From Bradyrhizobium sp. CB1650 (GTDB taxonomy: Bacteria > Pseudomonadota > Alphaproteobacteria > Rhizobiales > Xanthobacteraceae): a stretch of 64,000 bases of DNA. Made by a program: the position numbers and the translations under genes. The notes below the pieces were generated by a model. That model saw only the letters and a list, made by a program, of their open reading frames with translations, was not told the DNA's origin and did not search any database. The stretch is from positions 1,364,001-1,428,000 of the forward strand of contig NZ_CP121695.1 of NCBI RefSeq assembly GCF_029761915.1. The letters run 5' to 3'. Positions 1 to 64,000 of the stretch are shown piece by piece. Every line of letters begins with the position of its first letter. Within the stretch, counting starts at the first letter, position 1.

Positions 1-1
1 G

Positions 2-55
2 TTCGTGGACGTCGTCCGGCGTCACCTCCGCTATCCCTCTTATCTCGGCGCGTGA
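2..55 (+). CDS. trbD: TrbD C-terminus (partial)
   Basis: The first 18 codons of the window are the end of an open frame that stops 7 bases before trbE. The tail has the Arg-His-Leu-Arg-Tyr pattern I associate with the end of TrbD, the small inner-membrane partner of TrbE in the mating-pore complex. The call rests mostly on position directly ahead of trbE; only 17 residues are visible. Confidence 0.6.
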   Translation, partial: FVDVVRRHLRYPSYLGA

Positions 56-62
56 GGTTTCC

Positions 63-2501
63 ATGCTGAACCTCGCGGAATACCGCAACCGGCCCCATAG
101 CCTCGCCGACTTCTTGCCTTGGGCCGCTTTGGTCGAGAAAGGCGTCGTCCTCAACAAGGACGGCGCGTTCCAGCGCACGGCGCGTTTTCGTGGTCCGGAC
201 CTCGACAGCGCAACGCCTGCCGAGCTCGTCAGCGTGACAGCCCGCCTCAACAACGCACTCCGCCGTCTCGGCTCAGGTTGGGCGATCTTCGTCGAAGCCC
301 AGCGCATCGCCGCCCAGACTTATCCGCACAACATGTTCCCTGATGCAGCATCAGCGCTGGTCGATCTGGAGCGACGTGACGCTTTCGAGGAGGCGGGAGC
401 CCATTTCGAGAGTCGCTATTTCCTGACCTTCGTCTGGCTCCCGCCGGCTGAGGACGTCTCGCGCATCGAGGGCTGGCTCTATGAGGGCCGCGCGCAGGGC
501 GGCGTCGATCCTCATGAGCTGCTGCGCGGCTTCGTCGATCGGACCAACCGCGTCCTGCAACTGGTCGAAGGGTTCATGCCCGAAGTGGCATGGCTGGATG
601 ACAGCGAGACGCTGACCTACCTGCATTCGACCATCTCCACCCGGCAACAGCGGGTCCGCGTTCCCGAGACGCCGATGCATCTCGACGCGCTGCTCGCGGA
701 CGAGCCGCTCGCCGGCGGTCTCGAGCCGCGCCTCGGCAGCCACCACCTTCGCACGCTCACCGTGGTCGGCTTTCCGACCGCGACCTATCCCGGAATCCTG
801 GACGAGCTCAACCGGCTTGCCTTCCCGTACCGTTGGTCGACGCGCGCGATCCTCCTCGACAAGACCGAGGCGGTGAAGCTGCTGACCAGGATCCGCCGGC
901 AGTGGTTCGCCAAGCGGAAGTCAATCGCGGCCATCGTCAAGGAGGTGATGACGAATGAGGCCTCGACACTGGTCGATAGCGATGCGGCGAACAAGGCCGC
1001 CGATGCCGACCTCGCTTTGCAGGAACTCGGCACCGACAACGTCGGCCAGGCCTACGTCACCGCGACCGTCACCGTCTGGGACGAGGATCCCGGTGTTGCC
1101 GCCGAGAAGCTTCGCCTCATCGAGAAGGTGATCCAGGGGCGCGACTTCACCTGCATGCCGGAAGGGGTGAATGCGCTCGAAGCCTGGCTCGGCTCCCTGC
1201 CGGGGCACGCCTACGCCAACGTCCGCCAGCCGCCGCTCTCGACGTTGAACCTGGCCCACATGATCCCGCTGTCGGCGATCTGGGCCGGGCCAGACCGCGA
1301 TGAGCATTTCCGCAGCTCCCCGCTGTTCTTCGGCAAGACCGAGGGCTCGACGCCGTTCCGCTTTTCGCTGCATGTCGGAGATGTCGGCCACACCCTGATC
1401 GTTGGCCCGACCGGAGCCGGCAAGTCCGTGTTGCTTGCGCTGATGGCGATCCAGTTTCGCCGCTACCGGAAGAGCCAGATCTTCGCCTTCGATTTCGGCG
1501 GTTCGATCCGCACCGCGGCGCTTGCCATGGGTGGCGACTGGCACGACCTCGGCGGAAGCTTGTCCAACAGCGCGGAGGACTCTGTCTCTCTTCAACCACT
1601 CGCGCGTATCGGCGATGCGGCGGAGCGCGCCTGGGCCGCCGAATGGGTGACCGCGATCCTTGCCAAGGAAGGCGTCACCATCGATCCGACCGTGAAGGAG
1701 CACGTCTGGTCGGCGCTGACCTCGCTGGCTTCCTCGCCGGTCGAGGAACGCACGATCACCGGACTGACCGTCCTGTTGCAATCGACAGCGCTCAAGCAGG
1801 CGCTGCAACCTTACTGCGTCGGCGGCGCGTCCGGCCGCCTTCTCGACGCGGAGGCCGAGCAACTCGGTTTTGCATCGGTGCAGGCGTTCGAGACCGAGGG
1901 CTTGATCGGCGCTGGAGCTGCGCCTGCCGTCCTCACCTACCTCTTCCATCGCATCGAGGGACGGCTCGACGGCCGACCGACCCTCCTCATCATCGACGAG
2001 GGTTGGCTCGTCCTCGACGATCCGGCCTTTGCGCAACAGCTCAGGGAGTGGCTAAAGACCCTCCGAAAGAAGAACGCGTCTGTCGTCTTCGCCACCCAAT
2101 CGCTTTCCGACATCGACGGCAGCAATATCGCACCCGCAATCGTCGAGAGCTGCCCGACGCGGATCTTCCTGCCGAACGAGCGCGCGATCGAACCGCAGAT
2201 CACCGCCATCTACCAGCGGTTCGGTCTGAACGATCGCCAGATCGAGATCATCGCGCGGGCGACGCCGAAGCGGGACTATTACTGCCAGTCCCGCCGCGGC
2301 AATCGGCTCTTTGAACTCGGCCTCGGGCCGGTCGCGCTCGCTTTCTGCGCTGCGTCCTCCAAGGCTGACCATGCCGCCATCGAGCGGCTGCTTGCCGAGT
2401 ACGGCCACGACAACTTCACGGCTGCCTGGCTGGCTGATCATGAGCTGCTCTGGGCCGCTGATCTCATCCCCGACCTGACCAACCTGGAGGTACAATCATG
2501 A
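63..2501 (+). CDS. trbE: TrbE conjugal transfer ATPase (VirB4 family)
   Basis: VirB4-type ATPase that powers assembly of the conjugative type IV secretion channel at the inner membrane. At 812 residues it is full length for the family. Walker A (GPTGAGKS) lies at residues 448-455 and Walker B (LLIIDE) at about 641-646, with the usual VirB4 C-terminal region after it. The N-terminal 200 residues match the TrbE membrane/assembly part. Start ATG follows the trbD stop by 7 bases; the stop overlaps the trbJ start by 4 bases (ATGA), so translation is probably coupled. No frameshift or missing motif is seen. Several long antisense frames on this gene are shadows of its high GC content. Confidence 0.97.
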   Translation: MLNLAEYRNRPHSLADFLPWAALVEKGVVLNKDGAFQRTARFRGPDLDSATPAELVSVTARLNNALRRLGSGWAIFVEAQRIAAQTYPHNMFPDAASALVDLERRDAFEEAGAHFESRYFLTFVWLPPAEDVSRIEGWLYEGRAQGGVDPHELLRGFVDRTNRVLQLVEGFMPEVAWLDDSETLTYLHSTISTRQQRVRVPETPMHLDALLADEPLAGGLEPRLGSHHLRTLTVVGFPTATYPGILDELNRLAFPYRWSTRAILLDKTEAVKLLTRIRRQWFAKRKSIAAIVKEVMTNEASTLVDSDAANKAADADLALQELGTDNVGQAYVTATVTVWDEDPGVAAEKLRLIEKVIQGRDFTCMPEGVNALEAWLGSLPGHAYANVRQPPLSTLNLAHMIPLSAIWAGPDRDEHFRSSPLFFGKTEGSTPFRFSLHVGDVGHTLIVGPTGAGKSVLLALMAIQFRRYRKSQIFAFDFGGSIRTAALAMGGDWHDLGGSLSNSAEDSVSLQPLARIGDAAERAWAAEWVTAILAKEGVTIDPTVKEHVWSALTSLASSPVEERTITGLTVLLQSTALKQALQPYCVGGASGRLLDAEAEQLGFASVQAFETEGLIGAGAAPAVLTYLFHRIEGRLDGRPTLLIIDEGWLVLDDPAFAQQLREWLKTLRKKNASVVFATQSLSDIDGSNIAPAIVESCPTRIFLPNERAIEPQITAIYQRFGLNDRQIEIIARATPKRDYYCQSRRGNRLFELGLGPVALAFCAASSKADHAAIERLLAEYGHDNFTAAWLADHELLWAADLIPDLTNLEVQS

Positions 2502-3256
2502 TCGCCCTTAAGACCCGGCGCGCTGGGTTGCCCGCTGTGACCGCTCTCTCGCTCGCCTTGTCGATCTCGCCGCTCTTAATGCGGGCGGCGTGCGCGCAGT
2601 GGATCGTCTACGACCCCTCCAATTTCAGTCAGAACGTGCTGACCGCCGCGCGCGAGCTGCAGCAGATCAACAACCAGATTCAGATGCTGAACAATCAGGC
2701 CCAGAGCCTGGTGAACCAGGGAAAGAACCTCGCCAACCTGCCGTTGTCGACGCTGACCCAGCTTCAGTCGTCGATTGCTCAGACCCAGTCGCTGCTGAGC
2801 CAAGCCCAGAACATCGCCTTCAACGTCGAGCGCATCCAGACGGCGTATTCTAGTGTCTACGGCACGGCGGCGGCCTCGGGCTCCAACGCCACAATGTTTG
2901 CCGCAGCTCAAAGCCGTTGGCAGAACTCGGTGGGCGCCTTCGAAGACTCGCTGAAGGTGCAGGCCGGCGTTGTCGGCAATATCTCGAGCAACTCCAGCGC
3001 AATGAGCTCGCTGGTCACTGCGAGCCAGTCGGCAAGTGGCGCCCTGCAGGCGGCTCAGGCCGGTAACCAGCTCCTCGCCCTGCAATCCCAGCAGCTTTCC
3101 GACCTTGTCGCGGTTCTCGCCGCAAAGGGGAGGGCGGACGCGCTGGAGCAGGCGCGCGTGACCGCGACCGAATCCCAGGGCCAGCAGCAATACAAGATCT
3201 TCTCGACGCGCAACGGCTATCAGCCCGGCAACGTCACCATGTTCAGCGGCAACTGA
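2498..3256 (+). CDS. trbJ: TrbJ conjugal transfer protein (VirB5-like)
   Basis: Periplasmic/pilus-associated component of the mating-pair formation system. Residues 1-33 form a signal peptide with an Ala-Cys-Ala cleavage site, and the mature protein is Gln- and Asn-rich with long heptad-like helices (residues about 45-110), typical of TrbJ/VirB5 proteins. Length 252 is normal. The start overlaps the trbE stop by 4 bases. It lies between trbE and trbK as in rhizobial trb operons. Confidence 0.95.
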   Translation: MIALKTRRAGLPAVTALSLALSISPLLMRAACAQWIVYDPSNFSQNVLTAARELQQINNQIQMLNNQAQSLVNQGKNLANLPLSTLTQLQSSIAQTQSLLSQAQNIAFNVERIQTAYSSVYGTAAASGSNATMFAAAQSRWQNSVGAFEDSLKVQAGVVGNISSNSSAMSSLVTASQSASGALQAAQAGNQLLALQSQQLSDLVAVLAAKGRADALEQARVTATESQGQQQYKIFSTRNGYQPGNVTMFSGN

Positions 3257-3266
3257 GGCTTGGGCC

Positions 3267-3587
3267 ATGGAGCGCTCGGATATTCTTCGCGCAGGCGCGA
3301 TGATCATCGTGTTCGCGATTTTCCTTGCCGCGCTGCACGTCATCCATCGGCGTCCGGTGGAACGGCCCGTATCCGACGCCCCCTCTGCCTCCACTCCTGA
3401 TGACCTCTCGGCCGAGCTGCTCCGCTGCGCCGAGCTTGGACCCCAGGATGCCGAAGATCCGCACTGCCAGGCGGTTTGGAAGGAGAACCGCGCGCGCTTC
3501 TTCGGCAGGCCGGCGCGGCCACTTCTGCCGCAGGCCGCGCCGGCCACACCGCCGACGACGAGCGCTCCGCAGGGAGAAAAGCCATGA
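3267..3587 (+). CDS. trbK: TrbK-type putative entry-exclusion protein
   Basis: Small (106 aa) protein with one N-terminal membrane segment (about residues 9-27), then a periplasmic part with two conserved-looking cysteines and the pattern Cys-x5-...-Cys-x3-Trp-x-Glu-Asn-Arg-x-Arg-Phe-Phe. This is the arrangement of the alternative TrbK family that sits between trbJ and trbL in rhizobial elements, where it is assigned to entry exclusion. Its stop codon overlaps the trbL start by 4 bases. Confidence 0.85.
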   Translation: MERSDILRAGAMIIVFAIFLAALHVIHRRPVERPVSDAPSASTPDDLSAELLRCAELGPQDAEDPHCQAVWKENRARFFGRPARPLLPQAAPATPPTTSAPQGEKP

Positions 3588-4945
3588 CCAATGTCGGTGT
3601 CATCGACACCTTCCTCAATACCTTCACCACCTACATCGATTCGGGTTTCGGCCTCATCAAAGGTGAAGTTACCTATCTGTCGTCGACGTTGATTGTCATT
3701 GACATCACCTTGGCCGGCCTGTTCTGGGCTTGGGGCGCAGACGAAGACATCCTCCAACGTCTGGTGAAGAAGACCCTCTACATCGGGTTCTTTGCCTTCA
3801 TCATCACCAACTTCAACAAGCTCTCGGGCGTCATCTTCAACAGCTTTGCTGGTCTCGGCCTGAAGGCTGGTGGCTCGTCGATCTCGACGGCAGATTTCCT
3901 GCGGCCCGGCCGGCTCGCACAGGTCGGTCTCGACGCCGGGCAGCCGCTGCTAGATGCAGCGAGCCAGATGATGGGCTTTACCAGCTTCTTTGCGAACTTC
4001 GTCCAGATTGCGGTGCTGATGGTGTCCTGGCTCTTGGTTCTGATCGCCTTTTTCATTCTCGCTGTGCAGCTGTTCGTCACGCTACTCGAGTTCAAGCTGA
4101 CGACGCTTGCCGGCTTCATCCTCATTCCCTTCGCCCTCTTCAACAAGACGGCGTTCCTCGCGGAAAAGGTGCTGGGCAACGTCGTAGCCTCCGGCATCAA
4201 GGTGATGGTGCTCGCCGTCATTGTCGGAATTGGCACGGGGCTCTTCTCCCAGTTCACGTCAGCCTATACCGGCGGCCAGCCTACCATAGAGCAGGCGCTC
4301 TCTTTGGTGCTCGCGGCACTCGCCATGCTTGGCCTTGGCATCTTCGGGCCCGGCATCGCGACCGGACTCGTCTCGGGGGCGCCGCAGCTTGGCGCTGGCG
4401 CTGCCGTCGGCACCGGTCTCGCCGTCGCTGGCACGGCGATGGCGGGCAGTGCGGCGTTCGGTCTGGCCGGAAGGGGAGCGATGGCGGCGACCTCTGGTGC
4501 TGCGGCGGCCGCACGTGGTGGTGCGGCGATCGCGGGCGGCATGTCTTCCGCCTACAGCCTCGCCTCAGCCGGGCGGTCCGGCGCTAGCGGCGTCGCGTCT
4601 GGTCTCGGCGGTGCAGGCCGTGCGGCGGCCAGCGCTGCCGCCGCTCCCGCCAGACGCGCCGCTTCGCAAGCGGCAGGGACGATGAGGGAGAGCTTCGCCT
4701 CAGGCGCCCGTGCCGGCGTCGCCAACACGGGGGGCTCCTCGACCATGGGGACCATCGGGAGTGGCGAGGCCGCCAACGATGGAGCCGCATCCCAAGCAGC
4801 GAGCGAGAGTGGTCCGCCGGCCTGGGCCCAGCGCGTCAAGCGCAGCCAGACTGTCATTCACGGCGCCCAGACGGCCGCGCAAGCCCTCAAATCCGGCGAC
4901 AGCCACGGTGGCGGTCATTCCGTCGATCTTTCGGGAGGAGAATAA
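3584..4945 (+). CDS. trbL: TrbL conjugal transfer membrane protein (VirB6-like)
   Basis: Polytopic inner-membrane channel component. Residues 1-270 contain about six hydrophobic segments; the C-terminal 180 residues are a low-complexity Ala/Gly/Ser-rich tail as usual for TrbL. I chose the ATG at 3584 because it overlaps the trbK stop (ATGA) and has AGGGAGA 7-13 bases upstream; the frame is open further upstream, but those codons overlap trbK and add a proline/alanine-rich stretch with no membrane segment. The result is 453 aa, normal for the family. Confidence 0.95.
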   Translation: MTNVGVIDTFLNTFTTYIDSGFGLIKGEVTYLSSTLIVIDITLAGLFWAWGADEDILQRLVKKTLYIGFFAFIITNFNKLSGVIFNSFAGLGLKAGGSSISTADFLRPGRLAQVGLDAGQPLLDAASQMMGFTSFFANFVQIAVLMVSWLLVLIAFFILAVQLFVTLLEFKLTTLAGFILIPFALFNKTAFLAEKVLGNVVASGIKVMVLAVIVGIGTGLFSQFTSAYTGGQPTIEQALSLVLAALAMLGLGIFGPGIATGLVSGAPQLGAGAAVGTGLAVAGTAMAGSAAFGLAGRGAMAATSGAAAAARGGAAIAGGMSSAYSLASAGRSGASGVASGLGGAGRAAASAAAAPARRAASQAAGTMRESFASGARAGVANTGGSSTMGTIGSGEAANDGAASQAASESGPPAWAQRVKRSQTVIHGAQTAAQALKSGDSHGGGHSVDLSGGE

Positions 4946-4948
4946 TCA

Positions 4949-5638
4949 ATGTCAGTCTTTCGGCGATCGTCGGTACGCTACGGCCGCACACCCGAGCCCG
5001 AAACTCCTTACCAGCGCGCTGCGCAAGTTTGGGACGAACGCATCGGCTCCGCCCGCGTGCAGGCCAAGAACTGGCGGTTGATGGCCTTCGGTTCGCTGAT
5101 CCTCTCGTGCGGTCTCGCTGGCGGGCTCGTCTGGCAATCCACGCATGGCACCGTCGTTCCCTGGGTCGTGCAGGTCGACAAGCTCGGCGAGGCGCAAGCC
5201 GTGGCGCCCGCCACCGCCGACTACAGGCCGAATGACCCGCAGATTGCCTGGTATCTCGCCCACTTCATCCAGATCGTTCGCTCGCTTCCCGCCGATCCGA
5301 TCATCGTGCGGCACAACTGGCTGCAGGCATACGATTTCACGACCACGGCGGGCGCGGCGGCGCTGAACGACTACGCCCGCGCCAATGACCCCTTCGCCAA
5401 TCTCGGCAAGCAGCAGGTCGCCATCGACGTCTCCAGCGTGATCCGTGCCTCGCCCGACAGTTTTCGCGTGGCCTGGGTCGAGCACCGCTTTCAGGAGGGG
5501 GCGCTCGCCGGCACCACACGTTGGACCGCGATCCTCACCATCGCGGTTCAGCCGCCCACCGATGCCGATCGGCTGCGCAAGAATCCACTCGGCATCTACG
5601 TCAACGCCATCAATTGGTCGAAGGAGCTGGGACAATGA
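4949..5638 (+). CDS. trbF: TrbF conjugal transfer protein (VirB8-like)
   Basis: Bitopic inner-membrane scaffold of the type IV system. An N-terminal cytoplasmic stretch with the conserved YGRTPEPETPYQ-type region is followed by one membrane segment (about residues 46-66) and a periplasmic VirB8 fold domain ending in Asn-Pro-Leu-Gly-Ile-Tyr-Val. Length 229 is typical. It begins 3 bases after trbL and its stop overlaps the trbG start by 4 bases. Confidence 0.96.
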   Translation: MSVFRRSSVRYGRTPEPETPYQRAAQVWDERIGSARVQAKNWRLMAFGSLILSCGLAGGLVWQSTHGTVVPWVVQVDKLGEAQAVAPATADYRPNDPQIAWYLAHFIQIVRSLPADPIIVRHNWLQAYDFTTTAGAAALNDYARANDPFANLGKQQVAIDVSSVIRASPDSFRVAWVEHRFQEGALAGTTRWTAILTIAVQPPTDADRLRKNPLGIYVNAINWSKELGQ

Positions 5639-6714
5639 CCCCGCCGATTTTCTCGAAAGCCGGCAGTCGGGCTTCGCGTCTCTTCATCGTTCAGCAAAGT
5701 CGGAAAGGCGGCGATACGTGCTTCCGTAAATCCGCTTTGGCGGCTTTGCTGATGTCCGTCTCTGCCCTTGGCGGCTGCGCGCACAATTTCATCCCGCCCG
5801 ACATCAACTACGATACTGCGGAGCCGGCAACGCTCACCACCGATCCGCCGCCGCCCGTCAAGATCGTGGAATTGCCAAAACCCCTGCCGCTGCCTGGACA
5901 GTTGAAACCGCTCGCCGCCGGCAAGCGCACCCCGGAAGCCACTGACCCGAAGGTTCGCGTCAAACAGGCCAACGCCGCGGCACGGGTGCAGCCGGTTCGT
6001 AGTGGTTTTATCAACGCGGTACAGGTCTATCCTTTCTCCGGCGGAGCCCTCTACCAGGTCTATGCGGCGCCCGGTCAGATCACCGATGTCGCCCTCCAGG
6101 AGGGCGAGCAACTCGTCGGCTCCGGACCAGTCGCCGCTGGTGACACGGTGCGCTGGATCATTGGCGATACCGAGAGCGGGGCGGGCGCCACTAAGAAGAT
6201 CCACATCCTTGTCAAGCCGACGCGGCCGGAATTGGTCACCAATCTGGTGATCAACACCGACCGGCGGACCTATCTCCTCGAGCTGCGCTCGACGGAGAAG
6301 ACCTACATGGCCTCGGTCTCCTGGCAGTATCCCGAAGACCAGCTCATTGCGCTTCGACGACAGAATGCGGCGGCTGAAACCGCTGCTCCCATTGCGGCCG
6401 GCGTCGATCTTGGCGCTATCAATTTCCGCTATGCGATCGAGGGCGATGATCCCGCCTGGCGTCCGCTGCGCGCCTTCGATGACGGGAACAAGGTCTACAT
6501 CGAATTCCCGAGCGGCATCGTCCAGGGCGAAATGCCGCCGCTGTTTGTCATCGGTCCGGCCGGCGGATCCGAACTGGTGAACTACCGCGTGAACCGCAAC
6601 TACTACATCGTCGATCGCCTGTTCGCCGCCGCCGAATTGCGTCTCGGCGACAAGGATAGCGAGCGCCGCGTGCGCATCGTCCGCACCGACGGAAGGCCGC
6701 GCTCATGGCGGTAG
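5635..6714 (+). CDS. trbG: TrbG conjugal transfer lipoprotein (VirB9-like)
   Basis: Outer-membrane-complex component. A hydrophobic segment followed by a lipobox (LGGC, Cys 48) marks it as a lipoprotein; the rest is the VirB9/TrbG beta-rich fold. The ATG at 5635 overlaps the trbF stop, the same coupling seen along the operon, and gives 359 aa. This leaves an unusually long 30-residue leader before the hydrophobic core, so a later start is possible. The 3' end overlaps trbI by 10 bases. Confidence 0.95.
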   Translation: MTPPIFSKAGSRASRLFIVQQSRKGGDTCFRKSALAALLMSVSALGGCAHNFIPPDINYDTAEPATLTTDPPPPVKIVELPKPLPLPGQLKPLAAGKRTPEATDPKVRVKQANAAARVQPVRSGFINAVQVYPFSGGALYQVYAAPGQITDVALQEGEQLVGSGPVAAGDTVRWIIGDTESGAGATKKIHILVKPTRPELVTNLVINTDRRTYLLELRSTEKTYMASVSWQYPEDQLIALRRQNAAAETAAPIAAGVDLGAINFRYAIEGDDPAWRPLRAFDDGNKVYIEFPSGIVQGEMPPLFVIGPAGGSELVNYRVNRNYYIVDRLFAAAELRLGDKDSERRVRIVRTDGRPRSWR

Positions 6715-7907
6715 GCAACGACGACGATCATCACAGCGACATCCCGCCCTTGGCGCCGCCGGACCTTCGGCTTCGAGGCGAGCGGCCAGGTGTCATGCGG
6801 CTCTCGCGCAAGGTCCTTATTGGCCTCGGTGCGGTATCTGCCCTCGCCGTCGCGGGTGCGCTCGGCTACGCGCTGCAGACCGGCAACAAGCCGCAGACCG
6901 GCCAAGAGTTGCTCAGCACTCAGAACCGGCCTTCGGCCGAAGGCCTCGCCGGTTTACCGAAGGACTATACCGGTCTGCCGCGTCAAGCCCCGCCGCTCGG
7001 GCCGCCGCTGCCCGGCGATCTCGGCAAGCCGATCCTGAACGCCGGCGCCGCGCCGAACACCATAGCAGCGACGCCAGATGCGGAGACGCAGCACAGATCG
7101 CAGGAAATCGAGGCGGCGCGGGTCAGCCGCCTCTTCGCCCAAACGGCTCAGCAACCGCAGAGCGTCGGCCAACTGGCCGCAAATGCCTCTGCTGGCACCA
7201 CGACGGCCCCGGCCGCGACACCACCCGTCGATGCCGGATCCGCTCAAAACATGCAGGACCGCAAGACCGCTTTCCTCAACTCCGCGACAGACAAGCGCAC
7301 GGTCAGTCCGGACCGGCTCGAAGCCAAGGCCTCACCCTACGTCGTGCAGGCGGGCACCGTGATTCCGGCGGCGCTCATCACGGGCATTCGTTCCGATCTG
7401 CCCGGCCAAGTCACTGCTCAGATCACGGAACCGGTCTGGGACAGCCCGTCGGGCAACTATCTTCTGATCCCCCAGGGTGCGAAGTTGATAGGCCAATACG
7501 ATAGTTCCGTCGCGTTCGGTCAGAGCCGCATTCTCCTGGTCTGGACTCGCATCATCATGCCGGACGGCCACTCGATTGTGTTGGAGCGCCAGCCCGGCGC
7601 CGACACCGGTGGTTATGCCGGCCTCGAGGACGAGCTCGACAACCATTGGGGCATGCTGTTCAAGGCCGCCGCGCTCTCGACCCTGCTCAGTGTCGGAGCG
7701 GAGGCGGGCACCAGCCAGAACGAAAACAACCTTGTTCAAGCGATCAGAGGCGGCGCGTCCAATAGCATCAGCCAGACCGGACAGCAGATCGTGCAGCGCC
7801 AGCTCAACATCCAGCCGACGCTGACGGTTCGGCCAGGTTTCCCGGTGCGGGTCATCGTTACGCGAGATTTGGTATTGGCTCCGTACGGGAAGGGAGAAAC
7901 TCGATGA
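6705..7907 (+). CDS. trbI: TrbI conjugal transfer protein (VirB10-like)
   Basis: VirB10-type protein bridging inner and outer membranes. It has one membrane segment (about residues 33-52), a proline-rich periplasmic linker and the C-terminal TrbI domain with the conserved Pro-Gln-Gly-x-Lys-Leu-Ile-Gly-x-Tyr-Asp stretch near residues 258-270. Length 400 is normal. It overlaps trbG by 10 bases and the next gene by 4 bases. No trbH is present between trbG and trbI, as in many rhizobial elements. Confidence 0.96.
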   Translation: MAVGNDDDHHSDIPPLAPPDLRLRGERPGVMRLSRKVLIGLGAVSALAVAGALGYALQTGNKPQTGQELLSTQNRPSAEGLAGLPKDYTGLPRQAPPLGPPLPGDLGKPILNAGAAPNTIAATPDAETQHRSQEIEAARVSRLFAQTAQQPQSVGQLAANASAGTTTAPAATPPVDAGSAQNMQDRKTAFLNSATDKRTVSPDRLEAKASPYVVQAGTVIPAALITGIRSDLPGQVTAQITEPVWDSPSGNYLLIPQGAKLIGQYDSSVAFGQSRILLVWTRIIMPDGHSIVLERQPGADTGGYAGLEDELDNHWGMLFKAAALSTLLSVGAEAGTSQNENNLVQAIRGGASNSISQTGQQIVQRQLNIQPTLTVRPGFPVRVIVTRDLVLAPYGKGETR

Positions 7908-8152
7908 CCAAGCTCAAGCTCGGGCCACTCGAAGACCAAAAGCCGGTCAAGCTCACGATCGAACTGCCGGCGGCGGTCTTCAGGGATCTCAAAAGCTACG
8001 CCGATATTCTGACGCGTAGCGAAGGCGCAACAACACCGACTGATCCGGCCAAGCTCATCGCTCCGATGATCGAAAGATTCATGGCAACAGACAGGGGGTT
8101 CTCAAAGGTGAAACGCGCGGCAACAAACCCATCAAGTCAAATCAGGTCATAA
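7904..8152 (+). CDS. DUF2274 family protein at end of trb operon
   Basis: Small 82-aa protein translationally coupled to trbI (ATGA overlap). The N-terminal LKLGPLED...P-V-K-L-T-I-E-L-P motif is typical of DUF2274 proteins, which sit immediately behind trbI in alphaproteobacterial conjugative elements. The family has no proven function; the fold looks like a small DNA-binding or regulatory protein (inference). A diverged, truncated copy of the first 27 codons recurs at 11069-11164. Confidence 0.85.
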   Translation: MTKLKLGPLEDQKPVKLTIELPAAVFRDLKSYADILTRSEGATTPTDPAKLIAPMIERFMATDRGFSKVKRAATNPSSQIRS

Positions 8153-8198
8153 GCCAGCATTTGCTCACGTAGACGCGTTCAGGTGAATAGGAAGTCTG

Positions 8199-9113
8199 AT
8201 GCCATATATCGATGCCACGGGTGTGAAGCTTTATTTTGAGGAAGCTGGGAAAGGTTATCCGATCGTTTTCCTGCACGAGCTCTGCTCAGATGGTCGGGAA
8301 TGGGACACCCAGGTCCGTTACTTTTCTCGTGCTTATCGCTGCATCACCTTCAACGCCCGCGGATACGCCCCCAGCGACGTTCCTAACGATCCCAGCCTAT
8401 ATGGCTGGGAGCTCGCTGTGGATGACATTGCCGCCGTTATGCGTAGCCTCGCTGTCGAACACGCATACCTGGTCGGATTGAGCATGGGCGGATATGCCGC
8501 CTTGCAGTTTGGATTACGCTATCCGGAGAGAGCCAGGGCGATTGTCGCGGCCGGTGTGGGAGCTGGATCGGCTCCTTCCCAGCGGAGCGCCTGGTCGAGA
8601 GAAGCCTCCATTCTCGCGCGGGCTTTCATCGAGCGCGGGATGGACGCGATGGCCCGGAAAGTGGCGCATGGTCAGACTCGTATCCAACTCAAATACAAGG
8701 ACACGCGGAGTTGGCAAGAGTTCCAGGAACGCCTTCGTCGCCACCCACCGCTAGGCATGTCGAATACGATGGCGCGCTGTCAGGCGTTGCGACCGTCATT
8801 GCATGATCTAGCCGATCAGTTCTCAACGATGAGAACACCGGTATTGCTGGCCTTGGGCGATGAAGACGCGCCCTGCCTCGAGACCAACCTAATGCTGAAA
8901 ACAGTGCTTCCCAATGCCGGTCTGTGGATCTGCCCCAACACCGGCCACGCCATCAATCTGGAAGAGCCAACAGCATTCAACGCTCAGCTCGACAGCTTTC
9001 TAGCCGCCGTGGAGCGCGGGAGCTGGCGCCGCGGGTATCCGGAGATTAAGGCTGAATCCAATCTGAGACTTGAGACGACGTTCGATACACGCGCGAAGGC
9101 AGTGATCCGTTGA
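8199..9113 (+). CDS. alpha/beta-fold hydrolase
   Basis: A 304-aa alpha/beta hydrolase of unknown substrate. The nucleophile elbow GLSMGG places the catalytic Ser at residue 95; an Asp in GDEDAP (about 222-224) and a His in NTGHAINL (about 250) complete the triad, and a cap domain lies between. Oxyanion-hole residues follow the first strand near residue 27. It starts 46 bases after the DUF2274 gene, on the same strand, but is cargo rather than transfer machinery. The substrate cannot be told from sequence; esterases, haloperoxidase-like and carboxylester hydrolases share this pattern. Confidence 0.88.
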   Translation: MPYIDATGVKLYFEEAGKGYPIVFLHELCSDGREWDTQVRYFSRAYRCITFNARGYAPSDVPNDPSLYGWELAVDDIAAVMRSLAVEHAYLVGLSMGGYAALQFGLRYPERARAIVAAGVGAGSAPSQRSAWSREASILARAFIERGMDAMARKVAHGQTRIQLKYKDTRSWQEFQERLRRHPPLGMSNTMARCQALRPSLHDLADQFSTMRTPVLLALGDEDAPCLETNLMLKTVLPNAGLWICPNTGHAINLEEPTAFNAQLDSFLAAVERGSWRRGYPEIKAESNLRLETTFDTRAKAVIR

Positions 9114-9137
9114 CTGCAACACTCAAGGCGCTTCACA

Positions 9138-9755
9138 GTGAGTCCTCTCATGAAATCCCGGACCGGCGTGCATCTCAGCGAATCCATGTCAACGCGGTTG
9201 ACCGCCGCAGCTATACGCGCGGGAGTGACAAAGTCCGAACTTGTTGAGGCCGCGCTCGATCGCTTTCTCGAATCCGATAGCGCTGCTGAAAATTTCGCGA
9301 TTGTGGCAGAACGCCTCACTGAGCTGAACGATCAGATCGGGCGACTCGGTGCCGATCTCAAGATGGTGAATGAGGTGGTCGCCCTTCACGCGCGCTTTCA
9401 CTTGGCTATTACGCCCTCGTTATCGGCTGCAGAGCAGCATATTGCGTCTGTGGTCGGCGCCAAACGCTTCGAGGCATTCGCCTTGCAGGTAGTACGAGGT
9501 GTTGGGCTGGGGACGTCTCTCATTCGGGAGACCATGAACCGGCGCGTCAGCAGAAATGAGAATCGCTCCGAGGGGGATTTCGCGGCCGGCGAGGCGCGCG
9601 GCTCAACTTCCAAGTCCTCTGAATCATCTTTTAGCGCATCCGCCATTGTCGATGGCGCATCAGAGCCGAACGCTGCCGTGCGGGAGGACGGCAGCGTTAG
9701 GAGCTTTCCAAAACAGGCTCAAGGCTCCCTTCAGCGAGAGGGCGAGCGGCGATAA
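9138..9755 (+). CDS. CopG/RHH-like protein of conjugative elements
   Basis: A 205-aa protein. Residues about 5-45 look like a ribbon-helix-helix DNA-binding domain, followed by a helical region with a pattern (LTELNDQIGRLGADL, then a hydrophobic helix with HARFHLAITP) that I know from CopG-like proteins placed between traG and trbB in rhizobial transfer operons. Here it sits behind trbI instead, separated from trbB, which suggests rearrangement. The last 60 residues are low-complexity, rich in Ser and charged residues, and overlap possible upstream frames of the next gene. Role: probably a regulator; unproven. Confidence 0.65.
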   Translation: MSPLMKSRTGVHLSESMSTRLTAAAIRAGVTKSELVEAALDRFLESDSAAENFAIVAERLTELNDQIGRLGADLKMVNEVVALHARFHLAITPSLSAAEQHIASVVGAKRFEAFALQVVRGVGLGTSLIRETMNRRVSRNENRSEGDFAAGEARGSTSKSSESSFSASAIVDGASEPNAAVREDGSVRSFPKQAQGSLQREGERR

Positions 9756-9780
9756 GACGACGTTTCGCGCACGGCGGCCT

Positions 9781-11061
9781 GTGTCAACGGCATCTTCCTT
9801 GCCGCGCCGCGAGTTACCAAATGTAAAAGGCCCCGCTCTTATTATGCGGGTGTTTCTACCTTTCGCTGTAGGCTATTATCTCTCGTACCTCTTCAGGACA
9901 ATCAACGCCGTGATCGCCGCCCCCATGACGTTGGAGTTGGGGCTCGACGCTGGTGATCTTGGCTTGCTGACTTCGGTCTATTTTCTCACCTTCGCGGCAG
10001 TGCAGATACCGGTCGGCATTCTTCTGGATCGGTATGGTCCGCGGCTGATCCAGAGCGTGCTGCTGGGTATTGCTGCGGTCGGCGCCACATTGTTTGCGGC
10101 ATCAGACAATTTGCTCATGCTGCTTCTAGGTCGGGCGCTACTCGGTCTCGGCGTCGCCGCGAGCCTGACAGCCGGATTGAAAGCCCTCGTGCTCTGGTTT
10201 CCGAAGGACCATCTTCCGTTTCTCAACGGCCTGATGGTCATGCTCGGTGCATTGGGGGCGGTCACCGCGACCTCGCCGGCGCAGTTGTTGCTGGTTTGGG
10301 TTGGGTGGAGGACGCTCTTCGCATTGTTAGCCGTCGTCACGGCCGGGTGTTCGGCGATGATCTATCTCTTGGTGCCCGAGAGTGTATTGGTGACGCCGCT
10401 CATGCAGCGAACAGCCGTGGCCAGCTTGAAGACGATTTATACCGATCGTCGTTTCTGGCGTCTGGCGCCGCTATCAGCAACTTCGGTCGGCACCGCCTGG
10501 GCGCTGCAGGGGCTTTGGGCAGCGCAGTGGTTCACTGATGTCGAGGGACTTGATCGCGCTGCCTTGGTGCAACATTTGTTTGTCATGGCCGTTGCGCTCA
10601 GCCTAGGTGCGCTGCTGCTGGGCGTTCTGGCTGATCGGCTGCGTCGCTACGGCATTAGAACAGAGGCGCTCCTCGCGGTCGTCGGCCTTCTGTTCATTGC
10701 CGTGCAACTCGCGATTATCCTGCGATGGCCGTTGTCATCATACGTGCTGTGGGCCGCTGTGGCTGCCGTCGGCGCAGCTACAGTCCTTAGCTATGCGATC
10801 CTAGCTAGTTATTTCCCGAAAGAATTTGCCGGACGGGCTAATGCTGCGCTGAACGTGTTTCATATTGGTGGCGCGTTTGTCCTGCAATATGCCACCGGCT
10901 TGGTCCTTGAACATTGGACGCCTCAGGCAGGGCATTATCCGGAGATCGCGTACCAGATAGCCTTTATCCTCAATCTTGTCCTTCAGATCATCGCATGGGT
11001 CTGGTTCGCTTTCCCGTGGATGCTTCGGCCGTCGACCAGCGCTAGGTTACCCGAAAGGTAG
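9781..11061 (+). CDS. MFS transporter
   Basis: Major facilitator superfamily permease with about 12 hydrophobic segments. The first begins at the RVFLPFAVGYYLSYLFRT stretch and a DRYGPR loop 2-3 motif is present. I list the GTG start at 9781 (426 aa), giving a short cytoplasmic leader; the ATG at 9844 (405 aa) is a realistic alternative with an AAAAGG upstream. The frame is open further upstream but that part overlaps the preceding gene and has no transporter character. Substrate unknown. It is followed 7 bases later by a truncated DUF2274 copy. Confidence 0.85.
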   Translation: MSTASSLPRRELPNVKGPALIMRVFLPFAVGYYLSYLFRTINAVIAAPMTLELGLDAGDLGLLTSVYFLTFAAVQIPVGILLDRYGPRLIQSVLLGIAAVGATLFAASDNLLMLLLGRALLGLGVAASLTAGLKALVLWFPKDHLPFLNGLMVMLGALGAVTATSPAQLLLVWVGWRTLFALLAVVTAGCSAMIYLLVPESVLVTPLMQRTAVASLKTIYTDRRFWRLAPLSATSVGTAWALQGLWAAQWFTDVEGLDRAALVQHLFVMAVALSLGALLLGVLADRLRRYGIRTEALLAVVGLLFIAVQLAIILRWPLSSYVLWAAVAAVGAATVLSYAILASYFPKEFAGRANAALNVFHIGGAFVLQYATGLVLEHWTPQAGHYPEIAYQIAFILNLVLQIIAWVWFAFPWMLRPSTSARLPER

Positions 11062-11068
11062 GAACACC

Positions 11069-11164
11069 GTGGCGAAGCTCAAGCTGGGACCACTTGAAGA
11101 CGACGAGCCGGTGATGCTAACGATCGAGCTGCCGGCGGCTATCTTCAGGCCGCCCAGAAGATAA
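11069..11164 (+). pseudogene. truncated second DUF2274 copy
   Basis: A GTG-initiated frame of 31 codons whose first 26 residues closely match the DUF2274 protein at 7904 (VAKLKLGPLEDDEPVMLTIE against TKLKLGPLEDQKPVKLTIE). Similarity ends at the Ile-Phe-Arg shared by both, after which five unrelated codons lead to a stop. The nucleotide copies differ at many third positions, so this is not a recent tandem duplication but a remnant of a related element's trb-operon end. Confidence 0.8.
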
Positions 11165-11177
11165 GGCAAAATGCCGC

Positions 11178-12137
11178 TTAGTCCATTCCTGGGGCGGCTG
11201 AGAGATCCGGGTAGCGTTCACGAAGGAGGTCGAGAAACGGACGCAATGACGGATTGAAGTTGGATCCGCGCCAATAGGCGCGGAAGCTCATGCGCGTCGG
11301 TCCTTCGGCATCATGCATCTCCCGGAAGGTGACACCCGGATAAACTGCGCCAGCCGCACTTTCCAATACCAGCAGAACACCCCAGTCAGCGCCGACCAAG
11401 GACAGAAGCCGGTCGAGCCCCACATCATGACGAAGCAGGGTACAAGGATCGGAAGACCCCAATTTGCTGATGAGGAGCTTCAAAAGTTCTGGTCCTGGGC
11501 CACGCTGTGAAACTAAAAGCTGTTCGCCTCTCAGCTCGCCCCAGTGAATCCTGCTACGGCCTGTCAGCGGATGGTTCGCCGGGAGGGCGGCAACAACACG
11601 CTCGCTCCAGAGCAACAAGGACCTGTCGCTCCAGCTCGGATTAGGCTCGGCCATCACGGCCACGTCAATGGCGGAGCTGGCGATATCCGAGATCAGATGC
11701 TCGCTTGCGCCGTCGACAAATTGTCTATCAACATTAGGAAAACGCTGCCGGTGCTCGAGGAGAGTGGCCCGCAGATTGCCGGCTGAAAGGGACGTGTGGA
11801 TGCCGATGATCAAGCGACCACTCTCGCCACGCGAGCGGATCTTTAGGCGAGCGGTCATTGCCTCAGTCGCGCTGACGATGCGCCGGGCATCCTCAAGGAA
11901 TTGTTCACCTTCCATGGTTGGTCGCGTGCCGCCGTTGGTGCGCTCGAACAGCTTGCTACCCACAGCATGCTCGAGATTTCGAAGACTGCGACTGAGCGTT
12001 GGCTGCTTGATTCGGAGCGCCTGCGCCGCTTGGCGCAGGCTTCGATACTGGGAGACGGTGATAGCCCAGCGTAGATCGCGAAATTCAACCCTGCACGGTC
12101 GAAGCGCAACCCCCTCTAACTCGCGCGGTTCGGTCAA
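11178..12137 (-). CDS. LysR-family transcriptional regulator
   Basis: A 319-aa LysR-type regulator. The winged helix-turn-helix occupies about residues 20-80, with the typical SLRQAAQALRIKQPTLSRSL recognition segment, followed by a substrate-binding domain from about residue 105. The gene is convergent with the DUF2274 remnant, ending 14 bases from it. The target is unknown; the regulated gene is often divergent, but no convincing gene lies just upstream here. Confidence 0.92.
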   Translation of the reverse strand: MTEPRELEGVALRPCRVEFRDLRWAITVSQYRSLRQAAQALRIKQPTLSRSLRNLEHAVGSKLFERTNGGTRPTMEGEQFLEDARRIVSATEAMTARLKIRSRGESGRLIIGIHTSLSAGNLRATLLEHRQRFPNVDRQFVDGASEHLISDIASSAIDVAVMAEPNPSWSDRSLLLWSERVVAALPANHPLTGRSRIHWGELRGEQLLVSQRGPGPELLKLLISKLGSSDPCTLLRHDVGLDRLLSLVGADWGVLLVLESAAGAVYPGVTFREMHDAEGPTRMSFRAYWRGSNFNPSLRPFLDLLRERYPDLSAAPGMD

Positions 12138-12863
12138 TGCAACAATTCCAAATCGCGGTTGGGACCAATCGCAAATTCAACTTCGCAGTGGAATGTCCTT
12201 CCGAATGAATCGGAAGCGATGTTTCAAACGAAATGGGTAGAACCGGGAATATCCATTTTCGTGGCCCCATCCTGCGCGAGACTGCCTCAGGCCAGTCGCC
12301 TGCCGAACCGCTGTCCAGCGATAACGCGCGACTAAAGGCGAGGGGGTGAGTCTCTGATAGTTTACGAGCTAAAGCGAAAAAAGGTCTTGAAACATCGGGA
12401 CTCTTTCGTTCTTCCAACTTCAAAATGTAAAGCTGGTGGGTCTCTGCCTTTGTCCCGATCGGCAGCTCCTTTTTAGAGGGGCCAACCTTTCGGTGTTACT
12501 CAATCTTACCCAAGTCTCAGAGTGAAAGGGACGTTAGGACGAAACAATGAGGGCTAGCCTTCCCCCTGCTGTCTGGAAGAGTAGGGGCCCGCGGATTTCC
12601 GGGGGCCAAAGTGCCCAAGCGCCGGGAGTTCTTTACGTCTTTCATCGAACGACCGGAACACGTCATCAAACCATGCGATGTATGTTGTTTGTGCGATGCG
12701 AGAACCGGCTGCCTGATGACGATGTAACTATCAGAACGGATGCTTTGGGACATCACGTTGGACGACGCACGTTGATCCAAGTTCAGGAGACGAACGGTGT
12801 CGTCCACCGCAGCGCGCCCAGTATGCGCTGACCTCGCCAACCATATGAAGCCGAACAATCCAC
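12138..12863. other. intergenic, no convincing gene
   Basis: About 0.7 kb upstream of the lysR gene. Open frames on both strands have poor codon character and no recognisable motif. It may hold the lysR promoter and decayed sequence; I cannot support a gene here. Confidence 0.5.
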
Positions 12864-12960
12864 TCAGTCCGATACCCCCTTTGCTGCCGTTCGACGGCTA
12901 AACATAGTCATATCGGACGAGATCGGTCTTCTAAGTCCCGTACGCGCTCGCTTGCGACTT

Positions 12961-13200
12961 TTAGGCACGGACTTGGGAGATCGCATCTTTGGGCGGCCGA
13001 ACAAAAAACTCGGACAAATGGACGTCCAGCGTTTCGGCGATGCGGTCGAGAAGATCAATTGTCGGGTTCTTCGATTGCCTCTCAAGACCACTCAAGTAGG
13101 AGCGATCGATCCCGGCCTCGCGAGCCAATTTCTCTTGCGAGATACCTTTAGCTACGCGAATCCGGCGCACATTCCAGGCCACAATCGCACGAGTTTTCAT
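12961..13200 (-). CDS. Xre-family helix-turn-helix regulator
   Basis: Small Cro/C1-type repressor. The HTH spans about residues 9-60 with the pattern RRIRVAKGISQEKLAREAG followed by DRSYLSGLERQ and LLDRIAETLDVHLSEFF, typical of Xre proteins. I chose the ATG at 13200 (79 aa), where family homology begins; the frame extends 11 codons upstream with another ATG. It lies downstream of a DUF2285 gene on the same strand, and this pairing of an Xre-like protein with a DUF2285 protein recalls the QseC/QseM control module of Mesorhizobium ICEs (inference). Confidence 0.85.
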   Translation of the reverse strand: MKTRAIVAWNVRRIRVAKGISQEKLAREAGIDRSYLSGLERQSKNPTIDLLDRIAETLDVHLSEFFVRPPKDAISQVRA

Positions 13201-13713
13201 GCGCCAACTCATGCCATGGGGCCAGGCCGTCAAAACACTGGCTATAACCCCACTCTAGTTCTTCCTCGAGCTGACCTGGCCTCAAATGCGGCCGCGCCCG
13301 GGATTGATGCACGTGCCCGAACCGAGGGCGAGGCGGAGCTGCGCGACCATTCGTACCTGCGCCGGGACCACGATGACCGGGTCTCGGCGGCCGTATTCTC
13401 GACGCCTGGCGCAGGCTCGGCGAACCCGCCTCCAGCGAGGTGGGGCAGTGCCCTGGCGCCCGCACTCGGCCATCCCCTCAACTCGCTGACGAACCAGATC
13501 GTCGGGCTTGCCAGCCCGACATACGCAGCAGCAGCACGTCATGCCGCTGCTCGCCGCGGCAGAGATCATAGCAGCGAGCAGGCGCGTCGCGCGAAACGCT
13601 TGCTCGCGTTGTCGCCCCCTCGTGAAGGTCCTTGGACAAGTGCACCATCTTCGCGGCCTTAGCTGGGCTCAGCAGATCGCCGATTGGATGCACGCGTGGA
13701 AGGGCAATCCGGA

Positions 13714-14067
13714 TCAACATGAAGCGGGACGCGTCATGTAGACGCGCCTTCGCCTAGCGTCATCCGTGCGGGAGTTCAATACCGCTGGTTGTGCGACCAA
13801 AGCCGGGCGCGCCACATCGTACGCAACCTTGTTCCGGATTCGCCCTGCTCGTCGCTCAAGTTCTGATAAAAAAACTTGCTCAAGAGTGGATTCTACATCC
13901 GCGCGCGCGCCCTTGATCACCTCTCTGACCTCGAGGGCGGTGTTGGCGATCGTCCATCCTTGCAGCCGGAGGTCTCTCGCACCCTCCTCATCGCTCGCGG
14001 CGAGAGCTTCCTCGCTCAGTGCTCCGAGCAGGCGGGCCAGATCGAGACTTGGGTGCCAGCGTGTCAT
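13714..14067 (-). CDS. hypothetical small ICE-associated protein
   Basis: A 117-aa frame starting with an ATG whose TGATG overlap couples it to the preceding 54-aa gene. The first 70 residues (TRWHPSLDLARLLGALSEE and an ARDLRLQGWTIANTA segment) have good helical character and codon use and look like a conserved accessory protein; the last 45 residues are Arg-rich and less convincing, so the true end may have been shifted. Function unknown. The open frame continues upstream to a GTG at 14382, but that part overlaps the neighbouring gene in another frame. Confidence 0.55.
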   Translation of the reverse strand: MTRWHPSLDLARLLGALSEEALAASDEEGARDLRLQGWTIANTALEVREVIKGARADVESTLEQVFLSELERRAGRIRNKVAYDVARPALVAQPAVLNSRTDDARRRRVYMTRPASC

Positions 14068-14231
14068 CACTTGCTCCAGTTTCGTTGATCGCGCAGCAGA
14101 GCGCGTCGCATCCGCCGTCGCGTCGGGTCGCAGTCGAGCTGGGACATGCCATGGACCTTGCAGATCTCGCTGGCCGCGAGGCCGTCGCATCGCCCGCGAA
14201 GCTGGTCGTTCCGGTGCTTGAGGGCCGGCAT
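14067..14231 (-). CDS. small basic hypothetical protein
   Basis: A 54-aa frame beginning ATG CCG GCC CTC, preceded by a GAGGGGAAG ribosome-binding site and ending in a TGATG overlap with the 117-aa gene. It contains the segment EICKVHGMSQLDCDPTRRRM and is strongly basic. Codon use is better than in the alternative frame through the same bases. Function unknown; grouped with the other small genes of this strand as element accessory genes. Confidence 0.5.
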   Translation of the reverse strand: MPALKHRNDQLRGRCDGLAASEICKVHGMSQLDCDPTRRRMRRALLRDQRNWSK

Positions 14232-14378
14232 TGCTTCCCCTCACAGGTTTTGAATGGGCTAAACCCCTGGCCTTATCAATGGCATTACAGACCTGTCGCA
14301 AGGCGCGCTCCGCGTCCGCCCAGTAGGGAGCGTGCCCCATAATATCTTCGCCGTTGCCATGCCGGACATGAATGCCGA

Positions 14379-14599
14379 TCACGCTGTACTCCGTAACATC
14401 TGGTTCGCCACTCTGATGTGGTTTTCTCTGCTTTCCTCAGTGGTGAGCAAATAAAGGACCTGCGCGAGCGTCCCGACCGCGATGATAGAGGCGTCACGAC
14501 TGTCCTCGCCCGCCGGCTCGAGAATTTTCTCCGCCAGATCGTACGTAGCCCGCACTTGTGCAACTGTTACTGCGGCAATCTCATCATCTCTTCGCTCAT
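14379..14599 (-). pseudogene. small helical protein gene with 1-base deletion near start
   Basis: From the ATG at 14599 the frame reads Met-Ser-Glu-Glu, then must shift by one base to continue through about 68 codons of well-formed helical sequence (AQVRATYDLAEKILEPAGED, then SIIAVGTLAQVLYLLTTEES) to a TGA at 14381-14379. The span is 221 bases, one short of 74 codons, consistent with a single lost base in the run at about 14582-14588. The continuing frame has no start codon of its own. The stop overlaps a GTG (GTGA). Function unknown. Confidence 0.55.
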
Positions 14600-14661
14600 G
14601 CGATCGCTGACTCGCTTTCCGATCATAGCGGTGCGCGTTCGCGCACGCTCATCGACCCCCG

Positions 14662-14940
14662 TCACTGTAAGCTTGGCCAGCCATGCTTCGCGAGAAGCCT
14701 GTAGCCAAACTCGCTCATCCATCGCGCCCGGGCGAGATGGCTCTGATATGCTTGCCACGCGCGTGCCGGCTCTTGCTCGGCATCGATGTGCAGTAGGATC
14801 TGTGTCACTTCGCGCCAGTCCATCCCATAGGCATCGGCATCCAGCAGAACCAGATAGATGGCCGCATGTCGCTGGTCGTAAGGCGTGAGAGAAACGGGAT
14901 CTGTCGGTGCGATATCCGCGACATCTGTATCGAGGAGCAT
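14662..14940 (-). CDS. DUF2285 domain protein (QseM-like)
   Basis: A 92-aa protein with the DUF2285 pattern: an N-terminal D-x-A-D-I-A-P-T segment, then Tyr-Leu-x-Leu-Leu-Asp-Ala-Asp-Ala, DWREVTQILLHID and a C-terminal SHLARARWMSEFGYRLL. DUF2285 is described as a helix-turn-helix variant in FseA and QseM, which activate and inhibit ICE transfer in Mesorhizobium. Its small size and lack of an N-terminal fusion make it more like QseM. Nearby are an Xre regulator and remnants of recombination genes. Acting as a transfer antiactivator is inference. Confidence 0.75.
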   Translation of the reverse strand: MLLDTDVADIAPTDPVSLTPYDQRHAAIYLVLLDADAYGMDWREVTQILLHIDAEQEPARAWQAYQSHLARARWMSEFGYRLLAKHGWPSLQ

Positions 14941-15010
14941 TTTGCGAAACTCGGCGATCGGTGTTTGCCCTCCTATTCTTGCCGGAAAAGTTTGTCAGGG
15001 ATAGTGTCAA

Positions 15011-15980
15011 TTAATACATCAAGTGGTGCTCCGATTCGCATAACTTCGACATGCGGAGAGAAAAATACTCTTACGCAGCGCCGACGACCAAAGAAATGGT
15101 GTCTTCGTGCAGCCAGGCTGACGGAGAGCATAGTTTGCTCGCTCACCGTAGCTGCTCCGAATGCAGCCCATACTTCCCGCTGGCGAATGGCTTACGCCTT
15201 AGTCGAGCGCCGCTTCGAGCTGCGCGATCGATTGGAGCAACGCAGAAATCCGGCGCATGATGCATGAAACACGATGTTATCCGCTGCGCCGGCGCGTGCA
15301 GAATTGGCTGCCACACGGCTACGATCGGCGCCATCCAGGGCGGGTTGAGCGATGGCTTTGTAAAAGACACGCTTCAGATCGAGATTGCGCCTAGAATCAT
15401 CAAGGCGGTCGACAACCTAAGCAAACATGTCCACGGGCGGGAAGATACGATTATTGAAGGGCATGACGAACAGGATGCGGCGGCGTCCGGTGCGATTGAT
15501 GTTCTGGGAAACTTCCTCGATACGTATCACGAGTGCCGCTCGACGATCCTTAACGCGATCCAACAGGAACTTGACGATGCCGCCGTAGATGCGCTCCTCA
15601 GCGACACGATTCAGGAGGTCGATGCGCTTGCCACGCATCATTCGGTTGAAGAAGTCTATGTCGGGATACATCGGTGCGCTCTATTGGCGCGCACTGCATA
15701 ACTTATCGCGCCACGGGAACTGTTGCTATTGGCCTTCAATGGGGATCAAATTCGGACCTGCGTAGTGCTGACGGGGCCGAAGCCGATTTGTCGTTTCCAT
15801 TCCATTGCGAGATTCAAGTCTCGCTGGACGATCCTCTCAATATGGCATTCAGCGACACCAACTATTCCGTCGATGTGAGCTCATGCCGCGGTGGCATGGA
15901 GCCGGATCAAGACGACATTTAGGCAGGGCTAGGCCGCTATCCATTCTTCCTTCACGCCTCTGGGAACGATTTTTGATGTG
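15011..15980. other. low-information region, possible remnants
   Basis: Nearly 1 kb without a gene I can name. Overlapping frames exist on both strands at 15264-15701 (+, 145 aa) and 15417-15671 (-, 84 aa); both have plausible residue composition, but neither shows a known motif and they cannot both be real. A short minus-strand stretch at about 15750-15880 also looks like broken coding sequence. Confidence 0.4.
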
Positions 15981-16259
15981 TCACTTGGGCATCGCCATGT
16001 GATTTTCAAGTTGTGCACCCGGCCGCGGTCCGTCATCGAAGGTGAGGACGACTTCATGGTCCGCCAGAGGAAGCGTCTCTGGAAAGCTCTTCAGCCCCAC
16101 GCGCGGGAAGAGCGTGGCATCGACAGCGAGCACCCGCGTCGCGCCGAGCGCATCCCGCCGATTGCAGCTAGAGGCGTCTGTCACGGCAGTACCGGCGAGC
16201 AACGCCAGCCCAGCGCAGCCGATGCGAAAAGCTATTTTATGCAGGCGCAACTCTGTCAT
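15981..16259 (-). pseudogene. polysaccharide deacetylase (NodB-like) N-terminal fragment
   Basis: A 92-aa frame with a hydrophobic leader (residues about 8-28), a region ending in ADHEVVLTFDDGPRPG, and then a stop after 15 unrelated residues. The TFDDGP motif carries the metal-binding Asp pair of carbohydrate esterase family 4. The remaining 150 or so residues of the NodB domain are missing, so the enzyme cannot work. The leader and upstream sequence suit a secreted chitin/xylan-type deacetylase rather than the symbiotic NodB. Confidence 0.7.
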
Positions 16260-16436
16260 TGCGCTTTGTGCGACCTCGATCGGTTGGTGAGCCCCGTGGT
16301 GCTCAGCAGACTATCCGATCGGCATCGCGGGATTTCGGCGCATCGAGACTATGTCGTGCGCAAAAAGGTCGTTCAACGTCCGTTATCCGCTCGAACCGCT
16401 CCCGCTGCCTGACTTGCTTGAGCTGGGGTAGCCGGC

Positions 16437-16743
16437 TTAGCTCGGACAATCGCCGCTGTTCGTCTTTCCCAAGATCAGTGCACCCCGCGTCCGCAGCACG
16501 TGCGGCCGCGTGTCAGCGGGTACGACGGCGTACCCCTTGGCTGTTCCGGGCATTCGAACTCTGATGATCTTCACTGCCGCGACGTATGTTTCCAGATCGG
16601 CTTGTGAGAGGCCGGGGCGGCCTGGATAACACCCGAGCTGACGAGTGAGTGAGATGTCTCACGTGGCTCGTCGAGCAACGCAGCAGTTGAGCAGCTTCGC
16701 TTTCCGTCCACATCTGCGAGTTCGGTTTGATTCTGCGCTTCAT
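16437..16743 (-). pseudogene. excisionase-like helix-turn-helix gene with 1-base insertion
   Basis: Starts MKRRIKPNSQMWTESEAAQL and continues LLRCSTSHVRHL, the HTH_17/excisionase pattern. After His-Ser-Ser the frame must shift by one base to continue GCYPGRPGLSQADLETYVAA, the expected wing and last helix of such proteins, and then to a stop at 16437. The span of 307 bases is one more than a multiple of three, consistent with one inserted base near 16650. The location, about 1.2 kb from a large serine recombinase on the same strand, suits a recombination directionality factor (inference). Confidence 0.65.
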
Positions 16744-17033
16744 CGCGCGATTCAAACACCGTGCACCTTTGTGTCGGTATAATGAATGACTTAATACGTG
16801 TTTCACAAGACAATACAACTTAAACGTTGACGTGGCCGAATGGCATTTCCTATTGTCGCGATGAGGTCCAGAAAACCCCGTGCGGCAGGCGTAATCGTTT
16901 TCCCCAAAGTCCGGAGTCCTCGCGCGTATGTCTAGTTTCACAAGCCTAAAGGCGCGAGGGAGCGCCTGTCGTTGCTTATTTCTGGCTCCGGACGACTATC
17001 TCGCTCTCAGAAAGATCGACGGAGAAAACGACA

Positions 17034-17261
17034 ATGAAAGCGGTAACAAAACAGAAGCCGGACAGAGCTTGCGCCAAAGAGTTGAAGATTTTGGCGCGGG
17101 TCGAAAAGGATCTCGAAAATGCGCGCGGCTCCGGAGCGGTTGAAGACGTCTTCCTTGGGCTTGAGGAAATCTACTCGATGCGCATGCGCACCGAGCATCA
17201 AAGCGTCCGAGCAAGATGCGAAGCCATCTTGCGCGCCGGCAGTTTGCGAAGGCGTAACTGA
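17034..17261 (+). CDS. hypothetical small protein
   Basis: A 75-aa frame with GGAGAAAACGACA ahead of the ATG. The product is charged and mostly helical (KELKILARVEKDLENAR). It is followed within 5 bases by a perfect hairpin, which supports it as a real transcription unit. No family recognised. Confidence 0.5.
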   Translation: MKAVTKQKPDRACAKELKILARVEKDLENARGSGAVEDVFLGLEEIYSMRMRTEHQSVRARCEAILRAGSLRRRN

Positions 17262-17265
17262 CGAT

Positions 17266-17295
17266 CGTAGAGCGCTCCGTAAGGAGCGCTCTACG
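17266..17295 (+). terminator. perfect 13-bp stem hairpin after small gene
   Basis: CGTAGAGCGCTCC pairs exactly with GGAGCGCTCTACG around a GTAA loop, followed by TATTT. It begins 4 bases after the stop of the 75-aa gene, so transcription termination is the simplest role; the poor T-tract makes it a weak intrinsic terminator. A recombinase site is an alternative, given the nearby serine recombinase genes. Confidence 0.6.
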
Positions 17296-17368
17296 TATTT
17301 GAACAACGCGACCGGAAAAAGCCGGCATCTGATGGCCCCGGCACGCTCCTAAAAGGTGGTAATAACCC

Positions 17369-17554
17369 GTGCAAGACCTGATCATCGAAGCCTTTGACAG
17401 CGTCATCCGGCGCGAGATCGCGGAAGCGGACGACGTTCGCAAGGAAATCGCCCAGCGCGGCGCCTATTGGGCCGGCGACGAGATATGGAAGCTGCGCCGC
17501 CAAGTCGCCGCACTGCGCAAGCGTATCGCCGGGCTTGAAGAAACCGACGCGTGA
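17369..17554 (+). CDS. hypothetical small coiled-coil protein
   Basis: A 61-aa frame starting with GTG, with AAAAGGTGG about 10 bases upstream. The product is entirely helical and charged, ending in a heptad-like WKLRRQVAALRKRIAGLEE segment that suggests a short coiled coil. No known family. It runs towards the recombinase fragments on the opposite strand. Confidence 0.55.
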   Translation: MQDLIIEAFDSVIRREIAEADDVRKEIAQRGAYWAGDEIWKLRRQVAALRKRIAGLEETDA

Positions 17555-17614
17555 TCTCAGCAGACCGCGAGTATCTCCTCTATGCCCGCTTCGCGCGGCA
17601 CCGTGTGCCAGTTA

Positions 17615-17925
17615 TTACAGAGACCAGTTTCCTTCATGCGCGTGCAGATCTTTTGCCTCGGCAGTCGTCCACTGCTCGCGCGGGTTTTCGCGGCTGATGC
17701 GCTTGCCGGTCTCCCGGTCTTTGATGAACCTTTGGCGGTTCCAGATGATGCGCCCGGCGTACAGCTCGCTCTGAAGGATGCCGTTCAAGCGCTTGCGGCT
17801 ACCGTCAATGGCCGAGGCGTTCCAGGCGCCGCCACGTGACCCGGGTGCGCCTTTCTTGTTCAAGGCAGCTGCGATGTCGCGGCGAGTTGCCGCATTCAAC
17901 GACTTCTTCATCTGCGGTGCTAGAC
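17615..17925 (-). pseudogene. internal/C-terminal fragment of a second serine recombinase
   Basis: The frame encodes the middle of a large serine recombinase: DIAAALNKKGAPGSRGGAWN, an SAI...SRKRLNGIL helix, SELYAGRIIWNRQRFIKD and SRENPREQW, the classic recombinase/zinc-ribbon region. The catalytic resolvase domain is absent and the fragment ends 30 residues after the conserved part. It is a different family member from the recombinase immediately upstream and abuts its 3' end, so it is a leftover from a separate insertion or the target of one. Confidence 0.8.
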
Positions 17926-19427
17926 TCACGAAGGCTTTTCCTTGCCGACGCATTCGATGAGGAAGCGTGACAGCGCTTCGAACGTGTCAAATCGCTTTAT
18001 CGTGCGGCCCTTATGGACTTCCTTTGAGAACCAGAACATGCGACGACTGAAGGTGAGCCACGCCGAGGGCATCAAGACATAGTCGAAGATCGCTTCGTTC
18101 TTCTCGTCCAACCGATCCGCGACAACCCATCCCTTCGGCCACCTCACGCGGTATTGCAGCGTCCAGCGCAAGGGCCGGTTTTCATATTTGCGGCATCTCG
18201 CGGCCCGAAAGACGACATTCACGGCATTATCGATTCGAAGACATCCAGTCGAGGCATTGAGAGTGGCACGGCGACCAAGTCTCTCCAAGGCCTCTCGAAG
18301 GCGAGCAGCATTGCTAAGCTGAAGGGCGGTCCATCGTTGGTGCGCGGCGTATTTGTCAAACCATTCTTGATTGCTGTTGTACCCAATGAGACGATAAATG
18401 TTCCGCAGCGCGCCGAAGTGCAAAAGATACGAGGACATAGACGGCAGGCCTGGACTTGAATTGATGATCGTCTTACTAAGCCTGCCTTTCTTCATCAGGA
18501 CCTTACGAAGCCGAAGCAACATTTCCTCTTCGGGAATGCTGACGCGCCCCTCACACATAATCTTTTGCGCGCGCCGAAATGCGTCGCGATGGACGATAGG
18601 TTCGATGGCATTTTCTATTCTGATCCAGAGCTCCCTCGGGTTGCGCGTGACCTTGGCGCCAAGTTTCCTGCTTTTGCGATTGTAGGTCAAAACCCCGATA
18701 TAGGCTTCGTTCCGGAGTAGGTCACCGACAGCCTTTCCAAGCCACGGTCTTCCCTGGCTATTCAAGATCCCTCGCTGGTTGAGCTCTCGGGCAATGGTGG
18801 CCTGCGATTGTGACGGAGATATCCGTGGAGAATCCAATTCACGATCTCGACTTGATCGGGTGTGCCGGGGATGAGCTTGACATGATCGGTAAGCAAAGAT
18901 TTGCGCTGGCCGACCGTTAAAATGCCCTTCGGCCTGCATTGATCGTCGACGAGACGTCGTTGGAACGCGTAAGCTGTAGGGCCGCCCATTTTAAAGCCGC
19001 GATGCGTCAGTCGGACTGAGCCTGCGAAAACCTTGGCGGAGAGTTCCCGACTGAACTCAGCCGGCATCACTCTCTTAATATTCTTCATGATGCTGGCGAG
19101 AAGGCTTCCGTCATTGTCGAATTGCTCCGCGCAATAAGCAACTTTGACGCCCGCCTTGCGGCAGATGAACTCGTAGTGCGCGCTCTCGTCAACGTCTTGA
19201 AAGCGTCCCCACCGGCTCACGTCGAAGACAAGCAGGTGAGCGAAGTCAGCGCGTCCCGATTGCACATCTTCAATCAGTTCGGTAAGGCCGTCCCGGCTTT
19301 CGAATTTGAGCCCGCTTTCTCCCTCGTCACGATAGGTTCGGACGATGGTTAGCTTATGAAGTTCGGCGTAGGTCGCAATGACCACTGCCTGATTCTCAAT
19401 CGAGTATTGCTGGTAGTCCGTCGACAT
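17926..19427 (-). pseudogene. large serine recombinase, frameshifted
   Basis: The resolvase-type catalytic domain (ST-x-YQQYSIENQ, RTYRDEGESG, FDVSRWGRF) is followed by a recombinase domain and a long C-terminal part with SQATIARELNQRGILNSQGR and EAYIGVLTYNRKSRKLG. The reading frame breaks once near 18808: codons through about residue 207 are in one frame and the remainder in the next, and the 1502-base span is one short of 501 codons, indicating a 1-base deletion. Homologous sequence, including the catalytic Tyr-Val-Arg, continues at least 15 codons upstream of the ATG at 19427 but without a start codon, so the 5' end is also damaged. Probably the former integrase of an element here. Confidence 0.85.
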
Positions 19428-19441
19428 GCGGACATACTGCG

Positions 19442-19711
19442 CCGCCCTTAGCGCTTTTTGCGATTGAGGCAGACGTTTCGCGTGTACACCGTGACCTCGA
19501 TCTCGCCGGCTTTGACCTGCACCCGCAGCGTGGTGTCGTGCTGGGCGAGGTGCATGCCCGCCCGTTCACCCGGCTGACGGCGCCGCTCGCGGTGCTGCGT
19601 CTTGCTTTCTCAGCCAGGGGGAGGTCGCCGCTGCCGACCGGAAAAAGTGCTATGGCGTTCTTGGCAAGCCTTGTCTGCTTAGATCCGACGAACTTTCCGC
19701 TTTTGCGCTGA
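19442..19711 (+). pseudogene. DUF3422 N-terminal fragment
   Basis: An open + frame without a start codon reads DLDLAGFDLHPQRGVVLGEV then HARPF, matching the conserved beginning of DUF3422 proteins (HPLR...L-x-x-E-V-H-A-R-P-F), then degenerates to a TGA at 19709-19711. It overlaps the damaged 5' end of the opposite-strand recombinase, so insertion or deletion at that junction probably destroyed both. Confidence 0.5.
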
Positions 19712-20044
19712 ATTTCATCGCAACGAGCGTACTTAATGCGGTCTATTGATTTAGCACCCGCCACAAACCCTCAGACCCTAAGTGAAAAAGACGACGTTGA
19801 TGGGCGCGGCATTCTGTAGCCACTCATGCGTTCGCTTACAGGCGTTGGAAATAGATTCAAATTTTCGTGGGGGGCGCGCAGAGGGATTTATCTTCGAACG
19901 CGCATGACTTTTCTGGCGTCGGGCCGGATTGGGATTGGTCACCTGCCAAGCGGTTGCGCTCTCAACGTATAGTTGCCATGTTTCCGCCGCGCGAGTGAAG
20001 CCTTGATATGAAACTAGCAAGGCGGAATCTCACGGCGAGGCAGA

Positions 20045-20732
20045 ATGAGGCAGTATAGAACAAGCGCTTCGCCCAAGAGCGCGTCTGAGAGCGAATCGTT
20101 TGCGGGACGTTTCAGCTATGAGGCAGTCGACCAACGCGTAGCTAATTTTCTTAGAGGGCAAGCCGATCGAATAAGACGTCAGTGCGTGACCTCGATAATT
20201 CAGATCGGAAGGGCGCTCCTTGAGGCCAAGCGACACCTATCGCACGGCGTGTTCCTCTCGTGGGTCGAGGACGAAGTGCGAATGCCTGTACGTACCGCTC
20301 AGACGTATATGCGGGTAGCCACTTGGGCGGAGGAGAAAAGCGCAACCGTTGCGCATTTGTCTCCAACCGTGCTGTACCTACTTTCCGCCCCGAGTACCCC
20401 TGCTGAGCTTACGACCGAGGTCCTAGCGAAAGCCGAAGCCGGGGAACTCGTCGCTCCCGCAACCCTTAGGCAAAAGCTCAGAGCGTTTCGTCACAAAAAA
20501 AGTCCTCCGGGAACTTCGAGGCGAGAAGATTCGCGACGCGTTGCATTGGGCGAGCGAGATGACTCTGGCCGAGCGGGCCGATCCCTTCACCAGGCGGCGT
20601 TTGCTGGCGCTGGTCGGCCGATACGACGCAAAGTTGGGTGCGCCCTCGCGGGCCTCTAAGCTCGCCGAGCGGCCACTGCCGGTGCGCACCACGCCGCCGG
20701 CGTCGATCTTCTCCGGGTCGGGCGAGGCATGA
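20045..20732 (+). pseudogene. DUF3102-like protein with frameshift at an A7 run
   Basis: GAGGCAGA precedes the ATG. Residues about 20-125 (VDQRVANFLRGQADRIRRQC, IGRALLEAKRHLSHGVFLSW, MPVRTAQTYMRVA) match DUF3102-type plasmid/ICE proteins. At 20495-20501 a run of seven A puts translation into a poor frame that ends at 20659; with six A the frame continues as LRELRGEKIRDALHWASEM, MTLAERADPFTRRRLLALVG and ends at 20732, the natural C-terminus. Either an A was inserted or transcriptional slippage yields some full-length product. Function of the family is unknown. Confidence 0.75.
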
Positions 20733-20759
20733 GGAAGGACGGCGTCGAGATACGGTACG

Positions 20760-21023
20760 ACGCCCGAGAAGCTGTCGGAGAGTTCCTCGACCATCGCCGC
20801 AGAAGTGGAAGAGCAGGGCGCCGCGACAGGAGATTTTCTGCAACGTCCAGCAGCAGAAAGTACGCAGCGCGTCTCCACCAACGTCACGAACGTACAGCGT
20901 GGCGCCACCAAGACCTGTTCGGCGTCCTCCCATGTTCTCTCGGCAGCGCAATCGCTTTCTAACGAAAGTCGTCGTCTCGAGGACGAAATCAGCCGATTCC
21001 TGAAAATAGTACGCGTTACGTGA
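20760..21023 (+). pseudogene. methyl-accepting chemotaxis receptor C-terminal fragment
   Basis: The frame reads SSSTIAAEVEEQGAATGDFL, then NVTNVQRGATKTCSASSHVL, then LSNESRRLEDEISRFLKIVR before the stop. This is the last helix of an MCP signalling domain as found in rhizobia. Everything upstream (ligand-binding domain, membrane segments, signalling tip) is missing, and there is no proper start. Confidence 0.75.
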
Positions 21024-21509
21024 GTGAACCGCTGACCGCCTGTTATGATCTAAGCGCGTGGAGAGAGCTGGAGCCGGCAACCGTAGGTCATTGATGATTC
21101 CGCATACCGTTTGGCAACAGAGCCTCGTCGAGGGGCGCGTCGACTGCTTATGTCTATGAGCGCGTACGGCAGGGCGCGGCATACGGCGGTTCTCTCTTGA
21201 AGTTGTCCACGGGGAATGCGGCCTGCTGCGTCTCAGAACGCCTGCCCCAGATTGCCACGTCGAATGCCTCGCGATGAACTGATCGGAGAGCTGGATGTAA
21301 ATAGGGGCGAAAGCATGTCCCCTCCAACATCCCGCTAATCAAAGCTTTTCAGTGCCGATCGGGCTCGGGACCCCACGCCGACTCAGAGGCTCCCCGGACG
21401 GCCTCGAAGCCTGGCAGACATCGCCAACCTCATCGCCGTCGGCGTGGACTTGGTGTGGAATCCCGATGCTCCGAACATGAGGATTTCGCCACCTACGTCA
21501 AGGAGCGCA
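21024..21509. other. no recognisable gene
   Basis: Roughly 0.5 kb of sequence between two decayed genes. Frames on both strands lack motifs and have poor codon character; I see nothing I can annotate. Confidence 0.5.
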
Positions 21510-21722
21510 TCAGTGCTGAGAAGCGTCAGCAGCCTTCGCTCTAGCATCGATCCGGTAGAATCTCTTGGACGCCGGTTCCGATGTATCCGGGTCCAGGAGG
21601 TTTCGGAGCGCTTGCTGGGTACCCGGGAGCGCTGCTCGATCCTTCAGGTAGACGATCCTCAGCAGCACCTCGGTAATCTCAAGAAGTTCGGCCAGGATCC
21701 GATCTTTTACGAGATTCGCCAT
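21510..21722 (-). CDS. hypothetical small protein
   Basis: A 70-aa frame from the ATG at 21722, reading MANLVKDRILAELLEITEVL and a following charged tail. The first 35 residues look like an amphipathic helical protein; no family is recognised. It is divergent from the Lrp remnant. Weak support only. Confidence 0.35.
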   Translation of the reverse strand: MANLVKDRILAELLEITEVLLRIVYLKDRAALPGTQQALRNLLDPDTSEPASKRFYRIDARAKAADASQH

Positions 21723-21821
21723 TGTTGAAATCATCCCATGCATTTTGGGATGGTGTTTTGGACGCTTTCCTGCGCCGTTCAGCCATTTCGCGGTGAAAAT
21801 TCGCCAGAGCTGGAACCGAGA

Positions 21822-22290
21822 TGCCATACGATCGAATCGACGCCCGCATCCTTGAGATCGTGCAAAAGAATAACCGACTAACTTCCGAGATGATCGGCGA
21901 AATGGCCGGACCACCGCGTGCCAGCGACGACTGAAGAGACTTCGCTCGGAAGGCATCATCGAGGCCGACGTCTCAATCGTTTCGCCGAAGGCGGTGGGAC
22001 GGCCAATTCAAATGCTTGTGCTGGTGACTATGGAGCGGGAGCGTTCAGATATCATCGACAGATTCAAGAAGACCATCAAATCGTCAGCCGAGGTCGTCAA
22101 CGGATTCTACGTTACGGGAGACGCGGACTTCGTCCTATACGTTACCGCCACCAGCATGGAAGAATATGAGGAGTTTACGCGGCGGTTCGTCTATGTGAAC
22201 CCGGACATCAAGGGCTTCAAGACGATGGTCATATTGGATCGCGTAAAAGCGGGCTTTGCTATTCCAGTGGAGACTCCGTGCGATGAGTGA
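21822..22290 (+). pseudogene. Lrp/AsnC-family regulator, frameshifted in the HTH
   Basis: The ATG at 21822 starts MPYDRIDARILEIVQKNNRL, the first helices of an Lrp-type HTH, but this frame stops at 21934. From about 21916 the next frame continues CQRRLKRLRSEGIIEADVSI, VSPKAVGRP, then the AsnC/RAM effector domain with VVNGFYVTGDADFVLYVTA and a final DRVKAGFAIPVE. A small deletion in the turn and recognition helix separates the two. The downstream part alone could begin at a GTG (21994) but would lack DNA binding. Confidence 0.8.
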
Positions 22291-23471
22291 CCGCGCGCTG
22301 ATGAGATTTCCACACCGCGGATCGATGCGTTTGCGCTTTTTTTCCTCGTTTGACCCGCTTAGAACGCGAAAAGGCGGCCCGCATGCTCCTCTAGTGTCGA
22401 GCTAATTCCAAGCTGGTCTTGATCCCTCCGGAATTGTTATGGGGATCCACGTCGAGGGACGCATGCGCATGATCCGCTCTCCGCTCGCAAACGAGGAGGA
22501 TTAAAAAAGCATGTTGGCCGCCGTGCTTTCATATCCTCCAGAAATCGTTGCAGAGGACGTCAAGGAAGCTCCTGAGATACTATTCTGGGCGGCGCAACGT
22601 CGCGATCGCCATCAGCAAGCCGCGAGCGACTGCCAGCTACTATCTCTATTGCTGGAGGAGGGGCAGAGGCTCCACCTCACGGTGACGACGGCGCGGTCAT
22701 GATTATCTATGACGTCTTTTGTGCGAGACGCTCCACCGAGACATCGGACGAGAAACGAGAATGTTCGTTCGTCACCTACTGTATTTGTCGGAGCCTGGCT
22801 TGCGGGACTAAGGTATTTATTGCTGGATCCCGGCCCCTCGCGTCGTATGGTGAAGTCATCTCTTGCTATTCGGAAGGCGACACCGGCCTTACATCCGTCA
22901 CGGACGACAGCAACAGCCGCCCTGAAACTTCGGAGATGACAGATGAACAACGCGAATTTGATGCGCTGAAGCAACGAGATTGCGCATCTCAAGCAGCTGG
23001 TTGTCTAGCCTTCAGCAAATGTTCTTTCGCAGCGTCGTAAAGAGCGACGCGGGGATAATCGGAATGCCCGTGAGTCTCTGAGCGATACTGAAGCAGCACT
23101 CTGTTTTCCGACAGAGTGGCTTCTTGTCTTGGCGGACACGGGAAGCGGATCCGACTTGTGCTCCTTGGGGCGGGGTTCTTAATTTGTTGGTTGGAAGCGG
23201 GATAGGCCAGGAGACACAATGATGACGGACTGCTGGACTGATCAAGGGCGCCTTGTTGTAACCGGTAGCAGCGATTGCCTCTGAGATGCTGTGGCGCGCT
23301 GATGCTCAACTCTGACGGCAAATTCTGGCCACAACTTGCGGCTTCTCTCTCCGTTCTGATTGTTGCGTTGTCTGTGCTGTACAGCATTGGTCAGCTTCTG
23401 ACAGCGGACAATCGTGAACTATCTCTTAACCTCGGATTGTTTTTTGGATGGATCGCACGCGGCCTAAGCTA
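22291..23471. other. about 1.2 kb without a supported gene
   Basis: A 63-aa frame at 22511-22702 (+) has a strong GAGGAGGATT ahead of its ATG and is the best candidate, but its product shows no family feature. Other frames look non-coding. The segment may contain eroded genes. Confidence 0.4.
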
Positions 23472-24089
23472 ATGAGTGACGGGAGCGGTCAAACGCCAAT
23501 GCCGCCATTCGACAAAATCGCGCTCTTTATCGACGGCGCCAACCTCAACGCAACCTGCAAGGCGCTTGGCTTCGACATCGACTACAAGCGCCTGCTCGGG
23601 GAGTTTCAGAGCCGCGGCACGTTGCTGCGGGCGTTCTATTACACGACGGTTATCGAGGATCAGGAATGTTCGTCGATCAGGCCACTCGTCGATTGGCTCG
23701 ACTATAACGGTTACACAGTTGTCACCAAACCAACCAAGGAATTCATCGACGCCAGCGGCCGCCGCAAGGTCAAGGGCAACATGGACATCGAGCTTGCGGT
23801 CAATGCCATGGAGCTTGCCGAGCATGTCGATCAGATGGTCCTGTTCTCGGGCGACGGCGATTTCCGCTCCCTGGTCCAGGCTGTGCAACGGCGCGGCGTA
23901 CGGGTGACTGTCGTGTCCACAATTGCCAGCCAGTCGCCAATGATCGCCGACGAGCTTCGGCGGCGGTCGGACGAATTTATCGACCTGGCACAGTTGAAGC
24001 TGAAGCTGGGTCGCGGTCCGTCCGAACGGTTAGGCCAGCGTCAAGAGGAGCGCCGAGGCTCGAAAATCGGAACGGCAGTCTCTGAGTGA
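23472..24089 (+). CDS. NYN-domain (LabA-like) protein
   Basis: A 205-aa LabA/DUF88-type protein with a PIN-like NYN nuclease fold. FIDGANLNATCK near the start and later GNMDIELAVNAMELA and VLFSGDGDFRSLV supply the conserved acidic residues of the metal site. I took the ATG at 23472; a frame-open extension of 8 codons exists. The protein is intact, unlike most neighbours, and similar genes are single-copy conserved in bradyrhizobia, so this could be a chromosomal backbone gene. Its likely role is RNA processing or regulation. Confidence 0.88.
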   Translation: MSDGSGQTPMPPFDKIALFIDGANLNATCKALGFDIDYKRLLGEFQSRGTLLRAFYYTTVIEDQECSSIRPLVDWLDYNGYTVVTKPTKEFIDASGRRKVKGNMDIELAVNAMELAEHVDQMVLFSGDGDFRSLVQAVQRRGVRVTVVSTIASQSPMIADELRRRSDEFIDLAQLKLKLGRGPSERLGQRQEERRGSKIGTAVSE

Positions 24090-24116
24090 CCTGCCGACTA
24101 ACAAGCAGGGCGGAGA

Positions 24117-24584
24117 TATCTACGCCGCGACGGTGACGACCCTGGACCCGGCGGTCGCTGGGATCGCGACGATGAAGCATGCGCTTCGTGCCCGCAACCG
24201 AACCACTTGCCTTCTGGCTTGCCGACATCGTGCTCGCCCATCGCCTGAAATGGCCGATCGCCGTGGCCGCTGAGCGCCGGTCAGGCGCGTCGCGGCGATT
24301 TGCACGCTGCAGGCAAACCAGGCCGCGTTGACGAGGGCTGGCTTGCGGCCTGTGCGATGGCCTATGCACGCGCCGCCGCAGCAGCGGACTTCTACGCCGA
24401 TCTCGCACGGCAGGCCAATCGGCTGCTGGCGGCACCGAAGCTACGCGGCAAGGACGCCGACATGATGATGGCAATCTTTCCTGATGACGCACAGCCTGCA
24501 GCGCCGGCGAAACGGCAACCGACCGCAGCATGCGCCGACACGGCAGCGATACGTTCGCTGACCGACCAGCTGGCCGGAAAATAG
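24117..24584 (+). pseudogene. DUF1403 family remnant with frameshifts
   Basis: Three frames must be joined: a segment containing PLAFWLADIVLAHRLKWPIA, then a shift to GDLHAAGKPGRVDEGWLAAC followed by AMAYARAAAAADFYADLARQ and APKLRGKDADMMMAIFPDD, ending at 24584. These match the DUF1403 pattern of plasmid- and ICE-linked genes in Rhizobiales. At least one frameshift near 24280 and the absence of the N-terminal half show it is dead. The family's function is not known. Confidence 0.65.
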
Positions 24585-24936
24585 CCTATCTGATCATCTC
24601 CCATGGACACCAGCGAGGGTTGTACTGACGACGACACCCTCAGTATATTGGAGCTTCCGTTGAAATACGGGAATGAGGCTGCTTCGCCAGTAAGCATACC
24701 CATATAATTCACTGAGGACTAAGCTCGCGCTAGTTGTGGTCCGGCCAATATTTTGCCAAATGTAGAAGGCGGGTGTCGGCAGGCACCCTGGCGCGATCGA
24801 CTTTAGGTAGTCGGGACTAGGATGCAGCCGCTACGTGAACGCGCTTTGATTACCACCCGAGCCTTAACGCGCTACATCATGGACAAATCCCTGACTAAAC
24901 CGGCCAGGGATCTCTTATTGAGGGACGGTCACCAGA
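24585..24936. other. intergenic, probable promoter region of Xre gene
   Basis: About 350 bases between the DUF1403 remnant and the Xre regulator. No gene is visible. The region before 24937 presumably holds the promoter of the Xre gene; I cannot fix -35/-10 boxes with confidence. Confidence 0.4.
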
Positions 24937-25332
24937 ATGAACAGACCTGCAGCAAAAAAGATGAGGCAACGCAGTGCCGGCAAGCCGGACATTGAATTGG
25001 GCAAGCGGATTCGTTTGCGGCGTGTTGAGCAGAAGATCTCCCAGGCAGAGCTCGGCGACAAGCTTGGCGTCAGCTTCCAGCAGGTTCAGAAATACGAAAA
25101 GGGCGTCAACCGGGTCGGCGCCGCCCGCCTACAGCAGATCGCAAACGCGCTCGATGTGCCGGTCACCTTCTTCTACGACGGTGACAACAAGGCCCGCGAG
25201 GTCGACAGCCTCCTGTTCCTCGACAGCGCCTTCAGCCTGCGGTTGCTTCGCGCCTACAGGAAGATCAAGGACCAGACCGTGCAACGTCAGCTGGTGTCCT
25301 TGATGGAATCGATCGCCGCCAACGAGGACTGA
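24937..25332 (+). CDS. Xre-family regulator (SinR-like HTH)
   Basis: A 131-aa DNA-binding protein. The HTH spans about residues 20-78: LGKRIRLRRVEQKISQAELG, then GVSFQQVQKYEKGVNRVGAA and LQQIANALDVPVTFFYD. A C-terminal helical part (FSLRLLRAYRKI, VQRQLVSLMESI) matches the common alphaproteobacterial variety of this family, often linked to stress or cell-cycle control. A strong terminator follows about 100 bases downstream. The gene is intact and may be backbone rather than element DNA. Confidence 0.92.
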   Translation: MNRPAAKKMRQRSAGKPDIELGKRIRLRRVEQKISQAELGDKLGVSFQQVQKYEKGVNRVGAARLQQIANALDVPVTFFYDGDNKAREVDSLLFLDSAFSLRLLRAYRKIKDQTVQRQLVSLMESIAANED

Positions 25333-25434
25333 GCGGCGGCGGCCCCGGTCCCGTGAACGCATCGACCAGCCCGCGCGGATCGGCCGGCGGCAGGGACACA
25401 TGATCTGCCGGTTGGAGCGGAATGCCATCGAAGG

Positions 25435-25464
25435 GCTGCCATCGTGGGATGGCAGCTTTTTTTT
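25435..25464 (+). terminator. Rho-independent terminator
   Basis: GCTGCCAT and ATGGCAGC form an 8-bp perfect stem around a 6-base loop, followed immediately by eight T. It lies 102 bases behind the Xre gene on the same strand and is the clearest intrinsic terminator in the window. Confidence 0.9.
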
Positions 25465-25504
25465 GTCAGGGCAAGAATCGTCAGTCGCAACGGCGCTCGA
25501 ACGA

Positions 25505-26789
25505 TCAACCGAGCCAGTCGATCACGAGGCGAACTTGCTTGAACAGTCCACGCGTCTCCTTTGCGCCGCGTACCCGTTCCACGCCGATGGCCATAGCGGC
25601 GGTGCGGCTGAACACCTTATCCCGCGTACTTCGCGACAATACGCGCTCAAACGCACGGTCCAGAATCTGATACTCCCGCTGCATCACCTTCCTCCTCCCA
25701 GAACAATCGCTGAAGGTCCTGAACCCATTCGAAGTAACTAACCACCACACCTCCAGAGTTGCACAGGATGTCCGGGATTAGGAAGATTTCCTCCTGACGC
25801 ATTTCGAGGACGCGATCGGCTTCTGGCGTGGTCGGACCATTGGCTCCTTCTGCAAGTATGCGACAGCGCAGCTCACCGGCGATTTTGCCGTTGATGACGC
25901 GCTCTACCGCCGCTGGAACAAGTATGTCGCAAGGCAACGTCAGCATCTCCATTGAATCAAAGGCGAGTTCGTTGGAATAGCCCTCCAAGCTACCTCGCGA
26001 GGCTGCATGCCGGACCAACTGGGGGATATCGAGGCCCCCGGGCGATGGAGCGCGCCGGTGTGATCACTCACCGCGATCACTTTGACTCCCATAGTGTGCA
26101 GCTCGAGTGCCGTGATTGAACCGACATTTCCGAAGCCCTGTACGCTGGCGGTGGCGCCATCGAGCTGGATCTCGCGCTCATGCGCAGCACGACGAACCAA
26201 ATGAGCGACACCTCTCCCCGTGGCCTCGCGACGTCCCAGTGTGCCGCCCGCGGTGACGGGCTTGCCTGTCACGATTTCTGTCACTGTTTGTCCCTGATAC
26301 ATTGAGTAGTGTCCATGAACCAAGCCATGATCTGCTCATTGGTGCCTTGTCAGGCGCCATCACATCTGTATGTGGGCCAACAAATGGAATCATCTCCTGC
26401 ATGTATCGGCGCGAAAGCGCTTCAAGTTCGCGTTTGGACAGGCTTGACGGATCGACGTTGATACCTCCCTTCGCGCCGCCATACGGCAATCCAACTAGTG
26501 CACACTTCCAGCTCATCCAGATTGCTAGTGCCGCAACTTCGCCGAGATCAACGCTGGGGGCGAACCGCGTGCCACCTTTCGTGGGGCCAAGCGTCAGGTG
26601 ATGTTGCACACGACAGCCCTCGAAGACGGCCGTTGTGCCATCATCCCGATGAATCGGACATGAGACCGTGATAGCGCGCTTCGGCATCAATAACCGAGCT
26701 CTCGCGTTTTCCGGTATGCATAGATAGTCTGCGATTACTTCGAATTGCTTCGCGGCCATGTCAAAGACCGGCCCACCGTATACGGTCAC
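25505..26789 (-). pseudogene. glutamate dehydrogenase, multiply frameshifted
   Basis: Joined across at least three frameshifts, the minus strand encodes a Glu/Leu/Phe/Val dehydrogenase of about 425 residues. Pieces in order are: N-terminal part with RVQHHLTLGPTKGGTRFAPS and GLPYGGAKGGI (substrate Lys region) at 26789-26340; Rossmann part with VQGFGNVGSITALELH at 26320-26040; PCDILVPAAVERVI, LAEGANGPTTPEAD and NSGGVVVSYFEWVQ at 26018-25700; and a C-terminal helical tail ending at 25505. All catalytic blocks are recognisable, so decay is recent, but no single frame spans more than half the enzyme. Confidence 0.9.
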
Positions 26790-27364
26790 GTTCGCTCCTT
26801 AGTCTGAAGTTACATGTTGGGGTGAAGAGGCGGCGTCTGTATTGCAGTTTCCGAACACTTTCATTCCCCGGTGCGATAGACCCGCGCTCTAAGGCGGCAG
26901 CAGTCGTCGGTCACGGCGCCAAGTTGGCCCGATCTCTTGCATCGCCTTGCCCTCTCAATGGAGTTCCTTCGTTGCCCGCCGGGGCGGACGAGATTGGCAT
27001 AAAGCCTAGCCCGCCACAGACTGACACCAAACCAATCAATAGGCGACAACAATGTCGCGCAATCACTCCACGCTTGTCTGAGTCTTGTATTGATAAGGTC
27101 GTGATTTGGAGTCGCTCCGCTATCGACACGAAAGCATGCCGTGAATGTCGCTCCGCCTGCCGATTGCAAGTTATCGCCCTTTCGATCTGGCGCACACTTC
27201 GTACGGGACGAACCAATCTGCGCGCTCAAAATCTATCGACACCGGCCAAAGGACGAGCTTCGTCTGCATTGGACGGCAATCTCGTAGTCCCAAATCATGC
27301 TAAAATATCGCCGGTTCTTGCAATTGACGAGAGAATTTGCAAACAGAGCTTGTTGGGAGAGACC
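26790..27364. other. no recognisable gene
   Basis: About 570 bases upstream of the dead dehydrogenase gene. A + frame stays open across it and continues into the next small gene, but its residues are Arg/Ser/Cys-rich with no motif, typical of chance openness. Promoter remnants of the dehydrogenase are likely here. Confidence 0.45.
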
Positions 27365-27685
27365 ATGGTGAATGACGATTCTTACCGTCGCCGCTGTTTC
27401 CAGATTGACGACGAGTCCACAAGCCATTCCGGCATGACGTTTGTCGAACGGCTTGGAGAGAAGTTGCCTGGTGGCACAGCTACGCGCGTTGCTCAATCCA
27501 GCAGAACTGGACGCGGAAATGCCGACAGAGGTCGTAGCCGAGCCACGCCGACGCCTGCCGCGGGTATGCGTACGGGGCACAATATTCCCTCCTGTCCGCG
27601 ATGCCGGAACCTGATCACGCTCGTTTCGCAAACAACCGACAAGAAGCCCCTCTGGCGCTGCTACAAGTGTGAAGCGTCCCGGTAA
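27365..27685 (+). CDS. hypothetical protein with C-terminal zinc-ribbon
   Basis: A 106-aa frame preceded by GGGAGAGACC directly before the ATG. The N-terminal 70 residues are polar and probably disordered; the last 30 carry two Cys pairs (CPRC and CYKC, 20 residues apart), the layout of a small zinc ribbon. Proteins of this general form are common in bradyrhizobia and of unknown role. It could also be the tail of a decayed gene, but the ribosome-binding site argues for an independent start. Confidence 0.45.
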   Translation: MVNDDSYRRRCFQIDDESTSHSGMTFVERLGEKLPGGTATRVAQSSRTGRGNADRGRSRATPTPAAGMRTGHNIPSCPRCRNLITLVSQTTDKKPLWRCYKCEASR

Positions 27686-28619
27686 CTTCTCCGTAAATAC
27701 CTTGAGCATCCTTTAGTATCGGGACAGTGGGGGACAAGCTTTCGCCAGGTGAGATGTACTCACAATCGGCGGGATTGCCCTCTTCGAGACCTCGGTGTCA
27801 ACGATGATCTCCACCCGAGATACGCACTGAGCTCCTTGCCACGACGCGCGTTTTGGCTTGCGCTTGCCACCTAACCCAAGCCAGCTCGATGTCAATCGCC
27901 TCGTCGAATACGGAGGCGATCTGCTTGTCTACCGGAGAACGATTATGATTGCAGTAGCGCGAGAGCGGCAATCGGTCCTTCGGCTGTTCGACCGCTTATC
28001 TCGCTAATCATTATTCGACGCCCGTGTCCAATTCCTGCGTTGTCTTGGGAATGGCGCATTTTTTCAGCATGCCGGGCGACAGTACACTGACTTGCGGCGA
28101 AATGGGTGGCCTCCTAATTCCCTTGTGGGGCGTTGTTATTGCAGCACGAGGCCAGCACCATTCTGGCTTTTGCGCCGCGCCCGACCACGTCCCGGCCACT
28201 GTGAACGTTCCTAACGAAGGGAACAGCTCGAGCCGTTCTACGCTGCGGATATTTTCCAGATTCCAGATTTGCGTCAGCAACCGCTTGAGGTCAGTTCGCC
28301 GAGCTTTGGATTGGCCCCGCTGGCCATGTGGTCGAACTCGCAACGACGTGGTCCCGTCGGCCAAGCATTGCAGAATTGGCACCGGGCATATTCGGAGCAT
28401 CCTATACGAAAAAAGAGCGCAGGTATCACGCCGGTGATGGGGACCGTTTCCTGGTCAATCGGCCGCGGGGCGACGGAAGCGGCCGGACGATCGACTCCGT
28501 CAAAGGCGATCGACGCATCGTATTTCACAATTGCTCTATGGTTTGGACGCGATATCGGGTTGGGAACATCCTTGTGATCAGCACCCGATTCGAGTCATGG
28601 TAATTCATCACGAATCGAT
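27686..28619. other. 0.9 kb without a supported gene
   Basis: Frames of about 130 codons occur on both strands around 28011-28437 but overlap each other and show no motif. I see no gene. The last bases carry the leader of the MFS transporter gene. Confidence 0.45.
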
Positions 28620-30380
28620 ATGACTTATCCAGCCAAGCTCCTGACGCGTAGCACCGACGGCATCACGGCGCCGCTGCGGCACGCCACCTTCAGGCGGATC
28701 TGGCTTGCGAGCCTCCTCTCCAATCTCGGTATCTTGATTCAAGGTGTGGGTGCGGCTTGGGCGATGACGCAGATGACGTCCTCGGCCGACAAGGTCGCGT
28801 TGGTGCAGACCGCACTGCTGCTGCCGGTGATGCTGATTTCGATGCCGGCCGGCGCGATCGCCGACATGTATGACCGGCGCGTCGTGGCGCTGGTTGCGCT
28901 TGGGATCGCGTTCGCCGGCGCGGCCGCCCTGACGGTGGTCGCCTGGCTTGGCCTGGTCACACCGAACCTCCTGCTCGCGCTCTGCTTCGTCGTCGGTAGC
29001 GGCATAGCGCTGATGGGACCGGCCTGGCAATCGTCGGTCAGCGAACAGATGCCCTCGGAAGCGCTGTTGCCTGTGGCCATCGCGCTGAACGGCATTAGCT
29101 ACAACGTCGCGCGCAGCGTGGGTCCGGCGATCGGCGGGGTCGTGGTGGCCACCGCGGGCGCAGTCGCAGCATTCGCACTGAACACCTTGCTCTATCTTCC
29201 GCTGATGGTCGCGTTGTTCCTGTGGGAACGCATCAGCGCACCCTCGCGCCTGCCGCCTGAGCGCCTCAGCCGCGCCATGGTGTCTGGTGTGCGCTACATC
29301 ACGAATTCGCCATCGATCAAGATCGTGCTGGCCCGCACCCTGGTGACGGGCGTCGTCGGCGGCGCGATCACTGCGCTGATGCCGTTGGTAGCGCGCGATC
29401 TTTTGCACGGCGATGCCCAGACCTACGGGATCATGCTCGGTGCCTTTGGCCTAGGTGCGGTGGTCGGTGCGCTGAACATCACCGAGCTCCGCAAGCGGCT
29501 GAGCGGCGAGGCCGCAATCCGCGCCTGCGCGCTGTCCATGGGCGCGGCGATCGCCGCGGTAGCGCTCAGCCGTCAACCGGTGTTGACCGCGGCGGCACTG
29601 GTCCTGGCCGGGGCCACGTGGATGATGGCCTGGGCGGTGTTCAACATTGGCGTCCAGTTGTCGGCGCCGCGCTGGGTGGCCGGCCGCTCGCTCGCGGCCT
29701 ATCAGGCGGCAAGCTCAGGCGGAATTGCCGTTGGCAGCTGGGGCTGGGGCCATCTGACCGACGCGGCCGGAGTCGAGACCGCGCTGCTGGTGTCGGCCGC
29801 CCTGATGCTCGCCTCACCACTCATCGGTCTATGGCTGCCCATGCCTCGCGTCGGCGCGAGGGGAGAGGAAGCCGAGCTTCTCGCCGATCCCGAGGTAAGG
29901 CTCGCCTTGACCGGACGCAGCGGGCCACTCGTCGTCGAGATCGAATATCGCGTCGCACAGAACAAGGCGCGGGAATTTCATAATGTCATGCAGGACATTC
30001 AATTGTCGCGCCAGCGCAACGGCGCCTATGGCTGGTCGATCGCGCGCGACATTGCCGATCCCGAACTGTGGACCGAGCGCTATCACTGCCCGACCTGGTT
30101 CGACTACTTGCGCTGGCGCAACCGCTCGACCCAGTCGGAACGTGCACTGGAGCAGCGGGCAATTCACTTCCACATCGGTCCTGCGCCGGTGCGCGTTCGG
30201 CGTATGCTAGAGAGGCCGTTCGGCTCGGTACGCTGGAAGGACGATACGCCCGACCACGCGACCGCCGAAATGCTGCCGGAGATCCCAAGCGGCAAGGGCC
30301 GCACGCAGCCGGTCGCTCCGGCTGATCAGACGATCAAGTGTGCCGAGAGTCACCGGAAAGCCGCAAGCGGTGCAAAATGA
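28620..30380 (+). CDS. MFS_3-type exporter with C-terminal ABM-like domain
   Basis: Residues about 15-410 form 10-12 membrane segments of the MFS_3 / transmembrane secretion effector family (relatives of the enterobactin exporter EntS). SMPAGAIADMYDRR in loop 2-3 and the FRRIWLASLLSNLG opening are typical. From about residue 438 a soluble domain begins (GPLVVEIEYRVAQNKAREFH, then RNGAYGWSIARDIADPELW), resembling antibiotic-biosynthesis-monooxygenase-like dimeric alpha/beta folds. The full length is 586 aa. The cargo is unknown; small secondary metabolites or siderophores are typical for the family. It is not in an evident operon. Confidence 0.88.
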   Translation: MTYPAKLLTRSTDGITAPLRHATFRRIWLASLLSNLGILIQGVGAAWAMTQMTSSADKVALVQTALLLPVMLISMPAGAIADMYDRRVVALVALGIAFAGAAALTVVAWLGLVTPNLLLALCFVVGSGIALMGPAWQSSVSEQMPSEALLPVAIALNGISYNVARSVGPAIGGVVVATAGAVAAFALNTLLYLPLMVALFLWERISAPSRLPPERLSRAMVSGVRYITNSPSIKIVLARTLVTGVVGGAITALMPLVARDLLHGDAQTYGIMLGAFGLGAVVGALNITELRKRLSGEAAIRACALSMGAAIAAVALSRQPVLTAAALVLAGATWMMAWAVFNIGVQLSAPRWVAGRSLAAYQAASSGGIAVGSWGWGHLTDAAGVETALLVSAALMLASPLIGLWLPMPRVGARGEEAELLADPEVRLALTGRSGPLVVEIEYRVAQNKAREFHNVMQDIQLSRQRNGAYGWSIARDIADPELWTERYHCPTWFDYLRWRNRSTQSERALEQRAIHFHIGPAPVRVRRMLERPFGSVRWKDDTPDHATAEMLPEIPSGKGRTQPVAPADQTIKCAESHRKAASGAK

Positions 30381-30433
30381 GAGACGCCCAAGTTTCCAGC
30401 AGGTTCATCCCGTGCGTGGCATTTCAGCCCCGC

Positions 30434-30607
30434 CTAGCGCGGCTTCGCCCTCGTCACGATTGGCGTCTCGTCCAGCCAATTTAATGTGGCGTTTATCCTT
30501 ACGAGCACACGCGCGATTTCATCTTGCTCACACAAACTGGGCTCCTCTTGCAGCCGCTCTAAGAGCCGCTGCTTTCGCGCCAGGAGTTCACCAACAGTCG
30601 GGGTCAT
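30434..30607 (-). CDS. hypothetical small protein
   Basis: A 57-aa frame starting MTPTVGELLARKQRLLERL, mostly helical and charged. I chose the ATG at 30607 because AACGAGAGG lies directly upstream and the sequence before it overlaps the end of the preceding small gene. No family recognised. Confidence 0.5.
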   Translation of the reverse strand: MTPTVGELLARKQRLLERLQEEPSLCEQDEIARVLVRINATLNWLDETPIVTRAKPR

Positions 30608-30620
30608 TACCCTCTCTCGT

Positions 30621-30815
30621 TTAAGGACAAATGGCCATTTCTGCAACTAGCCGATCTATGGTTAGTTCCGATTCCGCACGATCAGGTGGACTGCGTTTCG
30701 CATCACGCTGGGACAGGGAGCTGTCTCTTTTGGAGATGCGGGCTTGCAAGCGTTTTCGTACCTCATTGGCGGTCGCGCATCGGATCGCTGCTTGATTCGC
30801 GTCCCTCCCGTCCAT
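30621..30815 (-). CDS. hypothetical small protein
   Basis: A 64-aa frame ending 13 bases before the 57-aa gene, so the two may form a short operon. The product is polar and basic with no recognised motif. Support comes mainly from tight spacing and reasonable composition. Confidence 0.35.
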   Translation of the reverse strand: MDGRDANQAAIRCATANEVRKRLQARISKRDSSLSQRDAKRSPPDRAESELTIDRLVAEMAICP

Positions 30816-31211
30816 CCACTCAACGGCCGTTCAATGGGCCGCGTCCGCTTATCTCGCGAAACTGCTGACAACAGAACGCTTGACCTTCGAGCGGTGCGAA
30901 GAAGAGATAGCTATTTCATTGACCGTCAACAGCGCCCATCAGATATTGAATTGTGGACGAGGGCCGCGGCAATGAGCACGCGGGGATACGTTGGTGGCTG
31001 TGCCTTTCACCAAGCGGCTCATGATCAATAGACACGGGTCAGCCGTGGCACAACGGACGCTCCGGTCGATCAACAGATCAGTTTGATTCAGGTGGTTGTC
31101 ATCCGATGAAAGGGACCTTGTGCAGACGGCAGTCCTCGTTGCTCCGAGCGGGCGTGCGAAGAGGATCCGGTTAAAGCGCTATTTTTCCACGCGATCACCG
31201 CGAGATTTCGA
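30816..31211. other. intergenic region before amino-acid transporter
   Basis: About 400 bases. No gene seen. It should contain the promoter of the transporter operon that starts at 31212 and that of the divergent small genes. Confidence 0.4.
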
Positions 31212-32234
31212 ATGAATGCTCTTACCCCCTGGTCCAAATGGATTATTGCCGCACTGATCGGTGCAGTCGGTCTTGTGTCGACGGCCGCATCCGCCGGTCC
31301 AACGCTTGACAGGATCAAATCGAGGGGCCTCATCAAGGTCGGTGTCGGCACCACGCCGGGCTTCTTCGCACCGGACAACAGTGGCCGGTGGCAAGGGTTC
31401 TTCATAGATTACGGACGCGCCTTGGCGATTGCCGTCTTCGGTGACGCCACCAAGATCGAGTTCACGAGCTCGTCGCCGCAGCAACGTCTGCCAGCGCTCC
31501 AATCCGGCGAATTTGATATCCTGCTATCCGGGGTGACTGTGACGATTACGCGTGCGTTCAAGCTCGGATTCCATTTCGGGCCGACGATCTTCTATGATGG
31601 ACAGGGGATTCTCGTTCGCAAGGACAGCGGCGTGACATCGGCATCCCAGCTCGACGGCGCCACGATCGGCATTCAGAGCGGCACGACGGGGGAGTTGAAC
31701 ATTGCTGATTTCTTCCGCAAGAATGCGCACAGGTTCACCCCCGTCACGGTCGAAGATACCAGTGAGTTTGTCGCGGCCCTCGAATCTGGACGCGTTGACG
31801 CGATTACACAGGACTCGTCCGATCTCGCCGCAAAACTCGTGCAACTGAAAAAGCCGAACGACTACGTCCTGCTGCCGGAACGGCTGTCGAAGGAGCCGTT
31901 GGCGCCGGCGGTGGCGGGCGGTGACGATCGTTGGCTTGAGATCGTCAACTGGACGGTGAATGCGACGATCCAGGCCGAGGAATGGGGTATCACCTCGCAG
32001 AATGTCGACAGTTTCCTGAAGTCAGAAGATCCGGCGGTCCAGCGTTTCCTCGGGGTCGATCCGTCACTTGCGCAGGCGATTGGGCTCGATCCGAAGTGGG
32101 CCTATAATATCATCAAGACGGTCGGCAATTATGGCGAGATCTTCGATCGCCATCTCAAGCCACTCGGTTGGGAGCGTGGCTATAACAGACTGTGGACCAG
32201 CGGTGGTCTGTTGTATTCCCCGCCGTTCCGCTGA
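31212..32234 (+). CDS. polar amino-acid ABC transporter, substrate-binding protein
   Basis: Periplasmic binding protein of the family 3 (AapJ/BztA-like) group. A signal peptide ends at Ala-Ser-Ala (residue 28), then LDRIKSRGLIKVGVG and PGFFAPDNSGRWQGFFIDYG follow, the expected opening strands of the type II fold. 340 aa is typical of the general L-amino-acid type. It heads a three-gene operon with two permeases, 12 bases before the first. Confidence 0.93.
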   Translation: MNALTPWSKWIIAALIGAVGLVSTAASAGPTLDRIKSRGLIKVGVGTTPGFFAPDNSGRWQGFFIDYGRALAIAVFGDATKIEFTSSSPQQRLPALQSGEFDILLSGVTVTITRAFKLGFHFGPTIFYDGQGILVRKDSGVTSASQLDGATIGIQSGTTGELNIADFFRKNAHRFTPVTVEDTSEFVAALESGRVDAITQDSSDLAAKLVQLKKPNDYVLLPERLSKEPLAPAVAGGDDRWLEIVNWTVNATIQAEEWGITSQNVDSFLKSEDPAVQRFLGVDPSLAQAIGLDPKWAYNIIKTVGNYGEIFDRHLKPLGWERGYNRLWTSGGLLYSPPFR

Positions 32235-32246
32235 CATACCTCGTTC

Positions 32247-33440
32247 ATGAGCGTCGCGCCGAAAACAGCGAGCGTGGCGAGGAGACCATCCCTTCGGCAC
32301 CAGGCCTTTGGAGGGTGGGGTCCGAGGCTCGTGCTGCAGCTTGCGATCTTGATTGGCGTGACCGCGATCCTGGCCGTGCTTGGATCCAACATCGCGACCA
32401 CCATGGCACGGAGCGGGGTGACGCCGGGCTTCGGCTTCCTGGAAAGCGCGGCCAATTTCGAGATCGGTGAAGGTATGATTGCCTTCCGTGCCGGCGACAG
32501 TTATGCACGGGCGATCGCGGTCGGCCTTTTGAATACGGCCAAGATCGCATCGGTGGGATGTTGTCTGGCTACATTCCTTGGTGTCGCGCTCGGCGTGATG
32601 CGGCTTTCGGGCAATCTGGTGCTGTCTGGTCTCGTCCGCTGGTACGTCGAGATCGTTCGCAATACTCCATTGTTGTTGCAGCTGTTCTTCTGGATCGGTC
32701 TTGCGCACGCCCTACCACCGCCGCGTCGCGCTATCATCTTGCTCGATACCTTTTTCCTGACTAACCGCGGCGTGTATATGCCACGGATCGTCGTACAGGA
32801 TTTCTCGCTCGCAGCGACGCTAGTGTTGGCCGTTGTGGTCGGGATCTGGCTCTGGCTGGTATGGCGCGGCTGGCGCAACAAGCCGACAGGACTGCAAGCG
32901 CCGCTGCCGACATCGCTCGTGAGCATTCTTGTGCTAGGCGCAATGTTCACGGCCAGCGGCACGCGGATCGGCCTCGAAATGCCAGCGGTCAGCGGCTTCA
33001 ACATTCGAGGCGGCTTCAACCTGACGCCGGAATTTGCAGCGCTCCTGGTTGGATTGACCGTGAAGTTTTCTGCGGTCATCGCGGAGATCGTCCGCGCCGG
33101 CATTCTGTCGGTACGCCACGAACAATGGGATGCTGCGCGTGCGTTGGGCCTGCACCGTGGCAAGATCATGCGTCTGGTCGTCCTGCCGCAAGCTCTGCGC
33201 GTCATCACGCCATTGGCGACCTCAAGCTATCTGGATCTTATCAAGGACTCCAGCCTTGCCGTTGCGATCGGCTATCCGGACCTCATGAACATCGTCAACA
33301 CGATCGCCAATACGACCGGGCAGGCCTTCGAGGCGCTGCTGATCGTCGTTCTCGTCTATCTCATCGTAAACCTCGCCGTTTCCGGACTGATGAGCGTCTA
33401 CAACAGCAAGGTCGCGCTGCGCGGAGAAAAGTCGGCATGA
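32247..33440 (+). CDS. amino-acid ABC transporter permease (AapQ-like)
   Basis: A 397-aa inner-membrane permease. At least eight hydrophobic segments, a long periplasmic loop near residues 150-200, and the ATPase-contact EAA loop near residues 290-310 (EQWDAARALGLHRGKIMRLV) identify it as a HisM/AapQ-type permease. The start follows the binding-protein stop by 12 bases; its stop overlaps the next permease by 4 bases. Confidence 0.92.
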   Translation: MSVAPKTASVARRPSLRHQAFGGWGPRLVLQLAILIGVTAILAVLGSNIATTMARSGVTPGFGFLESAANFEIGEGMIAFRAGDSYARAIAVGLLNTAKIASVGCCLATFLGVALGVMRLSGNLVLSGLVRWYVEIVRNTPLLLQLFFWIGLAHALPPPRRAIILLDTFFLTNRGVYMPRIVVQDFSLAATLVLAVVVGIWLWLVWRGWRNKPTGLQAPLPTSLVSILVLGAMFTASGTRIGLEMPAVSGFNIRGGFNLTPEFAALLVGLTVKFSAVIAEIVRAGILSVRHEQWDAARALGLHRGKIMRLVVLPQALRVITPLATSSYLDLIKDSSLAVAIGYPDLMNIVNTIANTTGQAFEALLIVVLVYLIVNLAVSGLMSVYNSKVALRGEKSA

Positions 33441-34519
33441 CGGCGATCGAGGCTGGCAGATGGCCCCAGAGCTCTCGTCCGTGGCTCTGGAGTAGGCTAT
33501 GGACAGGTCTGTTCGGCACCTGGCTGAATTCGATCGTCACGGTCATCGTGGGCCTGATCATCGTCAGGATTGTGCCATCACTATTTCGCTGGCTCGTGAT
33601 TGACGCGACTTGGCACGGAACCTCGGCGGACTGCCTGGCGCATGATGGCGCATGCTGGGCATTCGTCGCAGCCAAGCTCCGCTTCATCGTCTTCGCTTTT
33701 TATCCGGCTGATCTCGATTGGCGTCCGGAGGTTGCGTGTCTCTTGCTCGCTTCCTTGCTGGCTGTCACGGCCGTGCCGCGCTTCTGGCGGCGTGAACTCG
33801 CAGTCTGCTGGCCCGTCGTGATCGGACTCTGCTGGCTATTGATGACTGGTATCCCGGGTGAGGCGCGAATCTCCTCAAACCAGTGGGGTGGGCTGCCCGT
33901 GACGTTACTGGTCTGGGCGGCCTGCTTTGCCGCGTCGATGCAGTTGGCGATCCTGCTGGCGCTGGCGCGGCGATCCAGGATGCGCGCCCTGCGGCTGCTC
34001 GCGGTCGGCTATATTGAGTTCATGCGAGCAATTCCAATGGTCGCGATTCTCTATTTCGCGACGCTGATCTTGCCCATGGCACTGCCAGCTGGTTTGTCGA
34101 CCGACAAGATGCCGCGTGCGATGATCATGATTACGCTGTTCTGGACCGCCTATACCGCCGAGGTCATACGCGGCGGTCTGCAGGCCGTCCCGATCGGGCA
34201 GGAGGAGGCCGCAGCGGCACTCGGACTGAGTTATTGGCGGTCGATGCGGCTGGTGATCTTGCCGCAAGCGTTGCGGATGGTGGTCCCCGGATTGGTCAAC
34301 CAGGCCATCGGCTTTCTGCTCGCGACCTCCTTGCTTGCCGTCATCGGTATCGTCGACATCCTCAACGCTGCCAAGGCGGCAGCGACCGATCCCAATTGGC
34401 TTGGGTTTTACAAAGAGGCATTTCTGGTGGTGGCCGCGATCTATTTCGCGATCGGATATGGCGGCTCGCGCTACAGCTTCTGGCTCGTGCAGCGCCTTGG
34501 TCGCGCCGGTCAGCATTGA
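33437..34519 (+). CDS. amino-acid ABC transporter permease (AapM-like)
   Basis: Second permease, 360 aa, with an N-terminal extension of three or four membrane segments before the core permease domain (from about residue 150), as in AapM. The EAA loop is GQEEAAAALGLSYWRSMRLV. The ATG at 33437 overlaps the upstream stop (ATGA). No ATP-binding subunit follows: the next 330 bases hold no gene, so the operon lacks the expected aapP. Confidence 0.92.
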   Translation: MTAIEAGRWPQSSRPWLWSRLWTGLFGTWLNSIVTVIVGLIIVRIVPSLFRWLVIDATWHGTSADCLAHDGACWAFVAAKLRFIVFAFYPADLDWRPEVACLLLASLLAVTAVPRFWRRELAVCWPVVIGLCWLLMTGIPGEARISSNQWGGLPVTLLVWAACFAASMQLAILLALARRSRMRALRLLAVGYIEFMRAIPMVAILYFATLILPMALPAGLSTDKMPRAMIMITLFWTAYTAEVIRGGLQAVPIGQEEAAAALGLSYWRSMRLVILPQALRMVVPGLVNQAIGFLLATSLLAVIGIVDILNAAKAAATDPNWLGFYKEAFLVVAAIYFAIGYGGSRYSFWLVQRLGRAGQH

Positions 34520-34850
34520 GTGCAGCGCAAATAGGTTATCTTACCCCTCGTTCCTTCCTCACGCCCATCGATCCTCTCTGGGTTAAAGATCGGCCGATGC
34601 CTTCGCTGGCGCGCTGATGGTATTCCTCTGGCCGAGCGCCAACTTACGGCGCGTTTGGCCTCCAATCGTCAGCCTGGTGTGCGTCTTGGGTAGCTGTAAG
34701 CGCGCCATCAGCCTACTTTCGGCAGCGTCGATGAATTTCCCAGCTATTGCCAAATCCAATCGGGAATATAGACTTCGTGGGATTTTTAACACTCCCGAAT
34801 TCGACGCCACAGAGCTTGCGTTACGATAACGTTTCTTCCGGGGGGCTTCC
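34520..34850. other. intergenic, no ATPase gene
   Basis: About 330 bases after the permease. No Walker motif or other coding signal appears on either strand. The promoter for the next small genes probably lies at the end of this stretch. Confidence 0.5.
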
Positions 34851-35051
34851 ATGTTCGATCCTCCGACCGCCGCGCTTCTGCGCGCGGTCCTCGACGAGGT
34901 CTGCGAAAACGTTTCGCGCACAGAGACGGGCGTCCGCACTCACGTGGCCTCCAAAATCCTGGAAGCGGCGATGGGGGGCGACACATCTGTGGACCGCCTC
35001 AAGCAGGTCGGCCGCAAGGCTCTCTCCGAGGCACCGACGATGTGGCGATAG
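34851..35051 (+). CDS. hypothetical small protein
   Basis: A 66-aa frame, MFDPPTAALLRAVLDEVCEN onward, with a helical, regular composition and a GGGGG-rich ribosome-binding region upstream of the ATG. Such small proteins are widespread and unassigned in bradyrhizobia. It precedes the next gene by 13 bases. Confidence 0.65.
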   Translation: MFDPPTAALLRAVLDEVCENVSRTETGVRTHVASKILEAAMGGDTSVDRLKQVGRKALSEAPTMWR

Positions 35052-35064
35052 TCGGAGCGAGGGG

Positions 35065-35469
35065 GTGAATTTCCAGGTTACGGTGCTGAAGGTACTGGTC
35101 AGTTATCCGGACGGCCTCGCGCTGATGGCCGACCTCAAGCGCGACATGGCGATCCTGGCTACCAGCGGTCGCGACTGGGCCGAGCGGACCAAGCGGTTGG
35201 CCGCACGCATGCCAGATCTCGACATCTTTTCGCAAGGGCTCATCGAGCGTCTGAACGGCGGGTGGCGCATCACTGACAAGGGGCGCGCGGTGCTGGAGAT
35301 TATGGAAGCCCGACCGAGTGATCCAGAGTTTGCCACCGAAGCAGCACCGCCGGAGTCAAATCCCACAGTACCCCCACTGCGATCCATAACGGACAGGAGC
35401 GCACCTAGGCGGGAACGCCGGCGACGCCGGCGCGGCGCCGGCCAACGGGCGCGAGCGAACCCTTCCTGA
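35065..35469 (+). CDS. hypothetical protein, possible winged-helix
   Basis: A 134-aa protein beginning at a GTG with GCGAGGG upstream: VNFQVTVLKVLVSYPDGLAL, then MADLKRDMAILATSGRDWAE, LDIFSQGLIERLNGGWRITD and KGRAVLEIME. The helix/helix/strand-hairpin order with a terminal WRITDKG turn resembles a winged helix (inference from pattern only). The C-terminal 40 residues are disordered and end in an Arg-rich tract. The frame is open upstream over the previous gene, but homology-like sequence starts at the GTG. Confidence 0.65.
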   Translation: MNFQVTVLKVLVSYPDGLALMADLKRDMAILATSGRDWAERTKRLAARMPDLDIFSQGLIERLNGGWRITDKGRAVLEIMEARPSDPEFATEAAPPESNPTVPPLRSITDRSAPRRERRRRRRGAGQRARANPS

Positions 35470-35609
35470 CATCAACAAAGAACGTCAAAATCAATGCTGG
35501 TCGACGATTCCGGTCATCCGGGCCCCTCGCACGCCAACAGGCTACGGCGGTCCCATCGGCGCGTCGCGCCGGGTTCATGCTCCATCTCCCCCTCGATCCG
35601 AGGTGGGTT

Positions 35610-36119
35610 TCATTCAGCCGTGATTGCCGGGATCGGCAGAGCGGTGGTCGACTTGATCTTCTCCATGGCAAACCGCGAGGTCACGTTCTTCAGCGGCACA
35701 GCGTCGATCAGCTTCCTGTAGAACAGGTCGTAACCCTGCATATCCGCGACCACTACGCGCAACATGTAGTCGACGTCCCCTGCCATACGGTACAATTCCA
35801 TGACCTCTGGCATTGCGCTGACGGCTGCGGCGAACTTCTTCAGCCAGGCCTCGGAGTGGTCGGCGCTTTCCACCGATACAAACACGGAAATGCCGAGTCC
35901 GAGCTTGTTCTGCTCGACCAGCGCGACCCGCTTCAGGATAACGCCATTGGCTTCGAGGCGTTGGATGCGCTTCCAGCAGGGGGTCGACGACAGGCCGACG
36001 CGGTCGCCAACCTCTGCAACTGCTAGCGACGCATCCTCCTGAAGGACCATCAGGATCTTGCGGTCAATTGAATCAAGGCGGCGGCTTGTCTCAGGAAATG
36101 GGATGGCTAGGTCGGTCAT
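35610..36119 (-). CDS. Lrp/AsnC-family transcriptional regulator
   Basis: An intact 169-aa regulator. The HTH covers residues about 15-65 (LDSIDRKILMVLQEDASLAV and GLSSTPCWKRIQRLEANGVI), followed by the AsnC effector domain (GLGISVFVSVES, MELYRMAGDVDYMLRVVVAD, NVTSRFAMEKIKSTTALPI). I chose the second ATG (36119), where family homology begins, with GGGAGACA upstream. It borders the organosulfur locus and could respond to an amino acid such as cysteine or a taurine-like ligand, but no target is known. Confidence 0.93.
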   Translation of the reverse strand: MTDLAIPFPETSRRLDSIDRKILMVLQEDASLAVAEVGDRVGLSSTPCWKRIQRLEANGVILKRVALVEQNKLGLGISVFVSVESADHSEAWLKKFAAAVSAMPEVMELYRMAGDVDYMLRVVVADMQGYDLFYRKLIDAVPLKNVTSRFAMEKIKSTTALPIPAITAE

Positions 36120-36179
36120 CGCTAAAAACTTTGTCTCCCTGGAGAAGGTCAAAGGGCATCACACTGTTATTCTGCATCA

Positions 36180-36398
36180 TCAACCACGAGGCACAAACAG
36201 GAAGATGTCATGGAAACCGTCGCGGTCATTGTCGCGATCCCGTGGGTCGTCTTGGAGAGAACGCTGGCGCCGCTCGCGAGCCTGCCCGATCAGGTTGGCG
36301 AAGAGAGCATGCACCGCCTTGGCGGGTTGCTGCGCAAAGGAGCCGGAGATCACGGCGCAATTCATGAAACCCAACAGGAACGACAAGGCTCTCTTCAT
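36180..36398 (-). CDS. possible small secreted protein
   Basis: A 72-aa frame whose first 23 residues (MKRALSFLLGFMNCAVISGS then Phe-Ala-Gln) form a good signal peptide. The remainder is charged with a run of Arg/Asp. It lies just downstream of the LLM monooxygenase gene on the same strand. No family recognised; may be spurious. Confidence 0.35.
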   Translation of the reverse strand: MKRALSFLLGFMNCAVISGSFAQQPAKAVHALFANLIGQARERRQRSLQDDPRDRDNDRDGFHDIFLFVPRG

Positions 36399-36469
36399 TT
36401 CAAACTCTGCTCGTTTTTCCGAACTCGACGATTGGTGCCGCCGCACGGCGATAGCCGCACCAGGCGGAA

Positions 36470-37819
36470 TCAGGCGATCGCTTTGACCCTGTTGGAGTAG
36501 ACACTTGTTGGCCGATTGAGGCCGTAATGCTCGCGCAACGTCGTGCCGGTGTACTCGTCCCTGAACAAGCCGCGCTTGCGCAGGATCGGCACGACATGCT
36601 CGGCAAACGCATCGAAGCCGCCGGGCAGCCAGGGCGGCATGACATTGAAGCCATCGGCGGCGCCCCTTTCGAACCAGGCCTGGATGTTGTCGGCGATCTT
36701 CTCCGGTGTCCCGGCGATCACCCAATGGCCGCGCGCGCCAGCGAGGCGCTGTACCAATTGGCGAACGGTCGGCTTCTCGCGGTCGACGATGTCGACCACG
36801 AGCTTGAACCGGCTCGCGACGCCGCGTGCCCCGGCGGTGTCGATGAGATGCCGCGGGAACGGACCGTCGAGATCGAAGCCGGTGAGGTCGAGACCGATCA
36901 TCTGGCGGAGCTGGGCGAGGGAGTATTCCGGCTGGATCAGGTCGTTGAACTCTTCCTGCAGGCGGTCGGCCTCGACTTGGGTGCTGCCGATGAACGGACT
37001 GATGCCCGGCAGGATCTTGACCTGGTCCGGGCCGCGATCGAAGTTGCGGGCTTGCCGCTTGATGTCGGCATAGAATTCCTGCGCGCTTGCGAGCGTCTGG
37101 TGGGCGGTAAAGATGGCTTCGGCAAACTGTGCGGCAAAGGCGCGGCCGTCCTCGGAGGAGCCGGCTTGCACATACACCGGCCGGCCCTGAGGGGTCCGCG
37201 AGATGTTCAGCGGTCCGCGGACACGAAAATGCTTGCCGACATGATCGATCGCATGGATTTTGCCGGTGTCCGCGAAAACGCCTGACGCAGGGTCGTTGAT
37301 CAGCGCGTCGTCCTCCCAGCTATCCCAAAGCCTGGTGATGACGTCGAGATATTCCCGCGCGCGCTCGTAGCGCTCGTTGTGTGGAGGATGCTCGGGCAGG
37401 CCGAAATTCTGTGCCGCCTGCGGGGCGCTTGTCGTGACGATGTTCCAGCCGGCGCGTCCGTGGCTCAGGTGGTCGAGCGAAGCGAACAGGCGTGCCAGAT
37501 TGTAGGGTTCGCTATAGGTGGTCGATGCTGTCGCGATCAGGCCGATTCGGCTGGTGACGGCGGCAATGGCAGCAAGCCAGGTGATCGGCTCGAACCGGAA
37601 ACGCTGTGCATAGCGCACGTTGTCGGCCAATGCGGGGCCGTCGGCAAAGAATATGGCGTCGAATTTGTGGGCCTCGGCCCGCTGCGCCAGTTCCTGATAG
37701 TAGGTGACATCGAGAATGCGGTCGGCCGCCGATCCCTTATAGCGCCAGGCCGCCTCGTGGTGACCGCCGGGATAGATGAAGAGGTTAAGGACGAGTTGCC
37801 GCTGGTTGCTCATGGTCAA
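36470..37819 (-). CDS. FMN-dependent monooxygenase, NtaA/SnaA/DszA family
   Basis: A 449-aa flavin-dependent LLM monooxygenase. The pattern LNLFIYPGGHHEAAWRYKGS, then FDAIFFADGPALADN, IGLIATASTTYSEPYNLARL, FASLDHLSHGRAGWNIVTTS and VYVQAGSSEDGRAFAA is diagnostic of the NtaA/SnaA/DszA/SoxA group, which oxidises chelators, dibenzothiophene sulfone or other sulfur compounds with FMNH2 from a separate reductase. The nearest reductase is the flavin reductase at 47258-47830. The substrate is unknown, but the surrounding genes suggest an organosulfur compound. An ATG two codons in is an alternative start. Confidence 0.92.
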   Translation of the reverse strand: MTMSNQRQLVLNLFIYPGGHHEAAWRYKGSAADRILDVTYYQELAQRAEAHKFDAIFFADGPALADNVRYAQRFRFEPITWLAAIAAVTSRIGLIATASTTYSEPYNLARLFASLDHLSHGRAGWNIVTTSAPQAAQNFGLPEHPPHNERYERAREYLDVITRLWDSWEDDALINDPASGVFADTGKIHAIDHVGKHFRVRGPLNISRTPQGRPVYVQAGSSEDGRAFAAQFAEAIFTAHQTLASAQEFYADIKRQARNFDRGPDQVKILPGISPFIGSTQVEADRLQEEFNDLIQPEYSLAQLRQMIGLDLTGFDLDGPFPRHLIDTAGARGVASRFKLVVDIVDREKPTVRQLVQRLAGARGHWVIAGTPEKIADNIQAWFERGAADGFNVMPPWLPGGFDAFAEHVVPILRKRGLFRDEYTGTTLREHYGLNRPTSVYSNRVKAIA

Positions 37820-37860
37820 GTGTCCGGCCGTTGGAAGGGCAAGGTCAGGATGGGGATGCC

Positions 37861-38739
37861 CTAGCGAGTTATTCGGTCGCGAGGGCCTTCCGGTTTTCGA
37901 GCGAAGACGAAGCGCAAGTACCGCGTCAGCCGCAGTCCTTCGGGAATGCGCTTGGCTTCAAGCAGATCCGCAAAGATGGCGCGGACCTTCTCGCGCTCCG
38001 GCTCCGAAAAGCCGTCGAGGAAATTGCCAAAGGCACTCGCCTCCGACCAGCGCAGCACGGCATCGACGTCGCTGTGCAGGTCGACCAGAGCGCGCAGATC
38101 GCTGCGGTAGTCGATGAACTCCGCATCGGACACGAGGGCCTTGAGCTCGTCGTCGGTCGCTCCCAGAACGGGAGAGACGTCGCGACGATCGCCAAATCCG
38201 GCCTGGTCGATCGCCGCGCGAATCAGCGACCGGCTTTCATGCGGCTTGGACGGGTCCTGAATGTTCAGCCCAAGACGGCCGCCGGGCTTAAGGACGCGGT
38301 GAATTTCCTGCAAGGTTCGTTTCTTGTCCGCAACCCAATGGAAGACACTGTTAAGATAGACAGCATCGAATTCGCTCGTCTTGAAGCGCGACAGATCCTC
38401 GGCGCGGCCAACGTCGAACGTCAGCGTGTCCGACTGGCGAAGGCATGCGATGGCGATCCGGTTATCCAGGGGGTCGATACCGACGACGCGCCCATGCGGG
38501 CCGACGAGGCCGGCGACAAACTCCGCCAATCGGCCCGTGCCCGCGCCGATATCGAGAACCTGATCGCCCGTTTTCAGGGCCAGCGGGCCGATCAGAAACT
38601 TGCCGTGATGGAATTGGAGAATGCCTGCCTCTTCATAGGTGCGGGCAAGCTCGGGTGTGTCCTGCTCGAGGCTGACGACTGCAAGCTCCGACATCTCGTG
38701 AATCCCAAAATGCAGCTTCGCCGCAGCAAGCGACGACAT
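37861..38739 (-). CDS. class I SAM-dependent methyltransferase
   Basis: A 292-aa methyltransferase with the motif I VLDIGAGTGRLAEF at residues 61-74, an acidic residue ending strand 2 (GIDPLDNRI), and motif post-I/IV VYLNSVFHWVAD and LKPGGRLGLNIQDPS. The layout resembles ArsM/UbiE-like small-molecule methyltransferases but lacks the ArsM cysteines. It lies 41 bases upstream of the LLM monooxygenase on the same strand, so the two are probably co-transcribed. The substrate is unknown. Confidence 0.88.
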   Translation of the reverse strand: MSSLAAAKLHFGIHEMSELAVVSLEQDTPELARTYEEAGILQFHHGKFLIGPLALKTGDQVLDIGAGTGRLAEFVAGLVGPHGRVVGIDPLDNRIAIACLRQSDTLTFDVGRAEDLSRFKTSEFDAVYLNSVFHWVADKKRTLQEIHRVLKPGGRLGLNIQDPSKPHESRSLIRAAIDQAGFGDRRDVSPVLGATDDELKALVSDAEFIDYRSDLRALVDLHSDVDAVLRWSEASAFGNFLDGFSEPEREKVRAIFADLLEAKRIPEGLRLTRYLRFVFARKPEGPRDRITR

Positions 38740-39061
38740 CGAACTCTATGTCCGCGGTGGCGCGAATGTCGATGAAATGAATTTGCGTTGTTGTCTCGGG
38801 GGCGAGCATGAAACATACGAAATTCCAACAAACGTAGATGATCGCGCGATACGCGTTCGCGCCTGACGAGTGTTGTCGAGGTGAATCGGTGTTCGCGACG
38901 CATCACATGCTGAAAGGCGCTTCGATGCAAATCTTTCAGTGCGTGCAAGCGTCGCGACGTGAAACTTATTCGTGCGCGCAAACAAAGCTGATTTCTTTTC
39001 ATTGACTGCAGGCCAATCACTTCTACGATTTGACAGCATCTGATGCTGACCACAAAGCCGG
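38740..39061. other. divergent promoter region
   Basis: About 320 bases between the methyltransferase and the divergent flavoprotein gene; relatively AT-rich with no gene visible. Both transcripts must start here. Confidence 0.5.
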
Positions 39062-40510
39062 ATGCAAAACATGTCCAAGTCCGTTTCCGATAGCGTTGCG
39101 CGTGAAACCCTTCGCCTGATCGGGCCAGATCCGCAGAACTGGGTGCCCGATCGTGAGGGGATCGACCACAACGTCGTCATTGTCGGCGGCGGGCAGTCGG
39201 GCAGCGCGTTTGCGTTCGCGTTGCGGCGCGCCGGCATCGGCAAGGTTGCGGTGATCGACGCTGCCAAAAACGGTGCGGTGTCGGGTCCGTGGCTGACCAG
39301 CGCGCGTATGCACAAGCTGCGGACGCCGAAAAGTCTCTCCGGACCGGAGCTCGGCCTGCCTGGGCTGAGCTTCCAGTCCTGGTATGAAGGGCGGCACGGA
39401 AGGGCGGCCTATGAAGCGCTGGACCGCATTCCCCGGCTGGACTGGGCGGCCTATCTCGACTGGTACCGCAAAGCGCTGGCTATCGAGATACGGTACAAGA
39501 CGCGGCTTGTTCGCATCGAACCTGTCGATGGTCATCTGCGCCTGCATCTGGATCGAGGAGGGGCCATCACGACGGAAACAACGCGCAAGCTCATCCTCGC
39601 AAGCGGGTTTCCCAGCAATGGCGGGCCAGCGATCCCGGAGGTGCTATCGCGCAGTTTGCCGAAGGATCGCTATAGCCATACGGCTGACGGAATCGACTTC
39701 GCGAAGCTGCGTGGCAAGTCGGTGGCCGTGCTTGGAAGTGCGGCCTCGGCCTTCGATGCGGCCGCAGTCGCCCTGGAGACCGGCGCAAGGGAGGTGCATC
39801 TCTTTGTGCGAAAGGAGAGGCTCGCGGCGGAACCGGTGATCCGGACGCGCGGCTATCCCGGTGCTTACGATAATTACGGTGCCTTGCCTGATGCTGTCCG
39901 ATGGCGTCAGGCCATTCGTTACCGACGCGCCGGGTCGACAGCGCCACCGGACTCGATTTCGCGTGTGGTGAAGTTTCCAAATTTCTACATCCATCTGGCA
40001 GCGCCATGGACGTCGGCGCACCCATTCGGCTCGCGGCTCCTCGCGACCACCCCACAGGGGAACATCGCGTTCGACCACGTGATTGCCGGCACGGGGTTTG
40101 TCGTCGATCTCGGTCAGCGGCCGGAACTTGCCGATTTTGCTGATCAGATCCTGCTCTGGCGCGACCGCTTTACTCCGCCAGCCGACGAGCAGGACGAGAC
40201 GCTCGGCGCACATCCCTATCTCGGTGCTGGACATGAATTCCTGGAGAAGGAGCCGGGCCGTGCCCCGCACCTTACGGATATCCACGTCTTCAATCCGGCG
40301 GCCTTCGTCAGCTTCGGTCTGCCGATCGGAGACGTTCCGAGCTTCAAGCGCGATATCCCGTCGGTCGTCGCCCGGATCAGCCGGGATCTCTTCCTTGCGG
40401 ACCTTGATGCGCACGAACATCGTATCAACGGACCGATCGCAGAAGACTTCGATGTGTCGCTGTACAGATCCTCGGTCTGGCGATCGCCATATGGGGTCGC
40501 GGCCGAGTAA
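39062..40510 (+). CDS. FAD/NAD(P)-dependent oxidoreductase (flavin monooxygenase-like)
   Basis: A 482-aa flavoprotein. The FAD-binding motif GGGQSG sits at residues 42-47 and a second nucleotide site (VAVLGSAASAFDAA) at about 218-231, where the usual second glycine motif is changed to GSAASA. The layout fits lysine/ornithine N-monooxygenase-like or flavin-containing monooxygenase-like enzymes rather than a disulfide reductase, as no CxxxxC is present. Its place between a sulfur-linked methyltransferase and tauD suggests oxidation of a sulfur compound, but this is inference. Confidence 0.85.
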   Translation: MQNMSKSVSDSVARETLRLIGPDPQNWVPDREGIDHNVVIVGGGQSGSAFAFALRRAGIGKVAVIDAAKNGAVSGPWLTSARMHKLRTPKSLSGPELGLPGLSFQSWYEGRHGRAAYEALDRIPRLDWAAYLDWYRKALAIEIRYKTRLVRIEPVDGHLRLHLDRGGAITTETTRKLILASGFPSNGGPAIPEVLSRSLPKDRYSHTADGIDFAKLRGKSVAVLGSAASAFDAAAVALETGAREVHLFVRKERLAAEPVIRTRGYPGAYDNYGALPDAVRWRQAIRYRRAGSTAPPDSISRVVKFPNFYIHLAAPWTSAHPFGSRLLATTPQGNIAFDHVIAGTGFVVDLGQRPELADFADQILLWRDRFTPPADEQDETLGAHPYLGAGHEFLEKEPGRAPHLTDIHVFNPAAFVSFGLPIGDVPSFKRDIPSVVARISRDLFLADLDAHEHRINGPIAEDFDVSLYRSSVWRSPYGVAAE

Positions 40511-40835
40511 GGCATCGAAGAATGTCGACGAACTGTACAGTCAGAGCGTCGCTCCATTCCGCAGCGCTGTACGTGTCTAACGCAACTATTTCCCGCGTGC
40601 TTCAAACTTTGGAAGCTATTTCCGAACACGTTGCGTTAGCATCACTATCCTGAGCTTCGAGGTTGCACCGTCGCAAGCTCGCCTAACGAAGTCCCGCAAA
40701 GCGCGATCGCAGCGGCTGCAAGCGCAAAGAGAGACTGATCAAGATCGAATTCAAACCATCTCCGTCGTCGCTGGTGCGGTCGGCGAACGGCGGAGTGTTG
40801 TCAAGAACGGGCACCGCAGTCTTGGGGAATGTGAC
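40511..40835. other. intergenic before tauD-like gene
   Basis: About 325 bases. A short inverted pair around CGCAACTATTTCC and GGAAGCTATTTCCGAACACGT is present but not a convincing terminator. No gene seen; the tauD promoter should be here. Confidence 0.4.
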
Positions 40836-41765
40836 ATGACTGACACGACCACGATCCACAACGTCATCCCGCGCGGCGACATCGCCAAGAGATCAGCGCG
40901 GATCGGCGCAGAAATCAGGAACATCAAGCTGGCGGGAGACCTGTCGGACCAGACGATTGCCGCGATCAACAAGGTGCTTCTCGAGCACAAGGTGATCTTC
41001 TTCCGCAACCAAGGTCATCTGGATGATGCCGGACAGGAGCGTTTCGCGACCAGGCTCGGCAAGCTGGTGCCGCATCCAACCGTCGGGGCCACCAAGGGGA
41101 CCGCATCAATCCTCGAGCTTGATTCAGCAAGAGGTGGCGGGCGGGCGGACCAATGGCACACCGATGTCACCTTCGTGGATGCCTATCCCAAGATCTCGGT
41201 CCTACGCGGCGTCGTGATTCCGCCGTTCGGCGGAGACACGATCTGGGCCAACACGGCGGCCGCCTATCTCGACCTGCCGGTGCCGTTACAGCGGCTTGCC
41301 GACGAGCTCTGGGCCGTCCACAGCAACGCCTACGACTATGCGGTGAAGACACGCGCGAGCGAGGCCGACCGGAAGCAATTCGAAGAAGTCTTCACGGCGA
41401 CGATCTATGAGACCGAACATCCGGTCGTCCGCGTTCACCCAGAGACCGGTGAGCGGACGCTGGTTCTTGGAAACTTCGTACAGCGTTTCGTTGGCTTGCC
41501 GAAATACGACAGCCAGAAGCTTCTCGACCTGTTCCAGTCGCACATCACGTCACCGGAGAACACCGTGCGCTGGAGCTGGCGGGAGGGCGACGTCGCGATC
41601 TGGGACAATCGCGCCACCCAGCACTACGCGGTCAACGATTATGGCGACCAGCATCGTGTCGTGCGGCGGGCGACCATTGATGGCGAAGTCCCGGTCGGCA
41701 TCGACGGGCGTCAGAGCGTGACCCGGGTCAAGGTCGCCAAGCCGCAGCAGGCGAAAGCCGCCTGA
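40836..41765 (+). CDS. TauD/TfdA-family 2-oxoglutarate dioxygenase
   Basis: A 309-aa Fe(II)/2-oxoglutarate dioxygenase. The iron triad is visible: His108 and Asp110 in QWHTDVTF, and His263 in ATQHYAVNDY, with the 2-oxoglutarate Arg about 12 residues later (HRVVRR). TauD and relatives hydroxylate taurine or alkyl sulfates/sulfonates to release sulfite or sulfate. It starts an operon with a sulfonate-type ABC importer (binding protein 18 bases downstream). Whether the substrate is taurine, an alkylsulfate or another compound cannot be told. Confidence 0.93.
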   Translation: MTDTTTIHNVIPRGDIAKRSARIGAEIRNIKLAGDLSDQTIAAINKVLLEHKVIFFRNQGHLDDAGQERFATRLGKLVPHPTVGATKGTASILELDSARGGGRADQWHTDVTFVDAYPKISVLRGVVIPPFGGDTIWANTAAAYLDLPVPLQRLADELWAVHSNAYDYAVKTRASEADRKQFEEVFTATIYETEHPVVRVHPETGERTLVLGNFVQRFVGLPKYDSQKLLDLFQSHITSPENTVRWSWREGDVAIWDNRATQHYAVNDYGDQHRVVRRATIDGEVPVGIDGRQSVTRVKVAKPQQAKAA

Positions 41766-41783
41766 CAACAGCCGGAAACAGGG

Positions 41784-42854
41784 ATGACATCGATGAGAAC
41801 GTTTTCGTTCGCCGCCCGCCGGCCATCCAGCGGCGCGCTGGTAACGACTTGGAGGCGGCTGATCCTGGCGGCTGCCATGACCGTCGGCCTTGCCGGTTCG
41901 GCCCTTGCCGAGGAGCCGCTGGAAAAGACCGAGATCCGCTACCAGGGCTGGGCCGGCCAGGTCTCGTTTATCGAGCTCGCCGACGATCTCGGCTACCTCG
42001 CGCCGCTCAAGCTGAAATGGGTCGGTAACACCATCAGCGGTCCGCAGGATATCCAGACCGTGGTCACGGGCGACATCGACATCGGTGGCGCCTTCTATGG
42101 TGCGATCCTCAAATTGATCGCGGCCAAGGCGCCGATCAAGGCGGTGGTCGGCTACTACGGGTCCGACGCCAATACCTATTACGGCTACTATGTGAAAGAC
42201 GACAGCCCGATCAAGTCCGCGCGCGACCTGATCGGCAAGAAGGTCGCGGTCAATACGCTGGGCGCGCATCTGGAATTCGTTCTGCGCGAATATCTGGCGC
42301 GAAATGGCCTCAGTGCCAGCGAGGCGAAGCAGGTCACGCTGGTGGCAATCCCGCCGGTTTCCGGTGAGCAGGCGCTGCGTCAAGGGCAGGTCGAGGTGAG
42401 CGCGCTCAGCGGCGTCCTCCGCGACAAGGCGCTTGAGCGGGGCGGGATTCGTTCTCTCTTCAACGATACCGATTTGTTCGGGCAGTTCACGGGCGGCTCT
42501 TATGTGCTGCGCGACAAGTTCATCAAGGACAATCCCAATACCTCGCGCAAGCTGGTCGAAGGCATTTCGCGGGCGATCCAATGGGCACAAACGACCGCTC
42601 CGGAAGAGGTGCGGGCACGGTTCGACCGGATCATTGCCGAGCGTAAACGCAATGAGGATGCTTCGTCGATCAAGTACTGGAAGAGCACCGGCGTTGCCGC
42701 CAAGGGCGGGCTGATCAGCGATGCCGAAATCCAGGTGTGGATCGACTGGCTGGTCAAGGATGGACTGTTCAAGCCCGGCCAGCTCAAGGCGTCAGAAGTC
42801 TACACCAACAACTTCAACTACTTCCGGCCCGGCAAGACGGCGGAGGCCAAATGA
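41784..42854 (+). CDS. sulfonate-type ABC transporter, substrate-binding protein
   Basis: A 356-aa SsuA/TauA-like (NMT1-type) binding protein. A long N-terminal leader ends in a signal peptide with Ala-Leu-Ala at about residue 38. EIRYQGWAGQVSFIELADDL opens the mature part, and GSDANTYYGYYVKDDSPIKS, LIGKKVAVNTLGAHLEFVLR follow the family pattern. The first ATG (41784) or the next (41793) may start it. It is the second gene of the tauD operon; its stop overlaps the ATPase start by 4 bases. Confidence 0.9.
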   Translation: MTSMRTFSFAARRPSSGALVTTWRRLILAAAMTVGLAGSALAEEPLEKTEIRYQGWAGQVSFIELADDLGYLAPLKLKWVGNTISGPQDIQTVVTGDIDIGGAFYGAILKLIAAKAPIKAVVGYYGSDANTYYGYYVKDDSPIKSARDLIGKKVAVNTLGAHLEFVLREYLARNGLSASEAKQVTLVAIPPVSGEQALRQGQVEVSALSGVLRDKALERGGIRSLFNDTDLFGQFTGGSYVLRDKFIKDNPNTSRKLVEGISRAIQWAQTTAPEEVRARFDRIIAERKRNEDASSIKYWKSTGVAAKGGLISDAEIQVWIDWLVKDGLFKPGQLKASEVYTNNFNYFRPGKTAEAK

Positions 42855-43720
42855 GCTCCCGGTCTAAGATCCGCTTCGAGCAGGTGCGAAAGGAGTTTTT
42901 GGTCAGCGGAAAGAGCCGCGAACCGGCTCAACGCTTCACCGCGCTCGAGGACATCACGCTCGACGTTCGGAACGGAGAATTCCTGGCGCTGGTCGGACCG
43001 AGTGGATGCGGAAAGTCCACCTTGCTCGATCTGCTCGGCGGGCTGACGGCGCCGACCAGCGGGCGCATCCTGCTGGATGGCAAGCCGATCGAGGGGCCGG
43101 CGCGCGACCGCGGCATTGTCTTTCAGCAATACGCTTTGTTTCCCTGGCGTACCGCCGCCCAAAACGTCGAGTTCGGGCTCGATATCGCAGGTGTAAAATC
43201 CGCCGCGCGTCGCGAGCGAGCGCTGCACTATCTCGATCTCGTCGGACTTGCGGGATTCGCCGACAGATACCCGCACGAGCTGTCCGGCGGCATGAAGCAG
43301 CGGGTCGCGATCGCCCGCAGCCTTGCCTACGACCCGGACGTGCTGCTGATGGATGAGCCGTTCGCGGCACTCGACGCGCAGACCCGGGAGACGCTTCAGG
43401 GCGAACTCCTGCGCATCTGGCGGACGACGGGAAAGACGATCGTCTTTATCACCCACGGGATCGACGAGGCCGTGGTGCTCGGCCAGCGGGTTGCCGTGAT
43501 GACGTCACGTCCCGGCCGGATCAAGCACATCGTCGATATTCCCGAGGTGCTGCAGAGCGAGACTGACGACGTGCGGTCGCTCCCGGAATTCGGCGGCGTC
43601 CGGCACGAGGTGTGGTCTCTCCTCCGGGAGGAAGTGTTGAAGGCTCAGCGGGGACAATTGACCGGCGACGTCGATGCGCGCCGCGCCAATCACAGGGTGG
43701 AGGAAGTGGCGCATGTCTAG
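42851..43720 (+). CDS. sulfonate-type ABC transporter ATPase
   Basis: A 289-aa SsuB/TauB-like ATPase. Walker A GPSGCGKST is near residue 50, the signature LSGGMKQR near 143 and Walker B VLLMDEPFAALD near 163-174, with a HGIDEAV switch region. I start at the ATG overlapping the previous stop (ATGA); the open frame extends further but inside the binding-protein gene. The C-terminal 40 residues extend beyond the usual core. Its 3' end overlaps the permease gene by 8 bases. Confidence 0.94.
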   Translation: MSSRSKIRFEQVRKEFLVSGKSREPAQRFTALEDITLDVRNGEFLALVGPSGCGKSTLLDLLGGLTAPTSGRILLDGKPIEGPARDRGIVFQQYALFPWRTAAQNVEFGLDIAGVKSAARRERALHYLDLVGLAGFADRYPHELSGGMKQRVAIARSLAYDPDVLLMDEPFAALDAQTRETLQGELLRIWRTTGKTIVFITHGIDEAVVLGQRVAVMTSRPGRIKHIVDIPEVLQSETDDVRSLPEFGGVRHEVWSLLREEVLKAQRGQLTGDVDARRANHRVEEVAHV

Positions 43721-44582
43721 CCTTGAGATATTGGGACTGTTGGAGCTTGCCCAGGGGCGCCGCGAGGACTTCCCCGGGACGAAGCGCGGGCCATTGGTGA
43801 GCTTGATCAGCGTTGCAATCCGGTGGATCGCTGGCTTCGGGCGCAGGTCGCTGCTGCTCGTAGCCCTGCTGGTGGCATGGGAGGCGGCTCCGAGGTTCGG
43901 CCTGATTGATCCGGTATTTCTGCCGCCGTTTTCGGAGGTGATGACAGCAGGCTGGCAGCTCGCGCAAACCGGCGAGCTCTATGATGACGTCTCCGCCAGC
44001 CTCCTGCGCGCGTTGAGCGGCTTCTTGATATCGGTCGCCTTGATCGTGCCTCTTGGTCTGGCGGTCGGCAGGTCAGCCCGGCTCGGCGATCTCTTGAACC
44101 CGTTTTTCGAAGTGTGCCGCAACACCGCTCCTCTTGCGCTATTGCCGGTGTTCATCCTGCTGCTTGGGATTGGCGAACTGTCAAGGATCACGATGGTGAT
44201 CTATAGCTGCGCCTGGCCGCTTCTGCTCAACACGGTCGCCGCTGTGAAGCAGGTCGATCCGCTGCTGATCAAGTCGGCGCGCACCATGGGGGCCACCCCG
44301 CAGCAACTGTTCCGCAAGGTGATCCTTCCGGCTGCGCTTCCCACCATCTTTGTCGGTATTCGCCTGGCCAGCGCATCCGCGATGCTGGTCCTCGTTGCCT
44401 CCGAAATGGTCGGCGCCAAGGCGGGCCTCGGCTATCTCATCATCAACAGCCAGTACAGCTTCCTGATCCCACAAATGTACTTCGGCATTCTCGGCATCAC
44501 GGTCATTGGCCTGACGTTCAACGCCATCCTCGAGGCGCTGGAGCGGCGTCTGATGCGCTGGAAGAGCCCGGCAACAGCCTAG
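43713..44582 (+). CDS. sulfonate-type ABC transporter permease
   Basis: A 289-aa permease of the SsuC/TauC group: about six membrane segments from residue 45, with the EAA-type loop [20 protein letters not shown] near residue 190. It starts at an ATG overlapping the ATPase stop by 8 bases and ends in a 4-base convergent overlap with the broken cysE gene. It completes the tauD-binding protein-ATPase-permease operon. Confidence 0.94.
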
Positions 44583-44932
44583 CCGGGCTTGTTGCGGGCT
44601 GTGGCCTGCCTCACCATGCTGTTCGGCGGCACGTCCTGGGTCAGCCAGACATTGCCGCCGATCGTCGATCCGCGGCCGATGGTGATCCGACCCAAAATGG
44701 TGGCGCCAGCATAGATGACGACGTCGTCTTCCACGATTGGGTGGCGGGCATCGCCCTTGATCAAATTGCCTTCGTCATCGGTCGGAAAGTGCCGGGCGCC
44801 GAGCGTGACGGCCCGGTAGATGCGAACATTGTCCCCGATGATGGCGGTCTCGCCGATGACGACGCCGGTCCCGTGGTCGATGAAGAAGCCTGACCCGATG
44901 CTGGCGCCGGGATGAATGTCAATGCCGGTCCT
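44579..44932 (-). pseudogene. cysE: serine acetyltransferase, 3' part (split gene)
   Basis: The C-terminal left-handed beta-helix of serine O-acetyltransferase: [53 protein letters not shown] and [20 protein letters not shown]. Active-site His and Asp of the SFFIDHG region are present. It lacks the N-terminal helical domain, which is found in the same orientation at 46633-47217 on the other side of a 1.7-kb insertion. The few codons upstream in the frame derive from the insertion's end, so no functional protein is expected. Confidence 0.92.
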
Positions 44933-44934
44933 AG

Positions 44935-44962
44935 TACTTCTGCACAGAGGTTTTGACGGGTT
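44935..44962 (+). repeat. left terminal inverted repeat of the cassette
   Basis: TAC-T-TCTGCACAGAGG followed by TTTTGACGGGTT. The inner 23 bases (44940-44962) match the reverse complement of 46605-46627 exactly; one mismatch falls 3 bases further out. Confidence 0.9.
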
Positions 44963-45038
44963 ATCTGATCGAACCGCCTTGCATCTGTCAGCCAAAATGA
45001 GGCGCAGGAGCGCACAACCGGGTTTGCCCGAGTCCGCC

Positions 45039-45118
45039 GACTTGCACGGTGCAGCAAGCCGGCAGCTATCTGGGGTACAGCAGCCGTGGCGCTAACGCAT
45101 TCGGAAAGGCAGCCCGCG
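45039..45118 (+). repeat. imperfect direct repeat, copy 1
   Basis: An 80-bp stretch inside the left end of the cassette, similar to 46451-46530 in the same orientation, with a shared exact 21-bp core at 45061-45081 (GGCAGCTATC TGGGGTACAG plus C) and matching outer ends (GACTTGC and GGCAGCCCG). Confidence 0.75.
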
Positions 45119-45275
45119 ACCCAACTCTGACATCTGCCTGCCCTCGCAGAGCCTCAGTCGTGTTCTGAGCGCTTGTCGCTCCAACGGCAGGTCGAGAAAC
45201 GTATGGCCCGGTGTCTGTCTGTAACCCATGCTTCCAGTCAACTCCGAAAGGCCCACGTTTCTGACTGTGCCGCGA

Positions 45276-46307
45276 CTATGGCAGGTGAATTGGAGGCAAG
45301 ACTGCGAAGACCAACATGGCGACAGCGAGGATCGCCACAACGTAACCGAGCGAGGTGTTAAGCGCCGCAAACAGATCGTGGGGAGGTTCGGTCACGTTCG
45401 ATGCGATGCGAATATCGGGCCCACTCCGATCGCCGGGCGAAATACTTGTTTGCGATCGCGTTGCGGCCGCTCTTCGCGTGAAGAAGAGGTACAACAAATA
45501 GGCGTCGATCAAAATTGTGACGGCCAGCACGACATAGGCCCGCGGGCTCTCAATCAAGTTCAGCTCGATCAAGACCCGGGAGAAACCGAACCCCACGACC
45601 CACGCATCAAAGCTCATGCATATCCGACGAAACGTCTCGGCATCGAGATGCCGGATGACATAAGCGCCGAGCGGTACTCCAACCGCCACGCAGGGAACAA
45701 ACACCCACAAGAGACTTCCGCTTTCGGCCGTAAACAGGCCAAGCTGGTAATAGACGATGGCGGTCACGCTCGACTCGGCCACGCGAACCAATGCGAGACC
45801 GGCCCGAAACTCGGTTTTGACCAGACCTTGATTGTTGAACAGAATCGCCAACGGCGGTCCCGAGATGGTGGTGACCGAATACAGGACGCCGAGCGCGGCT
45901 CCAAAGGGAAGACCGACCAGCCAGGTCGACCGAATTGGTCTCCGCCAACCGGCGGCCTGGACGAGGATGAGAGGTAGAATGAGTATGTAGGTCCCGAGTT
46001 TGATCCAGCCTGGCTCAACCGAAGTGAGAACCCAAGCTCCGATTCCGATGCCGGGCAGGAGCCCAGTGATGATTGGAAACACCCTTTTCCATACCGCTGC
46101 AACACCCTTCAGATTGATGCATAAAACGTAGAAGTTGGTGACGACCTCGACCAGGACGACGGCGGGATTCAGGACGCGATTTGTATAGAAAACGAGAGCC
46201 AACGGCACAGTGAGCGAGGAAAACCCATAGCCAAGAGCGCCATTTATGAAGGCCGCAAACAAAGCGATCCCGGCGAGGACGATCACCGCAGTATCAAGAG
46301 AAGGCAT
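45276..46307 (-). CDS. TauE/SafE-family sulfite/sulfonate exporter
   Basis: A 343-aa membrane protein with about eight or nine hydrophobic segments. GYGFSSLTVPLALVF near residue 30 and SVTTISGPPLAILFNNQGL near residue 140 match the two repeated TauE/SafE half-domains. I chose the ATG at 46307, which has GGAGAA 7 bases upstream; an in-frame ATG 12 codons earlier lacks this. TauE/SafE proteins export sulfite, sulfoacetate or related anions. It is the only cargo of the insertion in cysE and faces the same way as cysE. The C-terminal 60 residues form an extra soluble stretch and a last membrane segment. Confidence 0.88.
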   Translation of the reverse strand: MPSLDTAVIVLAGIALFAAFINGALGYGFSSLTVPLALVFYTNRVLNPAVVLVEVVTNFYVLCINLKGVAAVWKRVFPIITGLLPGIGIGAWVLTSVEPGWIKLGTYILILPLILVQAAGWRRPIRSTWLVGLPFGAALGVLYSVTTISGPPLAILFNNQGLVKTEFRAGLALVRVAESSVTAIVYYQLGLFTAESGSLLWVFVPCVAVGVPLGAYVIRHLDAETFRRICMSFDAWVVGFGFSRVLIELNLIESPRAYVVLAVTILIDAYLLYLFFTRRAAATRSQTSISPGDRSGPDIRIASNVTEPPHDLFAALNTSLGYVVAILAVAMLVFAVLPPIHLP

Positions 46308-46450
46308 CGTTGACTTCTCCAATTGCCTTAAAGTGTCGCCCACGGCGCGGCCGACCTATCCTACCACTTTCAACGGTCTATTTGCAGATTGGAACCCTGC
46401 CGTGTCCACCCGTCTCAGCCCGCCATCGCCGCAAGTGGCCCAGGGCTGTC

Positions 46451-46530
46451 GACTTGCGGCGTTGCATCAAGTCGGCAGCTATCTGGGGTACAGCGGCCAT
46501 CAAATCAACGTAGCGTCAGGGCAGCCCGTG
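46451..46530 (+). repeat. imperfect direct repeat, copy 2
   Basis: Second copy of the 80-bp direct repeat, upstream of the TauE gene; exact core at 46474-46494. The two copies bracket the exporter gene. Confidence 0.75.
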
Positions 46531-46604
46531 GCCCATGCAGTCCATCCAAGGCAGACTGCCTGTCACAGAACCCAGAGTCAGGGACCCAGCAATGCTGCCC
46601 CGCC

Positions 46605-46632
46605 AACCCGTCAAAACCTCTGTGCAGAGGTA
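46605..46632 (-). repeat. right terminal inverted repeat of the cassette
   Basis: Reverse complement of the left repeat with one mismatch; the inner 23 bases are identical. Confidence 0.9.
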
Positions 46633-47217
46633 TTAATACGGGGCAATCTCGGCAACCAACCTCGCAATCAGTCGCGCGCCGAGCCGATAGAGCAGGTGCG
46701 CTAGGCGATGGTGGATGACCGCGCCCATTCCGGGATAGCCGATCAGGAACTCCGGAAAATTCCTAGCGGCGCGATCGCCAACAAAGGCGGCCCTGAGATC
46801 GCTGATGAGAAGTCCGCGCACGGCGGGCAGTTGCGAGGCGAAAGTCCGCGTCAATTCGTCCTCGCGCCGAAAGCCAGGTATGAGCTCGTCGCCGAGAGCG
46901 CCGCGATGGAACTGCTCGCACAGTGCGTCCAGGACAACGCTCAGCGTATTGCCCACAAAGTAATCGATATTCTCGCCGTCGAGCTCGGACCGACCGTAGT
47001 GACGTGGGAACAGCGCCTCGGTGAGGCCGTTGAGAATTGCTTCGAAGACCTCCCGTGAGGGCGGCCCCCGTGCTTCACCATCCCTGCGAATGCTGTGGGT
47101 TTCCTCCTGGGAGACACGCAAGTCGGCGACGATCCGGTCGAGCTGCCAGCGCTTCTACGTCGGCTCGCGATCCGATGCTGTACGATCAGGGGTGGCCTGC
47201 GGAATTTCTCGTTTCAT
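46633..47217 (-). pseudogene. cysE: serine acetyltransferase, 5' part (split, with in-frame stop)
   Basis: The N-terminal helical domain of an EpsC/CysE-type serine acetyltransferase: HSIRRDGEARGPPSREVFEA, IDYFVGNTLSVVLDALCEQF, DLRAAFVGDRAARNFPEFLI and YPGMGAVIHHRLAHLLYRLG, ending at RLVAEIA where the cassette begins. The natural start appears to be the ATG at 47217. In that frame codon 21 is TAG (47157-47155), followed by KRWQLDRIVADLRVSQEE, which is homologous sequence. The gene is therefore broken twice: a nonsense codon and an insertion. Confidence 0.88.
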
Positions 47218-47257
47218 GCGGCTCTCGCTCAATTCGCTCGCCGAGGGTTGACTCTCG

Positions 47258-47830
47258 TCACCTGACATGGGCCAGGGGAATGCTGATCTCGGCGAGCAGA
47301 CCCAGGTCGACATCGTGCTTGATCTCGATGTACTGGCCGTTCCAGTAGACCAGCCCCGAAAGCTGAGGCGACAGCTCGAAGCTCAAAATGCTGCCAACGA
47401 TGATCCCGTGCGAATGTCGCTCGATGATCTCCTCGACCTGACATTCGATCGATGCCAGTGAATTGCCGAGCAGGGGAACGCCCGATGAGCCGGCGGACCA
47501 GGGCGCGCCCGCGAAGCGCTGCGCTCCCTTGAGCTTGCCATCGCTGAACCGGCTTGCCAGCTCCTGCTGGTCCGATCCCAGGATGTTGACGCCGAAGACT
47601 CGGTGATGGTCGATGGGCGCGAACGAAGAGGCCTGCCGGTTGACGCTCACCAGCAGGCGGGGCGGGCTCGCGCTCAAAGATGTCAGCGACGTCACCGTCA
47701 TCCCAGTAATGTCCTTGTCGCGACCGGCGGTGATGATGCTGACACCGCCGGCAAGCCGGCGCATCACGGAGCGAAACTGGCGCTCGATCTCATCGCCACC
47801 GTTTACCAGGTGAATGTCCTGTTTGCCCAT
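47258..47830 (-). CDS. flavin reductase (FMN/FAD, HpaC/SsuE-like role)
   Basis: A 190-aa member of the flavin-reductase-like split-barrel family: FRSVMRRLAGGVSIITAGRD, GMTVTSLTSLSASPPRLLVS, NRQASSF and VFGVNILGSDQQELASRFS are the standard motifs. I chose the ATG at 47830, with GGAGAGACAG directly upstream. It should supply FMNH2 to the two-component monooxygenases of the locus. It is downstream of the acyl-CoA-dehydrogenase-like gene on the same strand (48 bases), likely one operon. Confidence 0.92.
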   Translation of the reverse strand: MGKQDIHLVNGGDEIERQFRSVMRRLAGGVSIITAGRDKDITGMTVTSLTSLSASPPRLLVSVNRQASSFAPIDHHRVFGVNILGSDQQELASRFSDGKLKGAQRFAGAPWSAGSSGVPLLGNSLASIECQVEEIIERHSHGIIVGSILSFELSPQLSGLVYWNGQYIEIKHDVDLGLLAEISIPLAHVR

Positions 47831-47878
47831 CTGTCTCTCCTTATGTCTCACTGATCGGATAGCGACTCGATCTCTCCT

Positions 47879-49108
47879 CTAGAAGAAGCCCTTGGCCGGC
47901 AGCGGCGTGCCGCTGATCTCGTATTGCCCGATCGCGCGGGCCTTGTAGGTGGTCGGATTGTGCGAGGACAGCGTCCGCGCGTTGCGCCAATGGCGATCGA
48001 AATTGGCCGCCTTCTTGGTGGCGGAAGCGCCGCCGACGTCGAACAGCAGGCTGCCACTGCGAATGGCGAATTCGTCCGCTATGATCTTCGCCTTTGCCGA
48101 TAGGAGTGCAGCCTTGTGAGCCGCCTCGGCGGCATTACTCGCGCCGGCATCAAATCCGGCAGTGGCCGCATCAAGCGCTTCGGCCGCCGCCAGCACGACT
48201 GTCTCGGCAGCAAAGGCGCCGCTGGAGATCTGGCCGACCGTCTGCTGCAGCAGGGGGTCGTCGGTCGGCGCTTCGCTCGGCGCGTAATAGAAGGTGCGCT
48301 TGCGCGAGCGGACCAGCTCGCTCGCATCCCGCAAGGTGGCATGGACGATGCCGGCATTGATCGCCGTCAGGAAAAGCTGCGCAAACGTGTTGGAATAGGG
48401 GATACCGTAGCCGGCGTCGGGGGCATCAAACACCACCTCCTGGCGCTTGACCCGAACGTTGCGGAAATGCGTGGTGCCGGTCGCCGTCAAGCGCTGGCCG
48501 AGGCCGTCCCAGTCGTCGAGCAATTCGATGCCGTCGCGGCTGACCGGTATCAGGGTCGCCGCGGTCGTACCGGAGGTGTCCGCGGCGCGAACGAGGACGT
48601 AGTCCGAGTACAGCGTGCCGGTGCTGTAATATTTGGTGCCGTTCAGGAGAAAGTCGTCGCCGTCAGCCGTCAGCGTCGTGTTCGGACGGACGTTACCGAC
48701 CTTCGGCGTTTCCAATTCCGTCGCGGCGAGCCCAATGATGGCACCGCCGGCGACCGCCTTCTGCCATTCGCGATGCTGATTGTCCTTCGGACGACGCACC
48801 AGCCGCTCAACCACGCTGAAATGGTTGCGCAGGATGTGGGCAACGTTGGCGTCGGCCGCGCCCAGGCGGATGACGACCTCGAATAATTCACGGATCGAAC
48901 CGCCGGCGCCGCCGGCCTCCTTCGGGAGGCGAAGCGCGCCGAGCCGCGCCTTGCGGATGAGATCGATCTCCTTGAAGGGAAGGGTGCGTTCCCGTTCGCG
49001 TTCGCTTGCGCCTTCGACGATGTGGTTGAGCAGGACTTCGAGATCCGGCGAACCGGGATCAAGGTGATGCGAGGCTTCCAAGGTGTGGGCAGAGACTGGC
49101 TTGTTCAT
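47879..49108 (-). CDS. acyl-CoA-dehydrogenase-fold flavin monooxygenase (SfnB/DszC-like)
   Basis: A 409-aa flavoprotein of the acyl-CoA dehydrogenase superfamily in the SfnB/DszC branch. LRLPKEAGGAGGSIRELFEV opens the N-terminal helical domain, GLAATELETPKVGNV is the substrate/flavin loop, FLLNGTKYYSTGTLYSDYVL the mid beta domain, and DVGGASATKKAANFDRHWRN and RTLSSHNPTTYKARAIG the C-terminal helices. These enzymes oxidise sulfur or amine atoms with reduced flavin rather than dehydrogenating thioesters. Flavin reductase and sulfonate importer genes flank it. The exact substrate is unknown. Confidence 0.92.
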   Translation of the reverse strand: MNKPVSAHTLEASHHLDPGSPDLEVLLNHIVEGASERERERTLPFKEIDLIRKARLGALRLPKEAGGAGGSIRELFEVVIRLGAADANVAHILRNHFSVVERLVRRPKDNQHREWQKAVAGGAIIGLAATELETPKVGNVRPNTTLTADGDDFLLNGTKYYSTGTLYSDYVLVRAADTSGTTAATLIPVSRDGIELLDDWDGLGQRLTATGTTHFRNVRVKRQEVVFDAPDAGYGIPYSNTFAQLFLTAINAGIVHATLRDASELVRSRKRTFYYAPSEAPTDDPLLQQTVGQISSGAFAAETVVLAAAEALDAATAGFDAGASNAAEAAHKAALLSAKAKIIADEFAIRSGSLLFDVGGASATKKAANFDRHWRNARTLSSHNPTTYKARAIGQYEISGTPLPAKGFF

Positions 49109-49146
49109 GCGCGGATCCGGCTGACGTTGGGGTAGCTAGCGTTGGT

Positions 49147-50145
49147 TCAGAGCTGAGCCAGCTGATCGTTGACCTTGACCGGTTCAGGCAGCACCTTGCG
49201 TGCGACCAGCCAATTGGCCGCCTTTTGCAATTCGGACAGGAAGTTCTCGTCGTTGACCGGGAAGTAGCGATATGTCCGCTTCAGGGCGATGAACTGATCG
49301 CGCACCTGGTCGCTATACTTGCCGGCCTTCTGCGCGATGTACTCCGCGTCCTTGCCATTCTCCGAAATCCATTTTCCTTCGGCGCGAAATGCGTCGTTGA
49401 CTGCGCGAACCAGCGCCGGGTTTTCGGTCGCGAATTTGCGCGTGGTGAGATAGGAGGTGTAGTCGATCTGGAAATCCAGATCGCGGCCCTCGAGGAAGAT
49501 ATCGTGCGCCTTGTATTCGAGCCGGGCGATGTCGACGCCGGGGCTCCACATCGACCACGCGTCGACTTTTCCGGAGGCGAGGGCCGGTGCCGCATCCGGC
49601 GGATTGAGGTAGACGAATTTCACCGCGGAGCGGTCGACCTTGTGCTTCTCGAGGGCCGCGACCAGCAGGAATTCGCCGAGACCGGAACGGTTCACCGCCA
49701 CCGACTTGCCGATCAGATCCTCAATCCTGTTGATGCCGGAATCGTCCTTCGCGATGATCGCGGTGGTGCGCGGCTCGTAGACCACGAACTGGGTGAACAC
49801 GAGCGGGGAGCCCGCGATGATCGCGGCCAGCGCCGGGGTCGTGCTGCCGCCGAAGCTGAAATCGGCGCTACCGCCGGTCACCGCCTGCAGCGTCGGGGCG
49901 TGGTTCGGGAACGGCCCCAGCCATTCGACCTTGATGCCGTCCTTGGCGAGCAGCTTCTCGAACTGTCCGCGCTCCTTGGCGATCAGGTTCAGGCCGCTCA
50001 AACCCCAGGTTAGGCGAACCGTGTCGGTGACACGGCCGGTCGCCGCCTCGACGGTCTGCGACAGATCGAAGCCCGCCAGCGCGCCGATGCCGAAGGCGGC
50101 GCCGCCGAGGAAACCGCGGCGGGAAGGGTTTGCGAATTTAGACAT
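49147..50145 (-). CDS. ssuA: sulfonate ABC transporter substrate-binding protein (SsuA-like)
   Basis: A 332-aa binding protein with a twin-arginine signal (SRRGFLGGAAFGIGALAG). VRLTWGLSGLNLIAKERGQF, IIAGSPLVFTQFVVYEPRTT, IEDLIGKSVAVNRSGLGEFL and LPEPVKVNDQ follow the SsuA/aliphatic sulfonate-binding layout. It is 38 bases upstream of the acyl-CoA-dehydrogenase-like gene and 21 bases downstream of ssuB, all on the minus strand. Confidence 0.92.
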   Translation of the reverse strand: MSKFANPSRRGFLGGAAFGIGALAGFDLSQTVEAATGRVTDTVRLTWGLSGLNLIAKERGQFEKLLAKDGIKVEWLGPFPNHAPTLQAVTGGSADFSFGGSTTPALAAIIAGSPLVFTQFVVYEPRTTAIIAKDDSGINRIEDLIGKSVAVNRSGLGEFLLVAALEKHKVDRSAVKFVYLNPPDAAPALASGKVDAWSMWSPGVDIARLEYKAHDIFLEGRDLDFQIDYTSYLTTRKFATENPALVRAVNDAFRAEGKWISENGKDAEYIAQKAGKYSDQVRDQFIALKRTYRYFPVNDENFLSELQKAANWLVARKVLPEPVKVNDQLAQL

Positions 50146-50166
50146 GACAGTGTCCTTCCGGAGAAC

Positions 50167-50892
50167 TCAGGCAGGGATGGGGTGGGAGGCGACGACGCCG
50201 AGCTCGGCCAGCAGCTCGGCGCGCGCAATCGACCGCGCACCATGACCGCCGGCGCGATGCTCGAAGGCGATCCGACCGTCGCGCATCACCAGGATGCGGT
50301 CCGCCAGCGCGATCGCTTCATCCACGTCATGGGTGACGAGGAGGACGCCGGGCCTGTGCGTGGCCACCAATTCGCGTACCAGATCGTGCATGCGGATGCG
50401 AGTCAGCGCGTCGAGCGCGGCAAAGGGTTCATCAAGCAGGAGCAACTCGGGCTCCTGCACCAGGGCGCGGGCCAGCGCAACGCGCTGCGCCTGACCGCCG
50501 GAGAGGTTACGCGGCCAGTCGTCGAGCCGGTCACCGAGTCCGACCTCGGCCAGCGCCGCGGCCGCACGCTCGCGGGCATCGGCTACCTGCAGGCCGAGTG
50601 CCACGTTGCGCCACAGGGTGTCCCACGGCAGCAGCCGGTGCTCCTGGAAGACGACCGCCGGGCGACGCGGTGCGGCGATGCGCCCGCCGTCGATCGGGTC
50701 GAGCCCGGCCAGCGCACGGAGCAGCGTGGTCTTGCCGCAGCCGCTTTCACCGAGCAGGGCAACGAACTCGCCGCGTTCGATGCGCAGGTTGAGGTTCTCG
50801 ATCACGACGCGGCTGCCGTAGGCGCGACAGAGAGTTGTCACGACGACGGCCGGCGAAGCCGCGGTCGAAGGGAGGACAACGTGCAAGGTCAC
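50167..50892 (-). CDS. ssuB: sulfonate ABC transporter ATPase (SsuB-like)
   Basis: A 241-aa ATPase: Walker A GESGCGKT at residues 48-55, Q-loop VVFQEHRLLPWDTLWRNV, signature LSGGQAQR near 130-137, Walker B ELLLLDEPFAALD after it and the HDVDEAIALADRI switch. The GTG start at 50892 forms a GTGA overlap with the permease stop; the frame extends upstream only across the permease gene. Together with the binding protein and permease it forms a complete SsuABC importer. Confidence 0.94.
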   Translation of the reverse strand: MTLHVVLPSTAASPAVVVTTLCRAYGSRVVIENLNLRIERGEFVALLGESGCGKTTLLRALAGLDPIDGGRIAAPRRPAVVFQEHRLLPWDTLWRNVALGLQVADARERAAAALAEVGLGDRLDDWPRNLSGGQAQRVALARALVQEPELLLLDEPFAALDALTRIRMHDLVRELVATHRPGVLLVTHDVDEAIALADRILVMRDGRIAFEHRAGGHGARSIARAELLAELGVVASHPIPA

Positions 50893-51815
50893 CGTGTGCC
50901 CCCATAGTTTGGATGCCACGCCAGCAGGCGACGCTCGAGAGTGCGGGCGATCGCATCGGCTGCGACGCCGATCAGCGCGTAGATCACGATCGTCAGCACG
51001 ATCACGTCGGTGCGCAGGAATTCGCGCGCGTCCATGGCGAGAAAGCCGATCCCGGATTGCGCGCCGATGGTTTCGGCCACCACCAGCGCCAGCCACGCGG
51101 TGGCAAGCGCGTAACGTACCCCGGTCAGGATCGAGGGCAGCGCACCCGGCAGGATGATGCGCCGGATCAGGTTCAGCGTGCCGAGGCCCTGGATCCGGCC
51201 GAGTTCGACCAGCTTCGGATCGACCTGCCGGATCCCCAACGTGGTGTTAATATAGATCGGAAAGGTCACGCCAAGCGCGACCAGAAAGATCTTCTCGGCT
51301 TCGCCGACGCCGAGCCAGACAATCACCAGCGGTAGCAGGCCGAGGAACGGTATCGCACGGATCATCTGGACGCTGCGATCAATCGCAGCTTCGGCGATCC
51401 GCGAAAAGCCGACCAGGGTGCCGAGCGCGAAGCCGATGCCGCCGCCGATGGCGAAACCCTCAACCGCGCGCAGCAGGCTAACGCCGAGGTCGTTGAGCAA
51501 ACTTCCCGAAACCACCAGCTTAAATGCAGTCCGGACCACCTTGCTTGGTGCCGGCAGCACTTGCGGCGACAACCACCCGGCCTGCGCCAGCAGCTCCCAG
51601 ACGATAAGAAGCACGACCGGAGCAAGCCACGACAACAGCAGCAAGCCGCGCCGGCTGACCTTGAACGGAGTTTTCCGTGGTGGTGCGGCAGCGTAATCGC
51701 CGCGCTGCGCTGAATCGTATCCGACTGATGACGCGGTCTGTTCGAGGTTGCTCAAGATGAATTCGTCCTCGCTCGTCGCACCGCGCCTTCGTCGTGAAAC
51801 GCGCGCAACGTACAT
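50889..51815 (-). CDS. ssuC: sulfonate ABC transporter permease (SsuC-like)
   Basis: A permease with six membrane segments from about residue 58 and the EAA loop LVELGRIQGLGTLNLIRRII near residue 205. The first 45 residues of the 308-aa frame are polar; a TTG at about 51752 (Leu-Ser-Asn-Leu-Glu) with GAGGA upstream is a plausible true start. First gene of the minus-strand operon ssuC-ssuB-ssuA-acyl-CoA-dehydrogenase-like-flavin reductase, divergent from the LLM gene at 52065. Confidence 0.92.
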   Translation of the reverse strand: MYVARVSRRRRGATSEDEFILSNLEQTASSVGYDSAQRGDYAAAPPRKTPFKVSRRGLLLLSWLAPVVLLIVWELLAQAGWLSPQVLPAPSKVVRTAFKLVVSGSLLNDLGVSLLRAVEGFAIGGGIGFALGTLVGFSRIAEAAIDRSVQMIRAIPFLGLLPLVIVWLGVGEAEKIFLVALGVTFPIYINTTLGIRQVDPKLVELGRIQGLGTLNLIRRIILPGALPSILTGVRYALATAWLALVVAETIGAQSGIGFLAMDAREFLRTDVIVLTIVIYALIGVAADAIARTLERRLLAWHPNYGGTR

Positions 51816-52064
51816 CGTCGCTCACCCGACTCGCTTCGGCGCCGCGCTCGAGTGGAAGCCTTTGCTCACATCTTGCAAACTGTCCCACGATTTTACGCCA
51901 ACAGAAATAGAGCGCTTTTCCAATTGTCAGTGGTTCCGGAGGTTTCTGATTTATCCGCGTGGGCAGCACGGCAAGGAATATCTTTTGATGCGCCGCGGCT
52001 TGATCTCGCCCCGCGCTTTGCCGAAAACGGACAGGCGTGAACAAGAATTCCGGAGAGACAGCCG
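51816..52064. other. divergent promoter region of ssu operon and LLM gene
   Basis: About 250 bases between divergent genes, AT-richer than the flanks. Both promoters, and likely a sulfur-limitation regulator site, should be here; I cannot define the site. Confidence 0.45.
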
Positions 52065-53159
52065 ATGACGACACGACCGCTCCGTTTTGGCATCTGGGCG
52101 CTGGTGCACGGTTCGCGCGCTGCCTATCAGGATCCCGAAGAGCCGTACGATGCATCATGGGAGCGCAACCGCGATCTCGTGCTCGCAGCGGAGGCGCTGG
52201 GTTACGATTCCACGCTGATCGCGCAACACACGATCAATCCGCATCGGGAGGATCTCGATCAGCTGGAGGCCTGGAGCGCGGCGGCCGGGATCGCGGCGCT
52301 GACCAGCCGGATCGAGCTCATCGCGGCGATCAAGCCCTATCTCTACCATCCGGTCGTGCTGGCGAAGCTCGCGCTCGGGATTGAGAACATCAGCCGCGGC
52401 CGCTTCGCGATCAATTTGGTCAATGCCTGGAACAGGCCCGAGCTCGACAAGGCGGGTATCGGCTTCGCCGAGCACGACGCCCGCTATGCCTATGGCCGCG
52501 AGTGGATCACCGTGGTGTCGCGCCTGATGCAGGGCGAGCGGCTGACCTACAAGGGCGAGCATTTCGACGTCCGCGATTATGTGCTGCGACCGACGAGCCT
52601 CTATCGGCATCGGCCGTTGATCTATGTCGGCGGGGAATCCGAGCCGGCGCGCGCGCTGGTCGCCGATCACGGCGACGTCTGGTTCATTAACGGGCAGCCG
52701 CTCGAGGATGTCGCGGGCTTGATTGCCGACGTCGCGGCCCGGCCGCGAGCCGGGGCTCCGCTCCGTTTCGGCCTGTCCGCCTTCGTCATCGCACGCGAAA
52801 CCCACGCCAAGGCGCAAGCTGCCTATGAGCGGCTGCTCGATCTGTCGAACAAGGATGCGCCGATGAAGGCGATCCAGCAGCATAACACCGACCCGAAGGT
52901 CGTCATGATGCAGACTATGCAGAAATCGGCGCGGGTCGGCAGCAATGGCGGGACTGCCGCGGGACTCGTCGGCAGCTACGACGAGGTGGCGGCCCGCATT
53001 CGGGCGTTCCATGCCGCTGGAATCGAATTGTTCATGCTGCAATTTCAGCCGTTCGAGGCGGAGATGGAACGTTTTGCCAAGGAAATCATTCCGCGCGTGC
53101 GCGCGGGATCGCCGGCCGCGGCCAACGACGAGCCGACGCCGGTGGTTGGCTCACGTTGA
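52065..53159 (+). CDS. LLM-class FMN-dependent monooxygenase (SsuD-like)
   Basis: A 364-aa bacterial-luciferase-fold monooxygenase. RFGIWALVHGSRAAYQDPEE, AEALGYDSTLIAQHTINPHR, ISRGRFAINLVNAWNRPELD, YAYGREWITVVSRLM and YKGEHFDVRDYVLRP match the alkanesulfonate monooxygenase/SfnG/MsuD group, although the first strand differs from canonical SsuD. The expected reaction is FMNH2-dependent cleavage of a C-S bond releasing sulfite. It is divergent from ssuC and 286 bases before the flavoprotein-ferredoxin pair. Confidence 0.9.
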   Translation: MTTRPLRFGIWALVHGSRAAYQDPEEPYDASWERNRDLVLAAEALGYDSTLIAQHTINPHREDLDQLEAWSAAAGIAALTSRIELIAAIKPYLYHPVVLAKLALGIENISRGRFAINLVNAWNRPELDKAGIGFAEHDARYAYGREWITVVSRLMQGERLTYKGEHFDVRDYVLRPTSLYRHRPLIYVGGESEPARALVADHGDVWFINGQPLEDVAGLIADVAARPRAGAPLRFGLSAFVIARETHAKAQAAYERLLDLSNKDAPMKAIQQHNTDPKVVMMQTMQKSARVGSNGGTAAGLVGSYDEVAARIRAFHAAGIELFMLQFQPFEAEMERFAKEIIPRVRAGSPAAANDEPTPVVGSR

Positions 53160-53445
53160 ATGGCGTTGGAAATGCCGATTAGAACCGCGTCGGAGTCGGA
53201 GGCGGCCGCGAGCAAGACAAAAATATCCGTCTCCGCTGGCCGTCCTTGCGCGGTATCTCGTGTCGCGCCTCATCCGCAATGGCGAAACATCCGGTATCCG
53301 GCGACACGAATCTTCTTCCGCCGGTGACGGCTGCGAAAGCTTCGTCCAACTCTCTGCAAATATCTGAAATTGCCAGCAGTGTTTGCGCGCGTAACGATGG
53401 TGCTACAACGCGATACGCGATCGATCCCGCCCGGAGACGTGAGTC

Positions 53446-55074
53446 ATGACCATCCAACGCCATCGCGCCGAGCGGCAATCCGCGCAGCCCGGATCCGTGG
53501 AGTTTGACGCCGATGTGCTGGTGCTCGGCGGCGGACCGGCCGGTACCTGGGCGGCGGTGAGCGCCGCTGAACGCGGCGCGCGCGCGGTGCTGGCTGACAA
53601 GGGGTTTTGCGGCACGTCCGGCGCTACCGCGGCGGCCGGCACCGGTGTTTGGTACATCGATCCGGATCCAGTGCTGCGTGAGGCCGCGATGGCCAACCGC
53701 GAGAAAATGGGCGGTTATCTGCAGGATCGCCACTGGATGGCGCGCGTGCTGGACCGCACCTACCAGCAGAGCAATCGCCTGGCCGATTGGGGTTACCCTT
53801 ATCCGGTGGATGAGCACGGCAGGTCGCAGCTCAATTCGCTGCAGGGTCCAGAGTATATGCGCCTGATGCGCAAGCGGACCAAGCAAGCGGGCGTCACCAT
53901 CCTCGATCACAGCCCGGCGCTCGAACTGCTCGTGGATGACGCTGGAGCCGTCGCCGGCGCCAGCGGTGTGCGCCGGCAAAGGCAGGACCGCTGGACGGTG
54001 CGTGCCAAGGCGGTCGTGATCGCGACCGGTGGCTGCGCGTTCCTGAGCAAGACCCTGGGATCGAATGTGCTGACCGGCGACGGTTATCTGATGGCTGCGG
54101 AAGCCGGCGCAGAATTCACCAGCATGGAGTTCTCCAACCCCTACGCGATCTCGCCGGCGTTCGGCTCGGTCACCAAGACGCTTTTCTACGGCTGGGCGAC
54201 CTTCACCTACGAAGACGGCAGCGTAGTTCCAGGCGCAGCGTCCAAGGGCGGACGATCCGCGATCGCCCGTGCGCTACTCCAAGGCCCAGTTTATGCCCGG
54301 CTCGACAAGGCCGACGATGAGGTGCAGCGACACATGCGGGTGTCGCAACCGAACTTCTTCCTGCCGTTCGACCGCACCGGGATTGATCCGTTCAAGGACC
54401 GCTTTCCCGTGACGTTGCGGCTGGAAGGGACCGTCCGGGGCACCGGCGGCCTTCGCATCGTCGACGACAGCTGCGCCACCAGCGTGCCCGGGCTCTATGC
54501 CGCTGGCGACGCGGCCACGCGCGAACTGATTTGCGGAGGCTTCACCGGTGGAGGTAGCCACAACGCGGCCTGGGCGATGTCGTCGGGGTCGTGGGCAGGG
54601 CAGGGCGCCGCCGACTACGCCAGGCAGCTTGGTACGACGGCTGGGCGACGGCTGTCGTCGGCAGGAACTGTCACATTTCAGAACGGGTCGCTGCGTGCGT
54701 TCGATCCGGCGGCGCTAGCAAGGGCGGTCCAGGCGGAAGTCTTTCCATACGAGCTGAACTATTTCCGGGACGGGTCTCGGCTACACGGAGCGCTGGCGCG
54801 CCTTGACGCCGCATGGCGTGATGTTTCGGAAGCCGGCGCCGCTGACACCGCCGACGTGTTTCGGACGCGCGAAGCCGCAGCGATGCTGGCGACGGCGCGG
54901 TGGATGTACCGGAGTGCGCTGGCGCGTCAGGAGAGCCGCGGCATGCATCGCCGCGACGATTACCCCGACCAGGATGAGCGGCAGCGTCATTACGTGACCA
55001 CGGGCGGCCTCGACGAGGTCTGGACCTCGGCCCGGCCGCATGCCGACGCCGCCTATGCGGAGGCCGCGGAATGA
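53446..55074 (+). CDS. FAD-dependent oxidoreductase, AprA/fumarate-reductase-like
   Basis: A 542-aa flavoprotein of the succinate dehydrogenase/fumarate reductase/APS reductase alpha-subunit superfamily. The FAD motif GGGPAG is at residues 28-33, FCGTSGATAAAGTG the second flavin loop, ATGGCAFLSKTLGSNVLTGD the central segment and GLYAAGDAATRELICGGFTG the C-terminal FAD motif. A helical cap tail (MYRSALARQESRGMHRRDDY) is typical of the family. It is translationally coupled (ATGA) to a 2[4Fe-4S] ferredoxin, as in AprAB. Location in a sulfonate cluster suggests a sulfur redox step, but the reaction is not known. Confidence 0.88.
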   Translation: MTIQRHRAERQSAQPGSVEFDADVLVLGGGPAGTWAAVSAAERGARAVLADKGFCGTSGATAAAGTGVWYIDPDPVLREAAMANREKMGGYLQDRHWMARVLDRTYQQSNRLADWGYPYPVDEHGRSQLNSLQGPEYMRLMRKRTKQAGVTILDHSPALELLVDDAGAVAGASGVRRQRQDRWTVRAKAVVIATGGCAFLSKTLGSNVLTGDGYLMAAEAGAEFTSMEFSNPYAISPAFGSVTKTLFYGWATFTYEDGSVVPGAASKGGRSAIARALLQGPVYARLDKADDEVQRHMRVSQPNFFLPFDRTGIDPFKDRFPVTLRLEGTVRGTGGLRIVDDSCATSVPGLYAAGDAATRELICGGFTGGGSHNAAWAMSSGSWAGQGAADYARQLGTTAGRRLSSAGTVTFQNGSLRAFDPAALARAVQAEVFPYELNYFRDGSRLHGALARLDAAWRDVSEAGAADTADVFRTREAAAMLATARWMYRSALARQESRGMHRRDDYPDQDERQRHYVTTGGLDEVWTSARPHADAAYAEAAE

Positions 55075-55391
55075 TCGAGGTCATCGATGCCGAGCGCTGC
55101 ACGTCCTGCGACATCTGCGTGAACGTGTGTCCGACCAATGTGTTTGACAAGACCGATGGGATTCCAGTAATCGCCCGCCAGAGCGATTGTCAGACCTGCT
55201 TCCTGTGCGAGCTCTATTGTCCCGAGGACGCGCTCTATGTCTCGCCCTTCGCGGATGAGGCCCAGCGGATCGACGTCGTCGCGCTGAAGCGAACGGACGC
55301 GATGGGCAGCTATCGCCGCGCGGTTGGCTGGACTGACGACACCCGGGATCGCCGCGGCGTCGACCACAGCTATCTGCTGTTTGGGCATTGA
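55071..55391 (+). CDS. 2[4Fe-4S] ferredoxin, AprB-like partner
   Basis: A 106-aa ferredoxin. Two complete CxxCxxCxxxCP motifs: Cys 10/13/16/20 (CTSCDICVNVCP) and Cys 40/43/46/50 (CQTCFLCELYCP). The C-terminal 50 residues form a tail wrapping partner proteins in AprB-like subunits. Its start overlaps the flavoprotein stop by 4 bases, so the two almost surely form a complex with electrons passing between FAD and the clusters. Confidence 0.93.
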   Translation: MIEVIDAERCTSCDICVNVCPTNVFDKTDGIPVIARQSDCQTCFLCELYCPEDALYVSPFADEAQRIDVVALKRTDAMGSYRRAVGWTDDTRDRRGVDHSYLLFGH

Positions 55392-55485
55392 GCTCAGGGC
55401 CCGCGATCCCGAGCGACCGAGGCAACCTTGCAAGCAATTCATCGAATAGAAGCTGCCGGCATTTATCCCCAGTCGGCTTCAGCAG

Positions 55486-56883
55486 CTAGACACTGGTGAG
55501 CCGACGACGTGGTTTCGGCGATTGCTCGCTATCGGTTTTGGCGAGCCGCGCGGCGAGTACCGCACATTGGTTGCGGATATCGGGGATCGCAATGATCTCC
55601 CAGAAGGCGGCGCGGGTCAGCGGTCCGATTGCGAACAGTCGACGCGAGCCAATGCCGCTGCGATCGATGATCGCACAATCGGCGTCCGTCTCGATGCCGA
55701 TACAGAGTGGGTCGATACGTGCAAGGCCGCGATCGAACAGGCTACGTACCGCTGGATTGGCGGTGGCGCGGGGATCCTTGACGATGCCGGTGCAATCGAC
55801 GACGGCGCCGACCTGCATGTCGCGAATGTCGGCATCGCCGCGTCGGCGATAGCTGATCCAGACACCGGCGTCGTTCGGTCTGACGCGGATCGCTTTGGCA
55901 GCCATCAGGATGAGTTGTCCCGTAGAGAGCGCTTGCGTGATGCGGGACTCGACCTCGGGCGCCATGCGATGGCGATGCACATCCCACCAGGCGCGCGCGT
56001 GCTCCAGGAAGCGGCGCTTCGAGGTCGACGGGAGCTCGCGCCATAGCCGTTGGGTGTAGGGACGAAGCCCGTCGATGACGCCGCGCCAGTCACCTCCCTC
56101 AGCAACCTGCCGGTCAATACGGTCCCGAAGCCAGCGCAGCAATCTGCTGATGTCGGCGCCAAACGGAACCTCAGTCTCCGCGATAGGCACAGCATCGACG
56201 CGGCGATGAGATTTTGCGAGCAGGCCGCGCCGCGACATCGCTATGATCGGCCCCCGGTGCCCATCACGGAGCAGCGACAGAACGTAGTCGACCATCGTAA
56301 GCCCCGTGCCGAGGATCAGAACGGTCGCATGCGGGGGGATGGGAGCGGCTGATGGCGGCGCCCAAGGATCTGCATGACCGGGACTGTTGGCTCTTGTATC
56401 ATGTCCGGTCGCGAGAACGACGGCGTCGCCGAGAAGCGTGCGGCCGTCCTCCAGGGTGACCAAGACGTCAGCGTGGCCTTCGCTGATGCTGACGCAAATG
56501 CCATGCACAATCGAGAGACGTTGCGCGTCCGCCTGATCCGATGTCCGCTGTTCAAGCAGGCTCGCGATGTAGTCGCCATAGATGCGCCGAGGCACGAAAC
56601 AATAGGGATCGGGACATACCGGCACATCTACCTCACGTGAGACCAGCCAGCGCCAGAAATGATCCGGCTGGTCCGGCAGCGCGCTCATATTCGCGACACG
56701 CACATTGAGCAGGTGGTCGGGATTGCCGGTATGGTAGGCGATGCCGCGTCCGATATCGGGACGCTGTTCGATTAAAGTGACGCGAAGTTCCTGCGCCGGC
56801 TGCTGCAACAGCTGATACGCCAGCAGGACGCCGCTTGCGCCACCGCCGATGATGATGACGTGACGCCCGCGTGAACCCGTCAT
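55486..56883 (-). CDS. FAD/NAD(P)-binding protein (YdhS/HI0933-like)
   Basis: A 465-aa protein with a Rossmann FAD motif (VIIIGGGASGVLLAYQLL, GGGASG at 13-18) and the FAD_NAD_binding family signature RGIAYHTGNPDHLLNVRVAN then DHFWRWL. A second nucleotide motif (VLILGTGLTMVDYVLSLL) lies near residue 193. Family members include uncharacterised YdhS and hydroxyacylglutathione-type neighbours; no reaction is firmly known. It is convergent with the ferredoxin gene, ending 94 bases from it. Confidence 0.85.
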   Translation of the reverse strand: MTGSRGRHVIIIGGGASGVLLAYQLLQQPAQELRVTLIEQRPDIGRGIAYHTGNPDHLLNVRVANMSALPDQPDHFWRWLVSREVDVPVCPDPYCFVPRRIYGDYIASLLEQRTSDQADAQRLSIVHGICVSISEGHADVLVTLEDGRTLLGDAVVLATGHDTRANSPGHADPWAPPSAAPIPPHATVLILGTGLTMVDYVLSLLRDGHRGPIIAMSRRGLLAKSHRRVDAVPIAETEVPFGADISRLLRWLRDRIDRQVAEGGDWRGVIDGLRPYTQRLWRELPSTSKRRFLEHARAWWDVHRHRMAPEVESRITQALSTGQLILMAAKAIRVRPNDAGVWISYRRRGDADIRDMQVGAVVDCTGIVKDPRATANPAVRSLFDRGLARIDPLCIGIETDADCAIIDRSGIGSRRLFAIGPLTRAAFWEIIAIPDIRNQCAVLAARLAKTDSEQSPKPRRRLTSV

Positions 56884-57777
56884 GCCGTCGCTCTACCGAT
56901 CAGCCGTCCGCACACTATGTGCGGTGCCAGGGAATAGTTTCGTGACCTGATTTCGGTGCTGGATGCGTTGGCGTCCAGCGTGGAGTTGGGCTGTGTTTTC
57001 GACCCAAGCGTGGTCGATGCGAGAGGCGCGGTCACCCGTGCGGCCCGAATAGAAAGAACTCGTGGAGATTATCCCGTCCATCGGCCGCCGCCGAGCGCGC
57101 AAGTCTTCGGCGCCATCTCTGTATTCGCCGAGTCACACGACGAAGAACGTGAAGCCAACACGGTGCCGGCTGCATAAACTGTCCTCCGCATTGTAGGTAT
57201 TTGCAAGATAGCATGTCTTGGTGCGGGCCGGACGCGAATCTCGGCGGTGCCAGCAACTTTGAAATCGAGAACGTGCCGCGTTTCCTTGCAGGAGGATAAT
57301 TTCCTCGGCGAGCACGCCGATGAAAATTCATTTTCTGCAGACTGATGCAGACCCCTATGAGTTCGGCGAGATGCTGTCGTGTTCCGCGTTCCGCCTGTGA
57401 CGTCGATGATCGGTTTCGAGCCTAAACGGCACATTGAGCTGGGGCTCAGCCCGTTCCGATCCGCAGCGGCCAATCGACATCGCCATAACCTTCCTGCGTT
57501 CCGGCCTGCCGCAAACGCGGTCTCGCGTCGAGGCGCCAACTTTGGATACCCATTTCATTGACGGTGGTACCATTCTGCCGGATATTCGAGCGAGCAAGTT
57601 GTGCTGCTCTGGGTCACGCAATGCAAACGAAAGACAGACAGTTGATGTGTGACATGCGACGCCGCATGCCCCATCGCTGCGTCTCGGCGGCGACCGGCGT
57701 CTGTTGTTGATTGTACCGACAAATCCAAGTCCATCGACAGTCAGACAGGAGCGCCGAAATCCGGCGGTTGAGCACAC
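56884..57777. other. 0.9 kb without a supported gene
   Basis: Only short frames with poor composition on both strands. Contains the promoters of the flanking genes and possibly eroded sequence; I see nothing to annotate. Confidence 0.5.
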
Positions 57778-57987
57778 ATGTCCCAAGCCTATGTCATCGA
57801 AGTATCAGATCGAACCGCCGGTATCGTTGTCGCCGACGAGCGCGGCTTCTGCTTCTTCTCGTCCGAACGCGCTTTTGACAGGCTCGATGGCGGTCATTTC
57901 GGCTCCGCTCGGGCTGCCGAGCGCGCGGTGAGGGCGCTTCTTGATCGACGACGGCAGGCCGGCGGCACCGTCGCATTTACCCGTTGA
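57778..57987 (+). CDS. hypothetical small protein
   Basis: A 69-aa frame, MSQAYVIEVSDRTAGIVVAD followed by ERGFCFFSSERAFDRLDGG. The alternating strand/helix pattern and regular composition argue for a real protein. Similar short proteins are often found beside sulfonate-type importers in bradyrhizobia. It precedes the broken ssuA-like gene by 20 bases, likely same transcript. Function unknown. Confidence 0.65.
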   Translation: MSQAYVIEVSDRTAGIVVADERGFCFFSSERAFDRLDGGHFGSARAAERAVRALLDRRRQAGGTVAFTR

Positions 57988-58007
57988 TCAAACTTGAAAG
58001 GACGAAC

Positions 58008-58403
58008 ATGATTACGAGGCGAGTTATTATCGCCGGTGCCTTCGCGCTCACTGCGTTGGCGGTCGATCCGGCGCGCGCGAAAGACAAGCCAACCGAGATA
58101 CGCATCGGGACGCAGGAAGGCGGCCTGTTTCCCGCAGTCCGCCAACGTCATACCGTGGAGGACGCATTCAAGCCACTCGGCATCGAGGTGAAGTGGATCG
58201 ACTTCGAGTTCGGTCCGCCACTTCTCGAAGCCATCAATGTCGGCAGCGTCGACTTCGGCTTCGTCGGTGACGCGCCGCCGATCTTCGCGCAGGGAAGGCT
58301 GAGATCATTATTGGGAAGCAGCGCCACGGGCCGACTGGCACTGTCAATCTGTCATTCCAAGGCGAATTCACGCGATTTTCCGATCTCGCTGATCGAAAAA
58401 TGA
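58008..58403 (+). pseudogene. truncated sulfonate-binding protein (SsuA-like)
   Basis: GAAAGGACGAAC precedes the ATG. A signal peptide (MITRRVIIAGAFALTALAVD) leads to EIRIGTQEGGLFPAVRQRHT, then PLGIEVKWIDFEFGPPLLEA and NVGSVDFGFVGDAPPIFAQG, the N-terminal lobe of SsuA. Homology stops near residue 93; the remaining codons are unrelated and the frame ends at 58403. Two thirds of the protein is missing, so it is non-functional. Confidence 0.85.
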
Positions 58404-58976
58404 TTCCCATGGCGCCATCGCGACCCCTCCAAGCCATTGATTTCGTTGTCTCGAAACTGTGGGATCCTGGCACCGATCATGGTGAGGACCTCACGCCGAA
58501 ACACATAATGGTGATCCGCCAATGATTCCCCTCGCGTTTGCACTCGCCGACACGAGTGAAGATTTCAACCGCGCAGCAACAATCGATCCGTTTCGCGCCA
58601 ACAAAAGGATACCGCTTTCCCGGACTCGCCGAAAAAGAGTTTGGCTTGGACTCGCTCGCCCGCAATTTCTCTGAGACTATTGATCGTCAGCCGATGGTGC
58701 CTGCGAGGGGAATACTGATGACGTGCGCCGACGTCTTCGACGAAACGAAAGCCTGCGCATTGCCAACGTCGTGTCGCACGATCTGTTGTTGACGCACCGA
58801 CGATGCGTTGCGGATCAAGCTTCCTGATCGCTCCGACCTTCCGATAACTCCTGGGCTGACAGCGGTTTCAATCAGCCCCTTCCCAACTCGCTGACCCGGT
58901 GCAGCGTGGACGCATCGTGCTGCCTGCTTCCCATGACGCCCTTTCGGCGCAAGCCAACCCAAATGAGGTAACTCAA
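58404..58976. other. decayed or non-coding stretch upstream of sfnG
   Basis: About 570 bases. No frame matches the missing rest of the ssuA-like gene; short frames on both strands carry no motif. A deletion between the binding-protein gene and sfnG probably created this junction. Confidence 0.45.
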
Positions 58977-60077
58977 GTGACCACCAGCAATGATCAGATC
59001 AAATTCGCCTATTGGGTGCCCAACGTCTCCGGCGGATTGGTCATCAGCAAGATCGAACAGCGAACCGGATGGGATATCGACTACAACCGCCGCCTGGCGC
59101 AGATCGCGGAAGAGAGCGGCTTCGATTATGCACTGAGCCAGATCCGTTTCACCGCCGGCTATGGCGCCGAGTTCCAGCATGAGCCGGTCGCCTTCAGCCA
59201 CGCATTGCTCGCTGCAACAAAGAAATTGAAGGTGATTGCGGCGCTGCTGCCCGGGCCGTGGAATCCGGCGGTGGCGGCCAAGCAGATCGCAACCATCAGC
59301 CAGCTCACCGAAGGCCGCGTCGCCGTCAACATCGTCAGCGGCTGGTTCCGCGGCGAGTTCACGGCGATAGGCGAGCCCTGGCTCGATCACGACGAACGCT
59401 ACCGCCGCTCGGAGGAATTCATCCGCGCGCTGCGCGGAATCTGGACGCAGGACAATTTTACGTTCCGCGGCGATTTCTACCGTTTCTCGGACTACACGCT
59501 GAAGCCGAAGCCGGCGCATCCGTCGCCCGAGATCTTCCAGGGCGGCAGCTCGCGCGCCGCGCGCGACATGGCCTCGCGGGTGTCGGATTGGTACTTCACC
59601 AACGGCAATTCGGTCGAGGAGATCAAGAAGCAGGTCGATGACATCAGGGCCAAGGCGCGCGCCAACAATCATTCGGTCAAGATCGGCGTCAACGCCTTTG
59701 CGATCGCGCGCGAGAGCGAGAGCGAGGCGCGTGCGGTGCTGGATGAAATCATCGTCAAGGCCGATCCGGAGGCGGTCAATGCCTTCGGCCATGAGGTGAA
59801 GAATGCCGGCAAGGCCTCACCGGAAGGCCAGGGTAATTGGGCGAAATCGAGCTTCGAGGACCTCGTCCAGTACAATGATGGCTTCAAGACCAACCTGATC
59901 GGCACGCCGGAGCAGATCGCCGAGCGCATCGTCGCGTTGAAGGAGGTCGGCGTCGATCTCGTACTGCTCGGCTTCCTGCATTTCCAGGAGGAGGTCGAGT
60001 ATTTCGGCCGCCGCGTCATTCCGCTTGTCCGTGCGCTGGAGGCGAAAACCGCCGCGCACGCCCAGGCTGCCGAGTGA
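58977..60077 (+). CDS. sfnG: dimethylsulfone monooxygenase SfnG
   Basis: A 366-aa FMNH2-dependent monooxygenase converting dimethyl sulfone to methanesulfinate in the DMSO2 pathway. The sequence follows SfnG almost throughout: FAYWVPNVSGGLVISKIEQR, ALSQIRFTAGYGAEFQHEPV, GPWNPAVAAKQIATISQLTE, NIVSGWFRGEFTAIGEPWLD and IFQGGSSRAARDMASRVSDW. I chose the GTG at 58977 as start because homology begins there, although the frame is open 26 codons upstream. It heads an operon with a Liv-type ABC transporter; the reductase gene at 47258 could supply FMNH2. Confidence 0.93.
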   Translation: MTTSNDQIKFAYWVPNVSGGLVISKIEQRTGWDIDYNRRLAQIAEESGFDYALSQIRFTAGYGAEFQHEPVAFSHALLAATKKLKVIAALLPGPWNPAVAAKQIATISQLTEGRVAVNIVSGWFRGEFTAIGEPWLDHDERYRRSEEFIRALRGIWTQDNFTFRGDFYRFSDYTLKPKPAHPSPEIFQGGSSRAARDMASRVSDWYFTNGNSVEEIKKQVDDIRAKARANNHSVKIGVNAFAIARESESEARAVLDEIIVKADPEAVNAFGHEVKNAGKASPEGQGNWAKSSFEDLVQYNDGFKTNLIGTPEQIAERIVALKEVGVDLVLLGFLHFQEEVEYFGRRVIPLVRALEAKTAAHAQAAE

Positions 60078-60102
60078 ACGGGAGTTTGGCGAGGTGACCG
60101 CG

Positions 60103-61011
60103 ATGGCGACGGATGCCGGTGTCCTTGCGTTGGAGGCTGCTCCAGCGGAAGGACAGGCGCGCGCAACGGCGATTGCCGATGCCGACGATCGGGTGCTCAC
60201 GCCGGCCGCAGATCGTGCGGCACGGCCGGTGCTGGCGTTGACCGATATCGCGCTGACATTCGGCGGCGTCGCGGCGCTGCGCGACGTCGATCTGGAGGTC
60301 GCGCCGGGCGAAATCCGCGCGGTCATTGGGCCCAATGGCGCCGGCAAGAGCTCGCTGCTCAACGTCATCAGCGGGCTCTATCGGCCCGACCGCGGCCGGG
60401 TGTGGCTCGGCGAGCGCGCGTTCACCCAGGTGCCGACGGTGCACCTGGCCGCGCATGGCGTCGCGCGCACGTTCCAGAACCTTGCGATCTTCAAGGGGCT
60501 GTCGGTGTTCGATAATGTCCTGATGGGGCTCGCGCATCGCGTGCGCGCCGGTTTCCTGCGCCAGATTGTCGGCTCGCCGCTGGCGCGCCGGATCGAGGCG
60601 GAAAACCGCGCCGCCGCCGAGGATGTCATTGGCTTCCTACACCTTGGCGATGTTCGTGAGCGCGCCGCCGGAACCTTGCCCTACGGCCTGCAGAAGCGGG
60701 TCGAGCTCGCGCGGGCCCTGGTCGCGCGGCCGACGCTGCTGCTGCTGGACGAGCCGTTCGCCGGTGTCACGTTGAGCGAGAAGCGCGAACTGTCCGAGCA
60801 CGTGCGCAATGCGCGCGACAGCTACGGCGCCACCATCGTGCTGATCGAGCACGACATCGCCGTGGTGCTGGGATTGTCCGACCGCGTCGCGGTGCTCGAC
60901 AACGGCCGCAAGATCGCCGACGGCACGCCCGACGAGGTGCGGTCCGATCAGGCTGTGATCGACGCCTATCTCGGGGTCGCGCATCAGGACGTCACGGAGC
61001 TCGCGGTCTGA
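60103..61011 (+). CDS. Liv-type ABC transporter ATPase (LivG-like)
   Basis: A 302-aa ATPase of the branched-chain amino acid/urea importer group. Walker A GPNGAGKS is at residues 76-83, the Q-loop GVARTFQNLAIFKGLSVFDN and the signature LPYGLQKRVELARAL follow, then Walker B TLLLLDEPFAGVT. About 40 extra N-terminal residues precede the ATPase core; GTG at 60094 and ATG at 60103 are both possible starts. It begins 25 bases after sfnG and its stop overlaps the permease ATG (TGATG). Confidence 0.92.
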   Translation: MATDAGVLALEAAPAEGQARATAIADADDRVLTPAADRAARPVLALTDIALTFGGVAALRDVDLEVAPGEIRAVIGPNGAGKSSLLNVISGLYRPDRGRVWLGERAFTQVPTVHLAAHGVARTFQNLAIFKGLSVFDNVLMGLAHRVRAGFLRQIVGSPLARRIEAENRAAAEDVIGFLHLGDVRERAAGTLPYGLQKRVELARALVARPTLLLLDEPFAGVTLSEKRELSEHVRNARDSYGATIVLIEHDIAVVLGLSDRVAVLDNGRKIADGTPDEVRSDQAVIDAYLGVAHQDVTELAV

Positions 61012-61901
61012 TGTTCGACTATCAATTCTTCATCGAGGTTCTCGTCGGCGGCCTGCTGTCGGGGGTGATGTACTCGCTGGTCGCGATCGGATTCGTGCTG
61101 ATCTACAAGACCTCGGGCGTGCTCAACTTCGCGCAGGGCGCGATGCTGCTGTTCGCAGCGCTGACCTTCGTCAGCCTGGTCGAGCGTGGGGTTTCGTTTC
61201 CGCTTGCGTTCCTGATCACGCTGGCGATCATGGTGGTACTTGGCGTGACCGTCGAGCGTACGGTGCTCCGGCCGCTCGTCAACCAGCCGCCGATCACCCT
61301 GTTCATGGCAACGCTCGGGCTGTCCTACGTGATCGAGGGCGCGGCCCAGCTGTTGTGGGGCACGCAGGTTCACGGTCTCGATATCGGGATTAGCGACGCT
61401 CCGCTGGATATCGCCGGCGTCTTCATCAGCCGGTTCGATCTGTTCGCCGCGGCGGTCGCGGGAAGCCTGGTGGTGCTGTTCGCGCTGTTCTTCCGCTACA
61501 CGCGGACCGGGCTCTCGTTCCGCGCCGTTGCCGATGATCCGTTTGCGGCGCTGGCCGTCGGGCTCCGCCTGCCGCGGGTCTGGGCCAGTGTGTGGACGGC
61601 CTCCGGCATCGTCGCGCTGGTCGCAGGACTGTTGTGGGGCGCGCGGCTCGGCGTGCAGTTCTCGCTGTCGCTCGTGGTGTTGAAGGCGCTGCCTGTATTG
61701 GTGCTGGGAGGCTTCGACTCGATTGCCGGCGCGATCATCGGCGGGCTTTTGATCGGCGCCATCGAGAAGCTTGCCGAAGTCTATGTCGGGCCGTTGTTCG
61801 GCGGCGGCATCGAGGCCTGGGCCGCCTATGTCGTCGCGCTGGTGCTGCTCTTGGTACGGCCGGCGGGGCTGTTCGGGCAGAAGCTGGTCGAGAGGGTCTA
61901 G
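61011..61901 (+). CDS. Liv-type ABC transporter permease (LivH-like)
   Basis: A 296-aa permease. FFIEVLVGGLLSGVMYSLVA, IYKTSGVLNFAQGAMLLFAA, and GLLWGARLGVQFSLSLVVLK with GGFDSIAGAIIGGLLIGAIE are the LivH family landmarks. Translationally coupled to the ATPase gene; the second permease follows after 4 bases. Confidence 0.94.
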   Translation: MFDYQFFIEVLVGGLLSGVMYSLVAIGFVLIYKTSGVLNFAQGAMLLFAALTFVSLVERGVSFPLAFLITLAIMVVLGVTVERTVLRPLVNQPPITLFMATLGLSYVIEGAAQLLWGTQVHGLDIGISDAPLDIAGVFISRFDLFAAAVAGSLVVLFALFFRYTRTGLSFRAVADDPFAALAVGLRLPRVWASVWTASGIVALVAGLLWGARLGVQFSLSLVVLKALPVLVLGGFDSIAGAIIGGLLIGAIEKLAEVYVGPLFGGGIEAWAAYVVALVLLLVRPAGLFGQKLVERV

Positions 61902-61905
61902 GGCG

Positions 61906-62949
61906 ATGAGCGCAGCACCATCGACAGGACAGCGCGCGCCCGGCGTCCGGACCATCGCGATCGCTGTCGCGGCGGTGGTTGCGTTTGGCGTCATTCCGCT
62001 GGTCGGTTCGGACTACCTGCTGGATGCTGTGCTGACGCCGTTTCTGGCGCTGGCGCTCGCCGCCGTCGGGCTCAACGTTCTCACCGGCTATGCCGGCCAG
62101 GTGTCGCTGGGCTCCGCCGCCTTTCTCGCGGTCGGCGCCTACGCCACCTATAATCTTCACCTCCGGCTGCCGGAGCTGCCGCTGCTCGTCGATCTGGTGC
62201 TCGCCGGCTTCATCGCGGCCGCAATCGGCATCGTGTTCGGCTTGCCGAGCCTGCGCCTGCGCGGGTTCTATCTCGCGGTCTCGACCTTGGCCGCGCAATT
62301 CTTCGTGCAATGGGCGCTCACCAAGTTCGGCTGGTTCTCCAACGACAATCCATCCGGCGTGATCGACGCTCCCGTGCTCAGCGTGGCCGGTCTGTCGTTC
62401 ACCAGCCCGGCGGGGCGCTACGTGTTCTCGCTGAGCGTTGTGACGGTCGCGACGTTCCTGACCTTGCGGCTGCTGCGCTCGCAGAGCGGCCGCAACTTCG
62501 TCGCGGTGCGCGATCATGAGCTCGCTACAAAGGTGATCGGCGTGCCGCTACTGCGTACCAAGCTGCTGGCGTTCGGCGTCTCCTCGTTCCTGATCGGCAT
62601 TGCCGGGGTGCTGTGGGCCTTCGCCTATCTGCGCACGGTCGAGCCGGCCGGCTTCAATCTCGATCGTTCGTTCCAGATCCTGTTCATCATCATCATCGGC
62701 GGGTTGGCCTCGCTGCGCGGCGCGTTTCTCGGCGCCGCCTTCATCGTGGTGTTCCCGCTGATCCTGTCACGCGCCGGCGCGGCCCTGCTCGGCGGCGTGT
62801 TCGACTCGGGCGTGCTTGACATGAGCCAGCGCATCGTGGTCGGCGCGTTCATCATCGCATTCCTGATTGCCGAGCCGCGCGGCCTGATCGCGCTGTGGGA
62901 TCGGCTTTGGACGGTTCTGACGCGGCAGGTCGCCGCGCGCAATACATGA
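61906..62949 (+). CDS. Liv-type ABC transporter permease (LivM-like)
   Basis: A 347-aa permease: ALAAVGLNVLTGYAGQVSLG, AFLAVGAYATYNLHL, LRGFYLAVSTLAAQFFVQWA and FIIIIGGLASLRGAFLGAAF are LivM signatures. I chose the ATG at 61906, which follows the LivH stop by 4 bases; the frame is open across the end of that gene. It precedes the binding-protein gene by 25 bases. Confidence 0.94.
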   Translation: MSAAPSTGQRAPGVRTIAIAVAAVVAFGVIPLVGSDYLLDAVLTPFLALALAAVGLNVLTGYAGQVSLGSAAFLAVGAYATYNLHLRLPELPLLVDLVLAGFIAAAIGIVFGLPSLRLRGFYLAVSTLAAQFFVQWALTKFGWFSNDNPSGVIDAPVLSVAGLSFTSPAGRYVFSLSVVTVATFLTLRLLRSQSGRNFVAVRDHELATKVIGVPLLRTKLLAFGVSSFLIGIAGVLWAFAYLRTVEPAGFNLDRSFQILFIIIIGGLASLRGAFLGAAFIVVFPLILSRAGAALLGGVFDSGVLDMSQRIVVGAFIIAFLIAEPRGLIALWDRLWTVLTRQVAARNT

Positions 62950-62974
62950 ATTTTACACCACTGGAGAGACTAGG

Positions 62975-64000
62975 ATGATGAAATCGAGATATCTGAAATT
63001 TGCTTTCGCCGCGGCGGTCGCCTCCGTGCTGGCTGGCGCACCCGCAGTCCGGGCCGACGAGCAGTTCTTTCCCCTGCAAAGCTACCGCGTCGGCCCCTAT
63101 GCGGCCGGCGGCACCGGCTTCTTCGGCGGCTTCATCGACTATCTCAATTTGGTCAATATCCGCGACGGCGGCGTCAACGGCGTCAAGCTGACCTGGGACG
63201 AGGGCGAGACCCAGTACGAGGTCGAGCGCGGCGTCGAGGTCTATGAGCGGCTGAAGGGACGACCCGGGGTCGCCGCCTGGAATCCGCTGTCGGTCGGCAT
63301 CGCCTATGCCATGATTGATCGCATCACCAAGGACAAGGTGCCACTCATCACCATCAATCACGGCCGCACCGATTCGACCGACGGCCGTGCATTTCCCTAC
63401 GTCTTCCCGCTGCTGCTCAATCCCTACAGCGAGACCTCGGGAATCGTGAACTACATTGCGAGCCGGGAGGGCGGCGTCGACAAGCTGAAGGGCAAGAAGC
63501 TCGTCGTGCTCTATCACGGCTCGCCTTACGGCAAGGAAACCATTCCGATCTACAAGCTGCTCGCGGACCAATATCAGTTCAGCCTGGAGCAGATCGAGGT
63601 GCCGCATCCCGGCAACGAGCAGCAATCGCAATGGCTGTCGATCCGGCGAGCGAAGCCCGATTACGTGGTGCTGCGCGGCTGGGGCGTGATGAATCCGGTG
63701 GCGCTGAAGACCGCCCAGAAGGTCGGCTTCCCCGCCGACCACATCATCGGCAACGTCTGGTCCAACTCGGAGGAAGATGTGATCCCGGCCGGCGATGCCG
63801 CCAAGGGCTATATCGCGATCACCACGCAGGCCTCCGGCGAGCAATATCCGGTGCTCCAAGAGGTGATCAAGACGGTCTACGGCGCCGGCAAGGGCAACCT
63901 CGACGACAAGAAGCGGATCGGCAGCGTCTATCACAATCTGGGAATCGTGAACGGCATCCTCAATGTTGAGGCGATCAGGATCGCGCAGAAGAAGTTCGGC
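62975..64000 (+). CDS. Liv-type ABC transporter substrate-binding protein (partial at window edge)
   Basis: An open frame running off the end of the window (342 codons visible). A GGAGAGAC site precedes the double ATG; a signal peptide ends at Val-Arg-Ala (about residue 28). FFPLQSYRVGPYAAGGTGFF opens the mature part, with GGVNGVKLTWDEGETQYEVE, VLYHGSPYGKETIPIYKLLA and RRAKPDYVVLRGWGVMNPVA characteristic of the type I periplasmic binding proteins of Liv/urea importers. It is the last visible gene of the sfnG operon; a second ATPase (LivF) may lie beyond the window. Confidence 0.92.
   Translation, partial: MMKSRYLKFAFAAAVASVLAGAPAVRADEQFFPLQSYRVGPYAAGGTGFFGGFIDYLNLVNIRDGGVNGVKLTWDEGETQYEVERGVEVYERLKGRPGVAAWNPLSVGIAYAMIDRITKDKVPLITINHGRTDSTDGRAFPYVFPLLLNPYSETSGIVNYIASREGGVDKLKGKKLVVLYHGSPYGKETIPIYKLLADQYQFSLEQIEVPHPGNEQQSQWLSIRRAKPDYVVLRGWGVMNPVALKTAQKVGFPADHIIGNVWSNSEEDVIPAGDAAKGYIAITTQASGEQYPVLQEVIKTVYGAGKGNLDDKKRIGSVYHNLGIVNGILNVEAIRIAQKKFG

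Follow-up and report, generated by a model that had tools for sequence, protein, structure and literature searches.

A probable IS630-type mobile insertion cassette in a cysE-type gene of Bradyrhizobium

Introduction

In one Bradyrhizobium genome, a cysE-type gene is split by 1698 bp of DNA (44935-46632) that carry a TauE/SafE-family gene between inverted terminal repeats. What kind of DNA is this, and how did it come to lie within the gene? Positions given here are those of the window, the whole 64,000-nt stretch that was analyzed, which corresponds to 1364001-1428000 of a single 9.43-Mb contig. The locus around the insert looks like a taurine/sulfonate locus: the best NCBIfam matches of the neighboring genes are to a taurine dioxygenase, the SsuA family, taurine and sulfonate ABC subunits, and the SfnB family, every one of these best scores being below its curated cut-off.

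A first-pass annotation had proposed that the insert is a mobile insertion cassette and might represent a new cassette family. The class that it proposed fits, and the cognate IS family can now be named as IS630, from an element elsewhere that has both such ends and a transposase gene. We consider the insert to be very probably a non-autonomous, gene-carrying element of the IS630 (Tc1/mariner-like) type, because of its ends and anatomy, the uninterrupted orthologues of the gene that it splits, the modules that it shares with other cassettes, and the existence of IS630-type elements with matching ends. The most interesting feature of its family is the replacement of cargo between direct repeats.

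An insert within a cysE-type gene

As the first-pass annotation had claimed, both pieces of the cysE-type gene lie in the same orientation on either side of the insert. They match consecutive parts of the TIGR01172 profile (Table 1), which means that the halves abut at the insertion. When Bradyrhizobium was searched with the N-terminal half, 69 of 257 genomes matched; of the 30 loci fetched, one belongs to the window genome and 29 to other genomes. In all 29 the cysE halves are contiguous. These relatives have an empty cysE site, and none of the 29 fetched loci holds the 1.7 kb as ancestral sequence.

The C-terminal half is 84-90% identical at the DNA level to these orthologues. Compared with three of these relatives, the N-terminal half (46633-47220) shows a stop codon in frame upstream, together with small in-frame losses; the gene thus appears nonfunctional, regardless of whether the insertion inactivated it. 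An intact cysE is found elsewhere in the genome, at 3969731 (228.9 bits against a family cut-off of 210.65).

Table 1. Coordinates of the insert's features and of the flanking gene pieces in the window
Feature	Position	Strand	Remarks
cysE-type gene, C-terminal half	44579..44934	-	TIGR01172 positions 57-157; Hexapep repeat
Left-flank TA	44932..44933	.	within CTAG 44931-44934; left copy of presumed target duplication
Left terminal inverted repeat	44935..44962	+	28 bp
Left end module	44935..45123	+	conserved in other cassettes, ends ...GACCCA (alignments)
Direct repeat, left copy	45024..45123	+	start approximate
Cargo TauE/SafE-family gene, intact, 343 aa	45276..46307	-	PF01925, E 4.3e-23; ATG at 46307
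Direct repeat, right copy	46436..46535	+	orientation as left copy
Right end module	46436..46632	-	conserved in other cassettes (alignments; matches in other genomes)
Right terminal inverted repeat	46605..46632	-	28 bp
cysE-type gene, N-terminal half	46633..47121	-	TIGR01172 positions 3-56; homology continues upstream past in-frame stop
Right-flank TA	46634..46635	.	surrounding TTAA, not CTAG; right copy of presumed target duplication

Elements of the IS630 family insert at TA and duplicate it (PMC2170065), and a preference for the TA in CTAG is reported in the title of a paper in that article's reference list. Whatever meaning the annotation saw in a sulfur exporter lying within a sulfur locus is hypothetical: related cassettes carry very varied cargo, and the insertion point in cysE fits a CTAG-type target. 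The insert is flanked by CTAG on the left and by TTAATAC on the right, and the TA found on both sides is therefore all that can be seen of a duplication, which is weak evidence by itself. When the flanks are joined at one TA, cysE is one base out of frame relative to its relatives; either the junction sequence has drifted since, or the gene was defective beforehand.

The two terminal inverted repeats are identical at 27 of 28 positions, in agreement with the single mismatch annotated earlier. With up to 3 mismatches allowed, a 25-base end pattern has two matches in the window, and 100 dinucleotide shuffles gave none; when the whole 9.43-Mb genome was scanned with two related end patterns at the same tolerance, only the two ends of the insert matched. 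The cargo is flanked by an ~100-bp direct repeat, one copy beside each end, a feature that the annotation did not contain. Apart from the terminal repeat, which is inverted, and the direct repeat, the left and right end modules have nothing in common. A composite transposon was considered and rejected, because the ends are neither two copies of an IS nor two copies of one whole element.

It had also been claimed that the insert holds an exporter-type gene and no transposase gene. This description holds: the family scan recognized the TauE/SafE gene (PF01925) alone, no transposase was recognized by eye in the list of open reading frames (ORFs), and the remaining ORFs listed for the insert, which were judged by eye alone, overlap the TauE gene or the ends. 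Scans for promoters and terminators yielded 1 and 4 candidates, respectively, against 0.6 and 2.2 expected.

The TauE-family protein matched no NCBIfam model at E <= 0.001 and no PDB entry by sequence. Related genes in three genomes (G052, G093, and G017; G and L numbers here designate genomes and loci) match the element only within its positions 231-1468, at 83-87% identity, which indicates that this cargo occurs in relatives without the modules or the ends. Comparison of the window gene with the G052 copy gives a dN/dS of 0.23 over 342 codons, and the other copies used give 0.11-0.29. These ratios suggest that selection maintained the gene during most of the divergence, which does not imply selection inside the cassette.

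Ends shared with IS630-type elements

The ends of the insert also occur in other genomes. An exact 22-base end scan of genome contigs yielded 7 stretches, and a genus-level search with a 32-base pattern of CTAG plus end found matches, at no more than 3 mismatches, in 19 of 265 genomes, the window genome included. The corresponding order-level search matched none of 396 other genomes, 14 of which are Bradyrhizobium, and a plasmid collection gave only short matches, in 1 and 3 records. Most related ends abut CTAG. Other bases were seen at the right end in the window (TTAA), at the two ends in G214 (CCAG), and at single ends of L048, L098, and L054 (CGAG or TTAG).

Some of these ends belong to full-length IS elements, as the annotation had anticipated. 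At L088, an element spanning 1909-3406 has such ends with CTAG on both sides. It codes for a 390-aa protein that matches the IS630 transposase model NF033545 with 250.6 bits (cut-off 100) and also matches PF13358, and it holds a 111-aa helix-turn-helix ORF as well. Related transposase genes also lie in elements of 1.3-1.5 kb that have such an end on either side, in G036, G275, G042, and G335, the gene being broken in two of them (by one stop in G042, and in G335). What the window insert has in common with the IS630-type elements is the first 23-29 bases. Its right module matches an IS element of G211 over the first 29 bp only and does not match it beyond the terminal repeat.

When 23 genomes were searched with the L088-type transposase at E <= 1e-20, 15 matched, the window genome among them by nothing more than a fragment with stops. 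With this one query, the window genome yielded only fragments, and most of the best of these contain stops. Among the other cassette-bearing genomes, G070, G214, and G299 matched at this threshold, and no match was found in G222, G274, G238, G246, G330, G290, or G053. A separate observation concerns Bradyrhizobium genome G095, where 51 matches to this transposase, mostly 71-72% identical, look like an apparent burst of an element related to the L088 type.

A transposase gene is missing, too, from two short elements that have such ends and are flanked by CTAG on either side. One of 870 bp (L099, in G053) carries a hexapeptide acetyltransferase gene, and another, in a Reyranella MAG (L035), codes for a CoaD-like protein that scores below its family cut-off; no direct repeat was recognized in either. 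An identical end with the same flank is found at four loci of Sphingomonadales and MAG contigs (L033, L036, L037, and L038), and L034 has a different flank. The unit at these four loci runs toward a putative alkane-monooxygenase-like ORF, and a second end was not found.

Conserved modules and changing cargo

The alignment comprised ten modules from either side, taken from the window, G070 (two), G214, G274, G222, G238 (two), G299, and G246; the ends of the first G070 element are on separate contigs and may belong to two copies. Elements in G330, G290, G292, G250, G253, and G032 are partial or doubtful and were excluded from the family counts. The modules are about 190 bp long on the left and 200 bp on the right, and each holds an ~100-bp direct repeat. 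Identity ranges from 62% to 94% among left modules and from 66% to 96% among right modules, and the two sets group alike.

The DNA between the modules is a different matter. When twelve cargo pieces were compared (those of the ten aligned cassettes plus G050 and G053), only G214 and G222 shared anything, namely 116 bp at 74% identity and an overlapping 52 bp. By Pfam, the cargo is TauE in the window, Acyl_transf_3 in G214, Rrf2 and a methyltransferase in G274, a methyltransferase and GNAT in G246, Acyl_transf_3 with an AraC-type protein in the first G238 cassette, and a member of the dienelactone-hydrolase family in the second. The G222 cargo includes a PF00144 serine hydrolase, a phage-integrase-type piece, and two further ORFs, one of 179 aa that had no match and one of 481 aa that is putatively transposase-like; that of G070 consists of 419-aa and 328-aa ORFs without a match. 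The G299 cassette codes for a 666-aa protein with HTH and DDE_3 matches and hence is not transposase-free. A 2.0-kb element in G050 (L048 7670-9669) has the right module, genes for an ArsR-type regulator and a TauE-family protein, and another end with 6 mismatches; this second TauE-family protein is 23% identical to that of the window over 230 aligned positions. To judge from these alignments, the window insert belongs to a lineage with conserved end modules of ~200 bp, in which the cargo between the direct repeats appears to have been replaced.

The clearest view of a change of cargo comes from G299 and G246 (L176 2760-5942 and L184 2007-3257). In both cassettes the left module is missing its outer part and the right end its outermost bases, and both adjoin an ORF of 415-416 aa, of which the G299 copy was scanned with Pfam and is a tyrosine recombinase. 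Their modules are 88% alike, with at most 80% identity to other modules, and from the right module outward the two loci agree at 82.6% over 3.5 kb; only ~60 bases of left flank were available for comparison. Between the repeats no similarity was detected at E <= 1e-3, and the change of cargo falls at the inner edges of the direct repeats. We read this pair as descendants of one cassette, its IS630 ends broken beforehand, in which the cargo was probably replaced. Alternatively, each of the two may have lost different parts of a larger ancestral cargo; the recombinase unit, too, may have moved, with the result that the genomic site is possibly different. In G299, two more recombinase-like ORFs follow the first (which alone was scanned), and the three in a row are reminiscent of a recombinase trio.

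A second pair was evaluated as an exchange in place, and this reading was rejected. The cassettes of G222 and G274 (L175 1644 and L102 5028) share their orientation and their site behind a MocR-type gene, as well as a 2-bp loss in the left end, and their cargo is unrelated. The same loss is present in one end of the G050 element, so it may recur. A search for this locus matched 231 of 257 genomes, and the best 30 loci, G222 and G274 among them, were fetched. Twenty-five of the 30 are closer to G222 in the MocR-type gene (88-96%) than G274 is (87%), and all 25 are empty; of the remaining loci, L253 has the neighbor gene and no cassette, and L251 and L252 have another arrangement. Two insertions into one site are the better explanation of these sequences, and the site behind the MocR-type gene is a possible insertion hot spot.

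The paired direct repeats

Searches for the direct repeat as a dispersed sequence in the window genome found only the two cassette copies significant, with four other matches at E 0.46-0.86, and none was found in the L088 element. A known RNA was considered and rejected, the two weak matches (E 0.14 and 0.72) being below the gathering scores. Folded as DNA, the right copy has z-scores of -2.4 and -1.7 on the two strands and the left copy 0.5 and 0.3, and four copies from other loci have -4.3, -1.6, -0.3, and -3.3. RNA folds are mixed too, and such mixed scores permit no structural claim. Bradyrhizobium is described as having families of palindromic REP sequences (PMC3733652), with no relation to this repeat established.

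Repeat pairs with other outer sequences exist in G237, G330, and G064, conserved at 85-92% on the left and 88-96% on the right. Such pairs, without IS630-type ends, were observed in three Bradyrhizobium genomes (L185 5808-7516, L188 5019-13127, and L046 4845-6240), with conserved outer sequences of their own and different genes between them. In G038, two seemingly near-identical repeat copies flank a 364-aa ORF.

It is conceivable, if rather doubtful, that the paired repeats serve as a gene-capture slot, in which cargo would be precisely inserted or replaced by a site-specific process that does not involve the IS630 transposase. If true, different vehicles would carry interchangeable genes, much as in integrons but with another kind of site. 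These vehicles would be the IS630-ended cassettes, the cassette beside tandem recombinase-like genes, and a second type of element whose outer ends are different.

Alternative explanations

For the insert in cysE, we favor the following course of events. An IS630-family transposase made elsewhere would recognize the 28-bp ends and insert the cassette at the TA of a CTAG-type site, within a cysE-like gene that is the second of its kind and dispensable, in a genome that presumably once held a suitable transposase. Cargo between the two direct repeats would have been replaced within the cassette lineage by some form of exchange. We infer both the movement in trans and the TA duplication of the window copy. 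Some observations speak against a mobile insertion cassette of the IS630 type: the right flank is TTAA, the joined gene is out of frame, the genome yields only transposase fragments with the one query used, and the right module does not match the G211 IS element beyond the terminal repeat.

Might the insert instead be what is left of a once autonomous IS630-like transposon that has lost its transposase gene and retained TauE, its accessory gene? Transposase-bearing elements do have the same ends, and the DDE_3 match in the 666-aa protein of G299 could be taken the same way. However, similarity of the right module to the G211 element stops after 29 bp, L088 has no direct repeat that could be found, and cassettes with the same modules hold unrelated genes, and we regard such a remnant as unlikely. 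Still less probable is a unit placed by a recombinase that acts on the ~100-bp direct repeats in place of an IS630 transposase. In cysE the breakpoints coincide with the inverted repeats, farther out than the direct repeats, and the flanking bases are in keeping with IS630 targets, even though the G299/G246 cargo changes at the inner repeat edges beside a tyrosine-recombinase gene and repeat pairs with other outer sequences are known. Finally, much of either cysE half is an open reading frame, as it might be if the 1.7 kb were ancestral and cysE here had never been one gene; against this, all 29 fetched orthologues are contiguous and the halves abut at one profile position, which leaves the absence of any insertion with almost no credibility. 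Transposition as an IS630-type mobile insertion cassette remains by far the preferred reading.

Comparison with known systems

This cassette lineage would provide single chromosomal genes with a small route to mobility that needs no transposase of their own and is tied to a widespread transposase superfamily. Because the ends remain recognizable while the cargo changes at one exact place, how cassettes acquire cargo becomes testable. The earlier suggestion of a new cassette family stands only in part. The lineage appears new, in that no description of it was found among the open-access titles and abstract openings listed (subscription journals being mostly outside that scope), but mobile insertion cassettes as a kind are already published (PMC3913671, PMC5444012, PMC4444841, PMC3281130).

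IS231 is a member of the IS4 family. The MIC231 group of Bacillus cereus resembles the insert in having IS-type inverted repeats, a passenger gene, and no transposase, and its mobilization in trans by the IS231A transposase has been shown by activity (PMC3913671). It differs in belonging to another IS family and in this demonstrated activity, whereas the insert is known from sequence alone. Long conserved modules with direct repeats, which the insert has, are not mentioned for MIC231 in the portion of that account drawn on here. The qnrD and qnrS2 cassettes of Proteeae and Aeromonas likewise hold one gene and no transposase, between inverted repeats of 22-24 bp, with CA duplications for qnrD, and the qnrS2 cassette, like the insert, interrupts a gene (PMC3913671, PMC5444012). 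Their end sequences and cargo are different, and relatives with many cargoes are not described in the parts of those reports used here.

ISY100 and IS630 resemble the insert in their TA duplications, which in the insert are presumed, and in a reported preference for the TA in CTAG (PMC2170065), but they encode their own transposase, and the insert shows none. The TIME and TIME-COMP elements are similar in that transposase-less ends mobilize varied DNA; they belong to the Tn3 family and mostly have 5-bp duplications, in contrast with the TA-type flanks of the insert, and a TIME-COMP is a composite of two whole miniature elements (PMC4133298), whereas the insert has two different end modules. 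The likeness to integron gene cassettes is by analogy only: there, too, genes are exchanged at fixed boundaries beside a conserved repeat, but the insert, unlike those cassettes, has terminal inverted repeats and TA-type flanks.
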